Shown here: in pieces, positions 1 through 64,000 of the stretch
Position numbering within the stretch: the stretch's first letter is position 1
How the letters are laid out: every line of letters begins with the position of its first letter
Source of the DNA: Paracoccus aestuariivivens
GTDB taxonomy: Bacteria > Pseudomonadota > Alphaproteobacteria > Rhodobacterales > Rhodobacteraceae
Assembly (NCBI RefSeq): GCF_009711225.1
Contig: NZ_WMIE01000003.1
Coordinates: 124,001-188,000 of the forward strand
Reading direction: 5' to 3'
DNA length: 64,000 bases
Position numbers and translations under genes: made by a program
The notes under the pieces: generated by a model
What the model was told of the DNA's origin: nothing
The model's database searches: none
Seen by the model: the letters and a program-made list of their open reading frames with translations, nothing else

Positions 1-1
1 T

Positions 2-280
2 CCTGCCGAACCCGAGGAGCCGCTGTCGGTCTCGATCTCGCCCGAGGGGCCGATTCTGGTGATGACTTCGGAAGTGCCCGAGGACGAGTTGATCACCCGC
101 TTGCGCGCCGTGGCCGAGGAACGTCAGAGCGACAAGATCTATCTGCGCGCCGACGGCTCGATCCCCTATGCCCGCATCATGGAGGTCATGGGCGCGCTGA
201 ACGCGGCTGGTTTCAACAACATCGTGCTGGTGACGGACACGGGTGGCCCCCGCATGGACGGCCAGAGCACCGAAGGCTAG
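2..280 (+). CDS. tolR: TolR, C-terminal part (5' end outside window)
   Basis: The reading frame is open from the first bases of the window and ends at TAG 278-280. It encodes the last ~92 residues of an ExbD/TolR-type protein: an acidic linker, then the periplasmic domain with the typical stretch KIYLRADGSIPYARIMEVM and the end-strand NNIVLVTDT. TolR is the inner-membrane partner of TolQ; together they form the proton-driven motor that energises TolA during outer-membrane constriction at division. The membrane segment with the proton-carrying Asp lies upstream of the window and cannot be seen. tolA starts four bases after the stop, so the two are surely cotranscribed. An ExbD identity is possible by sequence but excluded by the tolA-tolB-pal context. 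Confidence 0.93.
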   Translation, partial: PAEPEEPLSVSISPEGPILVMTSEVPEDELITRLRAVAEERQSDKIYLRADGSIPYARIMEVMGALNAAGFNNIVLVTDTGGPRMDGQSTEG

Positions 281-284
281 GGCG

Positions 285-1814
285 ATGGATCGCGCTGACC
301 GCATCGGCTATTGGGTCTCGGGTGTCGCGCATGCCGGGTTGCTTGGCTTTGCGGTCGTCGGAGGCGCATTGTTCCGGCCCCAGCCGCTGGAAGCGATCCG
401 CATGGCCGAGGTTTCGACCATGTCCGAGGCCGAGTTTCAGGCCTTGGCTTCGGCCGCCGCCGGTGCCGGGCCTGTCTCGGATGTGGCGGAAACCACGCCG
501 GCACAACCGCAGCCCCCCGCTGATGAGGTCGTCGCGGGTGCACCCGAGGCGCAAAGCCCGCCTGAACCGGATGCCAATGCAGCCGCGCTGAGCCGTCCGA
601 CCGAGGAAGCCGAGGCGCAGCCCGATCTGTCGGATTTCCAGAACGAATCCCGTCCGGTTGCTGTCGCGACTCTTGTCCCGCAACCGAACCAGCCCAATCA
701 GGCTGACGAGACAGCGGCGCTTCCTGCGGATGCGGCGCGGCCGAATCCGGCGCGGGAACCGGCGCAGACGCAATCGCCGGCCCCTGTACCGCAGAGATCG
801 CAACAGGCTCCGATCGAATCGGCGCGTCCGAATGGTCGGCCGGAAGGTCTGGCCGAAGCCATCCAGGCCCGTCGCGAAGCCGCCGAAGCTGCGCGTCAGC
901 GTGAACTGGTGCTGGCCCGCGAGGCCGAGGAAGCCGCTGCCGAAGAAGCCGCCGCCAAGCGTCGCGATGAGGCCGCTGCCAAACGCGCCGCCGAAGAACG
1001 CGCGCAGGACGAACGCCGCGAGGCCGCGCGCCGCGAAGAGGCCGAATCTGCCCGCAAGACCGCCGAAGCCGATGCGCGCGCACGCCGTCAGGCGGCCGCC
1101 GAGGCTGCGGATGCTGACGCGCGTAAAGCCGCCGAAGCTGCCGAGAAAAAACGTGCCGCCGAACAGCGCGCTGCCGAGGAAAAGGCAGCGGCCGCCGAGA
1201 AAGCTGCGGCGGAAAAGGCCGAAGCCGATAAACGCGAGGCTGCTGCCAAGGCCAAGAAAGAGGCGGAAAAGAAAGCCGCTGCCGAGAAGGCCGCCGAAGA
1301 GAAGCGCGTCGCGGAAAAGAAGGCCGCCGAGAAAGCTGCCGCTGAAGCCAAGGCAAAGGAAAAGGCCGAAGCCGAGCGCAAGGCCGCCGAAGCCGCCGAG
1401 AAGAAGGCCGCATTGGCCGAGGCCAAGAAGAAGGAAGAAGGCTCGGCCGGAGCAGGCGGGGGCGGGGCTGCGGCAAATGGTCCGCCGCTGAGCCAGGGCG
1501 AGAAGGACGGTTTCCGCGTCGCCGTCGAGGCGTGCTGGAACCGTGGCTCGCTGTCGACCGAGGCCAGCCGGACCAAGGTGTCGATCAGTTTCTCGATGTC
1601 GCCGGACGGCATGCCGGAATCCGGTTCTTTGAAGATGATCAATCACAACGGCCCGTCCGATGCGGTTGCCAAGCAAGCCTACGAGGCTGCCAGACGGGCG
1701 ATCCTGATGTGTGCGTCCCGCAATGGCGGCTACAAGCTGCCAGCGGAAAAGTACAATCGCTGGAAGGATATCGTCATCGACTTCAATCCAAGTGGAAGCG
1801 CCACGATCAAGTAG
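285..1814 (+). CDS. tolA: TolA, energy-transducing protein of the Tol-Pal system
   Basis: A 509-residue protein. The ATG at 285, four bases after tolR, is preferred over an upstream GTG at 243 inside tolR because it places one N-terminal membrane anchor (about residues 5-29, ending FAVVGGALF) directly at the start. A Pro/Gln/Glu-rich region follows, then an extremely Ala/Lys/Glu-rich stretch (about residues 195-400) expected to form one long helix across the periplasm. A Gly-rich hinge leads to the C-terminal domain (about 410-509) with VEACWNRGSL and the conserved end-strand. This is the standard three-domain TolA plan. TolA links TolQR to TolB-Pal. The repetitive middle is low complexity and will vary in length between strains. 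Confidence 0.95.
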   Translation: MDRADRIGYWVSGVAHAGLLGFAVVGGALFRPQPLEAIRMAEVSTMSEAEFQALASAAAGAGPVSDVAETTPAQPQPPADEVVAGAPEAQSPPEPDANAAALSRPTEEAEAQPDLSDFQNESRPVAVATLVPQPNQPNQADETAALPADAARPNPAREPAQTQSPAPVPQRSQQAPIESARPNGRPEGLAEAIQARREAAEAARQRELVLAREAEEAAAEEAAAKRRDEAAAKRAAEERAQDERREAARREEAESARKTAEADARARRQAAAEAADADARKAAEAAEKKRAAEQRAAEEKAAAAEKAAAEKAEADKREAAAKAKKEAEKKAAAEKAAEEKRVAEKKAAEKAAAEAKAKEKAEAERKAAEAAEKKAALAEAKKKEEGSAGAGGGGAAANGPPLSQGEKDGFRVAVEACWNRGSLSTEASRTKVSISFSMSPDGMPESGSLKMINHNGPSDAVAKQAYEAARRAILMCASRNGGYKLPAEKYNRWKDIVIDFNPSGSATIK

Positions 1815-1878
1815 TGCCATGGCATACCCGAGCCGGACGCTTTAATTACCCTGCAACCAGACCTCACGAGGGCGATTC

Positions 1879-3201
1879 ATGTTGCGTAAACTTTTCCTGA
1901 CCTCCGCCTTGGCCCTTGCCGGTCTTGGCCTTGCTGCGCCTGTACTGGCGCAGGACGGCCCGCTCCGGATCGAGATCACCGATGGTGTGATCGAGCCGAT
2001 GCCGTTCGCAATCTCGACCTTCCACGATGAGGGAGGCGCGGGCGAGCTGCTGTCCCAGGTCCAGAACCTGATCGCGGCCGACCTGACCGGAACGGGCCTG
2101 TTCCGCGAGATCCCGTCCACCGCCCATATCGCCCGCCCCGATGGCTTTGAAACTCCGGTCGCATACGAGGACTGGAAGGCGATCAATGCGCAGGCTTTGA
2201 TCACCGGCGCGGTTCGGGTCGAGGGTGGCAAGGTCATCGTCAAGTTCCGCCTGTTCGATGTGTTCGCCGGCCAGCCTCTGGGTGACGGGATGCAGTTCGA
2301 CGCCTCGACCGGCAACTGGCGTCGTGCGGCGCATAAGGCCGCTGATCAGGTCTATGCCCGCTTGACGGGTGAGGGCCCCTATTTCGACAGCCGTGTGGCG
2401 TTCGTGCAGGAAAGCGGTCCCAAGGATGCCCGTCGCAAGCGGATCGGCGTTATGGATTACGACGGTGCGAACGTGAAGTACCTGACCGACGATTCCTCGC
2501 TGGTGCTGGCGCCTCGCTTTTCGCCGGACGGGTCGAAGCTGCTTTACACGTCGTTCGTCTCTGGCTTCCCCAAGGCGATGATGCTGGACGTGAACTCGCT
2601 TGGCAGTCGCCCGTTGGCGGATCAGCAGGGTATGAGCTTCTCGCCGCGCTTCTCGCCGGATGGGCGCTGGATCGTCTATTCGCTTGAGAAGAACGGGAAC
2701 ACTGACATCTACCAGATGGATGCAGCCAGCGGCGCGCAGCGCCCGCTGACCAACGCTCCCTCGATCGAGACCTCGCCCAGCTTCAGCCCGGATGGCAGCC
2801 AGATCGTGTTCGAATCCGACCGCTCCGGCCAGCCGCAGCTTTACATCATGTCGGCCAGCGGCGGTGAGCCCAAGCGTATCAGCTTTGGCAGCGGTCGCTA
2901 CGGCACACCGGTCTGGTCGCCCCGTGGCGACATGATCGCCTTTACCCGCCAAGAGGGCGGGAAATTCCACATCGGTGTCATGCGGACCGATGGTTCGGAA
3001 GAAAAAATGCTGACTGAATCGTTCCTTGACGAGGGCCCGACTTGGGCCCCCAATGGGCGGGTCGTGATGTTCACACGCGTGACACCGGGCGGCAATGGCG
3101 AACCGCGCTTGCATTCGGTGGACATCACGGGGCGCAACATGCGTCCGGTCAAGTTGAATGGCGCGGCCTCGGATCCCGATTGGGGTCCCTTGCTGCCGTA
3201 A
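1879..3201 (+). CDS. tolB: TolB, periplasmic beta-propeller protein
   Basis: A 440-residue protein. It starts with a cleavable signal peptide (hydrophobic core [18 protein letters not shown], cut near residue 24 before Asp-Gly-Pro). The N-terminal alpha/beta domain (~25-165) is followed by a six-bladed propeller whose blades show the PD40 signature: [47 protein letters not shown]. Length and domain order are normal for TolB. It binds Pal and TolA in the periplasm and is needed for outer-membrane integrity. It sits 64 bases after tolA and 22 bases before pal. An AGGG-type ribosome site lies just upstream of the ATG. Confidence 0.96.
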
Positions 3202-3223
3202 ACCGCGGGGACTGGACAGAGTT

Positions 3224-3733
3224 ATGAAGATTATTGTGAAATTTGCGGCGATCGGGGCGCTGCTGACCATTGCGGCATGTTCGCGTCCGGCCCAGCAAGG
3301 GCCGCTGGTCAACGACCCCTATGCCAATATGAACCAGTCCGGCGTCGGTGTTGGCACGTTGCCCGGCACCGCCGAGCATTTCAAGGCGACAGCCGGCGAC
3401 ACCGTACTGTTTCCGGTGGACCAGTCGACCCTAACCCCCGAGGCTCGCACCATCCTTGCCAATCAGGCGGGCTGGCTGAACCAGAATCAGGGCTTCGCCG
3501 CCCGGATCGAGGGTCATGCCGATGAGCAGGGGACGCGGGAATACAACCTTGCACTCGGCGCGCGCCGCGCAAGCTCGGTGCAGGAATACCTGATCTCGCA
3601 GGGTGTGGCTTCGGGCCGCCTGAGCACGGTGAGCTACGGCAAGGAACGCCCGCTTGCGATCTGCTCGACCGAGGAATGCTATACCAAGAACCGCCGCGCC
3701 CAGACGGTGGTCAGCCCCGGAGCAGGCATGTGA
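3224..3733 (+). CDS. pal: Pal, peptidoglycan-associated lipoprotein
   Basis: A 169-residue protein. The start at 3224 gives a short lipoprotein signal with lipobox ending ...LTIAAC (Cys19), so the mature protein should be lipidated and held in the outer membrane. The C-terminal OmpA-like domain (~60-165) carries the diaminopimelate-binding signature EGHADEQGTREYNLALGARR. An upstream start at 3158 would bury the lipobox and was rejected. Pal binds peptidoglycan and TolB. Its TGA overlaps the ATG of cpoB by one base, indicating translational coupling. Confidence 0.96.
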   Translation: MKIIVKFAAIGALLTIAACSRPAQQGPLVNDPYANMNQSGVGVGTLPGTAEHFKATAGDTVLFPVDQSTLTPEARTILANQAGWLNQNQGFAARIEGHADEQGTREYNLALGARRASSVQEYLISQGVASGRLSTVSYGKERPLAICSTEECYTKNRRAQTVVSPGAGM

Positions 3734-4662
3734 TGGGAACGCTCAAAAGCATCGTTCTCGCGGCCGGTCTGGCGCTGACGGCGCTGCCTGCCGCGGCGCA
3801 GGACCAGCAGACGCTGGCTGATATCAGGTCCGAGCTGAACCAGTTGACCGCCGATCTGCAGAACCTGCGCGGCGAGTTGGTCGCCTCGGGTCCGGCGGGC
3901 TTTGCGGCGGCGGGTGGCGACAGCGCCATCGACCGGATGAACGCGATGGAAGCGCGGCTTGCACAATTGACCGGCCAAACCGAGCAGTTGCAGAACCGCG
4001 TTGACCGCGTCGTCAAGGACGGTACGACCCGTATTGGCGATATCGAGTTCCGCCTTTGCGAAATGGAGGAAGGTTGCGATCTGGGCAGCCTGACCACACC
4101 GACGCTGGGCGAGCAGGGGGACGCATCGTCCCCGCTGCCGTCCTCGGATCAACAGGGCGCGCTGGAAAAGCCCGTCGCCACTCCCTTGGCCGGGGCCGCC
4201 ACCGCGGCGGAAAAGGCCGATTTCGACCGGGCCCGGGAGGTGCTCGGTCAGGGTGACTTTCGTCGTGCTGCAGACCTCTTTGCGGCCGTCGCCCAGACCC
4301 ATGCTGGCGGCCCACTAACTGCCGAAGCGCTGTTCCTTCGCGGAGCGGCGCTTGATTCAGCAGGCGACCTGCCCGCGGCGGGTATCGCTTGGCTGGAAAG
4401 CTTTGCTGCCAATCCGAATGGCCCGCAGGCGCCGGATTCGCTGCTGGGCCTTTCTCGCGCGATGAGCGCCAAGGGTGGCCCCGAGGAGGGCTGCTACTAT
4501 CTGCAGGAAATTCTGGCCCGTTTTCCCGCCGCCCCGCAAGCAGCCGAGGCCGAGCGTCGGATGACCGAGGCGCAATGCGCCAGCGCCTTTGACGGTGAAG
4601 TGACGTCCGACCCCGAAATGATGGACCCCGAGGCGGCCGCGGACCTTGCCGATGGCCAGTGA
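3733..4662 (+). CDS. cpoB: CpoB/YbgF, Tol-Pal cell division coordinator
   Basis: A 309-residue protein. It has a signal peptide (KSIVLAAGLALTALPAAA then QDQQ), an N-terminal coiled coil (about residues 27-110: LADIRSELNQLTADLQNL and later EARLAQLTGQTEQLQNRV), a Ser/Pro-rich linker and a C-terminal block of TPR-like repeats (~165-285; FDRAREVLGQGDFRRAADLF). This is the usual layout of CpoB (YbgF), which in E. coli links Tol-Pal constriction with PBP1b. The start codon overlaps the pal stop by one base, and the 3' end overlaps tilS by 11 bases. Confidence 0.92.
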   Translation: MGTLKSIVLAAGLALTALPAAAQDQQTLADIRSELNQLTADLQNLRGELVASGPAGFAAAGGDSAIDRMNAMEARLAQLTGQTEQLQNRVDRVVKDGTTRIGDIEFRLCEMEEGCDLGSLTTPTLGEQGDASSPLPSSDQQGALEKPVATPLAGAATAAEKADFDRAREVLGQGDFRRAADLFAAVAQTHAGGPLTAEALFLRGAALDSAGDLPAAGIAWLESFAANPNGPQAPDSLLGLSRAMSAKGGPEEGCYYLQEILARFPAAPQAAEAERRMTEAQCASAFDGEVTSDPEMMDPEAAADLADGQ

Positions 4663-5935
4663 TCCCGACCTTTCGCGGATCAGAACCCCAACCACTCAGG
4701 ACCCCGTCTTCGCAAAGAGCGGCGCCGCGTTGAACCGGTTGGCGGGCGATCTGCCCCGAATTGGGATCGCATTATCCGGAGGTGGCGATTCCACCGCCCT
4801 GATGCATTTGGCCCATGCCTGGGCGCAGGGTCGGGTGCTGATGGCGGCGACTGTGGATCATGGTTTGCGCGCCGAATCCGCCGAAGAGGCCCGTCAGGCC
4901 CATCGCGCGGCCTCAGCTTTGGGGATTCCGCATGCAACGCTGCTTTGGCAACGCGACAATGACGCGGGGAACCTGATGGCCGAGGCGCGGGACGCTCGGC
5001 TTCGGCTGCTGTCGGGATGGGCCATGCGCAACAATCTGGATGCGGTGCTGTTGGGTCATACGATGGATGATCAGGCCGAAACGCTGCTGATGCGGCTGGC
5101 GCGTGGCTCGGGCGTGGACGGGCTGGCCGGAATGGCCGATAGCCGCAGCGCCTTTGGGACGCGCTGGCTGAGGCCAATCTTGGGTGTTTCGCGGGCCGAA
5201 CTGCGTGATTGGCTGACGGCACGCGGGATCGCATGGATCGACGACCCGTCAAACGAGAATGCCGATTACGACCGCGTTCGTATCCGCAAGGCATTGCAGG
5301 TGCTGGATCTTCCGGCTTTGCAGCTGGCGCAGACAAGCGCGAATATGGCGATGGCCCGCGATGCGTTGCAGGATTTTGCCATGCAGGTAGCAACGGGGGC
5401 CAAAGCGCAAAATGGCGTTTTGAGGCTGCCGCTGACCGCCTTCCGACGCGCTCCGCAGGAAATCAGACGGCGACTTCTTGTCGCAGGGCTGCGGTTTGTG
5501 ACGGGCGGGGATTATCCTCCGCGACGCGAGGCCGTCCTGCATGTCCTGAACGCGCTAAACACCGCCCCGCGCATCACGCTGGACGGTGTGATCGCCGAGC
5601 CGCGTGGCGACTGGCTGCTTTTGCAGCGCGAGCCCGCAGCGGCCGCAAAGGCCATGCCCGTAGCACCGGAAGCCGGTGATGACGCGCTGTGGGACGGGCG
5701 TTGGCGTCTTGAGGGGTTGGTCGCGGGGAACGAGGTCCGCGCTTTGGGATACGAGCCGCTTCCGGCGCTGAACTGGCGGGCTTCGGGATTGACGCGCGAC
5801 GAGGCCGCAGCCAGTCCCGGCGTCTGGATGGACGGCGCATTGATCGCCGCGCCGCTTCTGACAACCCATGCAAAGATTGCCGCTGTTCCGCTGCGCGGCC
5901 TGCCAGAATTCCAAGCTTTGCTCTATACTCATTGA
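4652..5935 (+). CDS. tilS: TilS, tRNA(Ile)-lysidine synthase
   Basis: A 427-residue protein. The PP-loop ATP-binding motif SGGGDS lies at residues 42-47, followed by conserved TVDHGLR and LGHTMDDQAETLLMRL. The enzyme converts C34 of the CAU-anticodon tRNA-Ile to lysidine, which is essential for reading AUA. The ATG at 4652 is preferred to a TTG six bases earlier; it overlaps the cpoB stop by 11 bases. The C-terminal ~120 residues are poorly conserved in the family. Placement between the tol-pal genes and ftsH is the arrangement I know from related alphaproteobacteria. Confidence 0.93.
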   Translation: MASDPDLSRIRTPTTQDPVFAKSGAALNRLAGDLPRIGIALSGGGDSTALMHLAHAWAQGRVLMAATVDHGLRAESAEEARQAHRAASALGIPHATLLWQRDNDAGNLMAEARDARLRLLSGWAMRNNLDAVLLGHTMDDQAETLLMRLARGSGVDGLAGMADSRSAFGTRWLRPILGVSRAELRDWLTARGIAWIDDPSNENADYDRVRIRKALQVLDLPALQLAQTSANMAMARDALQDFAMQVATGAKAQNGVLRLPLTAFRRAPQEIRRRLLVAGLRFVTGGDYPPRREAVLHVLNALNTAPRITLDGVIAEPRGDWLLLQREPAAAAKAMPVAPEAGDDALWDGRWRLEGLVAGNEVRALGYEPLPALNWRASGLTRDEAAASPGVWMDGALIAAPLLTTHAKIAAVPLRGLPEFQALLYTH

Positions 5936-5995
5936 ACCTGACGCTGGAATCCCTATTTTCAGGCCAAAGCCTGTCTACCCTTGGAGGATCTGCCT

Positions 5996-7894
<1,899 letters not shown>

Positions 7895-7910
7895 GTGCTG
7901 TATTGATAAA

Positions 7911-7941
7911 CCCCCGATCCTAGGATCGGGGGGTCTTTGTT
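7911..7941 (+). terminator. Rho-independent terminator after ftsH
   Basis: CCCCCGATCC and its exact reverse complement GGATCGGGGG are separated by only two bases (7911-7932), followed by GTCTTTGTTT. The T-tract is imperfect but the stem is strong. It lies 17 bases after the ftsH stop and probably also serves the convergent small gene at 7963-8043. Confidence 0.85.
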
Positions 7942-7962
7942 TCGCGGTGGTTTCCGGCTTGA

Positions 7963-8043
7963 TCAGAGCACGAGAAGCGCCACTGCTCCCAGCGCGAGAC
8001 CAAGGCCGAAACCGATATTGATGACAAAACTTGCTGCCTTCAT
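7963..8043 (-). CDS. Small membrane peptide, 26 residues, unknown function
   Basis: On the minus strand an ATG at 8043 opens a 27-codon frame ending in TGA at 7963. The peptide starts MKAASFVINIGFGLG and continues as one uninterrupted hydrophobic, Gly/Ala/Leu/Val-rich stretch, i.e. a single membrane helix with one Lys at the N-terminus. A good ribosome site (AGGAG, read on the minus strand at 8050-8054) lies six bases before the ATG, which is the main reason to believe it. It converges on the ftsH terminator. I do not recognise a family; position beside ftsH suggests a possible membrane regulator, but that is only context. Confidence 0.6.
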   Translation of the reverse strand: MKAASFVINIGFGLGLALGAVALLVL

Positions 8044-8215
8044 CTGTTTCTCCTTCTGTGAACGGAGCGGCTTGCGCCTTTGCTCCAGCTGAAAGAAAAA
8101 CTACGGTTCGCGCCATCAAGTTCCGCTTTGGGCGAAAAATCGCCTATCAGTCGTGTCCGTACGGCAACATTCCGCCCAGTTTTGGCGGCAGAGCGATAGT
8201 GATCAAGGAATAATC

Positions 8216-8530
8216 ATGAAACAGGGTGAACCCGTCCTTGCCGAAAGCTCGGAGATGCCCGCGCTTCGGGCCAAGATCGACGCGCTGGACGCCGAACTAA
8301 TTGCGCTTCTGGCCAAGCGGTCCGGACTGATCGATCAGGCGGCGCGGATCAAATTGCGCGAAAAGCTACCGGCGCGGATCGACAGTCGGGTCGAGGAAGT
8401 CGCGGCAAATGCCAGCCGACTTGCCACTGAGCATGGCCTCGATCCTCTACTGGCCGATCAGTTATGGCGCCTGATGATGGAGCATTTCATCGCGCAGGAA
8501 GAACGCGCCTTGGCGAAGGGTCGAACTTAG
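8216..8530 (+). CDS. Chorismate mutase, AroQ type
   Basis: A 104-residue all-helical protein. The first helix (LRAKIDALDAELIALLAKR, about residues 14-32) and the following ARIK/R motifs match the AroQ-class chorismate mutase fold, where Arg and Lys side chains of the long helix bind chorismate. The enzyme makes prephenate for Phe and Tyr synthesis. Length is that of a monofunctional domain (no prephenate dehydratase fused). The ATG at 8216 is used because residues encoded upstream look like noncoding sequence. The thioesterase gene on the other strand overlaps its last four bases. Confidence 0.85.
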   Translation: MKQGEPVLAESSEMPALRAKIDALDAELIALLAKRSGLIDQAARIKLREKLPARIDSRVEEVAANASRLATEHGLDPLLADQLWRLMMEHFIAQEERALAKGRT

Positions 8531-8937
8531 ACCGGAATCATCGTGCCTTGCAGCATGGCGACATGCTTGCGGGCCTCGCCGGTGACGGCCCAGACATCGG
8601 CGGCGACGACCATGATCCGGCGACCGGCGCGAATGACCCGTCCTTCGGCGATCAGGTAATCACCGACGGCGGGGGACATGAGGTTGATCTTCATCTCGAC
8701 GGTCATGACCTCGGAATCCGCTGGCATGAGACTAAGCGACGAATAGCCCGCCGCCGAATCCCCGATGCTGAAAGCCAGCCCTGCATGTCCGGCACCTTGT
8801 TGCTGCAGCGAGGTCGGCAGGATCGGGGCCTGGATGGTCACGCGTCCGGGCTCGATGCTGGCCAGCGTCGCACCCAAGGTCTGCATCATGGTCTGGCGCG
8901 CGAAGCTTTCGCGGATGCGGGTCACGATTTCAGTCAT
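8527..8937 (-). CDS. PaaI-family thioesterase (hotdog fold)
   Basis: A 136-residue single hotdog domain. The core [19 protein letters not shown] carries the small-residue turn that surrounds the catalytic acid in PaaI-type (4HBT) thioesterases, and [14 protein letters not shown] is the second family hallmark. It would hydrolyse acyl-CoA, possibly aryl or medium-chain substrates; the substrate cannot be told from sequence. It is not the YbgC subgroup that usually accompanies tol-pal. The start overlaps the end of ruvB by eight bases, so it is the last gene of the ruvC-ruvA-htpX-ruvB transcript. Confidence 0.85.
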
Positions 8938-9955
8938 CGAACAGGCTTTCCTGAATGCGCGGTGCGTCCAGTCCCAGATGTCGCCAGCCCAGGCGCCCCA
9001 GCATCCGGCCTCGCGGGGTGCGGTTGACCAGTCCCTGCTGCATCAGGAAGGGCTCGATGACCTCCTCGATGGCATCGCGGCTTTCCGACAATGCGGCGGA
9101 CAGGGTTTCCACGCCGACAGGGCCGCCACCGTAATGCTCGGCCATCAGGGTCAGGTAGCGACGGTCGGCACTGTCCAGTCCGATGTGATCGACGCCAAGG
9201 CGCGTCAGTGAACTATCCGCGATCTCGCGCGTCAGGCGTCCGTCACCCTCGACCAGGGCGAAGTCGATGACGCGGCGCAAAAGCCGACCGGCGATCCTCG
9301 GCGTTCCACGCGCCCGTTTCGCGATCTCCCGCGTGCCTTCGGGTTCCGAAGGGATGCCCATCAGGCGGGCACCACGCGTGACGATAAGGTCCAACTCGTC
9401 GATGGTGTAGAATTGCAGCCGCGTCGGGATGCCGAAGCGATCACGAAGCGGTGTGGTCAACAGGCCAAGCCGCGTCGTTGCGCCGACAAGGGTAAAGGGT
9501 TGCAACTCGATCCGGACGGTGCGGGCGGCGGGGCCTTCGCCGATGACCAGATCCAGTTCGAAATCCTCCATCGCGGGGTACAGGACCTCTTCGACGGCGG
9601 GGTTCATCCGGTGGATCTCGTCGATGAACAGGACGTCGCGCGCCTCCAGATTGGTCAGGATCGCCGCCAGATCGCCCGCCCGCGCCAGCACCGGCCCCGA
9701 GGTCATCTTGAAGTTCACGCCCAGTTCGCGCGCCATGATCTGCGCGAGCGTCGTCTTGCCCAATCCCGGAGGCCCGTGGAACAGCGTGTGGTCCATGGCC
9801 TTGCCGCGCATTTTCGCGCTTTCGATAAAGACGCGCAGGTTGGCGCGGGCCTCGGCCTGACCGACGAAATCCTCAAGCAGTTGTGGACGAAGGGCGCGGT
9901 CTTCGGTGTCGCTGTCGATCGGCTCGGGACGCATCATCGGGTCGGGTTGGTTCAT
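8930..9955 (-). CDS. ruvB: RuvB, Holliday junction branch-migration ATPase
   Basis: A 341-residue AAA+ protein. Visible motifs are Walker [11 protein letters not shown], Walker [10 protein letters not shown], the sensor region [18 protein letters not shown] with the arginine finger, and a C-terminal winged helix ending in the conserved RTPRGR. The hexamer drives branch migration with RuvA. ATG at 9955 overlaps the htpX TGA as ATGA; an in-frame ATG at 9967 is possible but weaker by spacing. Unusually, htpX separates it from ruvA. Confidence 0.95.
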
Positions 9956-10875
9956 TGATTGTCCCATGGACCGGATTCGGGACGTCCGGCGGTTGGAATG
10001 CGCGAGGTTTGATAACCGCCGCGTCCGTTGCTGCCCGTCATGGCGCGCAGACGGGCGATGCGATCTTCGGTTGAGGGATGGGTCGCGAACAGGCGGTCCA
10101 TGCGCAATGCGTGCAGCGGGTTGATGATGAACATGGACGCCGCTGCCGGATTCTTCTCTGCCGGAATATTGACGATCTGTCCCGCCGCGCGCGAGATCTT
10201 GGCCAAGGCCCCCGCAAGAGCCATCGGCTCGCCGCAGATTTCCGCGCCGATCCGGTCTGCCTCGTATTCGCGGGCACGCGAGATGGCCATCTGCACCAGA
10301 CCTGCCGCCATCGGAGCAAAAATCATCGCCAGAATTCCGCCAAGTGCACCGCCGCGACTGTCATCGCGCCCGCCCATCATGCTGGAAAACATCATCATGT
10401 TGCCCAGCATCGCGATTGCGCCCGCCATTGTTGCGGTCACGGTCATGATCAGGGTGTCGCGGTGTTTGATATGCGCCAGTTCATGCGCGATGACACCCGC
10501 CAACTCGTCCCGCGTCAGAACGCGCATGATGCCCTGTGTGACGGCGACCGCTGCGTTCTCGGGGTTGCGTCCGGTCGCGAAGGCGTTCGGCTGTTCGGTC
10601 GCGAGGATATAGACCTTGGGCATCGGCAGATTGGCGCGGTTTGCCAAGGCTGCCACCATATCGACCAGTTCGGGGGCCTGTTGACGGGTGACCAGTGTCG
10701 CGCCCTGCTGGCGCAGCACTGCCTTGTCGCTGTTCCACCACGCCCAGATATTTCCTGCGCCAGCAAAGATCAGCGCAAAGATCGCGCCACCCTGTCCGCC
10801 GATCAGGTACCCCATCGCCATGACCAATGCTGTCATGGCGGCCATCAGGACAAAGGTGCGCAGGTTTCCGGTCAT
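9952..10875 (-). CDS. htpX: HtpX, membrane zinc metalloprotease
   Basis: A 307-residue M48-family protease. Two N-terminal membrane helices (about 7-25 and 30-47) are followed by the catalytic zinc motif HELAH at residues 131-135 and two more hydrophobic segments ([20 protein letters not shown] and the segment around [13 protein letters not shown]). The third zinc ligand is the Glu of [11 protein letters not shown]. HtpX assists FtsH in membrane-protein quality control. It lies seven bases after ruvA and overlaps ruvB by four bases, so it is embedded in the ruv transcript. No heat-shock promoter is obvious in the seven-base gap. Confidence 0.94.
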
Positions 10876-10882
10876 TGTCGCC

Positions 10883-11557
10883 TCACTCTTTCGGAGCCAG
10901 CAGCCTCAGCGCCGCACGGATCAACGCGGTAGTCGTCGCGTCGGGTTCCCGGCCCGAAGCCTCGGCCACGGCACCTGCCGCCTCGGATGGAGCATAGCCC
11001 AGATTGGACAGCGCCGACAGCGCATCCGCCGTTGCCTGCGCACTGCTATCGGGCCGAGCCGCCGGAGCGGATTTCGATGGGGCCACTGTCTCAATGACCT
11101 CGACATCGGGCAGGGGGCCCGGATCGACGGTCAGGCTGCCCCCCAGCGCCATGACGGCAGGGGCCTTGTCCTTGAGCTCCATCGCGATCCTTTGCGCGAG
11201 CTTGGGGCCGACCCCCGGAGATTTCTTCAGCGCCGACCAATCGCCAAGTGCCAGTGCCCGTGCCAGCCCATCGGGTCCCAAAGTCCCCAAAATCGCCAGA
11301 GATACCTTGGCTCCGACCCCTTGGACCGACGTCAGAAGCCTGTGCCATTCCTTTTCCAGCAGCGTCGGAAAGCCGAAAAGCTGCAACAGATCCTCGCGCA
11401 CCAGCAATTCGGTATAAAGCGCGGCGGCCTGACCTGCAGGGGGCAGGCCCGCTGCGGTGCGTTCGCTGATATGCACGATATAGCCCACGCCGCGCACATC
11501 GATCAGGACATGGTCCTGTGCCCGGTGCAGGATAATCCCGGCGATACGTCCGATCAT
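10883..11557 (-). CDS. ruvA: RuvA, Holliday junction DNA-binding protein
   Basis: A 224-residue protein. The ATG at 11557 gives the family N-terminus [12 protein letters not shown]. It shows the OB-fold with [11 protein letters not shown], two helix-hairpin-helix segments ([17 protein letters not shown] and [18 protein letters not shown]), a variable linker and the C-terminal RuvB-binding domain ([16 protein letters not shown]). It tetramerises on the junction and loads RuvB. The start lies ten bases downstream of the ruvC stop. Confidence 0.95.
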
Positions 11558-11567
11558 GCGAAGTCCC

Positions 11568-12062
11568 TCATGTGCTGATCTTGATGCGCAGGGCACGGCC
11601 CTGCAAGTGATGCGCGTGGCAGATCGCGATGGCCAAAGCGTCGGCTGCGTCGGGACCGGCAAGCTCGACCCCCGGCAGCATGAAACGGACCATGTGCTGG
11701 ATCTGCTCTTTGGCGGCGTGCCCGACACCGACGACGGATTTCTTGACCGCGTTCGGGGCGTATTCGCCGATCTCGATACCGGCCTCGGCAGGGGCGAGCA
11801 GCGCGATGCCGCGCGCTTGGCCAAGTTTCAGCGTGCCGACGGCATCCTTGTTGACGAATGTCTGCTCGACCGCTGCCGCCGTCGGCGCATGTTCCGCGAT
11901 GACCGCGCAAAGCCCGCGATACAGAACCACGAGCCGTGGCCCCAGTTCTCCCGCCTCGGAATGGATGATCCCGTTCGCAACATGACGCAGGCGTGGACCG
12001 TCAACTGCGATCACACCCCAGCCCATATTCCTCAAGCCCGGGTCTATCCCGATGATCTTCAT
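11568..12062 (-). CDS. ruvC: RuvC, Holliday junction resolvase
   Basis: A 164-residue RNase H-like nuclease. The ATG at 12062 gives [16 protein letters not shown] with catalytic Asp7; the middle acidic residue is in [11 protein letters not shown] and the C-terminal acidic pair in [14 protein letters not shown]. It cleaves Holliday junctions after RuvAB migration. First gene of the minus-strand ruvC-ruvA-htpX-ruvB-thioesterase unit, so its promoter should lie in the divergent gap 12063-12195, although none is clear on that strand. Confidence 0.95.
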
Positions 12063-12142
12063 GACTGCCCCGATTTTTTCCAGTTCGTTAGCACGAAAGG
12101 GGAACATAGCCTAGCATCAACTTCCGCAAGCCCCGGTTCGGG

Positions 12143-12171
12143 TTGACATTCGAGGGCCGGCTCGGGACATA
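12143..12171 (+). promoter_or_regulatory. Candidate promoter of the Pha/Mrp antiporter operon
   Basis: TTGACA at 12143-12148, 17 bases, then GACATA at 12166-12171, 24 bases before the start codon at 12196. The -35 is perfect and the -10 is weak. An RBS AAGGAGG lies at 12184-12190. Confidence 0.5.
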
Positions 12172-12195
12172 GAGGCGCCACTGGAAGGAGGGTCC

Positions 12196-15039
12196 ATGTC
12201 GCCTGCTCTCATTGCCGCGCTGCCATTCATCGGCGCTTTGCTGCCCGGATTACTCATCCGATCCGGGAGAGACGTCGCGGCGATGTGCTGTGGTACGGCC
12301 ACATTCGTCGCGCTGCTGGGACTGTGCCTGCATATTCCGGCAGTCATGGCAGGCGAGGTGATCACCGAAAGCTTCGACTGGCTACCCTCGCTCGGGCTGA
12401 ATGCCAACTTCCGCATCGACGGACTGGGGCTGCTGTTCGGCATCCTGATCCTCGGGATCGGGCTACTGATCATTACATATGCGCGGTTCTATCTGTCGCG
12501 CAACGATCCGGTCGGCGTGTTCTATACCTATCTGATGCTGTTCCAAGGCGCGATGATGGGGATCGTTCTATCGGACAACATCCTGCTTTTGCTGGTGTTC
12601 TGGGAGCTGACCTCGCTGTCGTCCTTCCTGCTGATCGGTTATTGGAAGCACCTGCCCGAAGGTCGTCAGGGCGCGCGCATGGCGCTGACCGTGACCGGAC
12701 TGGGCGGGCTTGCGATGATCGCGGGCATGTTGATCCTTGGCAATATTGCCGGCAGCTACGAGATCTCGGACATCCTGAACGCGCGTGAGGCAATTCAGGC
12801 GAGCCCGCTTTACCTGCCTGCGCTGCTGCTGATCCTGCTGGGCGCTTTCACCAAATCGGCGCAGTTCCCGTTCCATTTCTGGCTGCCGCACGCGATGGCC
12901 GCGCCGACGCCGGTATCGGCCTATCTGCATTCAGCGACCATGGTGAAGGCGGGCCTGTTCCTGATGGCGCGCCTGTGGCCGGTGCTGTCGGGGACGCCGG
13001 AATGGTTCTACATCGTTGCGACGACCGGTCTGGTGACGATGGTTCTTGGCGCATTCATCGGCATGTTCCGGGATGACCTCAAGTCGTTGCTGGCCTATTC
13101 GACGGTTTCGCATCTGGGCCTGATCACAATGTTGTTGGGCTTTGGCACCGAAGCAGCAGCAGTGGCGGCAGTCTTCCACATCATCAACCACGCGACCTTC
13201 AAGGCCGCGCTGTTCATGACGGCAGGAATTATCGACCACGAGGCGGGCACGCGCTCGATCAACCGGTTGGGCGGGTTGCGCAAGCTGATGCCCATCACCT
13301 TTGTGATCGGCACGATTGCCGCATTGTCGATGGCCGGTATTCCTCCGCTGAACGGGTTCATCTCGAAAGAGATGATGCTGGACGAAGCGACGCGGACCGT
13401 CTGGAACGGCAATTCGAGCCTGATGTTCGTAATGGCGACAGTGGGTGCGATTTTCTCGGTCTGCTACTCGCTGCGCTTCGTCTGGCATGTCTTCTTCGGA
13501 TCCGAGCGCGACGACTACCCTCACAAGCCGCATGATCCCGGTTTTGGCCTTTGGGTCGGACCTGCCATCCTGACGGTGCTGGTGGTGCTGATCGGTCTGA
13601 TGCCGCAGACATTCGCGGGCTGGCTTGTCGAGGCTTCGGCCTCGGCGGTGACGGGCGGGCATCCGCATCCGCATCTGGCCTTGTGGCATGGCATGAACAC
13701 GGCGCTGAAGCTGTCGATTGTCGCGACGCTGGGCGGCGCGCTGCTGCTGGTGCTGCATCCGCGCCTGTTGGCCATCCGTAACTCCTTGTGGCGGCCGGAT
13801 GCCAAGGTGATCTTCGACGGCATTACGCAGGTCGCGTTGAACCTTTCCTATCGACTGACCGACCGCTTCACCAATGGCTCGATGGCGCGGGCCTTTGCGG
13901 CCTTCGCGATGACGGTCCTGCTATGCGGGTTCTGGGCTTTCTCGACCGGAGGATATAGCGGGGCGACGCGGCCCATGCTGCCGGTCACCGCGATTCCGTT
14001 GATCGGATGGTTCCTGCTGATGGTCGCGACCGGTTGCATGGTGGCTTTCCACCGCCAACGATTGCTGGCGCTGGTGCTGGTGGGCATCATCGGCCTGATC
14101 GTCTCGTGCTGCTTCGTGTATCTTTCGGCCCCCGATCTTGCACTGACGCAGCTTTCGGTCGAGGTGGTCACGGTCGTTCTGCTGCTGCTGGCGCTGAATT
14201 TCCTGCCCAAGCGTACGCAGCGTGAAAGCCGCGACGGCAAGCGCGGTTTCGATGCCTTCATCGCTGCCATGCTTGGCCTTGGCTTTGGCGGATTGTCCTA
14301 TGTCGTGATGCGAACCGACTTCGCGCTCCCCTCGATCGCGGGTTACATGCTTGAACACAGCTACAAGCTGGGCGGCGGGCATAACGTGGTGAACGTCATT
14401 CTGGTGGACTTCCGCGGCTATGATACCTTCGGCGAGATCACCGTTCTGGGCATTGCCGCGCTGGCTATTTTCGCTTTGACCGAGACGCTGCTAGCCGGTG
14501 CAAGCGGTCGTCGGCTGCGCAACTGGACCTATGACAGCCGCCGCGCCGGAGCGCGCCATCCGCTGCTGATGGTGGTGGTGACGCGGATGATCCTGCCGAT
14601 CTCGCTGGTGGTGGGTCTGTATATCTTCCTGCGCGGCCACAACCTGCCCGGAGGCGGCTTCGTTGCCGGTCTGGTCGTCGCCATTGCGCTTGTCTCGCAA
14701 TACATGGCTTCGGGCTTTGCCTGGGCGCAAGATCGCACCCCCATTCCCTATCACTCGCTGATCGGGGCCGGGGTGATCGCGGCAGGCATCACCGGGATCG
14801 GTGCCTGGTTTGCCGGTTATCCGTTCCTGACCTCGACCTATGGCTATGTGAAATTGCCGGGCATCGAAGAGTTCGAACTGGCCTCGGCCATGGGCTTTGA
14901 CCTTGGGGTGTTCCTGTGCGTCGTGGGCGCGGTGATGCTGGCGCTGAATTCGCTGTCGCGGATCGCACGGCAGGCCGGCGAAACCGTCAACGCCGAGCCG
15001 ATGGATATCAACCCGAGCAAATTCAAGGGAGGCCGCTGA
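12196..15039 (+). CDS. phaAB: Monovalent cation/H+ antiporter, fused subunits A and B (PhaAB)
   Basis: A 947-residue polytopic membrane protein. The first ~500 residues resemble the complex-I NuoL/MrpA fold (GYWKHLPEGRQGARMAL; HSATMVKAGLFLMARLWP with the key Lys; ISKEMMLDEA). The middle holds the MrpA C-terminal extension. The last ~150 residues, from MILPISLVVGLYIFLRGHN to SLSRIARQ, are an MrpB domain, which is a separate gene in Bacillus. This is the fused PhaAB form known from rhizobia. With PhaC-G it exchanges Na+ or K+ for H+ and supports pH and salt tolerance. Its TGA overlaps the phaC ATG by one base. Confidence 0.93.
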   Translation: MSPALIAALPFIGALLPGLLIRSGRDVAAMCCGTATFVALLGLCLHIPAVMAGEVITESFDWLPSLGLNANFRIDGLGLLFGILILGIGLLIITYARFYLSRNDPVGVFYTYLMLFQGAMMGIVLSDNILLLLVFWELTSLSSFLLIGYWKHLPEGRQGARMALTVTGLGGLAMIAGMLILGNIAGSYEISDILNAREAIQASPLYLPALLLILLGAFTKSAQFPFHFWLPHAMAAPTPVSAYLHSATMVKAGLFLMARLWPVLSGTPEWFYIVATTGLVTMVLGAFIGMFRDDLKSLLAYSTVSHLGLITMLLGFGTEAAAVAAVFHIINHATFKAALFMTAGIIDHEAGTRSINRLGGLRKLMPITFVIGTIAALSMAGIPPLNGFISKEMMLDEATRTVWNGNSSLMFVMATVGAIFSVCYSLRFVWHVFFGSERDDYPHKPHDPGFGLWVGPAILTVLVVLIGLMPQTFAGWLVEASASAVTGGHPHPHLALWHGMNTALKLSIVATLGGALLLVLHPRLLAIRNSLWRPDAKVIFDGITQVALNLSYRLTDRFTNGSMARAFAAFAMTVLLCGFWAFSTGGYSGATRPMLPVTAIPLIGWFLLMVATGCMVAFHRQRLLALVLVGIIGLIVSCCFVYLSAPDLALTQLSVEVVTVVLLLLALNFLPKRTQRESRDGKRGFDAFIAAMLGLGFGGLSYVVMRTDFALPSIAGYMLEHSYKLGGGHNVVNVILVDFRGYDTFGEITVLGIAALAIFALTETLLAGASGRRLRNWTYDSRRAGARHPLLMVVVTRMILPISLVVGLYIFLRGHNLPGGGFVAGLVVAIALVSQYMASGFAWAQDRTPIPYHSLIGAGVIAAGITGIGAWFAGYPFLTSTYGYVKLPGIEEFELASAMGFDLGVFLCVVGAVMLALNSLSRIARQAGETVNAEPMDINPSKFKGGR

Positions 15040-15413
15040 TGGAGCTTCTGCTGTCAAGCGCGATAGGGATGCTTACTGCGGCCGGAACCTATCTGATCCT
15101 GCGTCGTCGCAGTTTTGCGGTGGTGCTTGGGACGACCATGCTCAGCTATGCCATCAACCTGTTCCTGTTCTCGACCGGACGGTTGGTGGTCAACCAGCCT
15201 CCGATCATCGAAAGCGGCGTGACCAGCTATACCGACCCCATCCCGCAGGCGCTGGTGCTGACCGCCATCGTGATCTCGTTCGGGATGACGGCGGTCACGG
15301 TGATGATGGCGCTTGGGGCCTTCCTTGAGGGCGGTGACGACCGCGTGGATATGCCACGCGCCGACCGCCAGCCCGAAACGAGCCGCATCGACGCCGGGGA
15401 CGACCATCCATGA
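15039..15413 (+). CDS. phaC: Cation/H+ antiporter subunit C (PhaC/MrpC)
   Basis: A 124-residue NuoK-like subunit with three membrane helices (LLSSAIGMLTAAGTYLIL; VVLGTTMLSYAINLFLFS; ALVLTAIVISFGMTAVTVMM). The motif DPIPQALVLTAIVI is the NuoK/MrpC hallmark. Start overlaps phaAB by one base and the end overlaps phaD by four bases. The symbol phaC here is the antiporter gene, not polyhydroxyalkanoate synthase. Confidence 0.92.
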   Translation: MELLLSSAIGMLTAAGTYLILRRRSFAVVLGTTMLSYAINLFLFSTGRLVVNQPPIIESGVTSYTDPIPQALVLTAIVISFGMTAVTVMMALGAFLEGGDDRVDMPRADRQPETSRIDAGDDHP

Positions 15414-17002
15414 ACCATATCCTGATTGCCCCCGTGATCCTGCCCGCCGTGATGGGCGCGCTGATCATCCTGTGGATGCGTGCCGATCTTCTGTTGCAAC
15501 GGGTCTTTTCGATCTCGGGGACGGCGCTTTTGCTGGCCGTGGCCTTGTACCTGAACTGGCTCGCCAGCTCGGGAGAGGTTCTTGTCTATCGTCTGGGTAA
15601 CTGGGCCGCGCCCTTCGGCATCGTCCTGATGCTGGATCGACTGTCGGCGCTGATGGTGGCGCTGACCGCCGCATTGGCATTTGCCGTGCAGCTTTATGCT
15701 TTCGGCTCGGGCTGGGACCGCAAGGGCTGGCATTTCCACGCGCTATGGCAGTTCCAGTTGATGGGCGTCTGCGGTGCGTTCCTGACCGGCGACGCCTTCA
15801 ACCTATTCGTGTTTTTCGAGATCCTGCTGATCGCCAGCTACGGGCTGATGATCCATGGTGGCGGGCCGATGCGACTGCGAGCAGGCGTGCAGTATATCGC
15901 CTATAACCTTGCCGGTTCGACCCTGTTTCTGGCCGCATTGGGTGTGCTTTACGCCGTCACCGGCACGCTGAATATGGCCGATATGGCGGCCCGCGTCGCG
16001 ATGATGCCTGCCGAGGATACCGCGCTGCTGCGGACCGGCGCCGTGCTGTTGATGCTGGTTTTCGCCATCAAGGCATCGCTGGTGCCGCTGCATTTCTGGC
16101 TGCCCTCGACCTATGCCAATGCGCCTGGGCCGGTTTCGGCGCTGTTTGCCGTGATGACCAAGGTCGGTGTCTACGCGATCCTGCGTTTCTACACGCTTGT
16201 TTTCCCGCAAGACACGGTGATCGAGGGCGTGGTGATGGATCTACTTCTGCCCGCCGCCTTGTTCACACTGGTCATCGGGCAGGTCGGTATCTTGGGAACC
16301 AGAAACCTTGGCCGACTAGCGGCCTTTGCGGCGATCGGCTCGATCGGAACGCTGATGATCGCCGTGTCGCAATTCACCCCGCAGGCCACAACGGCGGCGA
16401 TCTATTACATCATCCACTCGACCCTTGCCGGAGCAGCGCTGTTCCTGGTCGTCGACATGATCGGTGCCCGTCGCGGCGATCTGTGGCTACGTCTGGACGG
16501 CGTGATGCCGGGGAACGGGCTAATCTCGGCGCTGTTTTTCGCCACCGCGATTGCCGTTGTCGGGATGCCGCCATTCTCGGGCTTTATCGGCAAGTTGCTG
16601 GTGCTTGACGCGACCCGTAACGCCCCCGAGGCGGTGTGGATCTGGACAACCGTGATCCTGACATCGCTGGTTGCGATCTACGGGATGTCGCGCGCCGGAT
16701 CGCTGGTGTTCTGGAAGTCCTACGAGTTTCAGGATGTGCCGGTTCCGGTCTTGGCTCCGGCTCCCGCAAAACCGGGGCCGATCCCGACAAAGCTGGAACC
16801 GGACGAGCATATCCAGGATCTGGCCGATGCCGCTTCGCCCGCGCTGGCCGCGGCTGCGGTGGGCCTGTTGCTGGCGGGCATCGTGGCCCTGACGATCTTT
16901 GCCGGACCGGTGACGCGCTTTGCGGCGGCGACCGCCGAACAGTTGCATAACCCGTCGATCTATCTTGATGCCGTGCTCGAGCGGCAGGAGGGCACGAAAT
17001 GA
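15410..17002 (+). CDS. phaD: Cation/H+ antiporter subunit D (PhaD/MrpD)
   Basis: A 530-residue polytopic protein of the NuoM/N family, about 14 membrane segments. Family marks are FVFFEILLIASYGLMIHG, KASLVPLHFWLPSTYANAP (Lys in the proton path) and MPPFSGFIGKLLVL. It has a cytoplasmic Pro-rich loop near residues 443-470 (VPVLAPAPAKPGPIPTKL) before the final hydrophobic segment. Overlaps phaC and phaE by four bases each. Confidence 0.93.
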   Translation: MNHILIAPVILPAVMGALIILWMRADLLLQRVFSISGTALLLAVALYLNWLASSGEVLVYRLGNWAAPFGIVLMLDRLSALMVALTAALAFAVQLYAFGSGWDRKGWHFHALWQFQLMGVCGAFLTGDAFNLFVFFEILLIASYGLMIHGGGPMRLRAGVQYIAYNLAGSTLFLAALGVLYAVTGTLNMADMAARVAMMPAEDTALLRTGAVLLMLVFAIKASLVPLHFWLPSTYANAPGPVSALFAVMTKVGVYAILRFYTLVFPQDTVIEGVVMDLLLPAALFTLVIGQVGILGTRNLGRLAAFAAIGSIGTLMIAVSQFTPQATTAAIYYIIHSTLAGAALFLVVDMIGARRGDLWLRLDGVMPGNGLISALFFATAIAVVGMPPFSGFIGKLLVLDATRNAPEAVWIWTTVILTSLVAIYGMSRAGSLVFWKSYEFQDVPVPVLAPAPAKPGPIPTKLEPDEHIQDLADAASPALAAAAVGLLLAGIVALTIFAGPVTRFAAATAEQLHNPSIYLDAVLERQEGTK

Positions 17003-17490
17003 TCCGCCGCCTGCTTCCCCATCCGTATCTGACGCTGGTCCTGATCGCGGTCTGGATGCTGCTGGTGAACCGCTGGGCCGTAGGCTCGCTTGTATTTGCC
17101 ACGATCCTAGGCGTGGTCATTCCGCTGATGACCGCACCCTATTGGCCCGATACGGCGCGGCTGAAGGCTCCGGGCAAGATCCCCGCCTATCTGGCCGTCG
17201 TGCTGCATGACATCATCAAGGCGAATCTGGACGTCGCCATGATCGTGCTGTTCAAGCCGCGTTCCGAGTTGCGGCCAGCATGGATCGTGATCCCGATGGA
17301 CCTGCACCAACCCGAGGCGATCACCACGCTGGCATCGACCATCACGCTGACCCCCGGCACGCTGACCTGCGATCTGTCCGAGGACGGTCGCGCATTGCTT
17401 GTCCATTGTCTACACGCGCCCGATCCCGATTCCGTGGTCGAGGAGATCAAAACCCGCTACGAGGCCCGCCTGAAGGAGATCTTCGCATGA
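16999..17490 (+). CDS. phaE: Cation/H+ antiporter subunit E (PhaE/MrpE)
   Basis: A 163-residue MrpE protein. N-terminal hydrophobic segments (LTLVLIAVWMLLVNRWAVG; LVFATILGVVIPLMTAPYW) precede the family signature AVVLHDIIKANLDVAMIVL and a cytoplasmic C-terminal domain with TLASTITLTPGTLTCDLSED. Overlaps phaD and phaF by four bases, keeping subunit translation coupled. Confidence 0.92.
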   Translation: MIRRLLPHPYLTLVLIAVWMLLVNRWAVGSLVFATILGVVIPLMTAPYWPDTARLKAPGKIPAYLAVVLHDIIKANLDVAMIVLFKPRSELRPAWIVIPMDLHQPEAITTLASTITLTPGTLTCDLSEDGRALLVHCLHAPDPDSVVEEIKTRYEARLKEIFA

Positions 17491-17756
17491 TCGTTTTCGC
17501 TTTAGGCTTCGCCTATGTCTGCTTCGGCGTCGCGATGCTGTTCTGCCTGTATCGCGTCGTCTTCGCCCCCGGCATCGCGGATCGCGTGCTGGCGCTTGAT
17601 ACCATGACGATCAATGCCATCGCGCTGCTGACGCTGTTCGGCATCGACAAGGGCACGGGCATGTATTTCGAGGCCTCGCTGCTTTTCGCGATGGTAGGCT
17701 TCATTTCGACGGTGGCCTACGGGAAGTTCATGCTCCGCGGCGATATCATCGAATAA
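17487..17756 (+). CDS. phaF: Cation/H+ antiporter subunit F (PhaF/MrpF)
   Basis: An 89-residue protein with three membrane helices. The stretch YRVVFAPGIADRVLALDTM with its Asp/Arg pair is the MrpF hallmark. ATG at 17487 overlaps the phaE stop as ATGA; a longer frame upstream exists but would lie within phaE. The Pha complex needs all subunits for activity in the organisms where it was studied. Confidence 0.91.
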   Translation: MIVFALGFAYVCFGVAMLFCLYRVVFAPGIADRVLALDTMTINAIALLTLFGIDKGTGMYFEASLLFAMVGFISTVAYGKFMLRGDIIE

Positions 17757-17770
17757 AGGGGAGACAGCGA

Positions 17771-18148
17771 ATGGAATTTGTCGGCGAAATCATTGTCTCG
17801 ATCCTGCTGGTGGTTGGTGGCTTCTTCGGGCTGGTCGGCTCGTACGGGCTGGTGAAACTGCCGGACCAGATGACGCGGCTACATGCGCCTACGAAATCTG
17901 CGACGCTTGGCGTCGGCGCGGTGCTGATGGGCTCTCTGGTGTGGTATCCGACCCAGACCGGCCAATTCACATGGCATGAGTTGCTGATCACGTTGTTCCT
18001 GCTGCTGACCGCTCCGGTCACAGGCAATGTCATCGCCAAGGCGAATATGCATATCAGCTGGCGCCCCGAGGAAATTCCCGAACCCGAGAAAGGCAAAAGC
18101 TGGTCGACCTACGGCCATCCGTTGCTTGAGCGCGATGACGAGAAGTGA
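17771..18148 (+). CDS. phaG: Cation/H+ antiporter subunit G (PhaG/MrpG)
   Basis: A 125-residue protein with three hydrophobic segments. The family motif KLPDQMTRLHAPTKSATLG is present (about residues 32-50). The hydrophilic C-terminus (EEIPEPEKGKSW...) is cytoplasmic by analogy. It follows phaF after 14 bases containing an AGGGGAG ribosome site and is the last gene of the operon; no clear terminator follows it. Confidence 0.9.
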   Translation: MEFVGEIIVSILLVVGGFFGLVGSYGLVKLPDQMTRLHAPTKSATLGVGAVLMGSLVWYPTQTGQFTWHELLITLFLLLTAPVTGNVIAKANMHISWRPEEIPEPEKGKSWSTYGHPLLERDDEK

Positions 18149-18211
18149 CTGGTGCCAATAGGGCACAGTGATGCGGTGCGGATGATAATTCAATTGTTTG
18201 TGATGGAACCG

Positions 18212-18248
18212 TATTGGAATTCGGGTAATGTCTGCCCAGTTTCCAATA
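18212..18248. promoter_or_regulatory. Inverted repeat before the CAP lipoprotein gene
   Basis: TATTGGAA (18212-18219) and its exact reverse complement TTCCAATA (18241-18248) are separated by 21 bases, with a further GGG/CCC pair inside. The right arm ends 14 bases before the ATG at 18263. It could be an operator with two half sites or a 5'-leader hairpin near the ribosome site; nothing in the sequence decides between them. Confidence 0.45.
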
Positions 18249-18262
18249 CCTAAGAATTTTCA

Positions 18263-18847
18263 ATGAACAAACTCATGTTGGCGGTCGCCGTTTTTGCGCT
18301 GGCTTCCTGCTCGGCGTCGGTCGAAAAATCCGATACATCGGCGGCGGTGTCGACAAAATCGGTGATGCCCAAGGGCATCGTTCACACCGATGGCCATGGG
18401 CCGATCAATCTGTCCGTTGCCGGTGAGGCACAATGCGGCAGCCTTTCGGTCAGCGAGACCCGTGCGGCGTTGAGCTATAGCAACTCGGTGCGCGCCGCTG
18501 CCGGACTGCCTGCGCTGCGCACCAACGCAAAACTGCAAAAAGCCGCCGAGTTGCAGGCCTGCGATATGGCCAGCCGCGGCGTCATGGAACATATCGGCAG
18601 GCAATCTACCGGTCCGGGTATGCGGATCAAGCAACTGGGCTACAAGCCGCAGATCACCGCCGAGAACATTGCGGCGGGGGCATCGTCGATCTTTGACCTG
18701 AATGGCGCGATGCGGGAATGGGCGGCTTCGGCCCGCCACCGCCAGAACACCAATATCCCTCAGATGAAGGAAATGGGTATCGGTCGTGCGCTCTCGCCTG
18801 ACGGGCGGTATGCCTACTGGTCGGTGGTCTATTCCGATCCGCGCTGA
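18263..18847 (+). CDS. CAP-domain (SCP/PR1-like) lipoprotein
   Basis: A 194-residue protein. Lipobox LASC places the lipidated Cys at residue 16, so it should be exported and membrane-anchored. After a ~50-residue linker comes a CAP domain (about 65-190) with the alpha-beta-alpha features NSVRAAAGLPALRTN, ACDMASRGVMEHIG and ENIAAGASSIFDLNGAMREW. Bacterial CAP proteins are secreted or envelope proteins of mostly unknown role, some lipid-binding. AT-rich leader with an inverted repeat precedes it. Function beyond the domain is not inferable. Confidence 0.82.
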   Translation: MNKLMLAVAVFALASCSASVEKSDTSAAVSTKSVMPKGIVHTDGHGPINLSVAGEAQCGSLSVSETRAALSYSNSVRAAAGLPALRTNAKLQKAAELQACDMASRGVMEHIGRQSTGPGMRIKQLGYKPQITAENIAAGASSIFDLNGAMREWAASARHRQNTNIPQMKEMGIGRALSPDGRYAYWSVVYSDPR

Positions 18848-18860
18848 CCTTGGAAATGCA

Positions 18861-18886
18861 AATGGCCGCCCCGAAGGGCGGCCATT
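18861..18886. terminator. Bidirectional hairpin terminator between CAP gene and dapA
   Basis: An 11-bp perfect stem (AATGGCCGCCC, 18861-18871, and GGGCGGCCATT, 18876-18886) with loop CGAA. It lies 13 bases after the CAP gene and 18 bases beyond the dapA stop; T-rich sequence follows on the minus strand (TTGCATTTCC). It fits termination of both convergent genes. Confidence 0.8.
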
Positions 18887-18904
18887 GTCGTTTCGGAGGC
18901 CGGT

Positions 18905-19780
18905 TCAGATCAGACCGGCATGCTGCATGGCCTTGTCGATCTGGACCTTGGTCGCCTCGGTCAGGCCGACCAGCGGCAGACGTACGCGTTCGCTGCACAG
19001 GCCTAGCTTCGACATGGCGTATTTCGCGCCCGCGACACCCGGCTCAAGGAAGATCGCGATGTGCAACGGCATCAGCTTGTCCTGGAATTCCAGCGCTTTG
19101 GCGTAGTCTCCGGCCAGCATCGCCTCTTGGAAGCTTGCGCATAGTTTCGGCGCGACGTTCGCCGTGACCGAGATGCAGCCGATGCCGCCATGCGCGTTGA
19201 AGCCAAGTGCGGTTCCGTCTTCGCCCGAAAGCTGGATGAAATCCGTGCCGCAGGTCGCGCGCTGCATCGAGACGCGTTCCAGTTTCCCCGTCGCGTCCTT
19301 GACGCCGACGATACGCGGCAGTTTGGCCAACTCGCCCATGGTTTCCGGCGACATGTCGATGACCGAGCGGCCGGGGATATTGTAGATGATGATCGGCAGT
19401 TCGCTGGCGTCATGCAGCGCGGTGTAATGCGCGATCAGGCCCGACTGGGTCGGCTTGTTGTAATAGGGCGTGACGACCAGCGCGGCGTCCGCGCCGGCAG
19501 CCTGCGCGTGTTTGATCAGGCCGATTCCTTCGCGGGTCGAATTCGAACCGGCTCCGGCGATGACGGGAATGCGGCCCGCAACGATGCGAACGACGTTCTC
19601 GACGACGATGTTATGCTCGTCATGGCTAAGGGTCGGGCTTTCGCCGGTGGTGCCCACGGGAACAAGCCCGTGGCTGCCTTCCGAGATGTGCCATTCGACC
19701 AGCTTCTCCAGCGCAGGGAGATCCAGCTCCCCGTCGGGGGTGAAGGGCGTAACCAGCGCGGGCAGAGAGCCTTTGAACAT
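18905..19780 (-). CDS. dapA: DapA, 4-hydroxy-tetrahydrodipicolinate synthase
   Basis: A 291-residue TIM-barrel aldolase. All active-site residues keep E. coli numbering: Thr44-Thr45 in GTTGE, Tyr133, Arg138 and Schiff-base Lys161 in VGVKDATGK. It condenses pyruvate with aspartate semialdehyde, the committing step to diaminopimelate and lysine. The ATG at 19780 gives [13 protein letters not shown]; longer in-frame extension overlaps the divergent transglycosylase gene and lacks family similarity. Length is standard. Confidence 0.95.
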
Positions 19781-19883
19781 GACGGTATCCTGAGTTTGAC
19801 TGTCCGTTGCCCTTACAACCGGGAACGACGCTTGCCAAGGATGTGAGTTGCGCGGCGACGGCATTGGCTTCAGTAATGGGGGG

Positions 19884-22064
19884 ATGATGTATCCTTTGCG
19901 CGACAGGGTTCTGGGGCCATTAGTGGCCCTTTCGCTGGCTTTTGGCCTGACGACGGCCCATGCCGAGGATCTGGGCGCCATCACGCGGGCCTTGGCCGCG
20001 TCCGGTGCGCGCGATTGGGCGGATGCGCAAAGCTATGCCCAGAAATCCGGTCCGATGGCCGAGGCGCTGGTCCAGTGGCAACGCCTGCGAGCGGGGCAGG
20101 GCAACTGGCCGGAATATCTGGCCTTTGCGCGCGCTCATCGGGATTGGCCGGGGATGGCGCTGTTCTACAAGCGCGGCGATGCCCTGCTGCGCGCCGATCT
20201 ACCCGCTGCCGATGTGATCGACTGGTTCGGAGCGCGTCGGCCAGAAACGATGAACGGGGCCAAGGCGCTGATTTCCGCCCTGAATGTGACCGACCCAGAC
20301 GCAGCCAAAGCCGAGATCGCGCGCTTCTGGACCAGCCAGCCGCTGACCGAACCTGAAAGCGACAATTTCGTCGCCTTGTACGGCGCGGATCTGACATCGC
20401 TGCATGATGCACGGCTGTCGAATTTGCTGGATCAGGGCGAATGGCAGGCGGCGCAGATCGTCCTGCCTCTGGCCTCGTCGGATGCACAGGGAATTGCGCG
20501 GGCGCGGATCGCCTTGCAATCCGGTGCAGCAGGCGTCGACAGCTTGATCCTTGCCTTGCCCGAGGCATTGCGCGCCGATGCCGGATTGGCGGTTGACCGG
20601 TTCCGTTGGCGGGTTCGCGCGAAGATGCCCGAATTGGCCCGCGATCTGATGCTCGAACGCTCGACGGGCGCCGAGGCCCTGCGCGATCCGTCCCTATGGG
20701 CCGACAAGCGCGCCGATTACGCGCGAGAGGCGATGCGGGCGGGCGATTGGGCCTTGGCCGAGAAACTGGCCGCGCCGCATTTCATGCCCGAAGGCGGCGA
20801 GCCTTTCATCGACCTGGAATGGCTTGCGGGCTTCGCGGCGCTGAAACAGGGCGCGAATGATCGGGCCTTGCAGCATTTCCAGCGCCTGCAATCCGGTGTC
20901 AGTAGCCCGATTTCGCTGTCGAGATCGCTGTACTGGCAGGGCAGGGCGCATGAGGCGGCAGGACAAAAGGACGCAGCGCGCGGCGTCTATCTGCATGCCG
21001 CCAGTTGGCAGACAGCGTATTACGGCCAGCTTGCCGCCGAGAAATTGCGCCAGCCGATGCAGCCCGCTCTGGCAGTGCCCGGAGTGGCGCAGGATTCGCT
21101 GCCGGATTGGCGCGACAGCGATTTGCGTTACAATCCCGTCTGGCAAGCGGGCGTTTGGCTGCTGGCAGCGGGAGATGCGGATCAAGCGGCGCGCTTCTTC
21201 CTGCATCTGGCCGAAACCGCGCCGCCCGAGGATATCGGCCGCATGGCGCGGTTGATGCTCGAGGTCCATCGTCCGTGGTTCGCGCTGCGTCTGGCCAAGG
21301 CCGCGGCCGCCAAGGGGGTGATCTATCCCGCTGCCTATTTCCCATTGACGGGACTTGAAACCAAGCCCTTGGGTCTGCCGCCCGAACTGGTCATGTCGAT
21401 CGCGCGGCGTGAAAGCGAGTTCAATCATACCGTCTCGTCGCATGTCGGAGCGTTGGGCCTGATGCAGGTCATGCCCGACACGGCCCGCGCGATGGCCCGC
21501 AAATTGGGCGAGCCTTTCGACCGGACCCGTCTAACCAGGGACGCGGCCTATAACGCCAGACTTGGCTCGGCCTATCTGGACGGGTTGCGTGAGCGGTTCG
21601 GGATTTCCATTGCTCTGGTCAGTTCGGGTTATAACGCAGGTCCGGGACGACCCGCACGCTGGCTGAACGATTTCGGTGATCTGCGCAAATCGGCCGATCC
21701 GATCGACTGGGTCGAGATGATCCCCTTTGACGAAACCCGCAATTACGTCATGCGTGTCGCCGAGGCTTTGCCGATCTATCGCGCCCGCATCATGGGGCGC
21801 ACTGCTCCCATTGTTCCCAGCTTCGACCTGACCGGCGGCGGGATGATGCCCGTGCCGCCGCAACCGGCAATCCGGCTGGCCTATTCGAACCGGCCGCCGA
21901 TGTCGGTGCGGACCTTGGTTCATTACGCTGCCGGAGGTGTGCTGGCCGAGGTTCTGCGTCCGTCGCCGGTCGTCGAGGAGGTCCGCGCCGCAGCCAGCGA
22001 TCCCTCAGCGTCGGCTATCGGCCCCGCGCAGCCCGCTCACGCTGGCGCGACCGCCACCAGGTAA
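19884..22064 (+). CDS. Soluble lytic murein transglycosylase (Slt family)
   Basis: About 726 residues. Signal peptide ([18 protein letters not shown]) is followed by a long helical superhelix (U/L-domain type, ~25-480) and the SLT catalytic domain from [16 protein letters not shown]; the catalytic Glu is residue 510 in RRESEF, followed by [13 protein letters not shown] and [15 protein letters not shown]. It cuts peptidoglycan to 1,6-anhydro-muropeptides in the periplasm. ATG at 19884 (or 19887) is chosen because it opens directly on the signal peptide; a TTG at 19848 is in frame. The 3' end overlaps the convergent permease gene by 50 bases. Confidence 0.92.
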
Positions 22065-22968
22065 ACAGCCCCGCGCCGACCACGATCACGCCGCCTAGTG
22101 CGACGTTCGGGGCCAGTGTCTCGCCAAAGATCACGACGCCGAAAATGCTGACCCACACCAGTTGGGTATAGGAAAACGGCTGCAACGCCGAGGCCTCGGC
22201 CATTTCATAGGCTTTGATCAGCAGCATGTGACCCGCAGCCGCTCCGATGCAGAGCAACAGCAGCCAAGGCAGATCCCATGCGGCGATGGGCTGCCACTCT
22301 CGCAGGCCAAAGGGTGTGATGGCGATGGCACCGGCGACGGCTGTCCAGAAAAAGCTGACCATCGCGCCATCGTCTCGGGCAACGAGTCGTGTGAGCAGGC
22401 CGTAGAGCGCGAACATCACAGCGGCGAGGAAGGGCAGCGCAGCTTCGGCGGAAAAGACACCGCTGCCGGGTTTCAGCACGATGACGATGCCGGTAAAGCC
22501 GACGGCGACGGCGGCCCAGCGTCTCCAGCCGACCTTTTCGCCAAGGACAGGCCCCGACAGGGCCGAGATCAGCAGAGGGTAGCAGGCAAAGATGGCATGG
22601 GTGTTGATCAGGCCCAGCCGGACAAAGGCTTCGACCGTGACGATCACCTCGAAGGCCAGAAGCACGCCGCGAAAGATCTGGGTCCATGGCCGTTGTGTGC
22701 GGATCGCGGCGCGAATGCCGCCCGGCGCACGTGCGCAGAGCACCAGAACGAATGCGACGAAAAACCAATAGCGCAGGGTGATGACGAAGAAGGGGGAATA
22801 TGCCGCGCCCAGATGACGCGACATCCCGTCCATCATCGCAAAGATCAGGGCCGCGCCGCAGATCATCAGGATGGCCGTGCCCTGCTTGTCTTCGGCAGAG
22901 GCAGCCGAAACGGCAGCGGGCGATGCGGGCGGGGCCGTCGAAGGCCCCGTCTGGCTGTTCTCGGTCAT
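22015..22968 (-). CDS. EamA/DMT-superfamily permease
   Basis: A 317-residue protein with about ten membrane helices in two EamA repeats, e.g. TAILMICGAALIFAMMDGMS, VIVTVEAFVRLGLINTHAIF, WAAVAVGFTGIVIVLKPG and [13 protein letters not shown]. The first ~30 residues are Ala/Ser/Pro-rich and hydrophilic. It exports or imports a small metabolite, unknown. The ATG at 22968 is preferred to a TTG at 22977. It converges with the transglycosylase gene with a 50-base overlap, so the two transcripts are antisense at their ends. Confidence 0.85.
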   Translation of the reverse strand: MTENSQTGPSTAPPASPAAVSAASAEDKQGTAILMICGAALIFAMMDGMSRHLGAAYSPFFVITLRYWFFVAFVLVLCARAPGGIRAAIRTQRPWTQIFRGVLLAFEVIVTVEAFVRLGLINTHAIFACYPLLISALSGPVLGEKVGWRRWAAVAVGFTGIVIVLKPGSGVFSAEAALPFLAAVMFALYGLLTRLVARDDGAMVSFFWTAVAGAIAITPFGLREWQPIAAWDLPWLLLLCIGAAAGHMLLIKAYEMAEASALQPFSYTQLVWVSIFGVVIFGETLAPNVALGGVIVVGAGLFTWWRSRQRERAARGR

Positions 22969-23027
22969 GGCGGGCAATCCTCTGGTATGGAAGCCATGCG
23001 CCCGACCGGCAGAAAGGTCAACCGACC

Positions 23028-23816
23028 TTAGTCGCGGCTACGGATGATTTCCGCGAAGGGTTCGAAAAGCTGTGCATTGCCGGCAACGATCGAGCCCGAT
23101 TCGATGGGGTTTTCTTCCGAACGGATCGACTCGACAAAGCCGCCGGCTTCTTTGACCAGCAAGATACCGGCCGCGACGTCCCACGACTTGATGCCCCGTT
23201 CCCAGTAGCCGTCGAAGCGACCCGAAGCCACATAGGCCAGATCCAGCGAGGCAGCACCCCAGCGGCGCACGCCAGCGGTGACCGGCATCAGGCGGCTCAG
23301 GTCGCGAATGGTGGCGGGCAGAGTGCCTCGGCCACCAAAGGGAACGCCGGTGGCAAAAATCGATTCGATCATCTGACGGCGGCCAGAAACACGGATACGG
23401 CGATCATTGACGAACGCGCCATCGCCTTTCTCGGCGGTGAACATTTCGTCTTTGGCTGCGTCATAGACCACGGCGGCGACGATTTCGCCCTTGTATTCCA
23501 GCGCGATGCTGACGGCCCAATGCGGCAGGCCATGCAAGAAGTTGGTCGTCCCGTCCAGCGGGTCGACGATCCAGCGGCGGGTGGGGTCTTCTCCGGCCTC
23601 TTCGCCGGTTTCCTCGCCGATCCAGCCGTAATTCGGGCGGGCACCGCGCAGGTCTTCCTTGATGATACGCTCGGCCTCGCGGTCGGCGCGGGTGACGAAA
23701 TCACCGGCGCCCTTGACGCTGACCTGAAGGTTTTCGACCTCGCGGAAATCTTTGACGAGGCTACGGCCCGCCTTACGCGCGGCCTTGATCATGATGTTGA
23801 GATTGGCGCTGGCCAT
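23028..23816 (-). CDS. suhB: Inositol monophosphatase family protein
   Basis: A 262-residue protein. Metal-binding motifs are in order: IGEETGEEAG (first acidic ligands), WIVDPLDGTTNFLHG (DPLDGT signature) and SWDVAAGILLVKEAGG near the C-terminus. This is the SuhB/IMPase family: Mg-dependent hydrolysis of inositol-1-phosphate; in E. coli SuhB also joins rRNA antitermination. The ATG at 23816 starts MASANLNIMIKAARKAG, the usual family start. Single gene with no coupled neighbour. Confidence 0.9.
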   Translation of the reverse strand: MASANLNIMIKAARKAGRSLVKDFREVENLQVSVKGAGDFVTRADREAERIIKEDLRGARPNYGWIGEETGEEAGEDPTRRWIVDPLDGTTNFLHGLPHWAVSIALEYKGEIVAAVVYDAAKDEMFTAEKGDGAFVNDRRIRVSGRRQMIESIFATGVPFGGRGTLPATIRDLSRLMPVTAGVRRWGAASLDLAYVASGRFDGYWERGIKSWDVAAGILLVKEAGGFVESIRSEENPIESGSIVAGNAQLFEPFAEIIRSRD

Positions 23817-23998
23817 GGCGTTACCTTTTATGGGATTGCCAAGCCTATTAGACAAAGAACCAAGGAAAGTGAAGCGGGGGTAAGGTATGGCCCCGCTGCA
23901 AGGGTCGCACCGACGATCTGGCGCGGTTTTCGGGTCTGCACTTGCGGCAGCAGTTTCGCGGCTTAATTCATTCCTGCAGCATCAGCAGGAGCACCCTC

Positions 23999-25123
23999 AT
24001 GCCCCAATCCAAGCTATTCGAGCCGATCACCATCGGCGACGCGACATTCGCTAACCGCATCGTCATCGCGCCCATGTGCCAATACTCGGCGGTTGACGGG
24101 AATATGACCGATTGGCACCTGATCCATCTGGGCAATCTGGCGCAATCCGGAGCAGGGGCCCTGACCATCGAGGCGACCGCCGTTCTTCCCGAAGGTCGTA
24201 TCAGCTATGCCGATGTCGGTTTGTGGGACGACGGGACCGAGGCCGCGATCGACCGTGTGCTGAAAAGCATCCGAGCGTGGTCCGATATGCCCATCGCGAT
24301 CCAGTTGGCCCATGCGGGGCGCAAAGCCTCGACCGCGAAGCCATGGGAGGGCGGTGGCCAGATCGCACCGACAGCCGAGAATGGCTGGCAGACGGTATCT
24401 GCCTCGGATCTGCCATTTGCGACCAGCGACAATGCGCCGGTGGCGTTGGACAAGGACGGGCTTGTGCGCGTGCGCGAGGCATTTGCCGAAGCGGCGCGAC
24501 GCTCGGTCCGGCTGGGAATCGACGCGATCCAGATCCATGCCGCGCATGGCTATCTTCTGCACCAGTTCCTATCGCCGTTGTCCAACAAACGGACGGATGA
24601 ATATGGCGGCAGTCTTGAGAACCGTATGCGCTTCCCGATCGAGGTCTTCGAGGCGGTGAAAGCTGCGGTTCCCGAGGGATATCCTGTGACCGTACGCCTG
24701 TCAGGCACCGATTGGGTCGACAGCGCCGAATGGCAAGAGGGCGGCTGGGACAGCGAAAGCACCGTCGCGATCTCGAAAGAGCTTGAGGCCCGTGGCTGCC
24801 ATGCGATCCACGTTTCCAGCGGCGGACTGGACCCGCGGCAGAAGATTCCGGTCGGCCCGAACTATCAGGTGCCGCTGGCCCGTGCCGTGAAGCAAGCGGT
24901 GTCGATCCCCGTCATTGCCGTCGGCCTGATCACCGAAGCGCAGCAGGCCGAGGCCATCATCTCGACCGGCGATGCCGATATGGTCGCGGTCGCGCGGACC
25001 GTGCTTTACGATCCGCGCTGGCCTTGGCACGTCGCGGCCGAGCTTGGGGCAAGCGTCAAAGCCTCGCCGCAATACCTGCGTTGCCAGCCCTCGACGCTGA
25101 AATCGCTGTTCAAAACGGCATGA
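23999..25123 (+). CDS. YqjM-type old yellow enzyme (NADPH:flavin oxidoreductase)
   Basis: A 374-residue TIM-barrel flavoprotein. Cys27 and Tyr29 in APMCQYSA mark the thermophilic-like (YqjM/XenA) class; HAGRKAS and HAAHGYLLHQFLSPLSNKR give the substrate-binding His pair and the C-terminal FMN phosphate site is ITEAQQAEAIISTG. These enzymes reduce activated C=C bonds and nitro compounds with NADPH, using FMN, often in detoxification. The ATG at 23999 is used; upstream in-frame sequence is not conserved. A strong hairpin follows at 25132-25157. Confidence 0.9.
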   Translation: MPQSKLFEPITIGDATFANRIVIAPMCQYSAVDGNMTDWHLIHLGNLAQSGAGALTIEATAVLPEGRISYADVGLWDDGTEAAIDRVLKSIRAWSDMPIAIQLAHAGRKASTAKPWEGGGQIAPTAENGWQTVSASDLPFATSDNAPVALDKDGLVRVREAFAEAARRSVRLGIDAIQIHAAHGYLLHQFLSPLSNKRTDEYGGSLENRMRFPIEVFEAVKAAVPEGYPVTVRLSGTDWVDSAEWQEGGWDSESTVAISKELEARGCHAIHVSSGGLDPRQKIPVGPNYQVPLARAVKQAVSIPVIAVGLITEAQQAEAIISTGDADMVAVARTVLYDPRWPWHVAAELGASVKASPQYLRCQPSTLKSLFKTA

Positions 25124-25131
25124 TGAACGGT

Positions 25132-25157
25132 GCGGGTCGGGGTTGGCCCTGACCCGC
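25132..25157 (+). terminator. Hairpin after the oxidoreductase gene
   Basis: A stem of about 11 bp: GCGGGTC (25132-25138) pairs with GACCCGC (25151-25157) and continues inward through GGGG/CCCT to loop TTGG. It starts nine bases after the stop codon. No T-run follows, so it may only stabilise the 3' end or act with Rho. Confidence 0.5.
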
Positions 25158-25284
25158 CCCCCGCAGGGTCGTGCAGGTCAGGGACTGCAAGTTAGTACGC
25201 GCCCAATCGGCATGAGCAGTTGTTCTTGCCAGACATATCGCTACAGTGGGGTGTCACTTTAACGGACAACAGCCGCCGACCCTG

Positions 25285-26010
25285 ATGATCGACGACATTT
25301 CCGACAAATCCGAGCCTCCGCGACGATGCGGGCCGGGCGAAGTCGAAACCGTCATCCCCGCATCCGAGGATGATCCCCCGCCGGAGCCCGGCCCCAGACG
25401 TCCAACGGCGCGCCAGAGCCTCTCGCAGCGCCTGACGGCACTTGCGCAAGACCCCGCTCGAGAGCGGATCGCGATGAGCGATCTGCTGGACCTGATGCCG
25501 GGGCAGGCGCTGGCCGCGTTGATCCTGATCTTTGCCGCGCCGAATGTCGTGCCTGCTCCGCCGGGGCTATCGGCCATTCTGGGCTGGCCGCTGATCTACC
25601 TGTCATGGCAGCAGATGACGGCGCAAAGGCCGTGGTTGCCACCGGTCATCGCGCGGCGCTCGATCTCGCGAACGGTCTTTGCGGGGTTGATGCGGCGGGT
25701 GACTCCGGTCCTTGCCGCGCTGGAGCGCATGTTGCGGCCAAGACTGGCCACCCTTGTCACGCCCCGTGCCGAGCAAGTGGTCGGTGCGTTCTGCCTTGTC
25801 CTGTCCGTTGTGCTTCTGCTGCCCGTACCGCTTGGTAACATGCCCCCCGCTTTGGCAATCAGCGTTATGATGCTGGGCCTGCTGGAACGGGACGGGCTGT
25901 GGACGGGCATCGGTGTCGTCCTTGGCATCGCCTCTTTTATCATCGCGGTGGGGGTCGTCTATGCGATGATCAAAGCCGTTATCTTTCTGTTGTCGCAAGC
26001 GTTGGTCTGA
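25285..26010 (+). CDS. ExoD-family exopolysaccharide synthesis membrane protein
   Basis: About 241 residues. A hydrophilic Pro/Glu-rich N-terminus (~1-45) precedes a cytoplasmic helix (LSQRLTALAQDPARERIAMS), then hydrophobic segments AALILIFAAPNVVPAPPG, GAFCLVLSVVLLLPVPLGN, ALAISVMMLGLLERDG and IGVVLGIASFIIAVGVVYAM. The pattern LLPVPLGNMPPALAI with DLLDLMPGQ is typical of ExoD (PF06055), first linked to succinoglycan and alkali sensitivity in rhizobia; the molecular role is unknown. ATG at 25285 is preferred, but a GTG at 25246 is in frame and cannot be excluded. Confidence 0.82.
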   Translation: MIDDISDKSEPPRRCGPGEVETVIPASEDDPPPEPGPRRPTARQSLSQRLTALAQDPARERIAMSDLLDLMPGQALAALILIFAAPNVVPAPPGLSAILGWPLIYLSWQQMTAQRPWLPPVIARRSISRTVFAGLMRRVTPVLAALERMLRPRLATLVTPRAEQVVGAFCLVLSVVLLLPVPLGNMPPALAISVMMLGLLERDGLWTGIGVVLGIASFIIAVGVVYAMIKAVIFLLSQALV

Positions 26011-26048
26011 CCATGCACGCGCATCCTTACCGGAACTGAGCTTCTTCC

Positions 26049-27329
26049 ATGTGGATCGAAATAACCATTGTCGTCCTTTTGACCCTGCTCAATGGCCTGT
26101 TGGCCATGTCCGAGCTGGCCATCGTCTCGTCGCGTACCGCGCGGTTGAAGGTGCAGGCGGATCGGGGCAATCGCGGAGCGGCAATCGCCATCCGGCTCGC
26201 CGAAGAGCCGGGACGTTTCCTGTCCTCGGTCCAGATCGGCATCACACTGGTCGGCGTGCTGTCGGGTGCCTTTTCGGGGGCGACATTGGGGGCGCGGCTT
26301 GCCAATGCGCTGCCGGCCTGGGGTGTTTCTCCGTCACTGGCACAGCCTTTGGGCATGGGCGGTGTCGTCGTGGCGATCACCTATCTGTCCCTGATCTTGG
26401 GCGAACTGGTTCCCAAGCAGATCGCGCTGCGCTCTCCCGAGACGGTCGCCATCCGCGTCGCGCCGCTGATGCTGGCCATCTCGCGGGTGGCCGCGCCGCT
26501 GGTCTGGTTGCTTGATCGCTCGGGTCGGCTGGTCCTGTCGCTGCTGGGCCAGACCGGCGAGGATGATCGTGGCATCTCGGACGAGGAAATCCGTCTTGTC
26601 ATTGCCGAGGCAGAAAATGCGGGCGTCATCCATCGCGCCGAAACCGAGATGATCGCGGGCGTAATGCGCATCGCCGACCGCAGCGCGCGTGGCTTGATGA
26701 CCCAGCGCCGCGATATTCCCGCGATCAATGTCAGCGACAGCTACGAAACGGTCGCGCTGAAGTTCAAGGAAGGCCACCGTACCCGTCTGCCCGTCAGCGA
26801 TGGCGGCGAGAACGAGATGATCGGCGTGGTGGCCAGCGCCGACCTGATCGCGATCAGCCCTCAGGATTACGACCTGCGTGCGCTGATGAAGCCCGCGCCG
26901 ATCATCCCCGAAACCATGGACGCCCCCGAGGTCATCAGCCGCCTGCGTGCCTCTCCGGGGCAGATGCTGTTGGTTTACGATGAATACGGCCATTTCGAGG
27001 GCGTGGTGACGCCGATGGATGTGCTTGAGGCGATCACCGGCGAATTCTCGGGTATGGACGACGACGAGCCCAAGCTGGTGCTGCGCGAGGATGGCAGCAT
27101 GCTGATCGCTGGCTGGATGCCGGTCGATGAATTCGCCGACCGTCTGAACGTGCCTCTGGCCGAAGATCACGACTATTCGACGGTCGCGGGGCTTGTGCTG
27201 GATCTGGCGGGCCAGATTCCGCAGGTCGGCGAAGTGGTCGAATGGGACGGCTGGCGGATCGAGGTCGTCGATCTTGACGGACGGCGGATCGACAAACTTC
27301 TGGTCTCGCGTGTAGGGGTGGTGGCTTAA
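26049..27329 (+). CDS. CNNM/CBS-domain membrane protein (hemolysin C/CorC-like)
   Basis: A 426-residue protein. N-terminal CNNM (DUF21) membrane domain (residues ~1-190; TLLNGLLAMSELAIVSSR, LILGELVPKQIALRSPE), then two CBS motifs (~205-330; TQRRDIPAINVSDS, YDEYGHFEGVVTPMDVLEAI) and a C-terminal CorC/HlyC transporter-associated domain (~345-425; DYSTVAGLVLDLAGQIP). Related proteins (YtfL, CorB) act in Mg2+ or Co2+ efflux or polyamine export; the hemolysin label is historical. It is 38 bases after exoD and ends 41 bases before oxyR. Confidence 0.88.
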   Translation: MWIEITIVVLLTLLNGLLAMSELAIVSSRTARLKVQADRGNRGAAIAIRLAEEPGRFLSSVQIGITLVGVLSGAFSGATLGARLANALPAWGVSPSLAQPLGMGGVVVAITYLSLILGELVPKQIALRSPETVAIRVAPLMLAISRVAAPLVWLLDRSGRLVLSLLGQTGEDDRGISDEEIRLVIAEAENAGVIHRAETEMIAGVMRIADRSARGLMTQRRDIPAINVSDSYETVALKFKEGHRTRLPVSDGGENEMIGVVASADLIAISPQDYDLRALMKPAPIIPETMDAPEVISRLRASPGQMLLVYDEYGHFEGVVTPMDVLEAITGEFSGMDDDEPKLVLREDGSMLIAGWMPVDEFADRLNVPLAEDHDYSTVAGLVLDLAGQIPQVGEVVEWDGWRIEVVDLDGRRIDKLLVSRVGVVA

Positions 27330-27370
27330 TCAGGGGTTTTCATTGCGGCGCATCGTGATAATCATGCGTT

Positions 27371-28294
27371 ATGAATTTCACCTTGCGCCAAATCACCTAT
27401 TTCCTTGCCGTCGCTCGTCTGCGCAATTTCGGGCGAGCGGCCGAAACCTCGAATGTCTCGCAACCGGGGCTGTCCAGCCAGATCGCCCAACTCGAGGCGC
27501 GTCTGGGCGGTGCATTGTTCGAGCGGGGCGCGGGCACGGGGCCGGTGCGGCTGACCGCTCTGGGCGACCGGCTTTTGCCCATAGCGCAAGAGTTGATGGA
27601 TACGGCCCAGCGTTTGCAGGCGGTGGCGCGTGCCGGACATACGCCTTTGTCGGGAAAGCTGCGACTTGCGATTATTCCGACAGTTGCGCCCTATCTGATC
27701 CCGCATCTGATCCCCGTGCTGCGGCAAAGCCATCCGGCGCTGGATCTGGAACTGCACGAGGTTGTCACCGACGAACTGGTCGCGGGGGTGATCAGCCATC
27801 GTTTCGATGCGGCCTTGATGGCATTGCCCGTCGTCGAAGCCGGAATCATGGCCCAACCTGTCCTGCGCGACGAATTCCTGATTGCGGTCTCCGAGGATGA
27901 TACCACATTCCTGTCCGGTCCCGCCAAACCAGAAAGCATCGCCGCCGAGCGGCTTTTGCTGCTGGCGGACGGGCATTGCCTGCGCGATCAGGCGCTAGAG
28001 GTTTGCGGCATGCGGAACCCGCGCCGGAAGGTCAATCTTGAGGCGGCGTCGATGGCGACCCTGATGCGGATGGTGTCGAGCGGTCTGGGGATGACGCTGA
28101 TTCCGCGTATCGCCCTTGCGGACGAAAATCACGACGGCCGTTTGCGCGTCGTCCCCTTTGCCGAGCCTCAGCCTTCGCGCGATCTGGCGGTGGTCTGGCG
28201 GCGCAATGCCGATGCGGGAACCGATGCGCGGGCGCTGGCCGAGGTGATCCGCGGCCTTGCACCCGCGCTGGGGGTTCGGGCGCTTAACGTTTGA
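27371..28294 (+). CDS. oxyR: OxyR, hydrogen peroxide-sensing LysR regulator
   Basis: A 307-residue LysR-type regulator. The N-terminal winged helix (LRQITYFLAVARLRNFGRAA; NVSQPGLSSQIAQLEARLG) is followed by the effector domain. What makes it OxyR is GHCLRDQALEVC: Cys203 and Cys212, nine residues apart, exactly the spacing of the E. coli redox pair Cys199/Cys208. Oxidation to the disulfide would activate catalase and peroxide-defence genes. A GATAAT hexamer at 27357-27362 lies only nine bases before the ATG, so the transcript could have almost no leader. Its 3' end overlaps the convergent tonB gene by 11 bases. Confidence 0.88.
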   Translation: MNFTLRQITYFLAVARLRNFGRAAETSNVSQPGLSSQIAQLEARLGGALFERGAGTGPVRLTALGDRLLPIAQELMDTAQRLQAVARAGHTPLSGKLRLAIIPTVAPYLIPHLIPVLRQSHPALDLELHEVVTDELVAGVISHRFDAALMALPVVEAGIMAQPVLRDEFLIAVSEDDTTFLSGPAKPESIAAERLLLLADGHCLRDQALEVCGMRNPRRKVNLEAASMATLMRMVSSGLGMTLIPRIALADENHDGRLRVVPFAEPQPSRDLAVVWRRNADAGTDARALAEVIRGLAPALGVRALNV

Positions 28295-29135
28295 TCGTCA
28301 CCGGAAGTGTCATGGCGATCGCTTGTCCTGACGGTGGCGCGGGCATTCTGGGTAGTCGGGCCACCTGACGGGACAATGCCGCGTCGGTTTGCGCATCGCC
28401 GGTCGATCCTGCCAGCCTGCCCCCTGAAACACTGCCATTCGCATTGATGGTAAACCGCAACGTTACGGTGACGCCACCTTGCCGAACCCTCGCCCGCATC
28501 ATGTGTCGGCCGACGATGGAATTGACCTTGGCCGTCCAGTTGGCCTCGGCCTTTGCGGAAGGTTTTGCACCTTGGGCCGGAGCCGCCGAGCGGTTCGATT
28601 GTTGGGCGCGGACCGTGGTCGTAGCCTTGCGCTCGGGCTGTTCTTCCTTGGCAACTTCTTTTTTCTTCTCGACCTTTTTCGGCTCGGGCTCTTTCTGGGC
28701 GATCTTGGGTTCTGGCTCAGGTTCGGGAGGCTCGGGACGCGGCTTGGGACGAACGGAATTCTGCAGCACCACGGCATCCGCGGGCGGCGGGAACAACGTG
28801 CTCATGTCCGGTAGCGGTTCAAGCTCGGGCAGGGGCTGATCCATGACGAAATCAGGTGCGGGTTCGGGCTCCGGCTCCGGCTCCGGTTCGGGTTCCGGCT
28901 CGGGTTCAGGTTCCGGCGCGGCCTCGGCCATTTCGGGGGCCTCGGCTTCGTCCGGCGGCGCAGCGGCCTCGGGCATCGGGGCAAGCTCGACAAAGACAGG
29001 ATCGGGCAGACCGGGGGGCGCAGCGGCCTCGGCGCGGTGCAAGATCCACAGCGCGCCGCCCAGATGCGCGGCCAGCACGACGACAGCCGCCGAACCCCAA
29101 AGTGCGCCGTCGCGGATCACCCCCCGCGCGCTCAT
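28284..29135 (-). CDS. tonB: TonB-family energy transducer
   Basis: A 283-residue protein. One N-terminal membrane helix (~12-33; GSAAVVVLAAHLGGALWI, including the His that is conserved in TonB), then a long Pro-Glu repeat (about 74-93) and Lys-Pro-rich segments forming the periplasmic spanning rod, and a C-terminal TonB domain (~205-283; VRQGGVTVTLRFTINANGSV ... AIAMTLPVTIKR). It transfers the proton-motive force from ExbBD to outer-membrane siderophore or haem receptors; no receptor gene is present in this window. ATG overlaps the exbD stop by four bases. Confidence 0.92.
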   Translation of the reverse strand: MSARGVIRDGALWGSAAVVVLAAHLGGALWILHRAEAAAPPGLPDPVFVELAPMPEAAAPPDEAEAPEMAEAAPEPEPEPEPEPEPEPEPEPAPDFVMDQPLPELEPLPDMSTLFPPPADAVVLQNSVRPKPRPEPPEPEPEPKIAQKEPEPKKVEKKKEVAKEEQPERKATTTVRAQQSNRSAAPAQGAKPSAKAEANWTAKVNSIVGRHMMRARVRQGGVTVTLRFTINANGSVSGGRLAGSTGDAQTDAALSRQVARLPRMPAPPSGQAIAMTLPVTIKR

Positions 29136-29620
29136 GGCTGGGCCGCCGGGGCAGGGGCCGCAGGCGCAGCGGCGGTAGGGGCCGGAACCGCACCGGGCGC
29201 GGCGGCGGTTGTTTCCAGACCGACCAGCGCGATCTTCAGATAGCCGGTCTCGCGCAGGGTGTTCATCACGCCCATCAGATCGCCATAGGTCACGGCCTTG
29301 TCGGCACGCAGGAAGATGCGCTTCTCGCGATCATTATCGGTAGCAGCGGCAAGCGCCGCGGCCAGACCGCCCTCGGGGATGTCGTCATTGCCAAGGGCCA
29401 GCGTCAGGTCGGGCTTCACCGTGACCCAGACCGGCTGGTCGGGTCGCTGTGCGGGGGTCGCGTTCGAGACGGGCAGATCCACGTTCACATCGACCGTCGC
29501 CAAGGGCGCTGCCACCATGAAGATGATCAGCAGCACCAGCATCACGTCGATAAAGGGCGTGACGTTGATCTCGTGGTTCTCGACCAGATCGTCGCCGGAT
29601 TCGCGAATACCGCCAGCCAT
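29132..29620 (-). CDS. exbD: ExbD, biopolymer transport protein
   Basis: A 162-residue protein. The membrane helix carries the proton-carrying Asp in NVTPFIDVMLVLLIIFMVAAP, preceded by the cytoplasmic NHEINVTP turn, and the periplasmic domain shows EKRIFLRADKAVTYGDLMGVM. The C-terminus ends in an unusual Ala/Pro-rich tail of ~25 residues. With ExbB it forms the motor for TonB. It starts three bases after exbB and overlaps tonB by four, so the three genes form a single unit. Confidence 0.94.
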   Translation of the reverse strand: MAGGIRESGDDLVENHEINVTPFIDVMLVLLIIFMVAAPLATVDVNVDLPVSNATPAQRPDQPVWVTVKPDLTLALGNDDIPEGGLAAALAAATDNDREKRIFLRADKAVTYGDLMGVMNTLRETGYLKIALVGLETTAAAPGAVPAPTAAAPAAPAPAAQP

Positions 29621-29623
29621 GGA

Positions 29624-30760
29624 TCAGACCTCGCTACGAGGGGTGGCGCCGCGGAAGTCCAGATCGCGGCTGACAAGGCGCTTCACTCCGGCCGAGGCAT
29701 TGGCAAGCCGCAGACGGTAGCCGGTGATGGCGCGGGCGAAGACGTTGTAGATGACGACCGCCGGAATCGCGGCGACAAGGCCGATAGCGGTGGCCAGCAG
29801 CGCCTCGGCGATGCCGGGGGCCACGACGGCAAGGTTGGTGGTCTGCGATTCCGAGATGCCGATGAAACTGTTCATGATGCCCCAGACGGTGCCGAACAAA
29901 CCGACGAAAGGCGCGGTCGAACCGATGGTGGCCAGAACGCCCGTGCCGCGACCCATGCGGCGACCGGCGACAGCCTCGATACGTTCCAGATGGGAATCGA
30001 CGCGTTCCTTCAGGCCGGTATCGCCGGCGACATCAAGCGCGGGGGCCGAACGGTCATACTCGGTCGCGGCGGCGCGGATCATGCGCGAGACGGGATCCTT
30101 GCGGCGACCGGTTGCACCAAGTGCGGCGGTCAGGCTGGAGGCGCTTTCCACGCGACGGATGCCGGACTGGACGCGGCCCAGAGCGCCAGCGAGTTCCAGA
30201 AGCTTCGCGAAAAGCACGGTCCATGTCACGACCGAGGCGAATGCCAGCCCGATCATCACGCCCTTCACCACCCAGTCGGCGGCCCAGAACATACCCATCG
30301 GCGACAGGTCATGCGGCAGGTTCGGATCGCGTTCCTGCGGCGAAAGCGGCTCAAGCGCGTCATGCAGCACTTGCGGCAGAATGCTGTCCTCGGCCGGTTG
30401 CGGGGCGGGCGCTTCGACAACGGGCGTAACATCGGTCTGACCGGCTGCGGGTGCGGGTGCGGTTGCCGGATTGGTTGCTGCAGGTTCGGGCGAGGCTGCC
30501 GGATTGTCCGGCGTCGCGGGCACGGGCACGGGGGCAGGTGTCGTCGGGGCAAGTTGTTCGGCCGGAGCGGGAGTCGGGGCAGTGGTCGAAGTCGGGGCCG
30601 GAGGCGTTACCAGCGGTGCAGTCGTCGTTGCTTCAGGCGTCGTCGCCGGAGTCGTGGCATTGCTGGTCGCCTCTTGGGCGGCAACGGGAAGTGCCGTCAG
30701 GAGACAGGCGAACATAAGGGCGGTCCCCGCGCGAAGGCGCGGCAGCGACGATTGGCTCAT
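29624..30760 (-). CDS. exbB: ExbB with signal peptide and long Pro/Ala/Thr-rich N-terminal extension
   Basis: A 378-residue protein. ATG at 30760 is chosen for the GAAGGA ribosome site five bases upstream. A signal peptide ([19 protein letters not shown]) leads into ~110 low-complexity residues (Thr/Pro/Ala, periplasmic) before the classical ExbB core: membrane helix [19 protein letters not shown], a large cytoplasmic loop, and two helices including [21 protein letters not shown] and [16 protein letters not shown]. The core is the proton channel of the TonB motor. Extended ExbB forms occur in several proteobacteria; the purpose of the extension is unknown. Confidence 0.92.
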
Positions 30761-30861
30761 GGTGATCCTTCGGGTCTTCGGCATCAGGTCCGTCCGCATT
30801 CGCTGCGAGGCCATCCGGTTCAATGAAACGGAATGCGCCCCTTGGCCGCGGTTTTGCGGAG

Positions 30862-30890
30862 GGTATCGGGCGTCAATGTAAAATTGTCAA
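30862..30890 (-). promoter_or_regulatory. Candidate promoter of exbB-exbD-tonB
   Basis: Read on the minus strand: TTGACA (30890-30885), exactly 17 bases, then GATACC (30867-30862), giving a leader of about 95 bases to the exbB ATG. A second TTGAC starts within the spacer, and the region is AT-richer than its surroundings. An iron-responsive operator is expected here, but I see no clear palindrome. Confidence 0.55.
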
Positions 30891-30904
30891 CTATAGGGCG
30901 GCTT

Positions 30905-31960
30905 TCAAGTTCCCTGTTCGGGGCCACCTTTGCTCCAATATGCCGCGAGATGCGTCAGATGCTTGTCATGGCCGATCCCGTTGAACAGCAGCTGTCTGAC
31001 GGCAGCGATGCTTCCCTTTTCGGAAGCCATCCAGATGTAAGTCGCCGTGTCATGTATGTTTTCCCGCAAGATGGCGGTCAGCTCATCCATCCCACCGGCC
31101 AAGTGACTGACGGTCATGCCCTGCCGTTCGGGTATCGGATAATCGGCGGATCGGCCCAGAAGATATGCCTCGCCTTGCGCATCACAAGCCTGTGCGATGA
31201 TCCGGGCCATAGCCGGATAAGCGGTCTCATCCCCCGCCAGAATCAATCGTTTGGCTTCGGGAATCCCACCACCCGAGGGGCCCATCAGCCCGACTTTCGC
31301 GCCGACTGGATTGGATTTCGCCCATTCTGTGATCCGGCCGCCGTCATGGAGATAGATGTCGGTATCAAGCCAACCGGCATCGGCGTCGATATCGCACACT
31401 GTATAGACGGGGCGGTGCAAGGCCTTTGCACCAGCAGGCCATTGGACCTGTCCGTTCGGTCCGATACGCGGCCATTCCGGAGCGGGATCGCCATCAGGCG
31501 GAAGCACAAACCGGAAATGGATCGAATCCGTGGTTGCAAGCCGCGCCAGATCCGCACCATGCAACCGCATGCGCAGGAATGCCGCGCCGATCTGCCGCAC
31601 CTCGCCGACCTGCGCGAAGCTGAAATTAGCGGGCAGCTTGCCGATATCGGCCAAGGACGACCAGCGCAGATCGCGGGCGATCTCGGGCATCGTTTCGGCC
31701 AGATGCTCGACAATGGCTTCCTGAATGGCCGAAAGCCATTCGGGGCGATGGGCGCGTGCAAAGACCAGAACGTTGTTACCACGTTTCTTGGCTCCGAACT
31801 CGCCCATCTCGGTTTCGCACCATGTCGAGCGGCCGTGCCCGTTATGCACATCCAGCCCGTGTTCCTCGGCCTCGTGCCGCAGCAACTGGTCGATCTGGTC
31901 GAAGTCGATGCCCAGAAGCATCGCCTCGGACCGGAACTCAGGGGGTGTCGTCAACCGCAT
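30905..31960 (-). CDS. Siderophore-interacting protein (ferric reductase) with DUF2218 domain
   Basis: A 351-residue two-part protein. The N-terminal ~95 residues (HGLDVHNGHGRSTW; RGNNVLVFARAHRPEW) match DUF2218, often fused to this family. From ~110 on it is a ViuB/SIP flavoprotein: FAD-binding RLHGADL...HFRFVLPPDG, then VYTVCDIDAD and the C-terminal NAD(P)H domain with LILAGDETAYPAMARII and TATYIWMASEKGSIAAVRQL. Such enzymes release iron from imported ferric siderophores by reduction in the cytoplasm. It lies 144 bases upstream of exbB on the same strand, which strengthens the iron-uptake reading of the locus. Confidence 0.88.
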   Translation of the reverse strand: MRLTTPPEFRSEAMLLGIDFDQIDQLLRHEAEEHGLDVHNGHGRSTWCETEMGEFGAKKRGNNVLVFARAHRPEWLSAIQEAIVEHLAETMPEIARDLRWSSLADIGKLPANFSFAQVGEVRQIGAAFLRMRLHGADLARLATTDSIHFRFVLPPDGDPAPEWPRIGPNGQVQWPAGAKALHRPVYTVCDIDADAGWLDTDIYLHDGGRITEWAKSNPVGAKVGLMGPSGGGIPEAKRLILAGDETAYPAMARIIAQACDAQGEAYLLGRSADYPIPERQGMTVSHLAGGMDELTAILRENIHDTATYIWMASEKGSIAAVRQLLFNGIGHDKHLTHLAAYWSKGGPEQGT

Positions 31961-31976
31961 GAAGAACCCTTAAACC

Positions 31977-32004
31977 TGCATAGAATAGGCGCGACAGGCT
32001 GCAA
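31977..32004 (-). promoter_or_regulatory. Possible promoter of the siderophore-interacting gene
   Basis: On the minus strand TTGCAG (32004-31999), 16 bases, then TATGCA (31982-31977), placing the start of transcription roughly ten bases before the ATG at 31960. It lies in the 52-base gap after the aminotransferase gene. Both boxes are imperfect. Confidence 0.35.
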
Positions 32005-32012
32005 AACCATGT

Positions 32013-33185
32013 TCAGGCCGATTGGGCAATCAGTCGCGCCGCAGCTTCGATCCCGCCGGAACCATGCGGGATGCCAAGTGCGTCCATACCGGCCTCGATC
32101 ACGGCCAGCGTTCCCAGAAGCTGGTGCGCGTTGACATGGCCCATATGGGCTATCCGCAGACCGGCCTCGGGATCGGCTGCGCCCAGACCGATGCCCAGTG
32201 TAAGTCCGGCCTTTTCCTGCGTCCAGCGCCGCAAAGCCGTCGCATTCGGGATCGTCGCCGCGGTCACCGAGCGTGCCCGACCCGCAGGATCGGCCACAAC
32301 CGGACCGATGCCCGTGCCACCCGCGCCCCATGCCTCAAGCGCGGCCCAAGTCGCACGGGCGAGTGCGTCGTGGCGGGCAAGCGCCACGGGCAGGGTTTCC
32401 TCGTCCAGCAGCAGGGTCAGCGCCTCGTTCGTGCCGTAGATATGCTGGACCGGAGGCGTTCCGCCCCAGAACTGCCACAACTCGGTTGCTTCGGCGCGAG
32501 GGGTCCAGTTCCAATAGGGCGTCGTCAGATCGGTGCGTCCCATTTGCCCGACCCGTTCCGAGAACCACAGCAGCGCCAGCCCCGGAGGAACCATCAATCC
32601 CTTTTGGCTGGCCGAAACCAGCAGGTCGATCCCCCAATCGTCGAACTGCATCGGCTCGCAGCCGAGCGAGGCGATGGCATCGACCGCCAGTAGTGCCGGA
32701 TGGTCCCCCATCGCGGCCCGGATCGCGGGGATATCGGCGCGGGCCGAGCTTGCGGTATCGACCTGACAGACCAGCACGGCTTTGATCGTACGGTCGCGGT
32801 CCTCGGCCAGCCTTTGGCTCAGACGCTGCGGATCGGGAGGGGTCAGGCCGAAATCGAGTTCCTCGACCTCGATACCCAAGGCGCGGGCCGATTGCGCCCA
32901 GCCGCGCCCGAAATGCCCCGAGGTCAGCACCAATGCCTTGTCGCCCCGATTGAACAGGTTCACGTTCGCAGCTTCCCAACCCGCATGACCGTTGCCGATA
33001 TAGGGCACGCAATTTGCTCTGGTTCCGGCAAGCCGCTTCAGTCGCGCGATCATGTCACGGTTTTCCTGCGCCAGTTCCGGTCCGTAAATATCCGGAGACG
33101 GCCGGTGCATGGCGCGCAAGACGCGATCAGGAACGGGCGAGGGGCCGGGAATCGCGATGATCGGGCGCCCAAGGGCAAAACTCAT
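32013..33185 (-). CDS. Class V aminotransferase (alanine/serine-glyoxylate type)
   Basis: A 390-residue fold-type I PLP enzyme. Marks are the N-terminal IPGPSPVPDRVLRAM, phosphate-binding GHAGWEAANVNL, AVDAIASLGCEPMQ (Asp contacting the pyridine nitrogen) and Schiff-base Lys195 in SASQKGLMVPPG, plus C-terminal LRIAHMGHVN with the carboxylate-binding Arg. It most resembles serine-glyoxylate or alanine-glyoxylate aminotransferases (photorespiratory-type or serine cycle); the exact amino donor cannot be assigned. Start chosen at the first ATG, MSFALGRPIIAIPGP. Confidence 0.85.
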   Translation of the reverse strand: MSFALGRPIIAIPGPSPVPDRVLRAMHRPSPDIYGPELAQENRDMIARLKRLAGTRANCVPYIGNGHAGWEAANVNLFNRGDKALVLTSGHFGRGWAQSARALGIEVEELDFGLTPPDPQRLSQRLAEDRDRTIKAVLVCQVDTASSARADIPAIRAAMGDHPALLAVDAIASLGCEPMQFDDWGIDLLVSASQKGLMVPPGLALLWFSERVGQMGRTDLTTPYWNWTPRAEATELWQFWGGTPPVQHIYGTNEALTLLLDEETLPVALARHDALARATWAALEAWGAGGTGIGPVVADPAGRARSVTAATIPNATALRRWTQEKAGLTLGIGLGAADPEAGLRIAHMGHVNAHQLLGTLAVIEAGMDALGIPHGSGGIEAAARLIAQSA

Positions 33186-33309
33186 GACGTGCCGCCTTTC
33201 TGCAGGTTGGGCAATCGGTAGGGCGGCGCTGTTCTGGCGTCAACAGGCCCACCACTTGCCCCGAGTGGCCGCACGCCGTATCCCTTGGCCAGTTTCAAGC
33301 GAGGCAGCG

Positions 33310-35049
33310 ATGGCGGAAAAACTACAAGTAACAGCCAATCTGTTCTCGCGAATGTGGCGGGACTATCTGAACCCCTACTGGCCGCGCATCGCGTTGGCGT
33401 TGGTTTTTCTGATCGTCGAAGGCTCGACCCTTGGTCTGCTTAGCTGGATGCTGAAGCCGCTGTTCGACCGCGTATTCGTTGGCGGTGACGCGGATGCGAT
33501 CTGGTGGGTCGGAGGCGCGATCTTCGGCCTATTTCTGATCCGCGCCGCGACTTTCGTGATCAACCGCAGCCTGATGACGTCGGTATCGCTGGCAGTCTCG
33601 ACCACGATGCAGACCGACATGCTGCGCCATATCATGACGCTCGATGGCAGCTTCTTCCAGAAGAACCCGCCCGGCGCGATGATCGAGCGGGTACAGGGCG
33701 ATTCCATCGCGGTGCAGGGGGTCTGGTCGACCTTCATCTCGGGGGCGGGGCGGGACGTGGTCTCGTTGGTGTCGCTGTTCGGGGTGGCGATTGCCGTCGA
33801 TCCCGAATGGACCATGGCCGCGCTGATCGGAGCGCCGCTGCTGATCCTGCCGATGGTGATGGTGCAGCGCTATATCCGGCGCAAGATGCGCCAGAACCGC
33901 CAGAATGCCAGCCAACGCGCGACGCGGCTGGACGAGGTTCTACACGGGATCAACGCGGTCAAGCTGAACCGCATGGAGGAATACCAGACCAGCCGCTTCG
34001 GCGATATTGTCGGGCGTATCCGTCAGGGCCAGATCAAGATGTCGGCCATCGGCGCAACCATTCCGGCGCTGGTCGATGTCGTGACCGGCCTTGGTTTCAT
34101 GGGGGTGCTGTGGCTTGGCGGGGCCGAGGTCATGTCCGGCGAACGCACGGTCGGCGACTTCATGTCCTTCTTCACGGCAATGGCGCTGGCTTTCCAGCCG
34201 CTGCGCCGTCTGGGCAGCCTTGCCGGAACATGGCAGACCGCCGCCGCCAGCCTTGAGCGGATCTATGAAATCCTTGATATGCGGCCCAGCATCGTTTCGG
34301 GCCCGCGTCGGGAACCGCCGTCTGACACGACGATCCGGCTTCAGGACGTGTGTCTGTCCTATGACGATCATCCGGTATTGAACGGGCTGAGCTTTGTCGC
34401 CGAGGCGGGGAAAACCACGGCGCTGGTTGGCCCGTCGGGGGCGGGTAAATCGACCGTCTTCAACCTGCTGACCCGCATGGTCGATCCGGCCTCGGGGGTG
34501 ATCACGCTCGGCGGCGTGCCGCTCTCCGACTTCGACCTTTCGACCTTGCGCGACCAGTATTCGACAGTCAGTCAGGAAGCGGCACTGTTTGACGAAACCC
34601 TGCGCGAGAATATCCTGCTGGGCCATCCCGAGGACGAGGCCCGTCTGCGTGCCGCAACAAAGGCGGCGCATGTCGCGGATTTCGTCGATCCTTTGCCGAA
34701 CGGGCTGGATACTCCGGCCGGACCGCGTGGCTCGGCCCTGTCGGGCGGGCAGCGCCAGCGGGTTGCCATTGCCCGCGCCATCCTGCGCAATGCGCCGATC
34801 CTGCTGCTTGACGAGGCGACCAGCGCGCTCGACGCGCAAAGCGAACGGATGGTGCAAGAGGCGCTGGACGGGCTGTCTGTCGGGCGGACCACCCTGGTCA
34901 TCGCGCACCGGCTGTCGACCATCCGGCAGGCCGACAAGATCGTCGTGCTGGAAGCCGGACGGGTTGTCGAGGAAGGTAATCATGACCAGCTAATGGCTAA
35001 TGGCGGCGCCTATGCGGCGCTGGTCAAACTGCAATTCGGAGAAGAATGA
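33310..35049 (+). CDS. ABC exporter, MsbA-like half transporter (fused permease-ATPase)
   Basis: A 579-residue protein. Six-helix permease domain (~20-310; IALALVFLIVEGSTLGLLSW) then the ATPase: Walker A GPSGAGKS at 374-381, signature LSGGQRQRVAIARAI, Walker B ILLLDEATSALD and the H-loop IAHRLST. Resemblance is to MsbA/LipidA-core flippases but the substrate is not provable. ATG at 33310 chosen; upstream in-frame codons overlap the divergent aminotransferase. Its TGA overlaps the ygfZ ATG (ATGA), so lipid export, Fe-S repair factor and polymerase IV share one transcript. Confidence 0.9.
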   Translation: MAEKLQVTANLFSRMWRDYLNPYWPRIALALVFLIVEGSTLGLLSWMLKPLFDRVFVGGDADAIWWVGGAIFGLFLIRAATFVINRSLMTSVSLAVSTTMQTDMLRHIMTLDGSFFQKNPPGAMIERVQGDSIAVQGVWSTFISGAGRDVVSLVSLFGVAIAVDPEWTMAALIGAPLLILPMVMVQRYIRRKMRQNRQNASQRATRLDEVLHGINAVKLNRMEEYQTSRFGDIVGRIRQGQIKMSAIGATIPALVDVVTGLGFMGVLWLGGAEVMSGERTVGDFMSFFTAMALAFQPLRRLGSLAGTWQTAAASLERIYEILDMRPSIVSGPRREPPSDTTIRLQDVCLSYDDHPVLNGLSFVAEAGKTTALVGPSGAGKSTVFNLLTRMVDPASGVITLGGVPLSDFDLSTLRDQYSTVSQEAALFDETLRENILLGHPEDEARLRAATKAAHVADFVDPLPNGLDTPAGPRGSALSGGQRQRVAIARAILRNAPILLLDEATSALDAQSERMVQEALDGLSVGRTTLVIAHRLSTIRQADKIVVLEAGRVVEEGNHDQLMANGGAYAALVKLQFGEE

Positions 35050-35765
35050 TGCGGCGCATTCTGGCGGTCTCGGGGCCTGATCGGGTCCAGTTCCTGCAAG
35101 GCTTGGTGACGAACAAGGTCGGAGACGTGCCGTGCTGGGCCGCGCTGCTGACGCCGCAGGGCAAGTATCTGGCCGATTTCCTGATCGTCCCGCAGGGCGA
35201 GCGGTTGCTGATCGACGTGGATGCGCGCCTAGCGGATGATCTGATGCGGCGTCTGTCGATGTACAAACTGCGGTCGGACGTCACGCTTGAGGCCACCGAT
35301 CTGACGGTTTCACGTGGAATTGGCGATATGCCGGATGCGGCGATTTCCGATCCGCGACACCAGGCACTGGGCTGGCGGCTTTACGGCGGGCAAGGCGATG
35401 ACGGCGCGGATTTCGATGCGATCCGTGTCGAACATTGCATTCCGGAAACGCTGATCGAACTGATCCCGAACGAGACATTCATTCTTGAAGCCGGGTTCGA
35501 GCGTCTGCATGGCGTCGATTTCCGCAAGGGCTGCTATGTCGGTCAGGAAGTGACCGCGCGCATGAAGCACAAGACCGAGTTGCGCAAAGGACTGGTGACC
35601 TTGGATATCGAAGGTGAGGCTCCGGTCGGAACGCCGATCCTGATGCAGGACGGGCGCGAAGCGGGTATGATCTTTACCCAATCGGGCGGTCGTGCCATCG
35701 CCTATATGCGCTTTGACCGGATGGGCGAGGGGCTGGTGGCGGGGGATGCCCGCATCCTTGCGTGA
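35046..35765 (+). CDS. ygfZ: YgfZ/GcvT-like folate-binding protein
   Basis: A 239-residue protein. The diagnostic motif K-GCYVGQE is at residues 161-168, with the catalytic Cys163 of the YgfZ family. N-terminal VSGPDRVQFLQGLVTNKV is the other family hallmark. YgfZ uses tetrahydrofolate and assists repair or assembly of certain Fe-S enzymes (IBA57 in mitochondria). It overlaps the ABC exporter by four bases upstream and dinB by four downstream (GTGA). Confidence 0.92.
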   Translation: MMRRILAVSGPDRVQFLQGLVTNKVGDVPCWAALLTPQGKYLADFLIVPQGERLLIDVDARLADDLMRRLSMYKLRSDVTLEATDLTVSRGIGDMPDAAISDPRHQALGWRLYGGQGDDGADFDAIRVEHCIPETLIELIPNETFILEAGFERLHGVDFRKGCYVGQEVTARMKHKTELRKGLVTLDIEGEAPVGTPILMQDGREAGMIFTQSGGRAIAYMRFDRMGEGLVAGDARILA

Positions 35766-36847
35766 CCGAGGAAGGGCGTATCCGCCGCATCGTCCATGTG
35801 GATATGGATGCCTTTTTTGCATCGGTCGAACAGCGCGATAATCCTGATCTGCGCGGCAAGCCCGTCGCCGTCGGAGGCGGGCGGCGCGGCGTGGTGGCTG
35901 CGGCCAGCTACGAGGCGCGCCGGTTCGGGGTGAGGTCGGCAATGCCCTCGATGCGGGCAAGCCGGCTGTGTCCGGACCTGATCTTCGTGAAGCCGCGATT
36001 TGATGTCTACCGCGCGGTCAGCCAGCAAATCCGCGAAATCTTCGCTGCCTACACCCCGTTGATCGAACCGCTGTCGCTGGACGAGGCCTATCTGGATCTG
36101 ACCGATTATCTGGAAGGCCGCACGGCAACGCGGATCGCACAGGAAATCCGTGCCCGCATTCGCGAGGCGACGGGGCTGACCGCCTCGGCCGGAGTCAGCT
36201 ACAACAAGTTTCTGGCAAAACTCGCTTCGGATCAGCGTAAGCCCGACGGGTTGTTCGTGATCCCGCCCGAGGCGGGGGCCGAATTCGTTCATTCGCTTCC
36301 CATCGCCCGCTTTCACGGCGTCGGACCTGCGACCGCCGCCCGCATGGAGGCGCATGGCATCCTGACCGGCGCCGATCTGGCACGGCAGAGTCTGGAATTC
36401 CTGAGCGCCCGCTTCGGCAAATCCGGCACCTATTACTGGAATATCGCGCGGGGTATCGACACGCGCGAGGTCAAGCCGGATCGCATTCGCAAGTCCATCG
36501 GGGCCGAGAACACCTTTTTCGACGACCTGCGCGATCTGGCTGCGGCGATCGACGAACTCGCTCCGCTGGCCGACAAGGTCTGGCGACACGCCTCGAATGC
36601 GGGACGTGGCGGGCGAACGGTGACGCTGAAGGTGAAATACGGGGATTTCCGGCAGATCACACGGGCGCGTTCCTTGCCGCGCACTGTTTCGGGCCGCGAT
36701 GAGTTGTTCGAAATCGCGCGGGAACTGCTGGCGCCGGTCTTCGCCGATCCGCATGGCGTGCGGCTTCTGGGCATCACGCTTTCTGCGCTGGGGGAGGCGG
36801 GGGCCGATGAGGCCCCGCGCCAGCTTGGCCTGTTCGATCAGGCGTAA
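35762..36847 (+). CDS. dinB: DNA polymerase IV (DinB)
   Basis: A 361-residue Y-family polymerase. Palm motifs VDMDAFFASVEQRDNP and SLDEAYLDLT give the catalytic acidic residues; ASAGVSYNKFLAKLASDQRKP and the little-finger domain follow. The C-terminus ends in QLGLFDQA, a beta-clamp binding motif (QLxLF). It makes translesion bypass synthesis with low fidelity. Start is GTG at 35762, overlapping the ygfZ stop; no LexA/SOS box is seen directly upstream because the start lies inside ygfZ. Its 3' end overlaps the convergent DUF533 gene by ten bases. Confidence 0.94.
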   Translation: MTEEGRIRRIVHVDMDAFFASVEQRDNPDLRGKPVAVGGGRRGVVAAASYEARRFGVRSAMPSMRASRLCPDLIFVKPRFDVYRAVSQQIREIFAAYTPLIEPLSLDEAYLDLTDYLEGRTATRIAQEIRARIREATGLTASAGVSYNKFLAKLASDQRKPDGLFVIPPEAGAEFVHSLPIARFHGVGPATAARMEAHGILTGADLARQSLEFLSARFGKSGTYYWNIARGIDTREVKPDRIRKSIGAENTFFDDLRDLAAAIDELAPLADKVWRHASNAGRGGRTVTLKVKYGDFRQITRARSLPRTVSGRDELFEIARELLAPVFADPHGVRLLGITLSALGEAGADEAPRQLGLFDQA

Positions 36848-37791
36848 AGGTTGGTCGCACCGACCTTCTCGTGGATGCCGTTCACGGTGGCCTTGTCCAG
36901 TCCCAAAGCCGTCGCCAGCGAGTGCAGGTATTCCGCCTCGGCGCGATTGTCGAAGTCGATGGCCATCAGGGACATGATATAGACCTGCGGACCAAGCCCC
37001 TGAGGGACTTCGCGGGCAAGGGCAGCGGCATCGACGGGGGCAGCCATCTGCTCGCGGATGAAGGCGCGTTCCTCTTCGTCAAGTTCGCCGAATTCCTTGG
37101 TCAGGCGGGCCTGCTCGGCTTCGTCGATCTTGCCGTCGGATTTCGCGGCCTGGATCATTGCCTTTAGGATCAGCCCTGCAACGGCGTTCTGTTCCGGCGT
37201 CGGCGGGGTGTCGGGCTCGCCGCCATTCGCCAGCGCCTGATTCAGGATCTGGCCGAAGCTCGAATCATTCGTGGGCTGCGAGCCTTTTTGCGCAAGGCCG
37301 CCCGCCGCGCCCGTCGATGCCTTGGCCTGCGACCCGCCCAACAGATCGCCAAGGATGCCACCGAGACCCCCTGCGGCCGCGCCGCCCGCCAGAATCTGGC
37401 CAAGGCTGCCGCCAAGACCACCACCCGTACTTGCGCTGGTTGTGCCGCCTCGGCCCGCGGTCAGCTGGTCAAGGATACCGCCAAGCCCGCCGCTCGCACG
37501 CCCTGCGGGGGAATGCGCGCCGCCATAGGGCGTGCCTCCACCTGCGCCGGGTGCGCGACCGCCAAGGATCTGGCCCAGTATGTCTCCAAGACCACCGGCA
37601 CTGGCCTGTTGGCCCGGCGCGCCGCCTGTCTTGCCAACGATATCATCCAATATGCTACCCGAGGGCGGGTGTCCGGCCTGGGTGGAGCCCCCGGCCGTTT
37701 TGCTGCCCTGGGCATTCTTCATCATCGTGCCGATTCCCTTGGCCAGCATGATCCCGGCCGCAACCCGGGCAAGCGATTTCATCAGGCTCAT
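36838..37791 (-). CDS. TerB/DUF533 protein with Gly-rich repeat region
   Basis: A 317-residue protein. The C-terminal ~130 residues (EQNAVAGLILKAMIQAAKSD; FIREQMAAPVDAAALAREVP; YIMSLMAIDFDNRAEAEYLH) are a helical TerB-like/DUF533 domain. Before it lie ~170 residues of Gly/Ala-rich short repeats (GGLGDILGQILGG; GGLGGILDQL; GGLGGILGDLLGGS), probably membrane-associated or disordered. N-terminal residues ~1-25 are hydrophobic (SLARVAAGIMLAKGIGTMM). DUF533 proteins such as YebE are envelope-stress induced in enterobacteria; the function is unknown. Confidence 0.82.
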   Translation of the reverse strand: MSLMKSLARVAAGIMLAKGIGTMMKNAQGSKTAGGSTQAGHPPSGSILDDIVGKTGGAPGQQASAGGLGDILGQILGGRAPGAGGGTPYGGAHSPAGRASGGLGGILDQLTAGRGGTTSASTGGGLGGSLGQILAGGAAAGGLGGILGDLLGGSQAKASTGAAGGLAQKGSQPTNDSSFGQILNQALANGGEPDTPPTPEQNAVAGLILKAMIQAAKSDGKIDEAEQARLTKEFGELDEEERAFIREQMAAPVDAAALAREVPQGLGPQVYIMSLMAIDFDNRAEAEYLHSLATALGLDKATVNGIHEKVGATNLYA

Positions 37792-37933
37792 CTCGTCCTC
37801 CGACGTGAAAAGGCGCCCGCCGTTTTGACGGGTCGCCGGTACGGCCTAAAGCAACGAGGCGATGGCTTGGTTCCAAACCGTATCCGCGACGTCGCGTCGG
37901 TCATGCCGGTTGACCAGCATTGCTTGGCTGCCC

Positions 37934-37960
37934 TTGATTTTTCCCCTGCACAAATATAAG
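37934..37960 (+). promoter_or_regulatory. Weak candidate promoter of tuf copy 1
   Basis: TTGATT (37934-37939) and TATAAG (37955-37960), separated by 15 bases, which is shorter than ideal. They lie 64 bases before the start codon in the 232-base gap that otherwise holds no gene. Confidence 0.4.
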
Positions 37961-38023
37961 TCGCGGCGGATGTTTCACGATGGGGGTCGTCGCGCGGGTG
38001 GCCCTCTCTGATTGGAGGCCATG

Positions 38024-39199
<1,176 letters not shown>

Positions 39200-39249
39200 T
39201 TCGGGAAACGAATCGTCGGGTGATCCTTTCGGGGATATCGCGACGAGAG

Positions 39250-39277
39250 GGCCGTCCCTTCGGGGGCGGCCTTTTCC
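39250..39277 (+). terminator. Rho-independent terminator after tuf copy 1
   Basis: A nine-base stem (GGCCGTCCC, 39250-39258; GGGGCGGCC, 39263-39271, one G-T pair) with a stable TTCG loop, followed by TTTTCC. It makes tuf copy 1 its own transcription unit. Confidence 0.85.
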
Positions 39278-39363
39278 ATTTCTGCGACAATTTTCCGACA
39301 AAGTTTACCGAGGATTTACCGGTCCCCGTGTTACCCTGCGCCCGCCATTGGGAGGGTAGGGCT

Positions 39364-40257
39364 ATGAACGAACGCAGGAAGGCTTCCGATTTCCACCCGC
39401 GCATTCTGGAGATTTTCGACGGCTATGTGCATGGCCGTGTCTCGAAGCGGGATTTCATGACTCAGGCGGCACAATTCGCGACCGTGGGCATGTCAGCCGC
39501 AGCAATCTTCGAGGCGTTGAAGCCCGATTACGCGCTGGCCCAGCAAGTCGCCCCCGACGATCCGGCGATCAAGACCGAGACGGTCAGCTATGACAGCCCC
39601 GAAGGCAACGGCAAGATTTCGGGCCTGATGGCGCGGCCCTCTGATGCCTTGGGCAAGCTCGCGGCGGTGCTGGTCGTGCACGAGAATCGCGGGCTGAACC
39701 CTTACATCGCGGATGTCGTGCGGCGTTTGGCCAAGGCGGGCTATGTGGCTTTCGGGCCGGACGGCCTGAGTTCCATTGGCGGCTATCCCGGCAATGACGA
39801 GAAGGGCCGCGAGATGCAGGCGAGCCTAGACCCGCCGAAGTTGATGGAGGATTTCTTCGCCGCTTATGAATTCCTGCGCGACCATCCCGATTCGACCGGC
39901 AAGGTGGGCTGCGTTGGCTTTTGCTATGGCGGTGGAGTCTGCAATGCTCTGGCGGTGGCTTACCCCGAACTTTCAGCCTCGGTCCCATTCTATGGCCGCC
40001 AGCCGCGCGCCGAGGAGGTTGCGCGGATCAAGGCCCCTTTGCTGATCCATTACGCCGAGAATGACGAGCGGGTGAATGCGGGCTGGCCGGATTACGAGGC
40101 GGCGTTGAAGGCGGGTGGCAAGGAGTACCAAGCCTTCATCTATCCCGGCACGCAGCATGGTTTCCACAATGACACGACGCCGCGCTACGACGAGGCGGCG
40201 GCGAAACTGGCATGGGACCGGACGCAGGGCTTCTTTGCCGAGAAACTCGCCAACTGA
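39364..40257 (+). CDS. Dienelactone hydrolase family protein
   Basis: A 297-residue alpha/beta hydrolase. The nucleophile Cys187 lies in GFCYGGG, and ENDERV (Asp) and GTQHGFHND (His) complete the triad as in dienelactone hydrolases. A 60-residue N-terminal extension has a hydrophobic stretch (FATVGMSAAAIFEALK) resembling a Tat-like or anchor signal but with KRDF rather than a twin Arg. Related YghX-type proteins carry the same extension. Substrate is unknown. ATG at 39364 follows GGGAGGG at 39350-39356. Confidence 0.85.
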   Translation: MNERRKASDFHPRILEIFDGYVHGRVSKRDFMTQAAQFATVGMSAAAIFEALKPDYALAQQVAPDDPAIKTETVSYDSPEGNGKISGLMARPSDALGKLAAVLVVHENRGLNPYIADVVRRLAKAGYVAFGPDGLSSIGGYPGNDEKGREMQASLDPPKLMEDFFAAYEFLRDHPDSTGKVGCVGFCYGGGVCNALAVAYPELSASVPFYGRQPRAEEVARIKAPLLIHYAENDERVNAGWPDYEAALKAGGKEYQAFIYPGTQHGFHNDTTPRYDEAAAKLAWDRTQGFFAEKLAN

Positions 40258-40313
40258 CAGGTTCTGTCAGCAGCACTGCCTCAGGATGGGAGCAACCATC
40301 AGGAGGTTTTGCC

Positions 40314-40724
40314 ATGACGACCTATCACGGTTCCTGCTTCTGCGGTGCGGTGCAGTTCGAAGCTGACGGCGATCTGTCCCAAGGGACGTCACGCTGCAAT
40401 TGCCGCTTCTGCCGCAAGATGCGCTATTGGGAGATGCGTTTGCCCGACGCTGCGGGCTTTCGCCTGCTGCAAGGGGCCGAGCATCTGGCCGAGACGCCAC
40501 GCAGTCAGGCGGACGGCATCGCGATGCATCATCGCTTCTGCGTTCGATGCGGTACACGGCTTTGGACCGAGGGAAATATTCCCGAACTGGGCGGGCCGTT
40601 TGTCATGGTCTGCATCAACGCGCTGGATGTCCCCGAGGCCGACCTTATCGCGGCTCCGGTAACTTACGCGGACGGCGCGCATGATGCTTGGTGGGATCCG
40701 GCGCCCGAGACACGGCATCTCTAG
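40314..40724 (+). CDS. GFA-family protein (glutathione-dependent formaldehyde-activating domain)
   Basis: A 136-residue protein. All seven conserved zinc-type Cys are present: Cys8 and Cys10 (SCFCGAV), Cys28, Cys30, Cys33 (RCNCRFC), Cys76 and Cys79 (FCVRCGT). This is a CENP-V/GFA fold that binds zinc and glutathione. Members were named for formaldehyde activation, but many have no proven role. AGGAGG lies eight bases before the ATG, so initiation should be strong. It is 56 bases after the dienelactone hydrolase and 74 before the ABC exporter. Confidence 0.88.
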   Translation: MTTYHGSCFCGAVQFEADGDLSQGTSRCNCRFCRKMRYWEMRLPDAAGFRLLQGAEHLAETPRSQADGIAMHHRFCVRCGTRLWTEGNIPELGGPFVMVCINALDVPEADLIAAPVTYADGAHDAWWDPAPETRHL

Positions 40725-40798
40725 CTCTTGCACCTTTTTCGGGCGCATGTGAACGTGCCGCCCGGTGCCAAAGGCCCGCAAAATCCACGAGGTCCATC

Positions 40799-42643
40799 AT
40801 GTTCAGCTGGTTCGAAAGCCGGCTCGATCCCTATCCTGCCGATCAGCCGCAGATGCCTCCCAAGGGGCTGTGGCGGTTCATCCTGCATTTCTCGCGCGGG
40901 GCGTGGGGTTTTATGCTGGCGATGTCGGCATGCTCGGCGATGATCGCGGTCTTCGAGGTGATCCTGTTCGGCTATCTGGGCGAGTTGGTTGACCGTCTGG
41001 CTGGAACCGACCGCGCCGCATTTTGGCAAGTCGAGGGCAGCCGCCTGCTATGGATGGCCGCGATTCTGGTAATCGGCATCCCGCTTTTGCAGGTGATCTT
41101 TTCGCTGCTCATGCACCAGACCCTGATGGGGAACCTGCCGCAGCGCATCCGCTGGCAGGCGCATCGCTACCTGCTGCGCCAGTCGATGAGCTATTTTCAG
41201 GACGAGTTCGCGGGCCGGATCGCCACCAAGCTGATGCAGACGGCTTTGGCCGTGCGCGAGGTGGCGATGAAGTTCCTCGACGTACTGGTCTATGTCGGGG
41301 TCTATTTCCTTGGAGCGTTGATTCTGGCGGCCTCGACCGATGGCTGGCTGGCGGTGCCGTTCTTCATGTGGGGGCTACTTTACGGTGTGTTGTTGTGGTG
41401 GCTGGTGCCGCTGATCGGTCGCGTCAGCGAGGCGCAGGCCGATGCCCGAGCCGTCATGACGGGCCGTGTCGTGGACAGCTATACCAATATCTCGACGGTG
41501 AAGCTGTTCTCGCATAGCTCGCGCGAGGAGGCTTACGTCCGCGACAGCATGGACGGGTTCCTGCAGACCGTGCATCGGCAGATGCGGCTGGCCTCGGTGC
41601 AGAACATCCTGCTGTCGTCGCTGAATTCGGGGCTGACCTTCTCGGTCACGGCACTGGGGATTTGGCTTTGGACGCAAGGCCGGATCGAGGTCGGCGCGGT
41701 TGCCATCGCCATCCCGCTGGCGCTGCGGCTGGGGAACATGTCGCATTGGATTATGTGGGAGTTCGCGGGCCTATTCGAGAATATCGGCACTGTCCGCGAC
41801 GGCATCGGATCGCTGTCGCTGCCCCGTATGGTGACGGATGTCCCCGAGGCGAAGCCGCTGGTCGTGACCCATGGTGGAGTCGAGTTCCGTGATGTCACCT
41901 TCCGCTATGGTGGGCCGGAGGAAGGCAAGGGCACGGCCGTTCTGGACCACCTGACCTTGTCGATCGCGCCGGGAGAGCGGATCGGCCTTGTCGGACGCTC
42001 GGGCGCGGGCAAATCCACCTTGGTGAACCTGCTGCTGCGCTTCCATGACATCGGCTCGGGCGAAATCCGGATCGACGGGCAGGACATCAGCCGCGTGACG
42101 CAGGAATCTTTGCGCGGAGCAATCGGCGTGGTGACGCAGGATACGTCGCTGCTGCATCGCTCGATTCGAGATAACATTTCCTATGGTCGACCCGATGCCG
42201 GCGAAGACATGATCCTGCGCGCGGCGGAATTGGCCGAAGCCTCGGATTTCGTCGGGACGCTCAGCGATTCTCAGGGGCGGCGCGGATTGGAGGCGCATGT
42301 CGGCGAGCGTGGGGTGAAGCTCTCGGGCGGGCAGCGTCAGCGCATCGCCATCGCGCGGGTTCTGCTGAAGGACGCTCCGATTCTGGTGCTGGATGAGGCG
42401 ACGAGCGCGCTAGACAGCGAGGTCGAGGCCGCGATCCAGAGCCAGTTCGAAATGCTGATGCAGGGAAAAACCGTCATCGCCATCGCGCACCGGCTATCGA
42501 CCATCGCGCGGATGGACCGGCTGGTCGTGATGGAGCAGGGGCAGATCGTCGAGCAGGGCACGCATGACGAACTTTTGTCGAAAGGCGGCATCTATGCCGG
42601 GCTTTGGGCACGGCAATCGGGCGGTTTTCTGGAGAGCGACTGA
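40799..42643 (+). CDS. ABC exporter, fused permease-ATPase
   Basis: A 614-residue half transporter. Permease helices occur from ~30 to 335 (GFMLAMSACSAMIAVFEVIL; VIGIPLLQVIFSLLM). ATPase: Walker A GRSGAGKS at 399-406, signature LSGGQRQRIAIARVL, Walker B ILVLDEATSALDSE, H-loop IAHRLST. It differs clearly from the exporter at 33310. The N-terminal residues (MFSWFESRLDPYPADQP) are typical of a group often annotated as multidrug or lipid exporters in this family. Its neighbours, sulfotransferase-like genes, suggest a glycan or lipid substrate, but this is inference. Confidence 0.88.
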   Translation: MFSWFESRLDPYPADQPQMPPKGLWRFILHFSRGAWGFMLAMSACSAMIAVFEVILFGYLGELVDRLAGTDRAAFWQVEGSRLLWMAAILVIGIPLLQVIFSLLMHQTLMGNLPQRIRWQAHRYLLRQSMSYFQDEFAGRIATKLMQTALAVREVAMKFLDVLVYVGVYFLGALILAASTDGWLAVPFFMWGLLYGVLLWWLVPLIGRVSEAQADARAVMTGRVVDSYTNISTVKLFSHSSREEAYVRDSMDGFLQTVHRQMRLASVQNILLSSLNSGLTFSVTALGIWLWTQGRIEVGAVAIAIPLALRLGNMSHWIMWEFAGLFENIGTVRDGIGSLSLPRMVTDVPEAKPLVVTHGGVEFRDVTFRYGGPEEGKGTAVLDHLTLSIAPGERIGLVGRSGAGKSTLVNLLLRFHDIGSGEIRIDGQDISRVTQESLRGAIGVVTQDTSLLHRSIRDNISYGRPDAGEDMILRAAELAEASDFVGTLSDSQGRRGLEAHVGERGVKLSGGQRQRIAIARVLLKDAPILVLDEATSALDSEVEAAIQSQFEMLMQGKTVIAIAHRLSTIARMDRLVVMEQGQIVEQGTHDELLSKGGIYAGLWARQSGGFLESD

Positions 42644-42758
42644 TTGTCGCCGCCAACTTTCTTGCGCGGCCGTTCGCGTGCCGCGCATACTGGCCAGAAG
42701 TGAGGCGTGATTGCTCAGTGCCCCTCGGTCCAGCGGCCATCAAGGATGAGGTCAGTCA

Positions 42759-43694
42759 TTGGCGCGGATTTGGCTGCATATCGGGATGATGAAGACCGGA
42801 ACCTCTGCGCTGCAGGAGTGGTTCGCCGTCAACGAAAAATCCTTATTGCAACAGGGCTTGCTGTATATTCGGGTCAAGCCGAACCTTCCGGCATGCGGCC
42901 CCTTGGTGAACGCATTGGCCAATGGCGGACCCGATGCGGCTGCCATGGTGTCGGCGATCAGCGAGCGGATCAACGAGTCACCTGCTGATGACGTGCTGAT
43001 TTCGGCCGAGGCGTTCTCGCTTCATAGTCCGAAGCTGGCCATCAGGCTTGTGAAAGCGTTGCCGGAACATGATCTGCGCATTCTCGTCTGGCTGCGCCGT
43101 CAGGACCGGTATGCGGAGGCGGTCTATAAGCAGATGATAAAGTGGAACGGTCAGGGCGTCGAGCTTGGCAAGGCACTGCGAAGCTATTCGCGCCATATGG
43201 ACTATAACCGTCTTCTAGATAGCTGGCAGCGCAGCTTTCCCAAGGCGCGGCTATTGCCCCGGATCTACGAGGAACTGGACGCCGATACCGTACCCGACAG
43301 CATTGCCTCGATCCTTTCTGCCATGGAACGTCCGGAACTGGTCCCAGTTGAAAGCGCCGGTCATCGCCGCAATGTCACGCCCTGCGCGGATCTGATTTCG
43401 CATTACAATTCGATACCTTCATCGCAATCGCGCGCCTTGCGTCGGGCTAACCGGCAGTTGATGAATGAGTTGGGAGCCGCAGCCTCGGGTCGCGGCGATC
43501 TGTTGTCGCCGCAACAGGCTCGCGACATTCGCGACCGCTACGCCGAATCGAACCGGCTGGTCCGGGATCGCTGGTTTCCCGAACGGGAGAATCTGTTTGG
43601 TGACAAGGCCGAGGGTGCAAATGCCACCGGCTCGTTTGACAGCTTGCTGGACCGTTTCAACGAATTGTTCGCGAAAGAGGGTGGGAAGCGTTAA
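42759..43694 (+). CDS. P-loop sulfotransferase-like protein 1
   Basis: A 311-residue protein. The N-terminal HIGMMKTGTSALQ (residues 7-19) is the 5'-phosphosulfate-binding P-loop type found in PAPS sulfotransferases (KTGT). A later VWLRRQDRYAEAVYKQMIKWN (about 110-130) resembles the 3'-phosphate-binding R-D/S stretch. The rest is not recognisable. Start is TTG at 42759 with AAGGATGAGG upstream; no ATG fits before the P-loop except ones inside it. It could transfer sulfate to a surface glycan, or be a related kinase-like P-loop protein. It precedes tRNA-Trp directly. Confidence 0.7.
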   Translation: MARIWLHIGMMKTGTSALQEWFAVNEKSLLQQGLLYIRVKPNLPACGPLVNALANGGPDAAAMVSAISERINESPADDVLISAEAFSLHSPKLAIRLVKALPEHDLRILVWLRRQDRYAEAVYKQMIKWNGQGVELGKALRSYSRHMDYNRLLDSWQRSFPKARLLPRIYEELDADTVPDSIASILSAMERPELVPVESAGHRRNVTPCADLISHYNSIPSSQSRALRRANRQLMNELGAAASGRGDLLSPQQARDIRDRYAESNRLVRDRWFPERENLFGDKAEGANATGSFDSLLDRFNELFAKEGGKR

Positions 43695-43735
43695 TCCGCG
43701 CCATGCATTTCCTGTAAGGCTGTGCCGAAATCGCC

Positions 43736-43764
43736 TTGACGACCATCTGCGCAGGTCATATTGG
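43736..43764 (+). promoter_or_regulatory. Promoter of tRNA-Trp
   Basis: TTGACG (43736-43741), 17 bases, then TATTGG (43759-43764), 13 bases ahead of the first tRNA base at 43778. A stand-alone promoter is thus visible between the sulfotransferase-like gene and the tRNA. Confidence 0.6.
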
Positions 43765-43777
43765 ATGCAGCGGTCTT

Positions 43778-43853
43778 AGGGGTATAGCTCAGTTGGTAGA
43801 GCATCGGTCTCCAAAACCGAGGGTCGCGGGTTCGAGTCCCTCTGCCCCTGCCA
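43778..43853 (+). tRNA. trnW: tRNA-Trp, anticodon CCA
   Basis: 76 bases including encoded CCA at 43851-43853. The acceptor stem is AGGGGTA (43778-43784) pairing with TGCCCCT (43843-43849) with one G-T pair, discriminator G at 43850. D-arm TAGCTCAGTTGGTAGAGC, anticodon stem TCGGT/ACCGA with loop CTCCAAA (anticodon CCA at 43811-43813), T-arm with GGTTCGAGTCC. In many proteobacteria the order is tuf, trnW, secE, nusG; here a second sulfotransferase-like gene lies between trnW and secE. Confidence 0.97.
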
Positions 43854-44156
43854 GACCAAATCGCGATTTCAAAAAACCCGGACGTATCGACGCCCGGGTT
43901 TTTGCGTTCAGGATCAACGGTCCCGATGGCGCAATCCTTGGCGCTGCTGGTTTGCGCGGGTCATGACAAGCGGAATGCAGCCGAACCATCGGGCAGATGG
44001 TCGCAATCCTGAAAATGTGAGCTTCCATAAATCCCCGCGGATTTGACAACGGTGACCGCCTTTGACCAAAAGAGGTGCAGGAAGACTTAGGTGCGCGTGC
44101 CACGATGTTGGGATTCCAATTGGCATTCGATTCAATTCTGAAGGACTGCCGAACCG
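43854..44156. other. Intergenic stretch after tRNA-Trp
   Basis: Besides the terminator at its left end I see no gene here. TTGACA occurs at 44043-44048 but no acceptable -10 follows at 16-18 bases, so no promoter for the next gene is called. An in-frame TGA at 44139 forces the following gene to begin after it. Confidence 0.5.
43872..43903 (+). terminator. Terminator after tRNA-Trp
   Basis: AAAAACCCGG (43872-43881) and CCGGGTTTTT (43894-43903) form a perfect ten-base stem around a 12-base loop; the 3' arm supplies the T-tract. It ends the tRNA transcript 18 bases after CCA. Confidence 0.88.
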
Positions 44157-45026
44157 TTGCTGAGCATCCATCTGGGGGCGCACAAGACTGCCTCGACACA
44201 TCTGCAATTCTCTCTGCGACAGGTAGAGGAACAACTGCGCGAGCGGGGCTTGGCCTATGCCGATCCTAGAACGCTGCGCAAAGAGATGCCCCTGTCGGAC
44301 GCATTGGCGAAAGGCTCGCGGTCAAAGGAAGCAGCCGAGTGCCGTCGCCAACTGACCGGCCTGCGCGAATCGCACGAGACGCTGCTGCTGTCCGAAGAAA
44401 ATATTCTGGGCGGCACGCACCGCAACAATCTGATCTCGAAATGGGGGATGTTATATCCGAATGCGGGACCGCGTATCCGCCGCGTCATTGATCTGGCAGG
44501 GGGCGGGCCAGCGACGCTGTTCCTGTCGGTACGCGATCCGGCGGCGTATAACGTCTCGGCCTTTGCGCTCCAGGTGCAGCAGGGCAACGAGGTGGATATC
44601 GGACATTACCTGCGCGGGCGCGACCCGTCGCGGATCCGTTGGTCCGGTCTGGTCAGGCGGCTGTCCTTCATTCCCGCAGTCGAAAAAATCGTTGTCTGGC
44701 GATACGAGGATTACCGCGCGCTGCGGCCGCTGCTGCTGAACTATCTGTTGTCGGAGGATCTTGCCGCGCTTGTCCCCGAGCCCCCGCCATCGAATGTCAG
44801 CATGACGCAGCCGGGATATGAATGGTTTCTCGCCAAGTTACAGGCGGGAACCGATCTCGAGCGTCGTGTGCTGGTGCGGCGGGCCCAGCGGCGGTTCAGC
44901 CGTGCCGACGGGCATCCGCCGTTGCGGTTGTTCGAGGACGATGTCTACGCGCGCTCGGCCGTCAACTACGCGACGGAAATCACGCGCATCCGCCGGCAAT
45001 CCAAGGTCGAATTCCTCGACCCGTGA
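44157..45026 (+). CDS. P-loop sulfotransferase-like protein 2
   Basis: A 289-residue protein. IHLGAHKTASTHLQ (residues 4-17) is the same P-loop type as in the gene at 42759 (HKTAST in place of MKTGTS), and LFLSVRDPAAYNVSAFALQV (about 121-140) matches the second phosphate-binding stretch VRDP with a downstream Ser/Asn. Beyond these it is only distantly like its neighbour. TTG at 44157 is the only start available after an in-frame stop at 44139; AAGGA lies 11 bases upstream. Probably a glycan sulfotransferase; the acceptor is unknown. It separates tRNA-Trp from secE. Confidence 0.68.
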   Translation: MLSIHLGAHKTASTHLQFSLRQVEEQLRERGLAYADPRTLRKEMPLSDALAKGSRSKEAAECRRQLTGLRESHETLLLSEENILGGTHRNNLISKWGMLYPNAGPRIRRVIDLAGGGPATLFLSVRDPAAYNVSAFALQVQQGNEVDIGHYLRGRDPSRIRWSGLVRRLSFIPAVEKIVVWRYEDYRALRPLLLNYLLSEDLAALVPEPPPSNVSMTQPGYEWFLAKLQAGTDLERRVLVRRAQRRFSRADGHPPLRLFEDDVYARSAVNYATEITRIRRQSKVEFLDP

Positions 45027-45045
45027 CCGTTGTTCCAGTTCCGGC

Positions 45046-45074
45046 TTGAAAATCCGAACAGCGCAGTCTATCTG
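45046..45074 (+). promoter_or_regulatory. Promoter of secE
   Basis: TTGAAA (45046-45051), exactly 17 bases, then TATCTG (45069-45074), 27 bases before the secE ATG. It would allow secE-nusG to be expressed independently of the sulfotransferase-like gene ending at 45026. Confidence 0.55.
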
Positions 45075-45101
45075 ACGCGCTGCATGACCAGAGGGATCAA
45101 G

Positions 45102-45296
45102 ATGGCCAACCCCGTCCAGTTCATCAGCCAGGTGCGCGCCGAAGTCGGCAAGATCAGCTGGCCCACCCGCCGCGAGGTGGTGACGACCACGATCATGGTT
45201 TTCATCATGGCGACGTTGGCTTCGATCTTTTTCTTCCTCGTCGATCTGGTGATCAAGACCGGCCTCTCCGGCATCCTGAACGTCGTCGGCAGCTGA
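45102..45296 (+). CDS. secE: SecE, preprotein translocase subunit
   Basis: A 64-residue protein of the short alphaproteobacterial type: cytoplasmic amphipathic helix FISQVRAEVGKISWPTRREV with the conserved KxxWPxRxEV, then one membrane helix (IMVFIMATLASIFFFLVDLV). It clamps SecY in the translocon. ATG at 45102 has AGGGA upstream; another ATG 18 bases earlier would only add MTRGIK. nusG follows after an unusually long 196-base gap. Confidence 0.95.
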   Translation: MANPVQFISQVRAEVGKISWPTRREVVTTTIMVFIMATLASIFFFLVDLVIKTGLSGILNVVGS

Positions 45297-45492
45297 GGTC
45301 TTGCAAAGAAGGGCAGGGGGCGCTATGTCCTTGCGACCTGCCCGAGACGCGGCGTGCATCGATTCGGTCGTGCGCGCCGATTTCAATTTGGCCGGAACGT
45401 GTCGATCGATTGGGACGTCCGGTCAGTGGGTGGCAAATGAATTCAAGGGTTTGGTGTAAGCCAGCCCGGAAGAAACAGGGGTCGATCGAGAC

Positions 45493-46032
45493 ATGGCAAA
45501 GCGTTGGTATTCGGTCAGCGTCCTGTCGAACTTTGAAAAGAAGGTTGCCGAGGCGATTCGTCTTGCTGCGACCGAGAAGGGTCTCGAAGACGAGATCGAC
45601 GAGGTTCGGGTCCCCACCGAAGAGGTGATCGAGATCCGCCGCGGCAAGAAAGTGACCTCCGAGCGTCGCTTTATGCCCGGCTATGTGCTGGTCCATATGG
45701 ATCTGTCGGACCGCACCTATCATCTGGTCAACTCGATCAATCGGGTGACCGGTTTCCTCGGGGCGCATGGCAAGCCGATGCCGATGCGCGACGACGAAGT
45801 GAATTCGATTCTGCATCGCACCGGCGAGGGCGGGGTCGAGGTCGCTCCGCGCAACCTGATCAGGTTCGACGTGGGCGAGAAGGTAAACGTGACCGACGGG
45901 CCCTTCGAGGGCTTCTCGGGGATGGTCGAAGAGGTGGATGAGGTTTCGAGCCGCATCAAGGTCACCGTTTCGATCTTTGGTCGGCCGACGCCGGTCGAAC
46001 TGGAATTCACGCAGGTTTCCAAAACCGTGTGA
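45493..46032 (+). CDS. nusG: NusG, transcription elongation/antitermination factor
   Basis: A 179-residue protein. The NGN domain (RWYSVSVLSNFEKKVAEAI; RRFMPGYVLVHMDLSD) and the C-terminal KOW domain (VTDGPFEGFSGMVEEVDEVS) are complete. NusG binds RNA polymerase and links it to Rho or to the ribosome via S10. Start codon has no strong ribosome site (CAGGGG ten bases upstream). A small GC hairpin (46085-46098) lies between it and rplK. Confidence 0.96.
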   Translation: MAKRWYSVSVLSNFEKKVAEAIRLAATEKGLEDEIDEVRVPTEEVIEIRRGKKVTSERRFMPGYVLVHMDLSDRTYHLVNSINRVTGFLGAHGKPMPMRDDEVNSILHRTGEGGVEVAPRNLIRFDVGEKVNVTDGPFEGFSGMVEEVDEVSSRIKVTVSIFGRPTPVELEFTQVSKTV

Positions 46033-46084
46033 GGTGTCGCGGGAGGCGCTGATCCTTCGGGGGATGTGCCGTACCGCTAAGTCG

Positions 46085-46098
46085 GCCCGCTTGCGGGC
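46085..46098 (+). promoter_or_regulatory. Small hairpin in the nusG-rplK gap
   Basis: GCCCGC-TT-GCGGGC, a six-base perfect stem with a two-base centre, 23 bases before the rplK start. In other bacteria L1 binds near the rplK start to repress rplKA; whether this element is part of such a site cannot be told. Confidence 0.35.
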
Positions 46099-46120
46099 GT
46101 GATGATAAGGAGAGGGCCAC

Positions 46121-46573
46121 ATGGCCAAGAAAGTCGTCGGCAGCCTGAAGCTGCAAATCAAGGCGGGTCAAGCAAACCCGTCCCCGCCGGTTGGTCCCGC
46201 ACTGGGTCAGCGCGGCATCAACATCATGGAATTCTGCAAGGCGTTCAACGCCAAGACGCAGGAAATGGAAGCCGGCTCGCCGGTTCCGGTCGTGATCACC
46301 TATTACGCCGATAAATCCTTCACCTTCGAAACCAAGACTTCGCCGGCTTCGTTCCTGCTGAAGAAAGCTGCTGGCCTGAAGCCGGTCGGCAAGCGCAACC
46401 GCGCCAAAGGTTCGGAAAAGCCCGGTCGTGTCGTCGCTGGCACCGTGACCGCGAAGCAAGTTCGCGAGATCGCTGAAGCCAAGATGAAAGACCTGAACGC
46501 GAACGACGTCGATGCCGCGATGCAGATCATCCTCGGCTCGGCCCGTTCGATCGGCATCGAGGTGAAAGGCTAA
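46121..46573 (+). CDS. rplK: 50S ribosomal protein L11
   Basis: A 150-residue protein with the Pro-rich N-terminal hinge ([19 protein letters not shown]) and the rRNA-binding C-terminal domain ([27 protein letters not shown]). L11 forms the GTPase-associated centre with 23S rRNA. Good AAGGAG ribosome site ten bases upstream of the ATG. rplA follows after three bases. Confidence 0.96.
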
Positions 46574-46576
46574 ATC

Positions 46577-47275
46577 ATGGCGAAAATCTCGAAAAACAAA
46601 GCCGCTGCCCGCGCTGCATTCGAAGGCAAAGCCAACCTGACGGTTGAAGAAGCCGTTGCGCTGGTCAAAGGCAACCTCAAAGCGAAATTCGACGAGACCG
46701 TTGAAATCGCGATGAACCTGGGCGTTGACCCGCGTCACGCCGACCAAATGGTTCGTGGCGTTGTCACCCTGCCGAATGGCACGGGCAAGCACGTCCGCGT
46801 CGCCGTTTTCGCTCGTGGCCCGAAAGCCGACGAGGCGAAAGCCGCTGGCGCCGAGATCGTTGGTGCAGAAGACCTGATGGAAACCATCCAGTCGGGCAAG
46901 ATCGAATTCGATCGCTGCATCGCTACTCCGGACATGATGCCGCTGGTTGGCCGTCTGGGCAAGATCCTGGGCCCGCGCAACCTGATGCCGAACCCGAAAG
47001 TCGGCACGGTGACCATGGACGTGAAATCGGCCGTGGAAGCAGCCAAAGGCGGCGAGGTCCAGTTCAAAGCCGAAAAAGCTGGCGTCGTTCACGCCGGTGT
47101 TGGCAAAGCCTCGTTCGACGAAGCGAAACTGGTCGAAAACATCCGCGCTTTCGTGGATGCAGTCAACCGCGCGAAGCCGTCGGGCGCCAAAGGCACCTAC
47201 GTCAAGAAAGTCTCGATCAGCTCGACCATGGGTCCGGGCGTGTCGCTGGACGTTTCTTCGGCGGTCGCGCAGTAA
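46577..47275 (+). CDS. rplA: 50S ribosomal protein L1
   Basis: A 232-residue two-domain protein, normal for L1: [20 protein letters not shown], the domain-II segment [20 protein letters not shown] and the C-terminal [20 protein letters not shown]1 forms the mobile stalk near the E site and in many bacteria represses its own operon. It follows rplK after three bases. Confidence 0.96.
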
Positions 47276-47299
47276 GCGCGAGAAATTTCGCCGGGGAAA

Positions 47300-47500
47300 C
47301 CCGGTGAATGGCGGGGCATTCATGCCCCGTCCTGTCCGAGACGGAGGGTGCGGGGTAACCCGCTTAATTTCCTTCCTGAGATGGGAACAAGACCATTTTC
47401 CGAACTTAGTTCGGGGGATCTTGGGACTGTCATGGACCCGTCCTGTCGCTGTTCGGGCGACAGGAAAGTGAGAGCCGGGGGGAAACCCCCACACTTGGAG
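47300..47500 (+). ncRNA. Probable L10 leader (rplJ-rplL autoregulatory RNA)
   Basis: The 232-base gap between rplA and rplJ has no gene but several paired elements: CGGGGCATTCATGCCCCG (47312-47329), CCTGTCGC/GCGACAGG around a seven-base loop (47442-47464) and GGGGG-AAA-CCCCC (47478-47490) beside the ribosome site. Position and size fit the L10 leader to which the L10/L12 complex binds to repress translation. I infer the class from position; the consensus kink-turn was not verified. Confidence 0.55.
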
Positions 47501-47507
47501 TGAAACC

Positions 47508-48023
47508 GTGGAAAGAGCGCAGAAAGAGCAGTTGGTCGAGGAACTCGGCCAGATCTTCGAAGCCTCTGGCGTCGTGGTGGTTGCACACTACGAAGGAATG
47601 ACGGTTGCCCAAATGCAGGACCTGCGCGCGCAAATGCGTGAAGTCGGTGGGTCCGTTCGCGTTGCCAAGAACAGGCTCGCCAAGATCGCCCTGGATGGAA
47701 AGCCTTGCGCAAGCATCGCCGACTATCTGACGGGTATGACCGTGCTCGCTTACTCCGAGGACCCGGTGGCTGCTGCCAAGGTCGCGGACAAGTACGCCAA
47801 GGCCAACGACAAGTTCGTTATCCTGGGCGGTGCGATGGGCGACACGGCGCTTGACCCTGCCGGTGTGAAAGCCGTGGCACAGATGCCGTCGCGCGAGGAG
47901 CTTATCGCTTCGATCGTGGCTTGCATCGGCGCCCCTGCCTCGAACATCGCGGGCGCGATTGGCGCACCTGCTTCCAACATCGCGGGCATCCTCACGACTC
48001 TGGAAGAGCGCGAGGCCGCTTGA
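47508..48023 (+). CDS. rplJ: 50S ribosomal protein L10
   Basis: A 171-residue L10: N-terminal [17 protein letters not shown] (read as fMet), [18 protein letters not shown] and [13 protein letters not shown] bind rRNA, and the C-terminal helix ([16 protein letters not shown]) binds L7/L12 dimers. The start is GTG at 47508 with TTGGAG ten bases upstream. Preceded by a structured leader. Confidence 0.95.
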
Positions 48024-48089
48024 GGCAAACCCCATTTCCTCGTAGGGCATCGACCCATCGTTGGAAACATTTAGTGAAAGAACGGAAAA

Positions 48090-48461
48090 ATGGCTGATCT
48101 GAAAAAACTCGCCGAAGAAATCGTGGGCCTGACCCTGCTGGAAGCCCAGGAACTGAAAACGATCCTGAAAGACGAATACGGCATTGAGCCGGCTGCTGGT
48201 GGCGCCGTCATGGTTGCTGGTCCGGCTGCAGCTGCTGAAGCCGCTGAAGAGAAAACCGAATTCGACGTCGTTCTGACCGACGCCGGCGCGAACAAGATCA
48301 ACGTGATCAAAGAAGTTCGCGGCATCACCGGTCTGGGCCTGAAAGAAGCCAAGGACCTGGTCGAAGCCGGTGGCAAAGTCAAAGAAGGCGCTTCGAAAGC
48401 CGACGCCGAAGACATCAAGAAAAAACTCGAAGCGGCTGGCGCCAAGGTCGAGCTGAAGTAA
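48090..48461 (+). CDS. rplL: 50S ribosomal protein L7/L12
   Basis: A 123-residue acidic protein. N-terminal dimerisation helices ([19 protein letters not shown]), Ala/Gly-rich hinge (~38-54) and the C-terminal factor-binding domain ([25 protein letters not shown]). It recruits EF-Tu and EF-G to the ribosome. Sits 66 bases after rplJ; the weak AACGGAA upstream may be the ribosome site. Confidence 0.96.
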
Positions 48462-48496
48462 TTGGCCCGAGTGGCCGATTGATTTCGGAAGAATTA

Positions 48497-48528
48497 GGCA
48501 GGGTCCGGGGGTTCCCCCGGTCCCTGCC
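48497..48528 (+). terminator. Long hairpin between rplL and rpoB (attenuator or processing site)
   Basis: GGCAGGG (48497-48503) pairs with CCCTGCC (48522-48528); after one T-T mismatch the stem continues CCGGGGG/CCCCCGG around a TT centre. No T-run follows, so strong intrinsic termination is unlikely. E. coli has an attenuator plus an RNase III site at the same place, which lowers rpoBC relative to ribosomal protein synthesis; this element is placed equivalently. Confidence 0.6.
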
Positions 48529-48712
48529 GAACCTGTCTTGAAGGGCGGTTTCGTCAGAAACCAACGGGAACCTTCCTTCAGGGCATGTTCGGGGTTCGGG
48601 AGCCGCGCGGTGGGACGCGAGGCACGAATGGAACCCCGCCCCTCATTCGCCGCCTTGCGCCGGTCGGGCCCCGACGACCGCTGCAAGCGAAAGACGAAAG
48701 GTTAGACCCTCT

Positions 48713-52861
<4,149 letters not shown>

Positions 52862-52916
52862 GGGCGCGCCAGCGCCCCACTACTCCCTTCTCCGCGCCCC
52901 TCATTAGGATTTGAAA

Positions 52917-57122
<4,206 letters not shown>

Positions 57123-57142
57123 TCCGACTGAAACGACTATTG

Positions 57143-57173
57143 AAAAGGCCCGGCATTGCGTCGGGCCTTTTTG
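57143..57173 (+). terminator. Rho-independent terminator after rpoC
   Basis: AAAAGGCCCG (57143-57152) and CGGGCCTTTT (57162-57171) form a perfect ten-base stem with a nine-base loop, followed by TTGTTTG. It ends the secE-nusG-rplKAJL-rpoBC region. Confidence 0.92.
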
Positions 57174-57327
57174 TTTGTGCAGAGTCAGGTCCGGCGGTCA
57201 TCAGGCAATAGGCAGGGTGGGGAGGCTGTCGGGTATCGCGCACGGATAAGTTTTCGTGAGAGGCGATGCAGTTCTGGCAATCCTCGCGCGGCTTGCTTAC
57301 CCCTATGCTTGACCATTCGGAGACAGC

Positions 57328-58272
57328 ATGCGCGCACCTCTTATTTCGCCCAATCGCCGGGTCAAGCCGTCGTCGGTCAGCCAAAGAGTACCGGTCGATA
57401 TGGCGGACAATCTGCGCGGGGCCATGTGGATGGTGTTGTGCATGGCGGCCTTTACCTGCAACGATTCGTTGATGAAGGCGGTTACGCATGATCTGCCGCT
57501 GTATCAGTCGATCTCGATCCGGGGCGGGATCGTCATGCTGTTCATGGTCGCGCTGGCCTGGTTCAAGGGAAAGCCGATCCATTTGCTGGTTCCGCGTCGG
57601 GATGTCGGTCCGCTGGTGCTGCGGGGCGTTTCGGATATCGTCTCGACCCTGCTGTATCTTGCGGCGCTGCGGCAGATGGCTTTGGCCGATATTTCGGCGG
57701 TCATGCAGGCCCTGCCGCTTGCGGTGACGCTCGCGGCGGCGGTGGTGTTTCGAGAAAAACTGGGCTGGCGGCGGTTGAGTGCGATCGGCGTCGGATTCGT
57801 GGGCGTTCTGCTGATCCTGAGACCGGGCAGCAGCGCGTTCGACGTCTGGTCGCTGGTTGCGCTGGCAGCGATGGGGTTGATCGTGGTCCGCGACATCGCA
57901 ACCCGATTGTTCTCGCCGCAGGTCGATTCCTCGACCATCGCGTTTCATGCCGCACTTGCCGTGACGCTGGGGGCGCTTGTCATGGGTACGGGTGAGGATT
58001 GGCGGATGCCGCTGCCGAGCGAGGTCGGCTTGCTGGTAATGGCAGGGGCGTTGCTGACGGTGGGCTATCTGTCCGCGGTCGCCTCGATGCGGGTCGGCGA
58101 GGTCTCGTTCGTCGCACCGTTCCGCTACACGTCGCTGATCTGGGCAATCGTTCTGGGGCTGCTGATGTTCGGTGACTGGCCGGATCTGTGGACATGGGCA
58201 GGATCGGCTCTGGTCGTCGGGGCAGGGATCTACGCGATCCTGCGCGAGCGGCAGTTGCGGAGGGTTTACTGA
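57328..58272 (+). CDS. EamA/DMT-superfamily permease, coupled to a glycosyltransferase
   Basis: About 314 residues with ten membrane helices in two EamA repeats (AMWMVLCMAAFTCNDSLMKA; LADISAVMQALPLAVTLAAA; LGWRRLSAIGVGFVGVLLIL; FVAPFRYTSLIWAIVLGLLM). ATG at 57328 gives a ~25-residue hydrophilic leader; ATG at 57400 (MADNLRG) would start just ahead of helix 1 and is equally possible. It is not a close copy of the permease at 22015. Its TGA overlaps the next ATG by one base (TGATG), so it is translationally tied to the rhamnosyltransferase-like gene. Confidence 0.84.
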   Translation: MRAPLISPNRRVKPSSVSQRVPVDMADNLRGAMWMVLCMAAFTCNDSLMKAVTHDLPLYQSISIRGGIVMLFMVALAWFKGKPIHLLVPRRDVGPLVLRGVSDIVSTLLYLAALRQMALADISAVMQALPLAVTLAAAVVFREKLGWRRLSAIGVGFVGVLLILRPGSSAFDVWSLVALAAMGLIVVRDIATRLFSPQVDSSTIAFHAALAVTLGALVMGTGEDWRMPLPSEVGLLVMAGALLTVGYLSAVASMRVGEVSFVAPFRYTSLIWAIVLGLLMFGDWPDLWTWAGSALVVGAGIYAILRERQLRRVY

Positions 58273-59120
58273 TGCACGTGCAGATGCTGGGGCTTTGCCG
58301 GTTTTCCTATCTGGGCGGGCGCGGATTTCAGGTGACCCATGACAGCATCGAAGAACGGCGGGCGTTCCTGTATGATCCGGCGCGTCTGGAGCGCCGTTGG
58401 TTCTGGTTCGAGAACATCACCCTGCCGGGGATTCTGGCGCAGACCGATCCTGATTACACGTTGGTCATGATGACGGGGCCGGATCTGCCCGAACCCTATC
58501 TGTCGCGCCTGCATGAACTGACCACGCTCGCCCCGCAACTCAAGCTGGCATTGGTTCCGCCGATGGAGCAGCACTGGGCCGCATGTCTTGCGGCAGTTGC
58601 TCCGCATGTGGATCCGAAAGCCGATGTCGTCGGGCATTTCCGTCAGGACGACGATGATGCGGTCGCAATCGATTATATCCATCATGCGCGCCAAGATTTT
58701 GCGGCGATGGAGCCCTTGTGGCAGCAGCAGCGGCGGCTTTACTGCGATTACTCACGCGGGTTGGTGTTGAAGGCAAACCGCAACGGCGTACAGGTCCAGC
58801 CCCGCGTGATCCATAATGCGAGCGTGGGGCTGACGGTCTATCTGCCTCCCGACGTCCAAAGCACGGCCATCCATTTTCCGCATTGGCGCATCGCTTTGTC
58901 GATGCCGGGGGTCACGATGGCCGAGCGGTTGATGTATGTGCGTTTTCTGAACCACGATAACGACTCAGGCATGATCGGGGCGGGTTTTCCGTTGGAAACC
59001 GGATCAGAGGATTGGGCGGCAATTCTGGCTGATCGTTTCAGGGTCGATTTGGCCACGCTGGACGACGCGGCACGCCAGTTCGGACTGCCCGGCGCCGATC
59101 GCCCGCGTTGGGGAAAGTGA
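58272..59120 (+). CDS. Putative rhamnosyltransferase-like glycosyltransferase
   Basis: A 282-residue protein. The segment GHFRQDDDDAV (DDDD at 126-129) with the preceding TDPDYTLVMMTGPDLPEPY is typical of the family annotated as putative rhamnosyl transferase (PF11316), where the acidic run is thought to bind the metal-nucleotide sugar. No signal peptide or membrane helix, so it acts on the cytoplasmic side. It begins at the stop codon of the permease gene. Sugar donor and acceptor are unknown. It lies between rpoC and the str operon, where in most bacteria no such genes occur. Confidence 0.78.
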   Translation: MHVQMLGLCRFSYLGGRGFQVTHDSIEERRAFLYDPARLERRWFWFENITLPGILAQTDPDYTLVMMTGPDLPEPYLSRLHELTTLAPQLKLALVPPMEQHWAACLAAVAPHVDPKADVVGHFRQDDDDAVAIDYIHHARQDFAAMEPLWQQQRRLYCDYSRGLVLKANRNGVQVQPRVIHNASVGLTVYLPPDVQSTAIHFPHWRIALSMPGVTMAERLMYVRFLNHDNDSGMIGAGFPLETGSEDWAAILADRFRVDLATLDDAARQFGLPGADRPRWGK

Positions 59121-59145
59121 CCGGCGCGGCTTCGACCTGCCGCTG

Positions 59146-59174
59146 TTGACTCACCTGGCGATTCCCCCTATACG
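59146..59174 (+). promoter_or_regulatory. Promoter of the str operon (rpsL-rpsG-fusA-tuf)
   Basis: TTGACT (59146-59151), exactly 17 bases, TATACG (59169-59174) in the context CCCCCTATACGCC. This is a strong housekeeping promoter; transcription would start near 59181, leaving a leader of about 200 bases before rpsL. The rest of the 258-base gap holds no gene. Confidence 0.75.
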
Positions 59175-59378
59175 CCGCACACCTAGCAGAATCCTGCCTG
59201 GTGCCCAGAACCTAATTATTGGTCAAGATCCGGGCGCAAGCTCCGATCCTCTGGAACTAACCCGTCCTCCCGCGAGGGACTGGATGGGTTCTGGCGTTTC
59301 GCGATGGGCGCGTTACGCCGTCGAGAAGTGGCGCAGCAATTCGCTGCGAGTATTGACGAAAGCAAGACGGGGAACCGA

Positions 59379-59750
59379 ATGCCGACGATCCAACAGCTGA
59401 TCCGCAAACCGCGGCAGCCCAAAGTGCAGCGCTCGAAGTCGCAGCACCTTCAAGGGTGCCCGCAGAAACGCGGCGTATGCACGCGTGTGTACACCACCAC
59501 GCCGAAGAAACCGAACTCCGCTATGCGTAAAGTCGCCAAAGTGCGTCTGACGAATGGCTTCGAGGTCATCTCCTACATCCCGGGCGAAAAGCACAACCTG
59601 CAGGAACACAGCGTCGTGCTGATCCGCGGCGGCCGTGTAAAAGACCTTCCGGGTGTCCGTTACCACATCCTGCGCGGTGTGCTGGATACCCAGGGCGTCA
59701 AAGATCGTCGTCAGCGTCGTTCGAAATACGGCGCGAAGCGTCCGAAATAA
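59379..59750 (+). CDS. rpsL: 30S ribosomal protein S12
   Basis: A 123-residue protein, standard length. N-terminal [13 protein letters not shown], then [20 protein letters not shown] with Lys at the streptomycin position (Lys43 region) and [12 protein letters not shown], so no S12 resistance substitution is present. S12 checks decoding in the A site. ATG at 59379 is the family start; in-frame codons upstream to 59304 are noncoding leader. rpsG follows after 12 bases. Confidence 0.97.
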
Positions 59751-59762
59751 GGAGAGGCATCA

Positions 59763-60233
59763 ATGTCACGTCGTCACGCTGCTGAGAAGCGCGAAGTCCT
59801 GCCGGATGCCAAGTTCGGCGATCGCGTCCTGACCAAATTCATGAACAACCTGATGGTTGACGGTAAGAAATCGACCGCCGAACGCATCGTTTACTCGGCG
59901 CTTGATCGCGTTCAGGGCAAACTGAAGCGCGAGCCGATCGAAGTCTTCCACGAAGCCCTCGACAACGTCAAACCTTCCGTCGAAGTGCGTTCGCGCCGCG
60001 TCGGTGGTGCGACCTACCAGGTTCCGGTTGAAGTCCGTCCGACCCGCCGCGAAGCTCTGGCTATCCGTTGGCTGATCACCGCTGCGAAAAACCGCAACGA
60101 GCACACCATGGAAGAGCGTCTCGCGGGCGAGCTGGCCGATGCCGTCAACGGCCGCGGCACCGCTGTCAAGAAACGCGAAGACACCCACAAGATGGCCGAC
60201 GCGAACAAAGCGTTCAGCCACTACCGTTGGTAA
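59763..60233 (+). CDS. rpsG: 30S ribosomal protein S7
   Basis: A 156-residue protein, normal for S7: [54 protein letters not shown] and C-terminal NKAFSHYRW. It organises the 16S 3' major domain, contacts E-site tRNA and in E. coli represses the str operon. A ribosome site AAGGAGAGG lies seven bases before the ATG. Confidence 0.97.
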
Positions 60234-60245
60234 GGGAATAGCATC

Positions 60246-62369
60246 ATGGCACGGGAATATCCGCTCCAGCGCTACCGTAACTTCGGGATCATGGCCCACA
60301 TCGACGCGGGCAAGACCACGACCACGGAACGCATCCTCTACTACACCGGCAAGTCCCATAAGATCGGCGAAGTCCACGACGGCGCCGCGACCATGGACTG
60401 GATGGAGCAGGAGCAGGAGCGGGGCATCACGATCACCTCGGCTGCGACGACCACTTTCTGGCAGCGTCAGGAAGATCCGACCACCGAAGGCACTTCGGAC
60501 ACGAAGTACCGCTTCAACATCATCGACACCCCCGGCCACGTTGACTTCACCATCGAAGTCGAACGTTCGCTGGCCGTGCTTGACGGTGCGATCTGCCTTC
60601 TCGACGCCAACGCCGGCGTTGAACCGCAGACCGAGACCGTGTGGCGCCAGGCTGACCGTTACAAGGTTCCGCGGATCGTGTTCGTCAACAAGATGGACAA
60701 GATCGGCGCTGACTTCTTCAACTGCGTGAAGATGATCAAGGACCGTACCGGCGGCATCCCGTGCCCGATCGCTTTCCCGATCGGTGCCGAGGACAAGCTG
60801 GAAGGCATCGTCGACCTGATCAAGATGGAAGAGTGGGTCTATAAAGGCGAAGACCTCGGCGCGAGCTGGGTCCGTCAACCGATCCGCGAAGAACTTCAGG
60901 ATCTGGCCGATGAATGGCGCGCCAACATGATCGAGCTTGCCGTCGAGCAAGACGATGATGCCATGGAAGCCTATCTCGAAGGCAACGAGCCCGACGAAGC
61001 CACCCTGCGCGGTCTGATCCGCAAAGGCACGCTGTCGCTCTCGTTCTTCCCGGTCACCGCTGGCTCGGCGTTCAAGAACAAAGGCGTTCAGCCTCTGCTC
61101 AACTCGGTCATCGACTTCCTGCCCTCGCCGCTGGACGTCCCCGCCTACATGGGCTTCCTGCCGGGCGACGAGACCGAGACCCGCAACATCGAGCGTCGTG
61201 CTGATGACACGCAGCCCTTCTCGGGCCTCGCGTTCAAAATCATGAACGACCCCTTCGTCGGCTCGCTGACCTTCACCCGCCTGTACTCGGGCGTGCTGAA
61301 GAAGGGCGATCAGATGATGAACTCGACCAAAGGCAAGCGCGAACGCGTTGGCCGGATGATGATGATGCACTCGATCAACCGCGAGGAGATCGAAGAAGCC
61401 TTTGCAGGCGACATCATCGCGCTGGCCGGTCTGAAAGACACTACCACGGGCGACACGCTGTGCGATCCGAGCAACCCGGTTGTTCTGGAAACCATGACCT
61501 TCCCCGAGCCGGTGATCGAGATCGCCGTCGAGCCGAAGTCGAAAGCTGACCAGGAAAAGATGGGCCTCGCCCTTCAGCGCCTTTCGGCAGAAGACCCGTC
61601 CTTCCGCGTCGAAACCGACCTCGAGTCGGGCCAGACCATCATGAAGGGCATGGGCGAACTTCACCTCGACATTCTGGTCGACCGGATGAAGCGCGAGTTC
61701 AAGGTCGAAGCCAACATCGGTGCGCCGCAGGTGGCTTACCGTGAGACGATCTCGACCTCGGCCGATATCGACTACACGCACAAGAAACAGACCGGTGGTA
61801 CCGGCCAGTTCGCGCGCGTGAAGCTGACGATCACCCCGACCGAGCCCGGCGAAGGCTACTCGTTCGAGTCGAAAATCGTTGGTGGTGCGGTTCCGAAGGA
61901 ATACATCCCCGGCGTCGAAAAAGGCATCAAGTCCGTCATGGACTCGGGCCCGCTGGCAGGCTTCCCGGTTATCGACTTCAAAGTCGCTCTGACCGACGGT
62001 GCTTTCCATGACGTCGACTCGTCGGTTCTGGCTTTCGAAATCGCTGCCCGTGCCGCGATGCGTGAAGGTCTGAAGAAGGCCGGTGCGAAACTGCTCGAGC
62101 CGATCATGAAAGTGGAAGTCGTGACGCCGGAAGAATATACCGGTTCGATCATCGGCGACCTGACCAGCCGTCGTGGCATGGTCCGTGGTCAGGACTCGCG
62201 TGGCAACGCCAACGTCATCGACGCGTTCGTGCCGCTTGCCAACATGTTCGGCTACATCAACAACCTGCGCTCGATGTCCTCGGGCCGTGCAGTGTTCTCG
62301 ATGCAGTTCGACCATTACGAAGCCGTGCCGCAGAACATCTCGGACGAGATCCAGAAGAAATACGCCTAA
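60246..62369 (+). CDS. fusA: Elongation factor G
   Basis: A 707-residue translocase GTPase. P-loop AHIDAGKT (~17-24), switch [26 protein letters not shown] and [10 protein letters not shown] are in order; domains III-V follow (TLEM-type [34 protein letters not shown]). Catalyses tRNA-mRNA translocation and ribosome recycling. It starts 12 bases after rpsG. Confidence 0.97.
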
Positions 62370-62376
62370 TCGGGAC

Positions 62377-62396
62377 GGCGGGGCCACGGCCCCGCC
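62377..62396 (+). promoter_or_regulatory. Hairpin in the fusA-tuf gap
   Basis: GGCGGGGC (62377-62384) and GCCCCGCC (62389-62396) form a perfect eight-base stem with loop CACG, eight bases after the fusA stop. No T-run follows, so read-through into tuf is expected; it may be an RNA 3' stabiliser. Confidence 0.5.
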
Positions 62397-62434
62397 TCTC
62401 CATACAGAACATGACAGTTTAAGGAGCCCTGCTT

Positions 62435-63610
<1,176 letters not shown>

Positions 63611-63623
63611 TTCGGGTCGGGCA

Positions 63624-63641
63624 GGGGGCGGTAACGCCCCC
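63624..63641 (+). promoter_or_regulatory. Hairpin after tuf copy 2
   Basis: GGGGGCG (63624-63630) and CGCCCCC (63635-63641) make a seven-base stem with a GTAA (GNRA) tetraloop, 13 bases after the stop. No T-tract, so partial termination or leader structure of the S10 operon are both possible. Confidence 0.5.
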
Positions 63642-63797
63642 GGCTCAAAAAACTGGGCGACCTTCCGATTCGGGGGTTGCCAAATGGTCAACCGGCGGCT
63701 ATGCCGCCTGCTTGCCAATTTGAATACCGGTTCGAAGCAGGCGCCACGTGGTGTGACGTCTGCCTCTCAACCGAATACCCCCGCAAGAGGGACGATA

Positions 63798-64000
63798 ATG
63801 CAAAGCCAGAATATCCGCATCCGGCTCAAGGCGTTCGATTATCGCGTTCTGGATGCCAGCACGCAGGAAATCGTGAACACCGCCAAGCGCACCGGCGCCA
63901 CGGTCCGCGGTCCGATTCCGCTGCCCAACAAAATCGAGAAATTCACCGTTCTGCGCGGTCCGCACATCGACAAAAAATCCCGCGACCAGTGGGAAATCCG
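63798..64000 (+). CDS. rpsJ: 30S ribosomal protein S10, N-terminal part (3' end outside window)
   Basis: 67 codons to the window end: [20 protein letters not shown], then [20 protein letters not shown] and [17 protein letters not shown]. This is the first two thirds of S10 (about 102-105 residues in full), the NusE antitermination partner of NusB and first gene of the large S10 ribosomal operon. A GAGGGACGATA stretch precedes the ATG. It follows tuf by 187 bases, so the S10 operon probably continues from, or just after, the str operon. Confidence 0.95.

Follow-up and report, generated by a model that had tools for sequence, protein, structure and literature searches.

Introduction

CydX, KdpF, AcrZ and MgtS are small single-helix accessory peptides, and a small-xxx-small spacing of residues often marks close packing of membrane helices. 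SpoVM represents an FtsH-inhibiting peptide and, like CIII of lambda, is amphipathic; the mitochondrial protein Mic10 features two helices. Furthermore, inhibition of FtsH was described for the lambda CIII peptide in a section of PMC1838920, and a section of PMC8309996 presents IbsC, ShoB and DinQ as membrane type I toxins lacking a positively charged C-terminus. The promoter motif published for EcfG is given as GGAAC-N17-20-GTT in part of PMC6599016, and an excerpt of PMC5830050 ties the PhyR cascade of Rhodobacter sphaeroides to membrane stress rather than to general stress.

The peptide gene and its neighbourhood

In the window, i.e., the whole stretch of 64,000 nucleotides from Paracoccus aestuariivivens that was analysed in this study, the following features were distinguished at the locus:

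5996..7894, plus strand: ftsH, convergent neighbour (TIGR01241, E 1.4e-249)
7911..7932, no strand assigned: perfect GC-rich palindrome CCCCCGATCCTAGGATCGGGGG, between the stop codons of ftsH and the peptide gene
7963..8043, minus strand: 26-codon gene for a predicted single-transmembrane peptide MKAASFVINIGFGLGLALGAVALLVL, ATG at 8043, TGA stop (from the ORF list and homologues)
8050..8055, minus strand: Shine-Dalgarno sequence AAGGAG, 6 nt 5' of the ATG, with similar Shine-Dalgarno-like words at the same place in relatives
8099..8124, minus strand: putative sigma-EcfG-type promoter element GGAAC-N17-AGTT (equal to GGAAC-N18-GTT), 81 nt 5' of the ATG
8216..8530, plus strand: type II chorismate mutase-like gene, divergent (head-to-head) neighbour (PF01817, 6.4e-18)

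The open reading frame at 7963-8043 on the minus strand is almost certainly a real small-protein gene. Since the ORF call begins at the first ATG, GTG or TTG past the preceding in-frame stop codon, there is no longer form with one of these start codons. The first-pass annotation had proposed a single hydrophobic membrane helix, which was borne out as the product of a real, conserved gene by the Paracoccus homologues and the codon-position bias, and a well-placed ribosome-binding site, which corresponds to the AAGGAG at 8055-8050. That the peptide is unrecorded was tested against family models only, and there it held, no Pfam-A or NCBIfam model matching.

Concerning the neighbours, ftsH was listed from the TTG codon at position 5981; the TTG codon at 5996 follows a GGAGG and more likely represents the start. 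The chorismate mutase-like gene reached 67.7 bits against TIGR01803, which is under the cut-off of this model (73.35). In a terminator scan, the palindrome at 7911-7932 was scored as a terminator on the ftsH strand, and three terminator-like sites were obtained within 7800-8300 compared to 1.0 in shuffled sequences. On the peptide strand, the tail of the palindrome reads TTTATCAATA and is weaker. In 35 of 45 copies, a hairpin search revealed a perfect stem of at least six pairs in the 150 bases that follow the peptide gene, these stems not all being terminator-like. The earlier statement that the peptide gene is convergent with ftsH and shares its terminator region held for the orientation and for a terminator-like hairpin between the stop codons; the hairpin is only possibly common to both genes.

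An operator-like inverted repeat, GGCGAAAAATCGCC, is visible at 8131-8144, in the interval that separates the promoter element from the divergently oriented chorismate mutase gene. In several relatives, the repeat reads GGCGGATTTCCGCC at the corresponding upstream place, and TTGCCGCA recurs near it; all of these observations were made by eye and are uncounted. The Rfam comparison provided nothing at gathering score at the peptide locus. Elsewhere in the window, positions 48593-48685 matched the Rhodo-rpoB cis-regulatory RNA with 62 bits.

Distribution and conservation in Paracoccus

A protein search against 125 Paracoccus genomes yielded matches at E up to 1 in 48 of them, and a profile built from 25 copies provided a full or nearly full-length match in 43, of which 41 span positions 1-26, the others spanning 1-25 (G026) and 3-26 (G081). 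Profile matches of any kind at E up to 1 were obtained for 76 of the 125 genomes, those beyond the 43 being short. Each of the 43 genomes harbours one full-length match, and all 43 copies comprise exactly 26 codons when aligned from start to stop, ending with TGA (27), TAA (9) or TAG (7). The start codon is ATG in 42 of them. L024 features AGG instead; its frame, stop codon and promoter element are kept, and it perhaps represents a decayed gene or a sequencing error. A Shine-Dalgarno-like purine-rich word of four letters or more was found within 18 nt 5' of the start in 43/43 copies, the word pattern being broad and counted without a chance control.

The stretch is frequently open in other frames as well: among 42 sequences, the +2 frame is free of stop codons in 38, and two of the reverse frames are so in 38 and 39, respectively, so that the open frame alone proves little; the proof of a real gene comes from the codon-position bias and the conservation of amino acids. 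Among 17 close copies, hand-chosen for similarity, substitutions were distributed over codon positions 1, 2 and 3 as 550:125:1623. The pN/pS ratio amounted to 0.16 for 17 close copies, 0.35 for 29 copies and 0.27 for 12 copies, these values probably being upper estimates, since pS (0.55-0.62) is near saturation. The substitution pattern shows the predicted peptide to be under purifying selection. The check originally proposed for this locus, namely conservation of the frame and synonymous substitution in relatives, therefore turned out in favour of the gene, with 26 codons in 43/43 copies and pN/pS between 0.16 and 0.35. A frame broken in close relatives had been named as the opposite outcome: the frame was found intact wherever the gene is present, apart from the start codon of L024, but the gene itself is absent from some close relatives (L073, L074 and L075).

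The loci examined, consisting of 30 from the search and 93 fetched ftsH 3' regions, represent 123 of the 125 Paracoccus genomes; the remaining two (G075 and G103) gave no ftsH match. The peptide is present in 13 and absent from 80 of the 93 fetched regions. No convincing peptide match was obtained for these 80, L128 offering only 507 bases past ftsH. A weak partial profile match (E 0.018) was recorded for L073, and no meaningful match to the peptide profile was given by the hydrophobic ORFs on the antisense strand of L073 and L077. On a chorismate-mutase tree covering 91 of the 123 loci (the peptide being present in 33 and absent from 58), which is based on few columns and contains many unresolved forks, peptide presence needs 8 changes compared to a shuffled mean of 27.1, none of 500 shuffles being as low. 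On one side of this tree, 42 rows are all without the peptide. The results fit a mainly vertical inheritance of the peptide gene in which it was lost several times, also among close relatives, and as several close relatives are without it, the gene is dispensable.

The upstream element and the PhyR-NepR system

A candidate sigma-EcfG-type element, which had escaped the first-pass annotation, mostly goes with the peptide gene. The GGAAC...CGTT recurring upstream of the peptide copies was taken to be the EcfG consensus when first noticed; as it had been spotted visually in the very sequences that were then counted, the first count was not blind. Upstream of the peptide, GGAAC-N16/17-CGTT was found exactly in 24 of 45 copies and with up to one mismatch in 39 of 45; the corresponding values were 0.04% and 2.5% for shuffles, and 0/45 and 6/45 for reverse complements. 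The window element has one mismatch to GGAAC-N17-CGTT, featuring AGTT where the best copies carry CGTT. After variants had been seen ahead of nepR, the motif was relaxed to the published form GGAAC-N17/18-GTT, which occurs within 150 nt upstream of 34/43 Paracoccus and 8/14 other-genus copies, its 5' end being located at -54 to -101 relative to the ATG. Reverse complements contained this form in 2/57 cases and shuffles in 0.36%, the shuffles preserving single-letter composition only. It is absent in nine Paracoccus copies (L005, L011, L017, L020, L021, L026, L028, L029 and L032) and six other-genus copies (L186, L202, L201, L203, L217 and L224). Within the 450 bases past ftsH, 12 of 15 peptide-bearing fetched loci (13 from Paracoccus and 2 from other genera) contain the relaxed motif on the peptide strand, versus 1 of 80 peptide-less loci; counting either strand, 5 of the 80 peptide-less ftsH regions contain it.

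The genome of the window encodes NepR (PF18557, 4.6e-14) and PhyR (NF006623, 1.1e-106) together with an adjoining ECF sigma gene at locus L253, and from its place beside nepR we infer that this sigma factor is EcfG. A second PhyR-like gene (L254, G000:C3; NF006623, 5.2e-99) is located outside the nepR-sigma locus; a gene close to it reads like one for topoisomerase IB. NepR motifs were found in 27 of 31 loci, four giving none, and GGAAC-N16/17-CGTT with at most one mismatch lies ahead of 26 of the 27, exactly in 7 cases and with a single mismatch in 19. The only miss is L273, and the loci counted include some of genomes that have no peptide and some of a few other genera. The nepR element is mostly located 109-110 bases ahead of the QIDENL-type motif, as measured to the motif and not to the start codon. 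Altogether, 16 exact elements were counted in 32 phyR-type loci, the shuffled mean being 1.7. L253 is without an exact element, and its nepR element reads GGAAC-N17-TGTT; given the presumed autoregulation, the regulator would tolerate such -10 variants.

A PhyR-type domain was detected in all 35 Paracoccus genomes tested, comprising 15/15 with and 20/20 without the peptide, and an absence of PhyR was accordingly rejected as the explanation for peptide loss in this genus. Regarding other genera, the domain was found in 7/8 genomes with and 0/2 without the peptide, the match in G366 being weak (2.3e-6) and lying within a frame of sigma-factor size. The peptide-bearing genome G309 gave no PhyR-domain match. 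Peptide copies of G309 and G366 are without the element, which fits a joint loss of regulator and element; G331 has a PhyR match yet no element and is thus contrary, the numbers being tiny. Judging from these sequence elements, the peptide gene is very probably under EcfG-type control.

Occurrence outside Paracoccus

The sample of other genera consisted of 394 genomes, about one per genus. The Paracoccus-only profile detected two other genera at E < 1e-4 (G328, 3.1e-7; G134, 5.3e-5), and a wider profile detected eight (G134, G328, G312, G270, G272, G395, G366 and G344), six of which were part of that profile, leaving only G366 and G344 as independent. Of the family-wide matches (184/394 genomes at E up to 1 and 69/394 at E up to 0.3), most of the weak ones were discarded, being short and inside long frames. 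Among 16 other-genus candidates viewed, L212 and L209 were left out of the promoter count; the 14 candidates kept include some chosen partly by their position beside fhs. Outside Paracoccus, a minority of the genera in the family likely possess homologues of 24-28 residues.

In the eight other-genus loci read, the place of the chorismate mutase gene is occupied by fhs or folD, the peptide gene being arranged head-to-head with an fhs-type gene in seven (G328, G134, G270, G366, G344, G309 and G239) and with folD in one (G272). A MOSC gene flanks its other side in G328, G134, G270, G272, G309 and G239. In the Pfam comparison, FTHFS was identified in L203 and L202, and MOSC in all six loci with this gene; L043 matched tetrahydrofolate dehydrogenase/cyclohydrolase. 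The remaining fhs identities are based on similarity. The ftsH gene was found within about 2 kb of the peptide in G312, G395 and G366; in G272, ftsH (C1:2702549) and the peptide (C1:1173214) are ~1.5 Mb apart along the contig. The simplest account is an ancestral order, as we infer it, of ftsH-MOSC-peptide-fhs, and a rearrangement in Paracoccus that put the peptide next after ftsH.

A candidate peptide was present in 4 of 30 fetched fhs 5' regions, these belonging to the fhs genes most like the query and not to a random draw. Outside Paracoccus, the peptide gene is a minority trait. Upstream of fhs in L246 (G514), a hydrophobic ORF of 28 residues was observed together with an exact EcfG-type element; its similarity is distant, and it is a possible divergent homologue.

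Features of the peptide and proposed function

Residue counts were obtained for 46 distinct 26-residue forms (42 Paracoccus sequences and 6 others). Glycine at position 11 and glycine or alanine at position 13 are present in 46/46 forms, and glycine or alanine at positions 15 and 19 in 44/46 each; G11-x-(G/A)-x-(G/A) occurs in 44/46 and all four small positions, including 19, in 42/46, residues 11-15-19 forming a small-xxx-small spacing. Position 9 is polar (N, S, H or Q) in all 46 forms, and past residue 5 there is no charge save a histidine in two. The first five residues contain a positive residue in 27 and a negative residue in 13 forms, the two sets overlapping, which leaves the topology uncertain. 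Neither single members nor the 29-row alignment obtained anything significant in Pfam, NCBIfam, PHROGs or PDB sequences, and a tblastn search of plasmid sequences gave no peptide match. The literature searched contained no work on ribosome profiling and small proteins in Paracoccus or Rhodobacteraceae. Regarding PMC5107571, which deals with sRNAs of P. denitrificans, ftsH is absent from the main text as far as it was available, the accessible part of the sORFdb paper (PMC11796252) names no Paracoccus, and publications on EcfG and small membrane proteins contained nothing on point by title and start of abstract. The peptide family was not found described in the literature searched; small stress-related membrane proteins are a known category.

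Taken together, the sequences suggest that the gene probably encodes a single-helix peptide of the general stress response, which packs, through its face of small residues, onto another copy of itself or onto a partner in the membrane. Upon stress, phosphorylated PhyR would sequester NepR, and the sigma factor thereby freed would transcribe the peptide gene from the upstream element. The peptide, having almost no charge past residue 5, would insert as one helix into the inner membrane, where its small-residue face (G11, G/A13, G/A15 and G/A19) would pack closely on another copy or on a membrane-protein partner, and this packing may adjust membrane integrity or the activity of the partner during stress. 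The steps of membrane insertion and packing are predicted from the amino acid sequence. In a narrower form, which we regard as unlikely, the peptide would self-assemble via the G-x-(G/A)-x-(G/A)-x3-(G/A) face, its oligomers stiffening, curving or sealing the inner membrane under the general stress response. If true, it would represent a minimal membrane-shaping protein of 26 residues and, within this bacterial family, the founder of a peptide family, the reported membrane-stress role of the PhyR cascade being the physiological reason.

Alternative explanations

The first-pass annotation had placed the peptide in the context of FtsH modulation. In such a reading, the short hydrophobic peptide would bind the membrane domain of the protease and alter its substrate choice or activity, after the fashion of lambda CIII or SpoVM. 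The gene is indeed located downstream of and convergent with ftsH in 41/43 Paracoccus copies, the other two (L008 and L030) lying at contig ends, and a distance from ftsH of no more than about 2 kb, as seen in G312, G395 and G366, points in the same direction. However, the adjacency is inconstant, the genes being separated by roughly 0.6 kb in both L025 and L029 and, in G094, by about 1.4 kb, and a constant genetic tie fails in view of the 80/93 fetched Paracoccus ftsH loci without the peptide and the ~1.5 Mb separating the genes in G272. Furthermore, ftsH was found in 121/125 Paracoccus genomes versus only 43 for the peptide, and the two genes have no promoter or operon in common because they are convergent. 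A specific link to FtsH is therefore not supported; modulation of the protease appears distinctly improbable, and the adjacency more likely reflects inherited gene order than function.

A toxin of a type I toxin-antitoxin pair, kept in check by an antisense RNA, would agree with the size and hydrophobicity of the peptide, both being within the range given for membrane type I toxins in a section of PMC8309996, and as IbsC, ShoB and DinQ manage without a positively charged C-terminus, its absence here is no argument against a toxin. The single full-length match per genome at the same position in 43 genomes, the clustered inheritance and the purifying selection make this reading highly unlikely; in addition, no sigma-70-type promoter-like site was found on either strand of 7800-8300, being a weak test in an alphaproteobacterium. 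Of similarly low probability is a small subunit like CydX or KdpF, made constitutively and having a structural role in a respiratory or transport complex, the promoter-like element being incidental: a single helix with a conserved small-residue face and a fixed length is what is expected of a helix packed in a complex, but no operon with such a complex was seen in the loci read, and the element is far above chance and accompanies the gene. That the frame is open by chance in a high-GC intergenic region, as the other, often open frames over the same stretch could suggest, is hardly conceivable given the codon-position bias, the fixed length of 26 codons and the residues conserved over 43 genomes.

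The preferred reading, i.e., a helix-packing peptide of the general stress response, would add a small membrane effector to the PhyR-NepR-EcfG cascade, which has been little studied in this bacterial family. The peptides constitute a bacterial protein family that is very small but well supported and has no Pfam or NCBIfam match, and a testable regulator together with a conserved helix face makes their function directly approachable. The locus also illustrates that adjacency to a famous gene can mislead, the gene order pointing to ftsH and the promoter elsewhere.

Comparison with known systems

A weak, non-significant match to Mic10/DUF543 was obtained for 2 of 29 members (best E 0.085), which is at chance level, a glycine-rich helix being the common feature; DUF543 corresponds to Mic10. 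The FtsH-inhibiting peptides SpoVM and lambda CIII are likewise short, and the peptide gene is near ftsH here; however, both are amphipathic, whereas the peptide of this study is predicted to form a plain hydrophobic helix, and its linkage to ftsH is not general. With the membrane type I toxins (IbsC, TisB, Fst and Lpt), as portrayed in the accessible part of the source, it has the very short, hydrophobic single helix in common, but it is single-copy, occupies one position, is inherited in clusters and has no antisense partner that could be seen, and an APXXXGXXX motif is absent from the window peptide. CydX, KdpF, AcrZ and MgtS resemble it in their one helix and accessory size; in contrast, no operon with a target complex was seen in the loci read and no family match was obtained for the peptide. 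As for the sigma-EcfG (PhyR-NepR) regulon of Alphaproteobacteria, no 26-residue single-helix member was found described in the literature searched; the putative element upstream of the peptide gene is similar to the one ahead of nepR, both in the same genome and in related ones, and it agrees with the motif as published in the part of PMC6599016 considered here.
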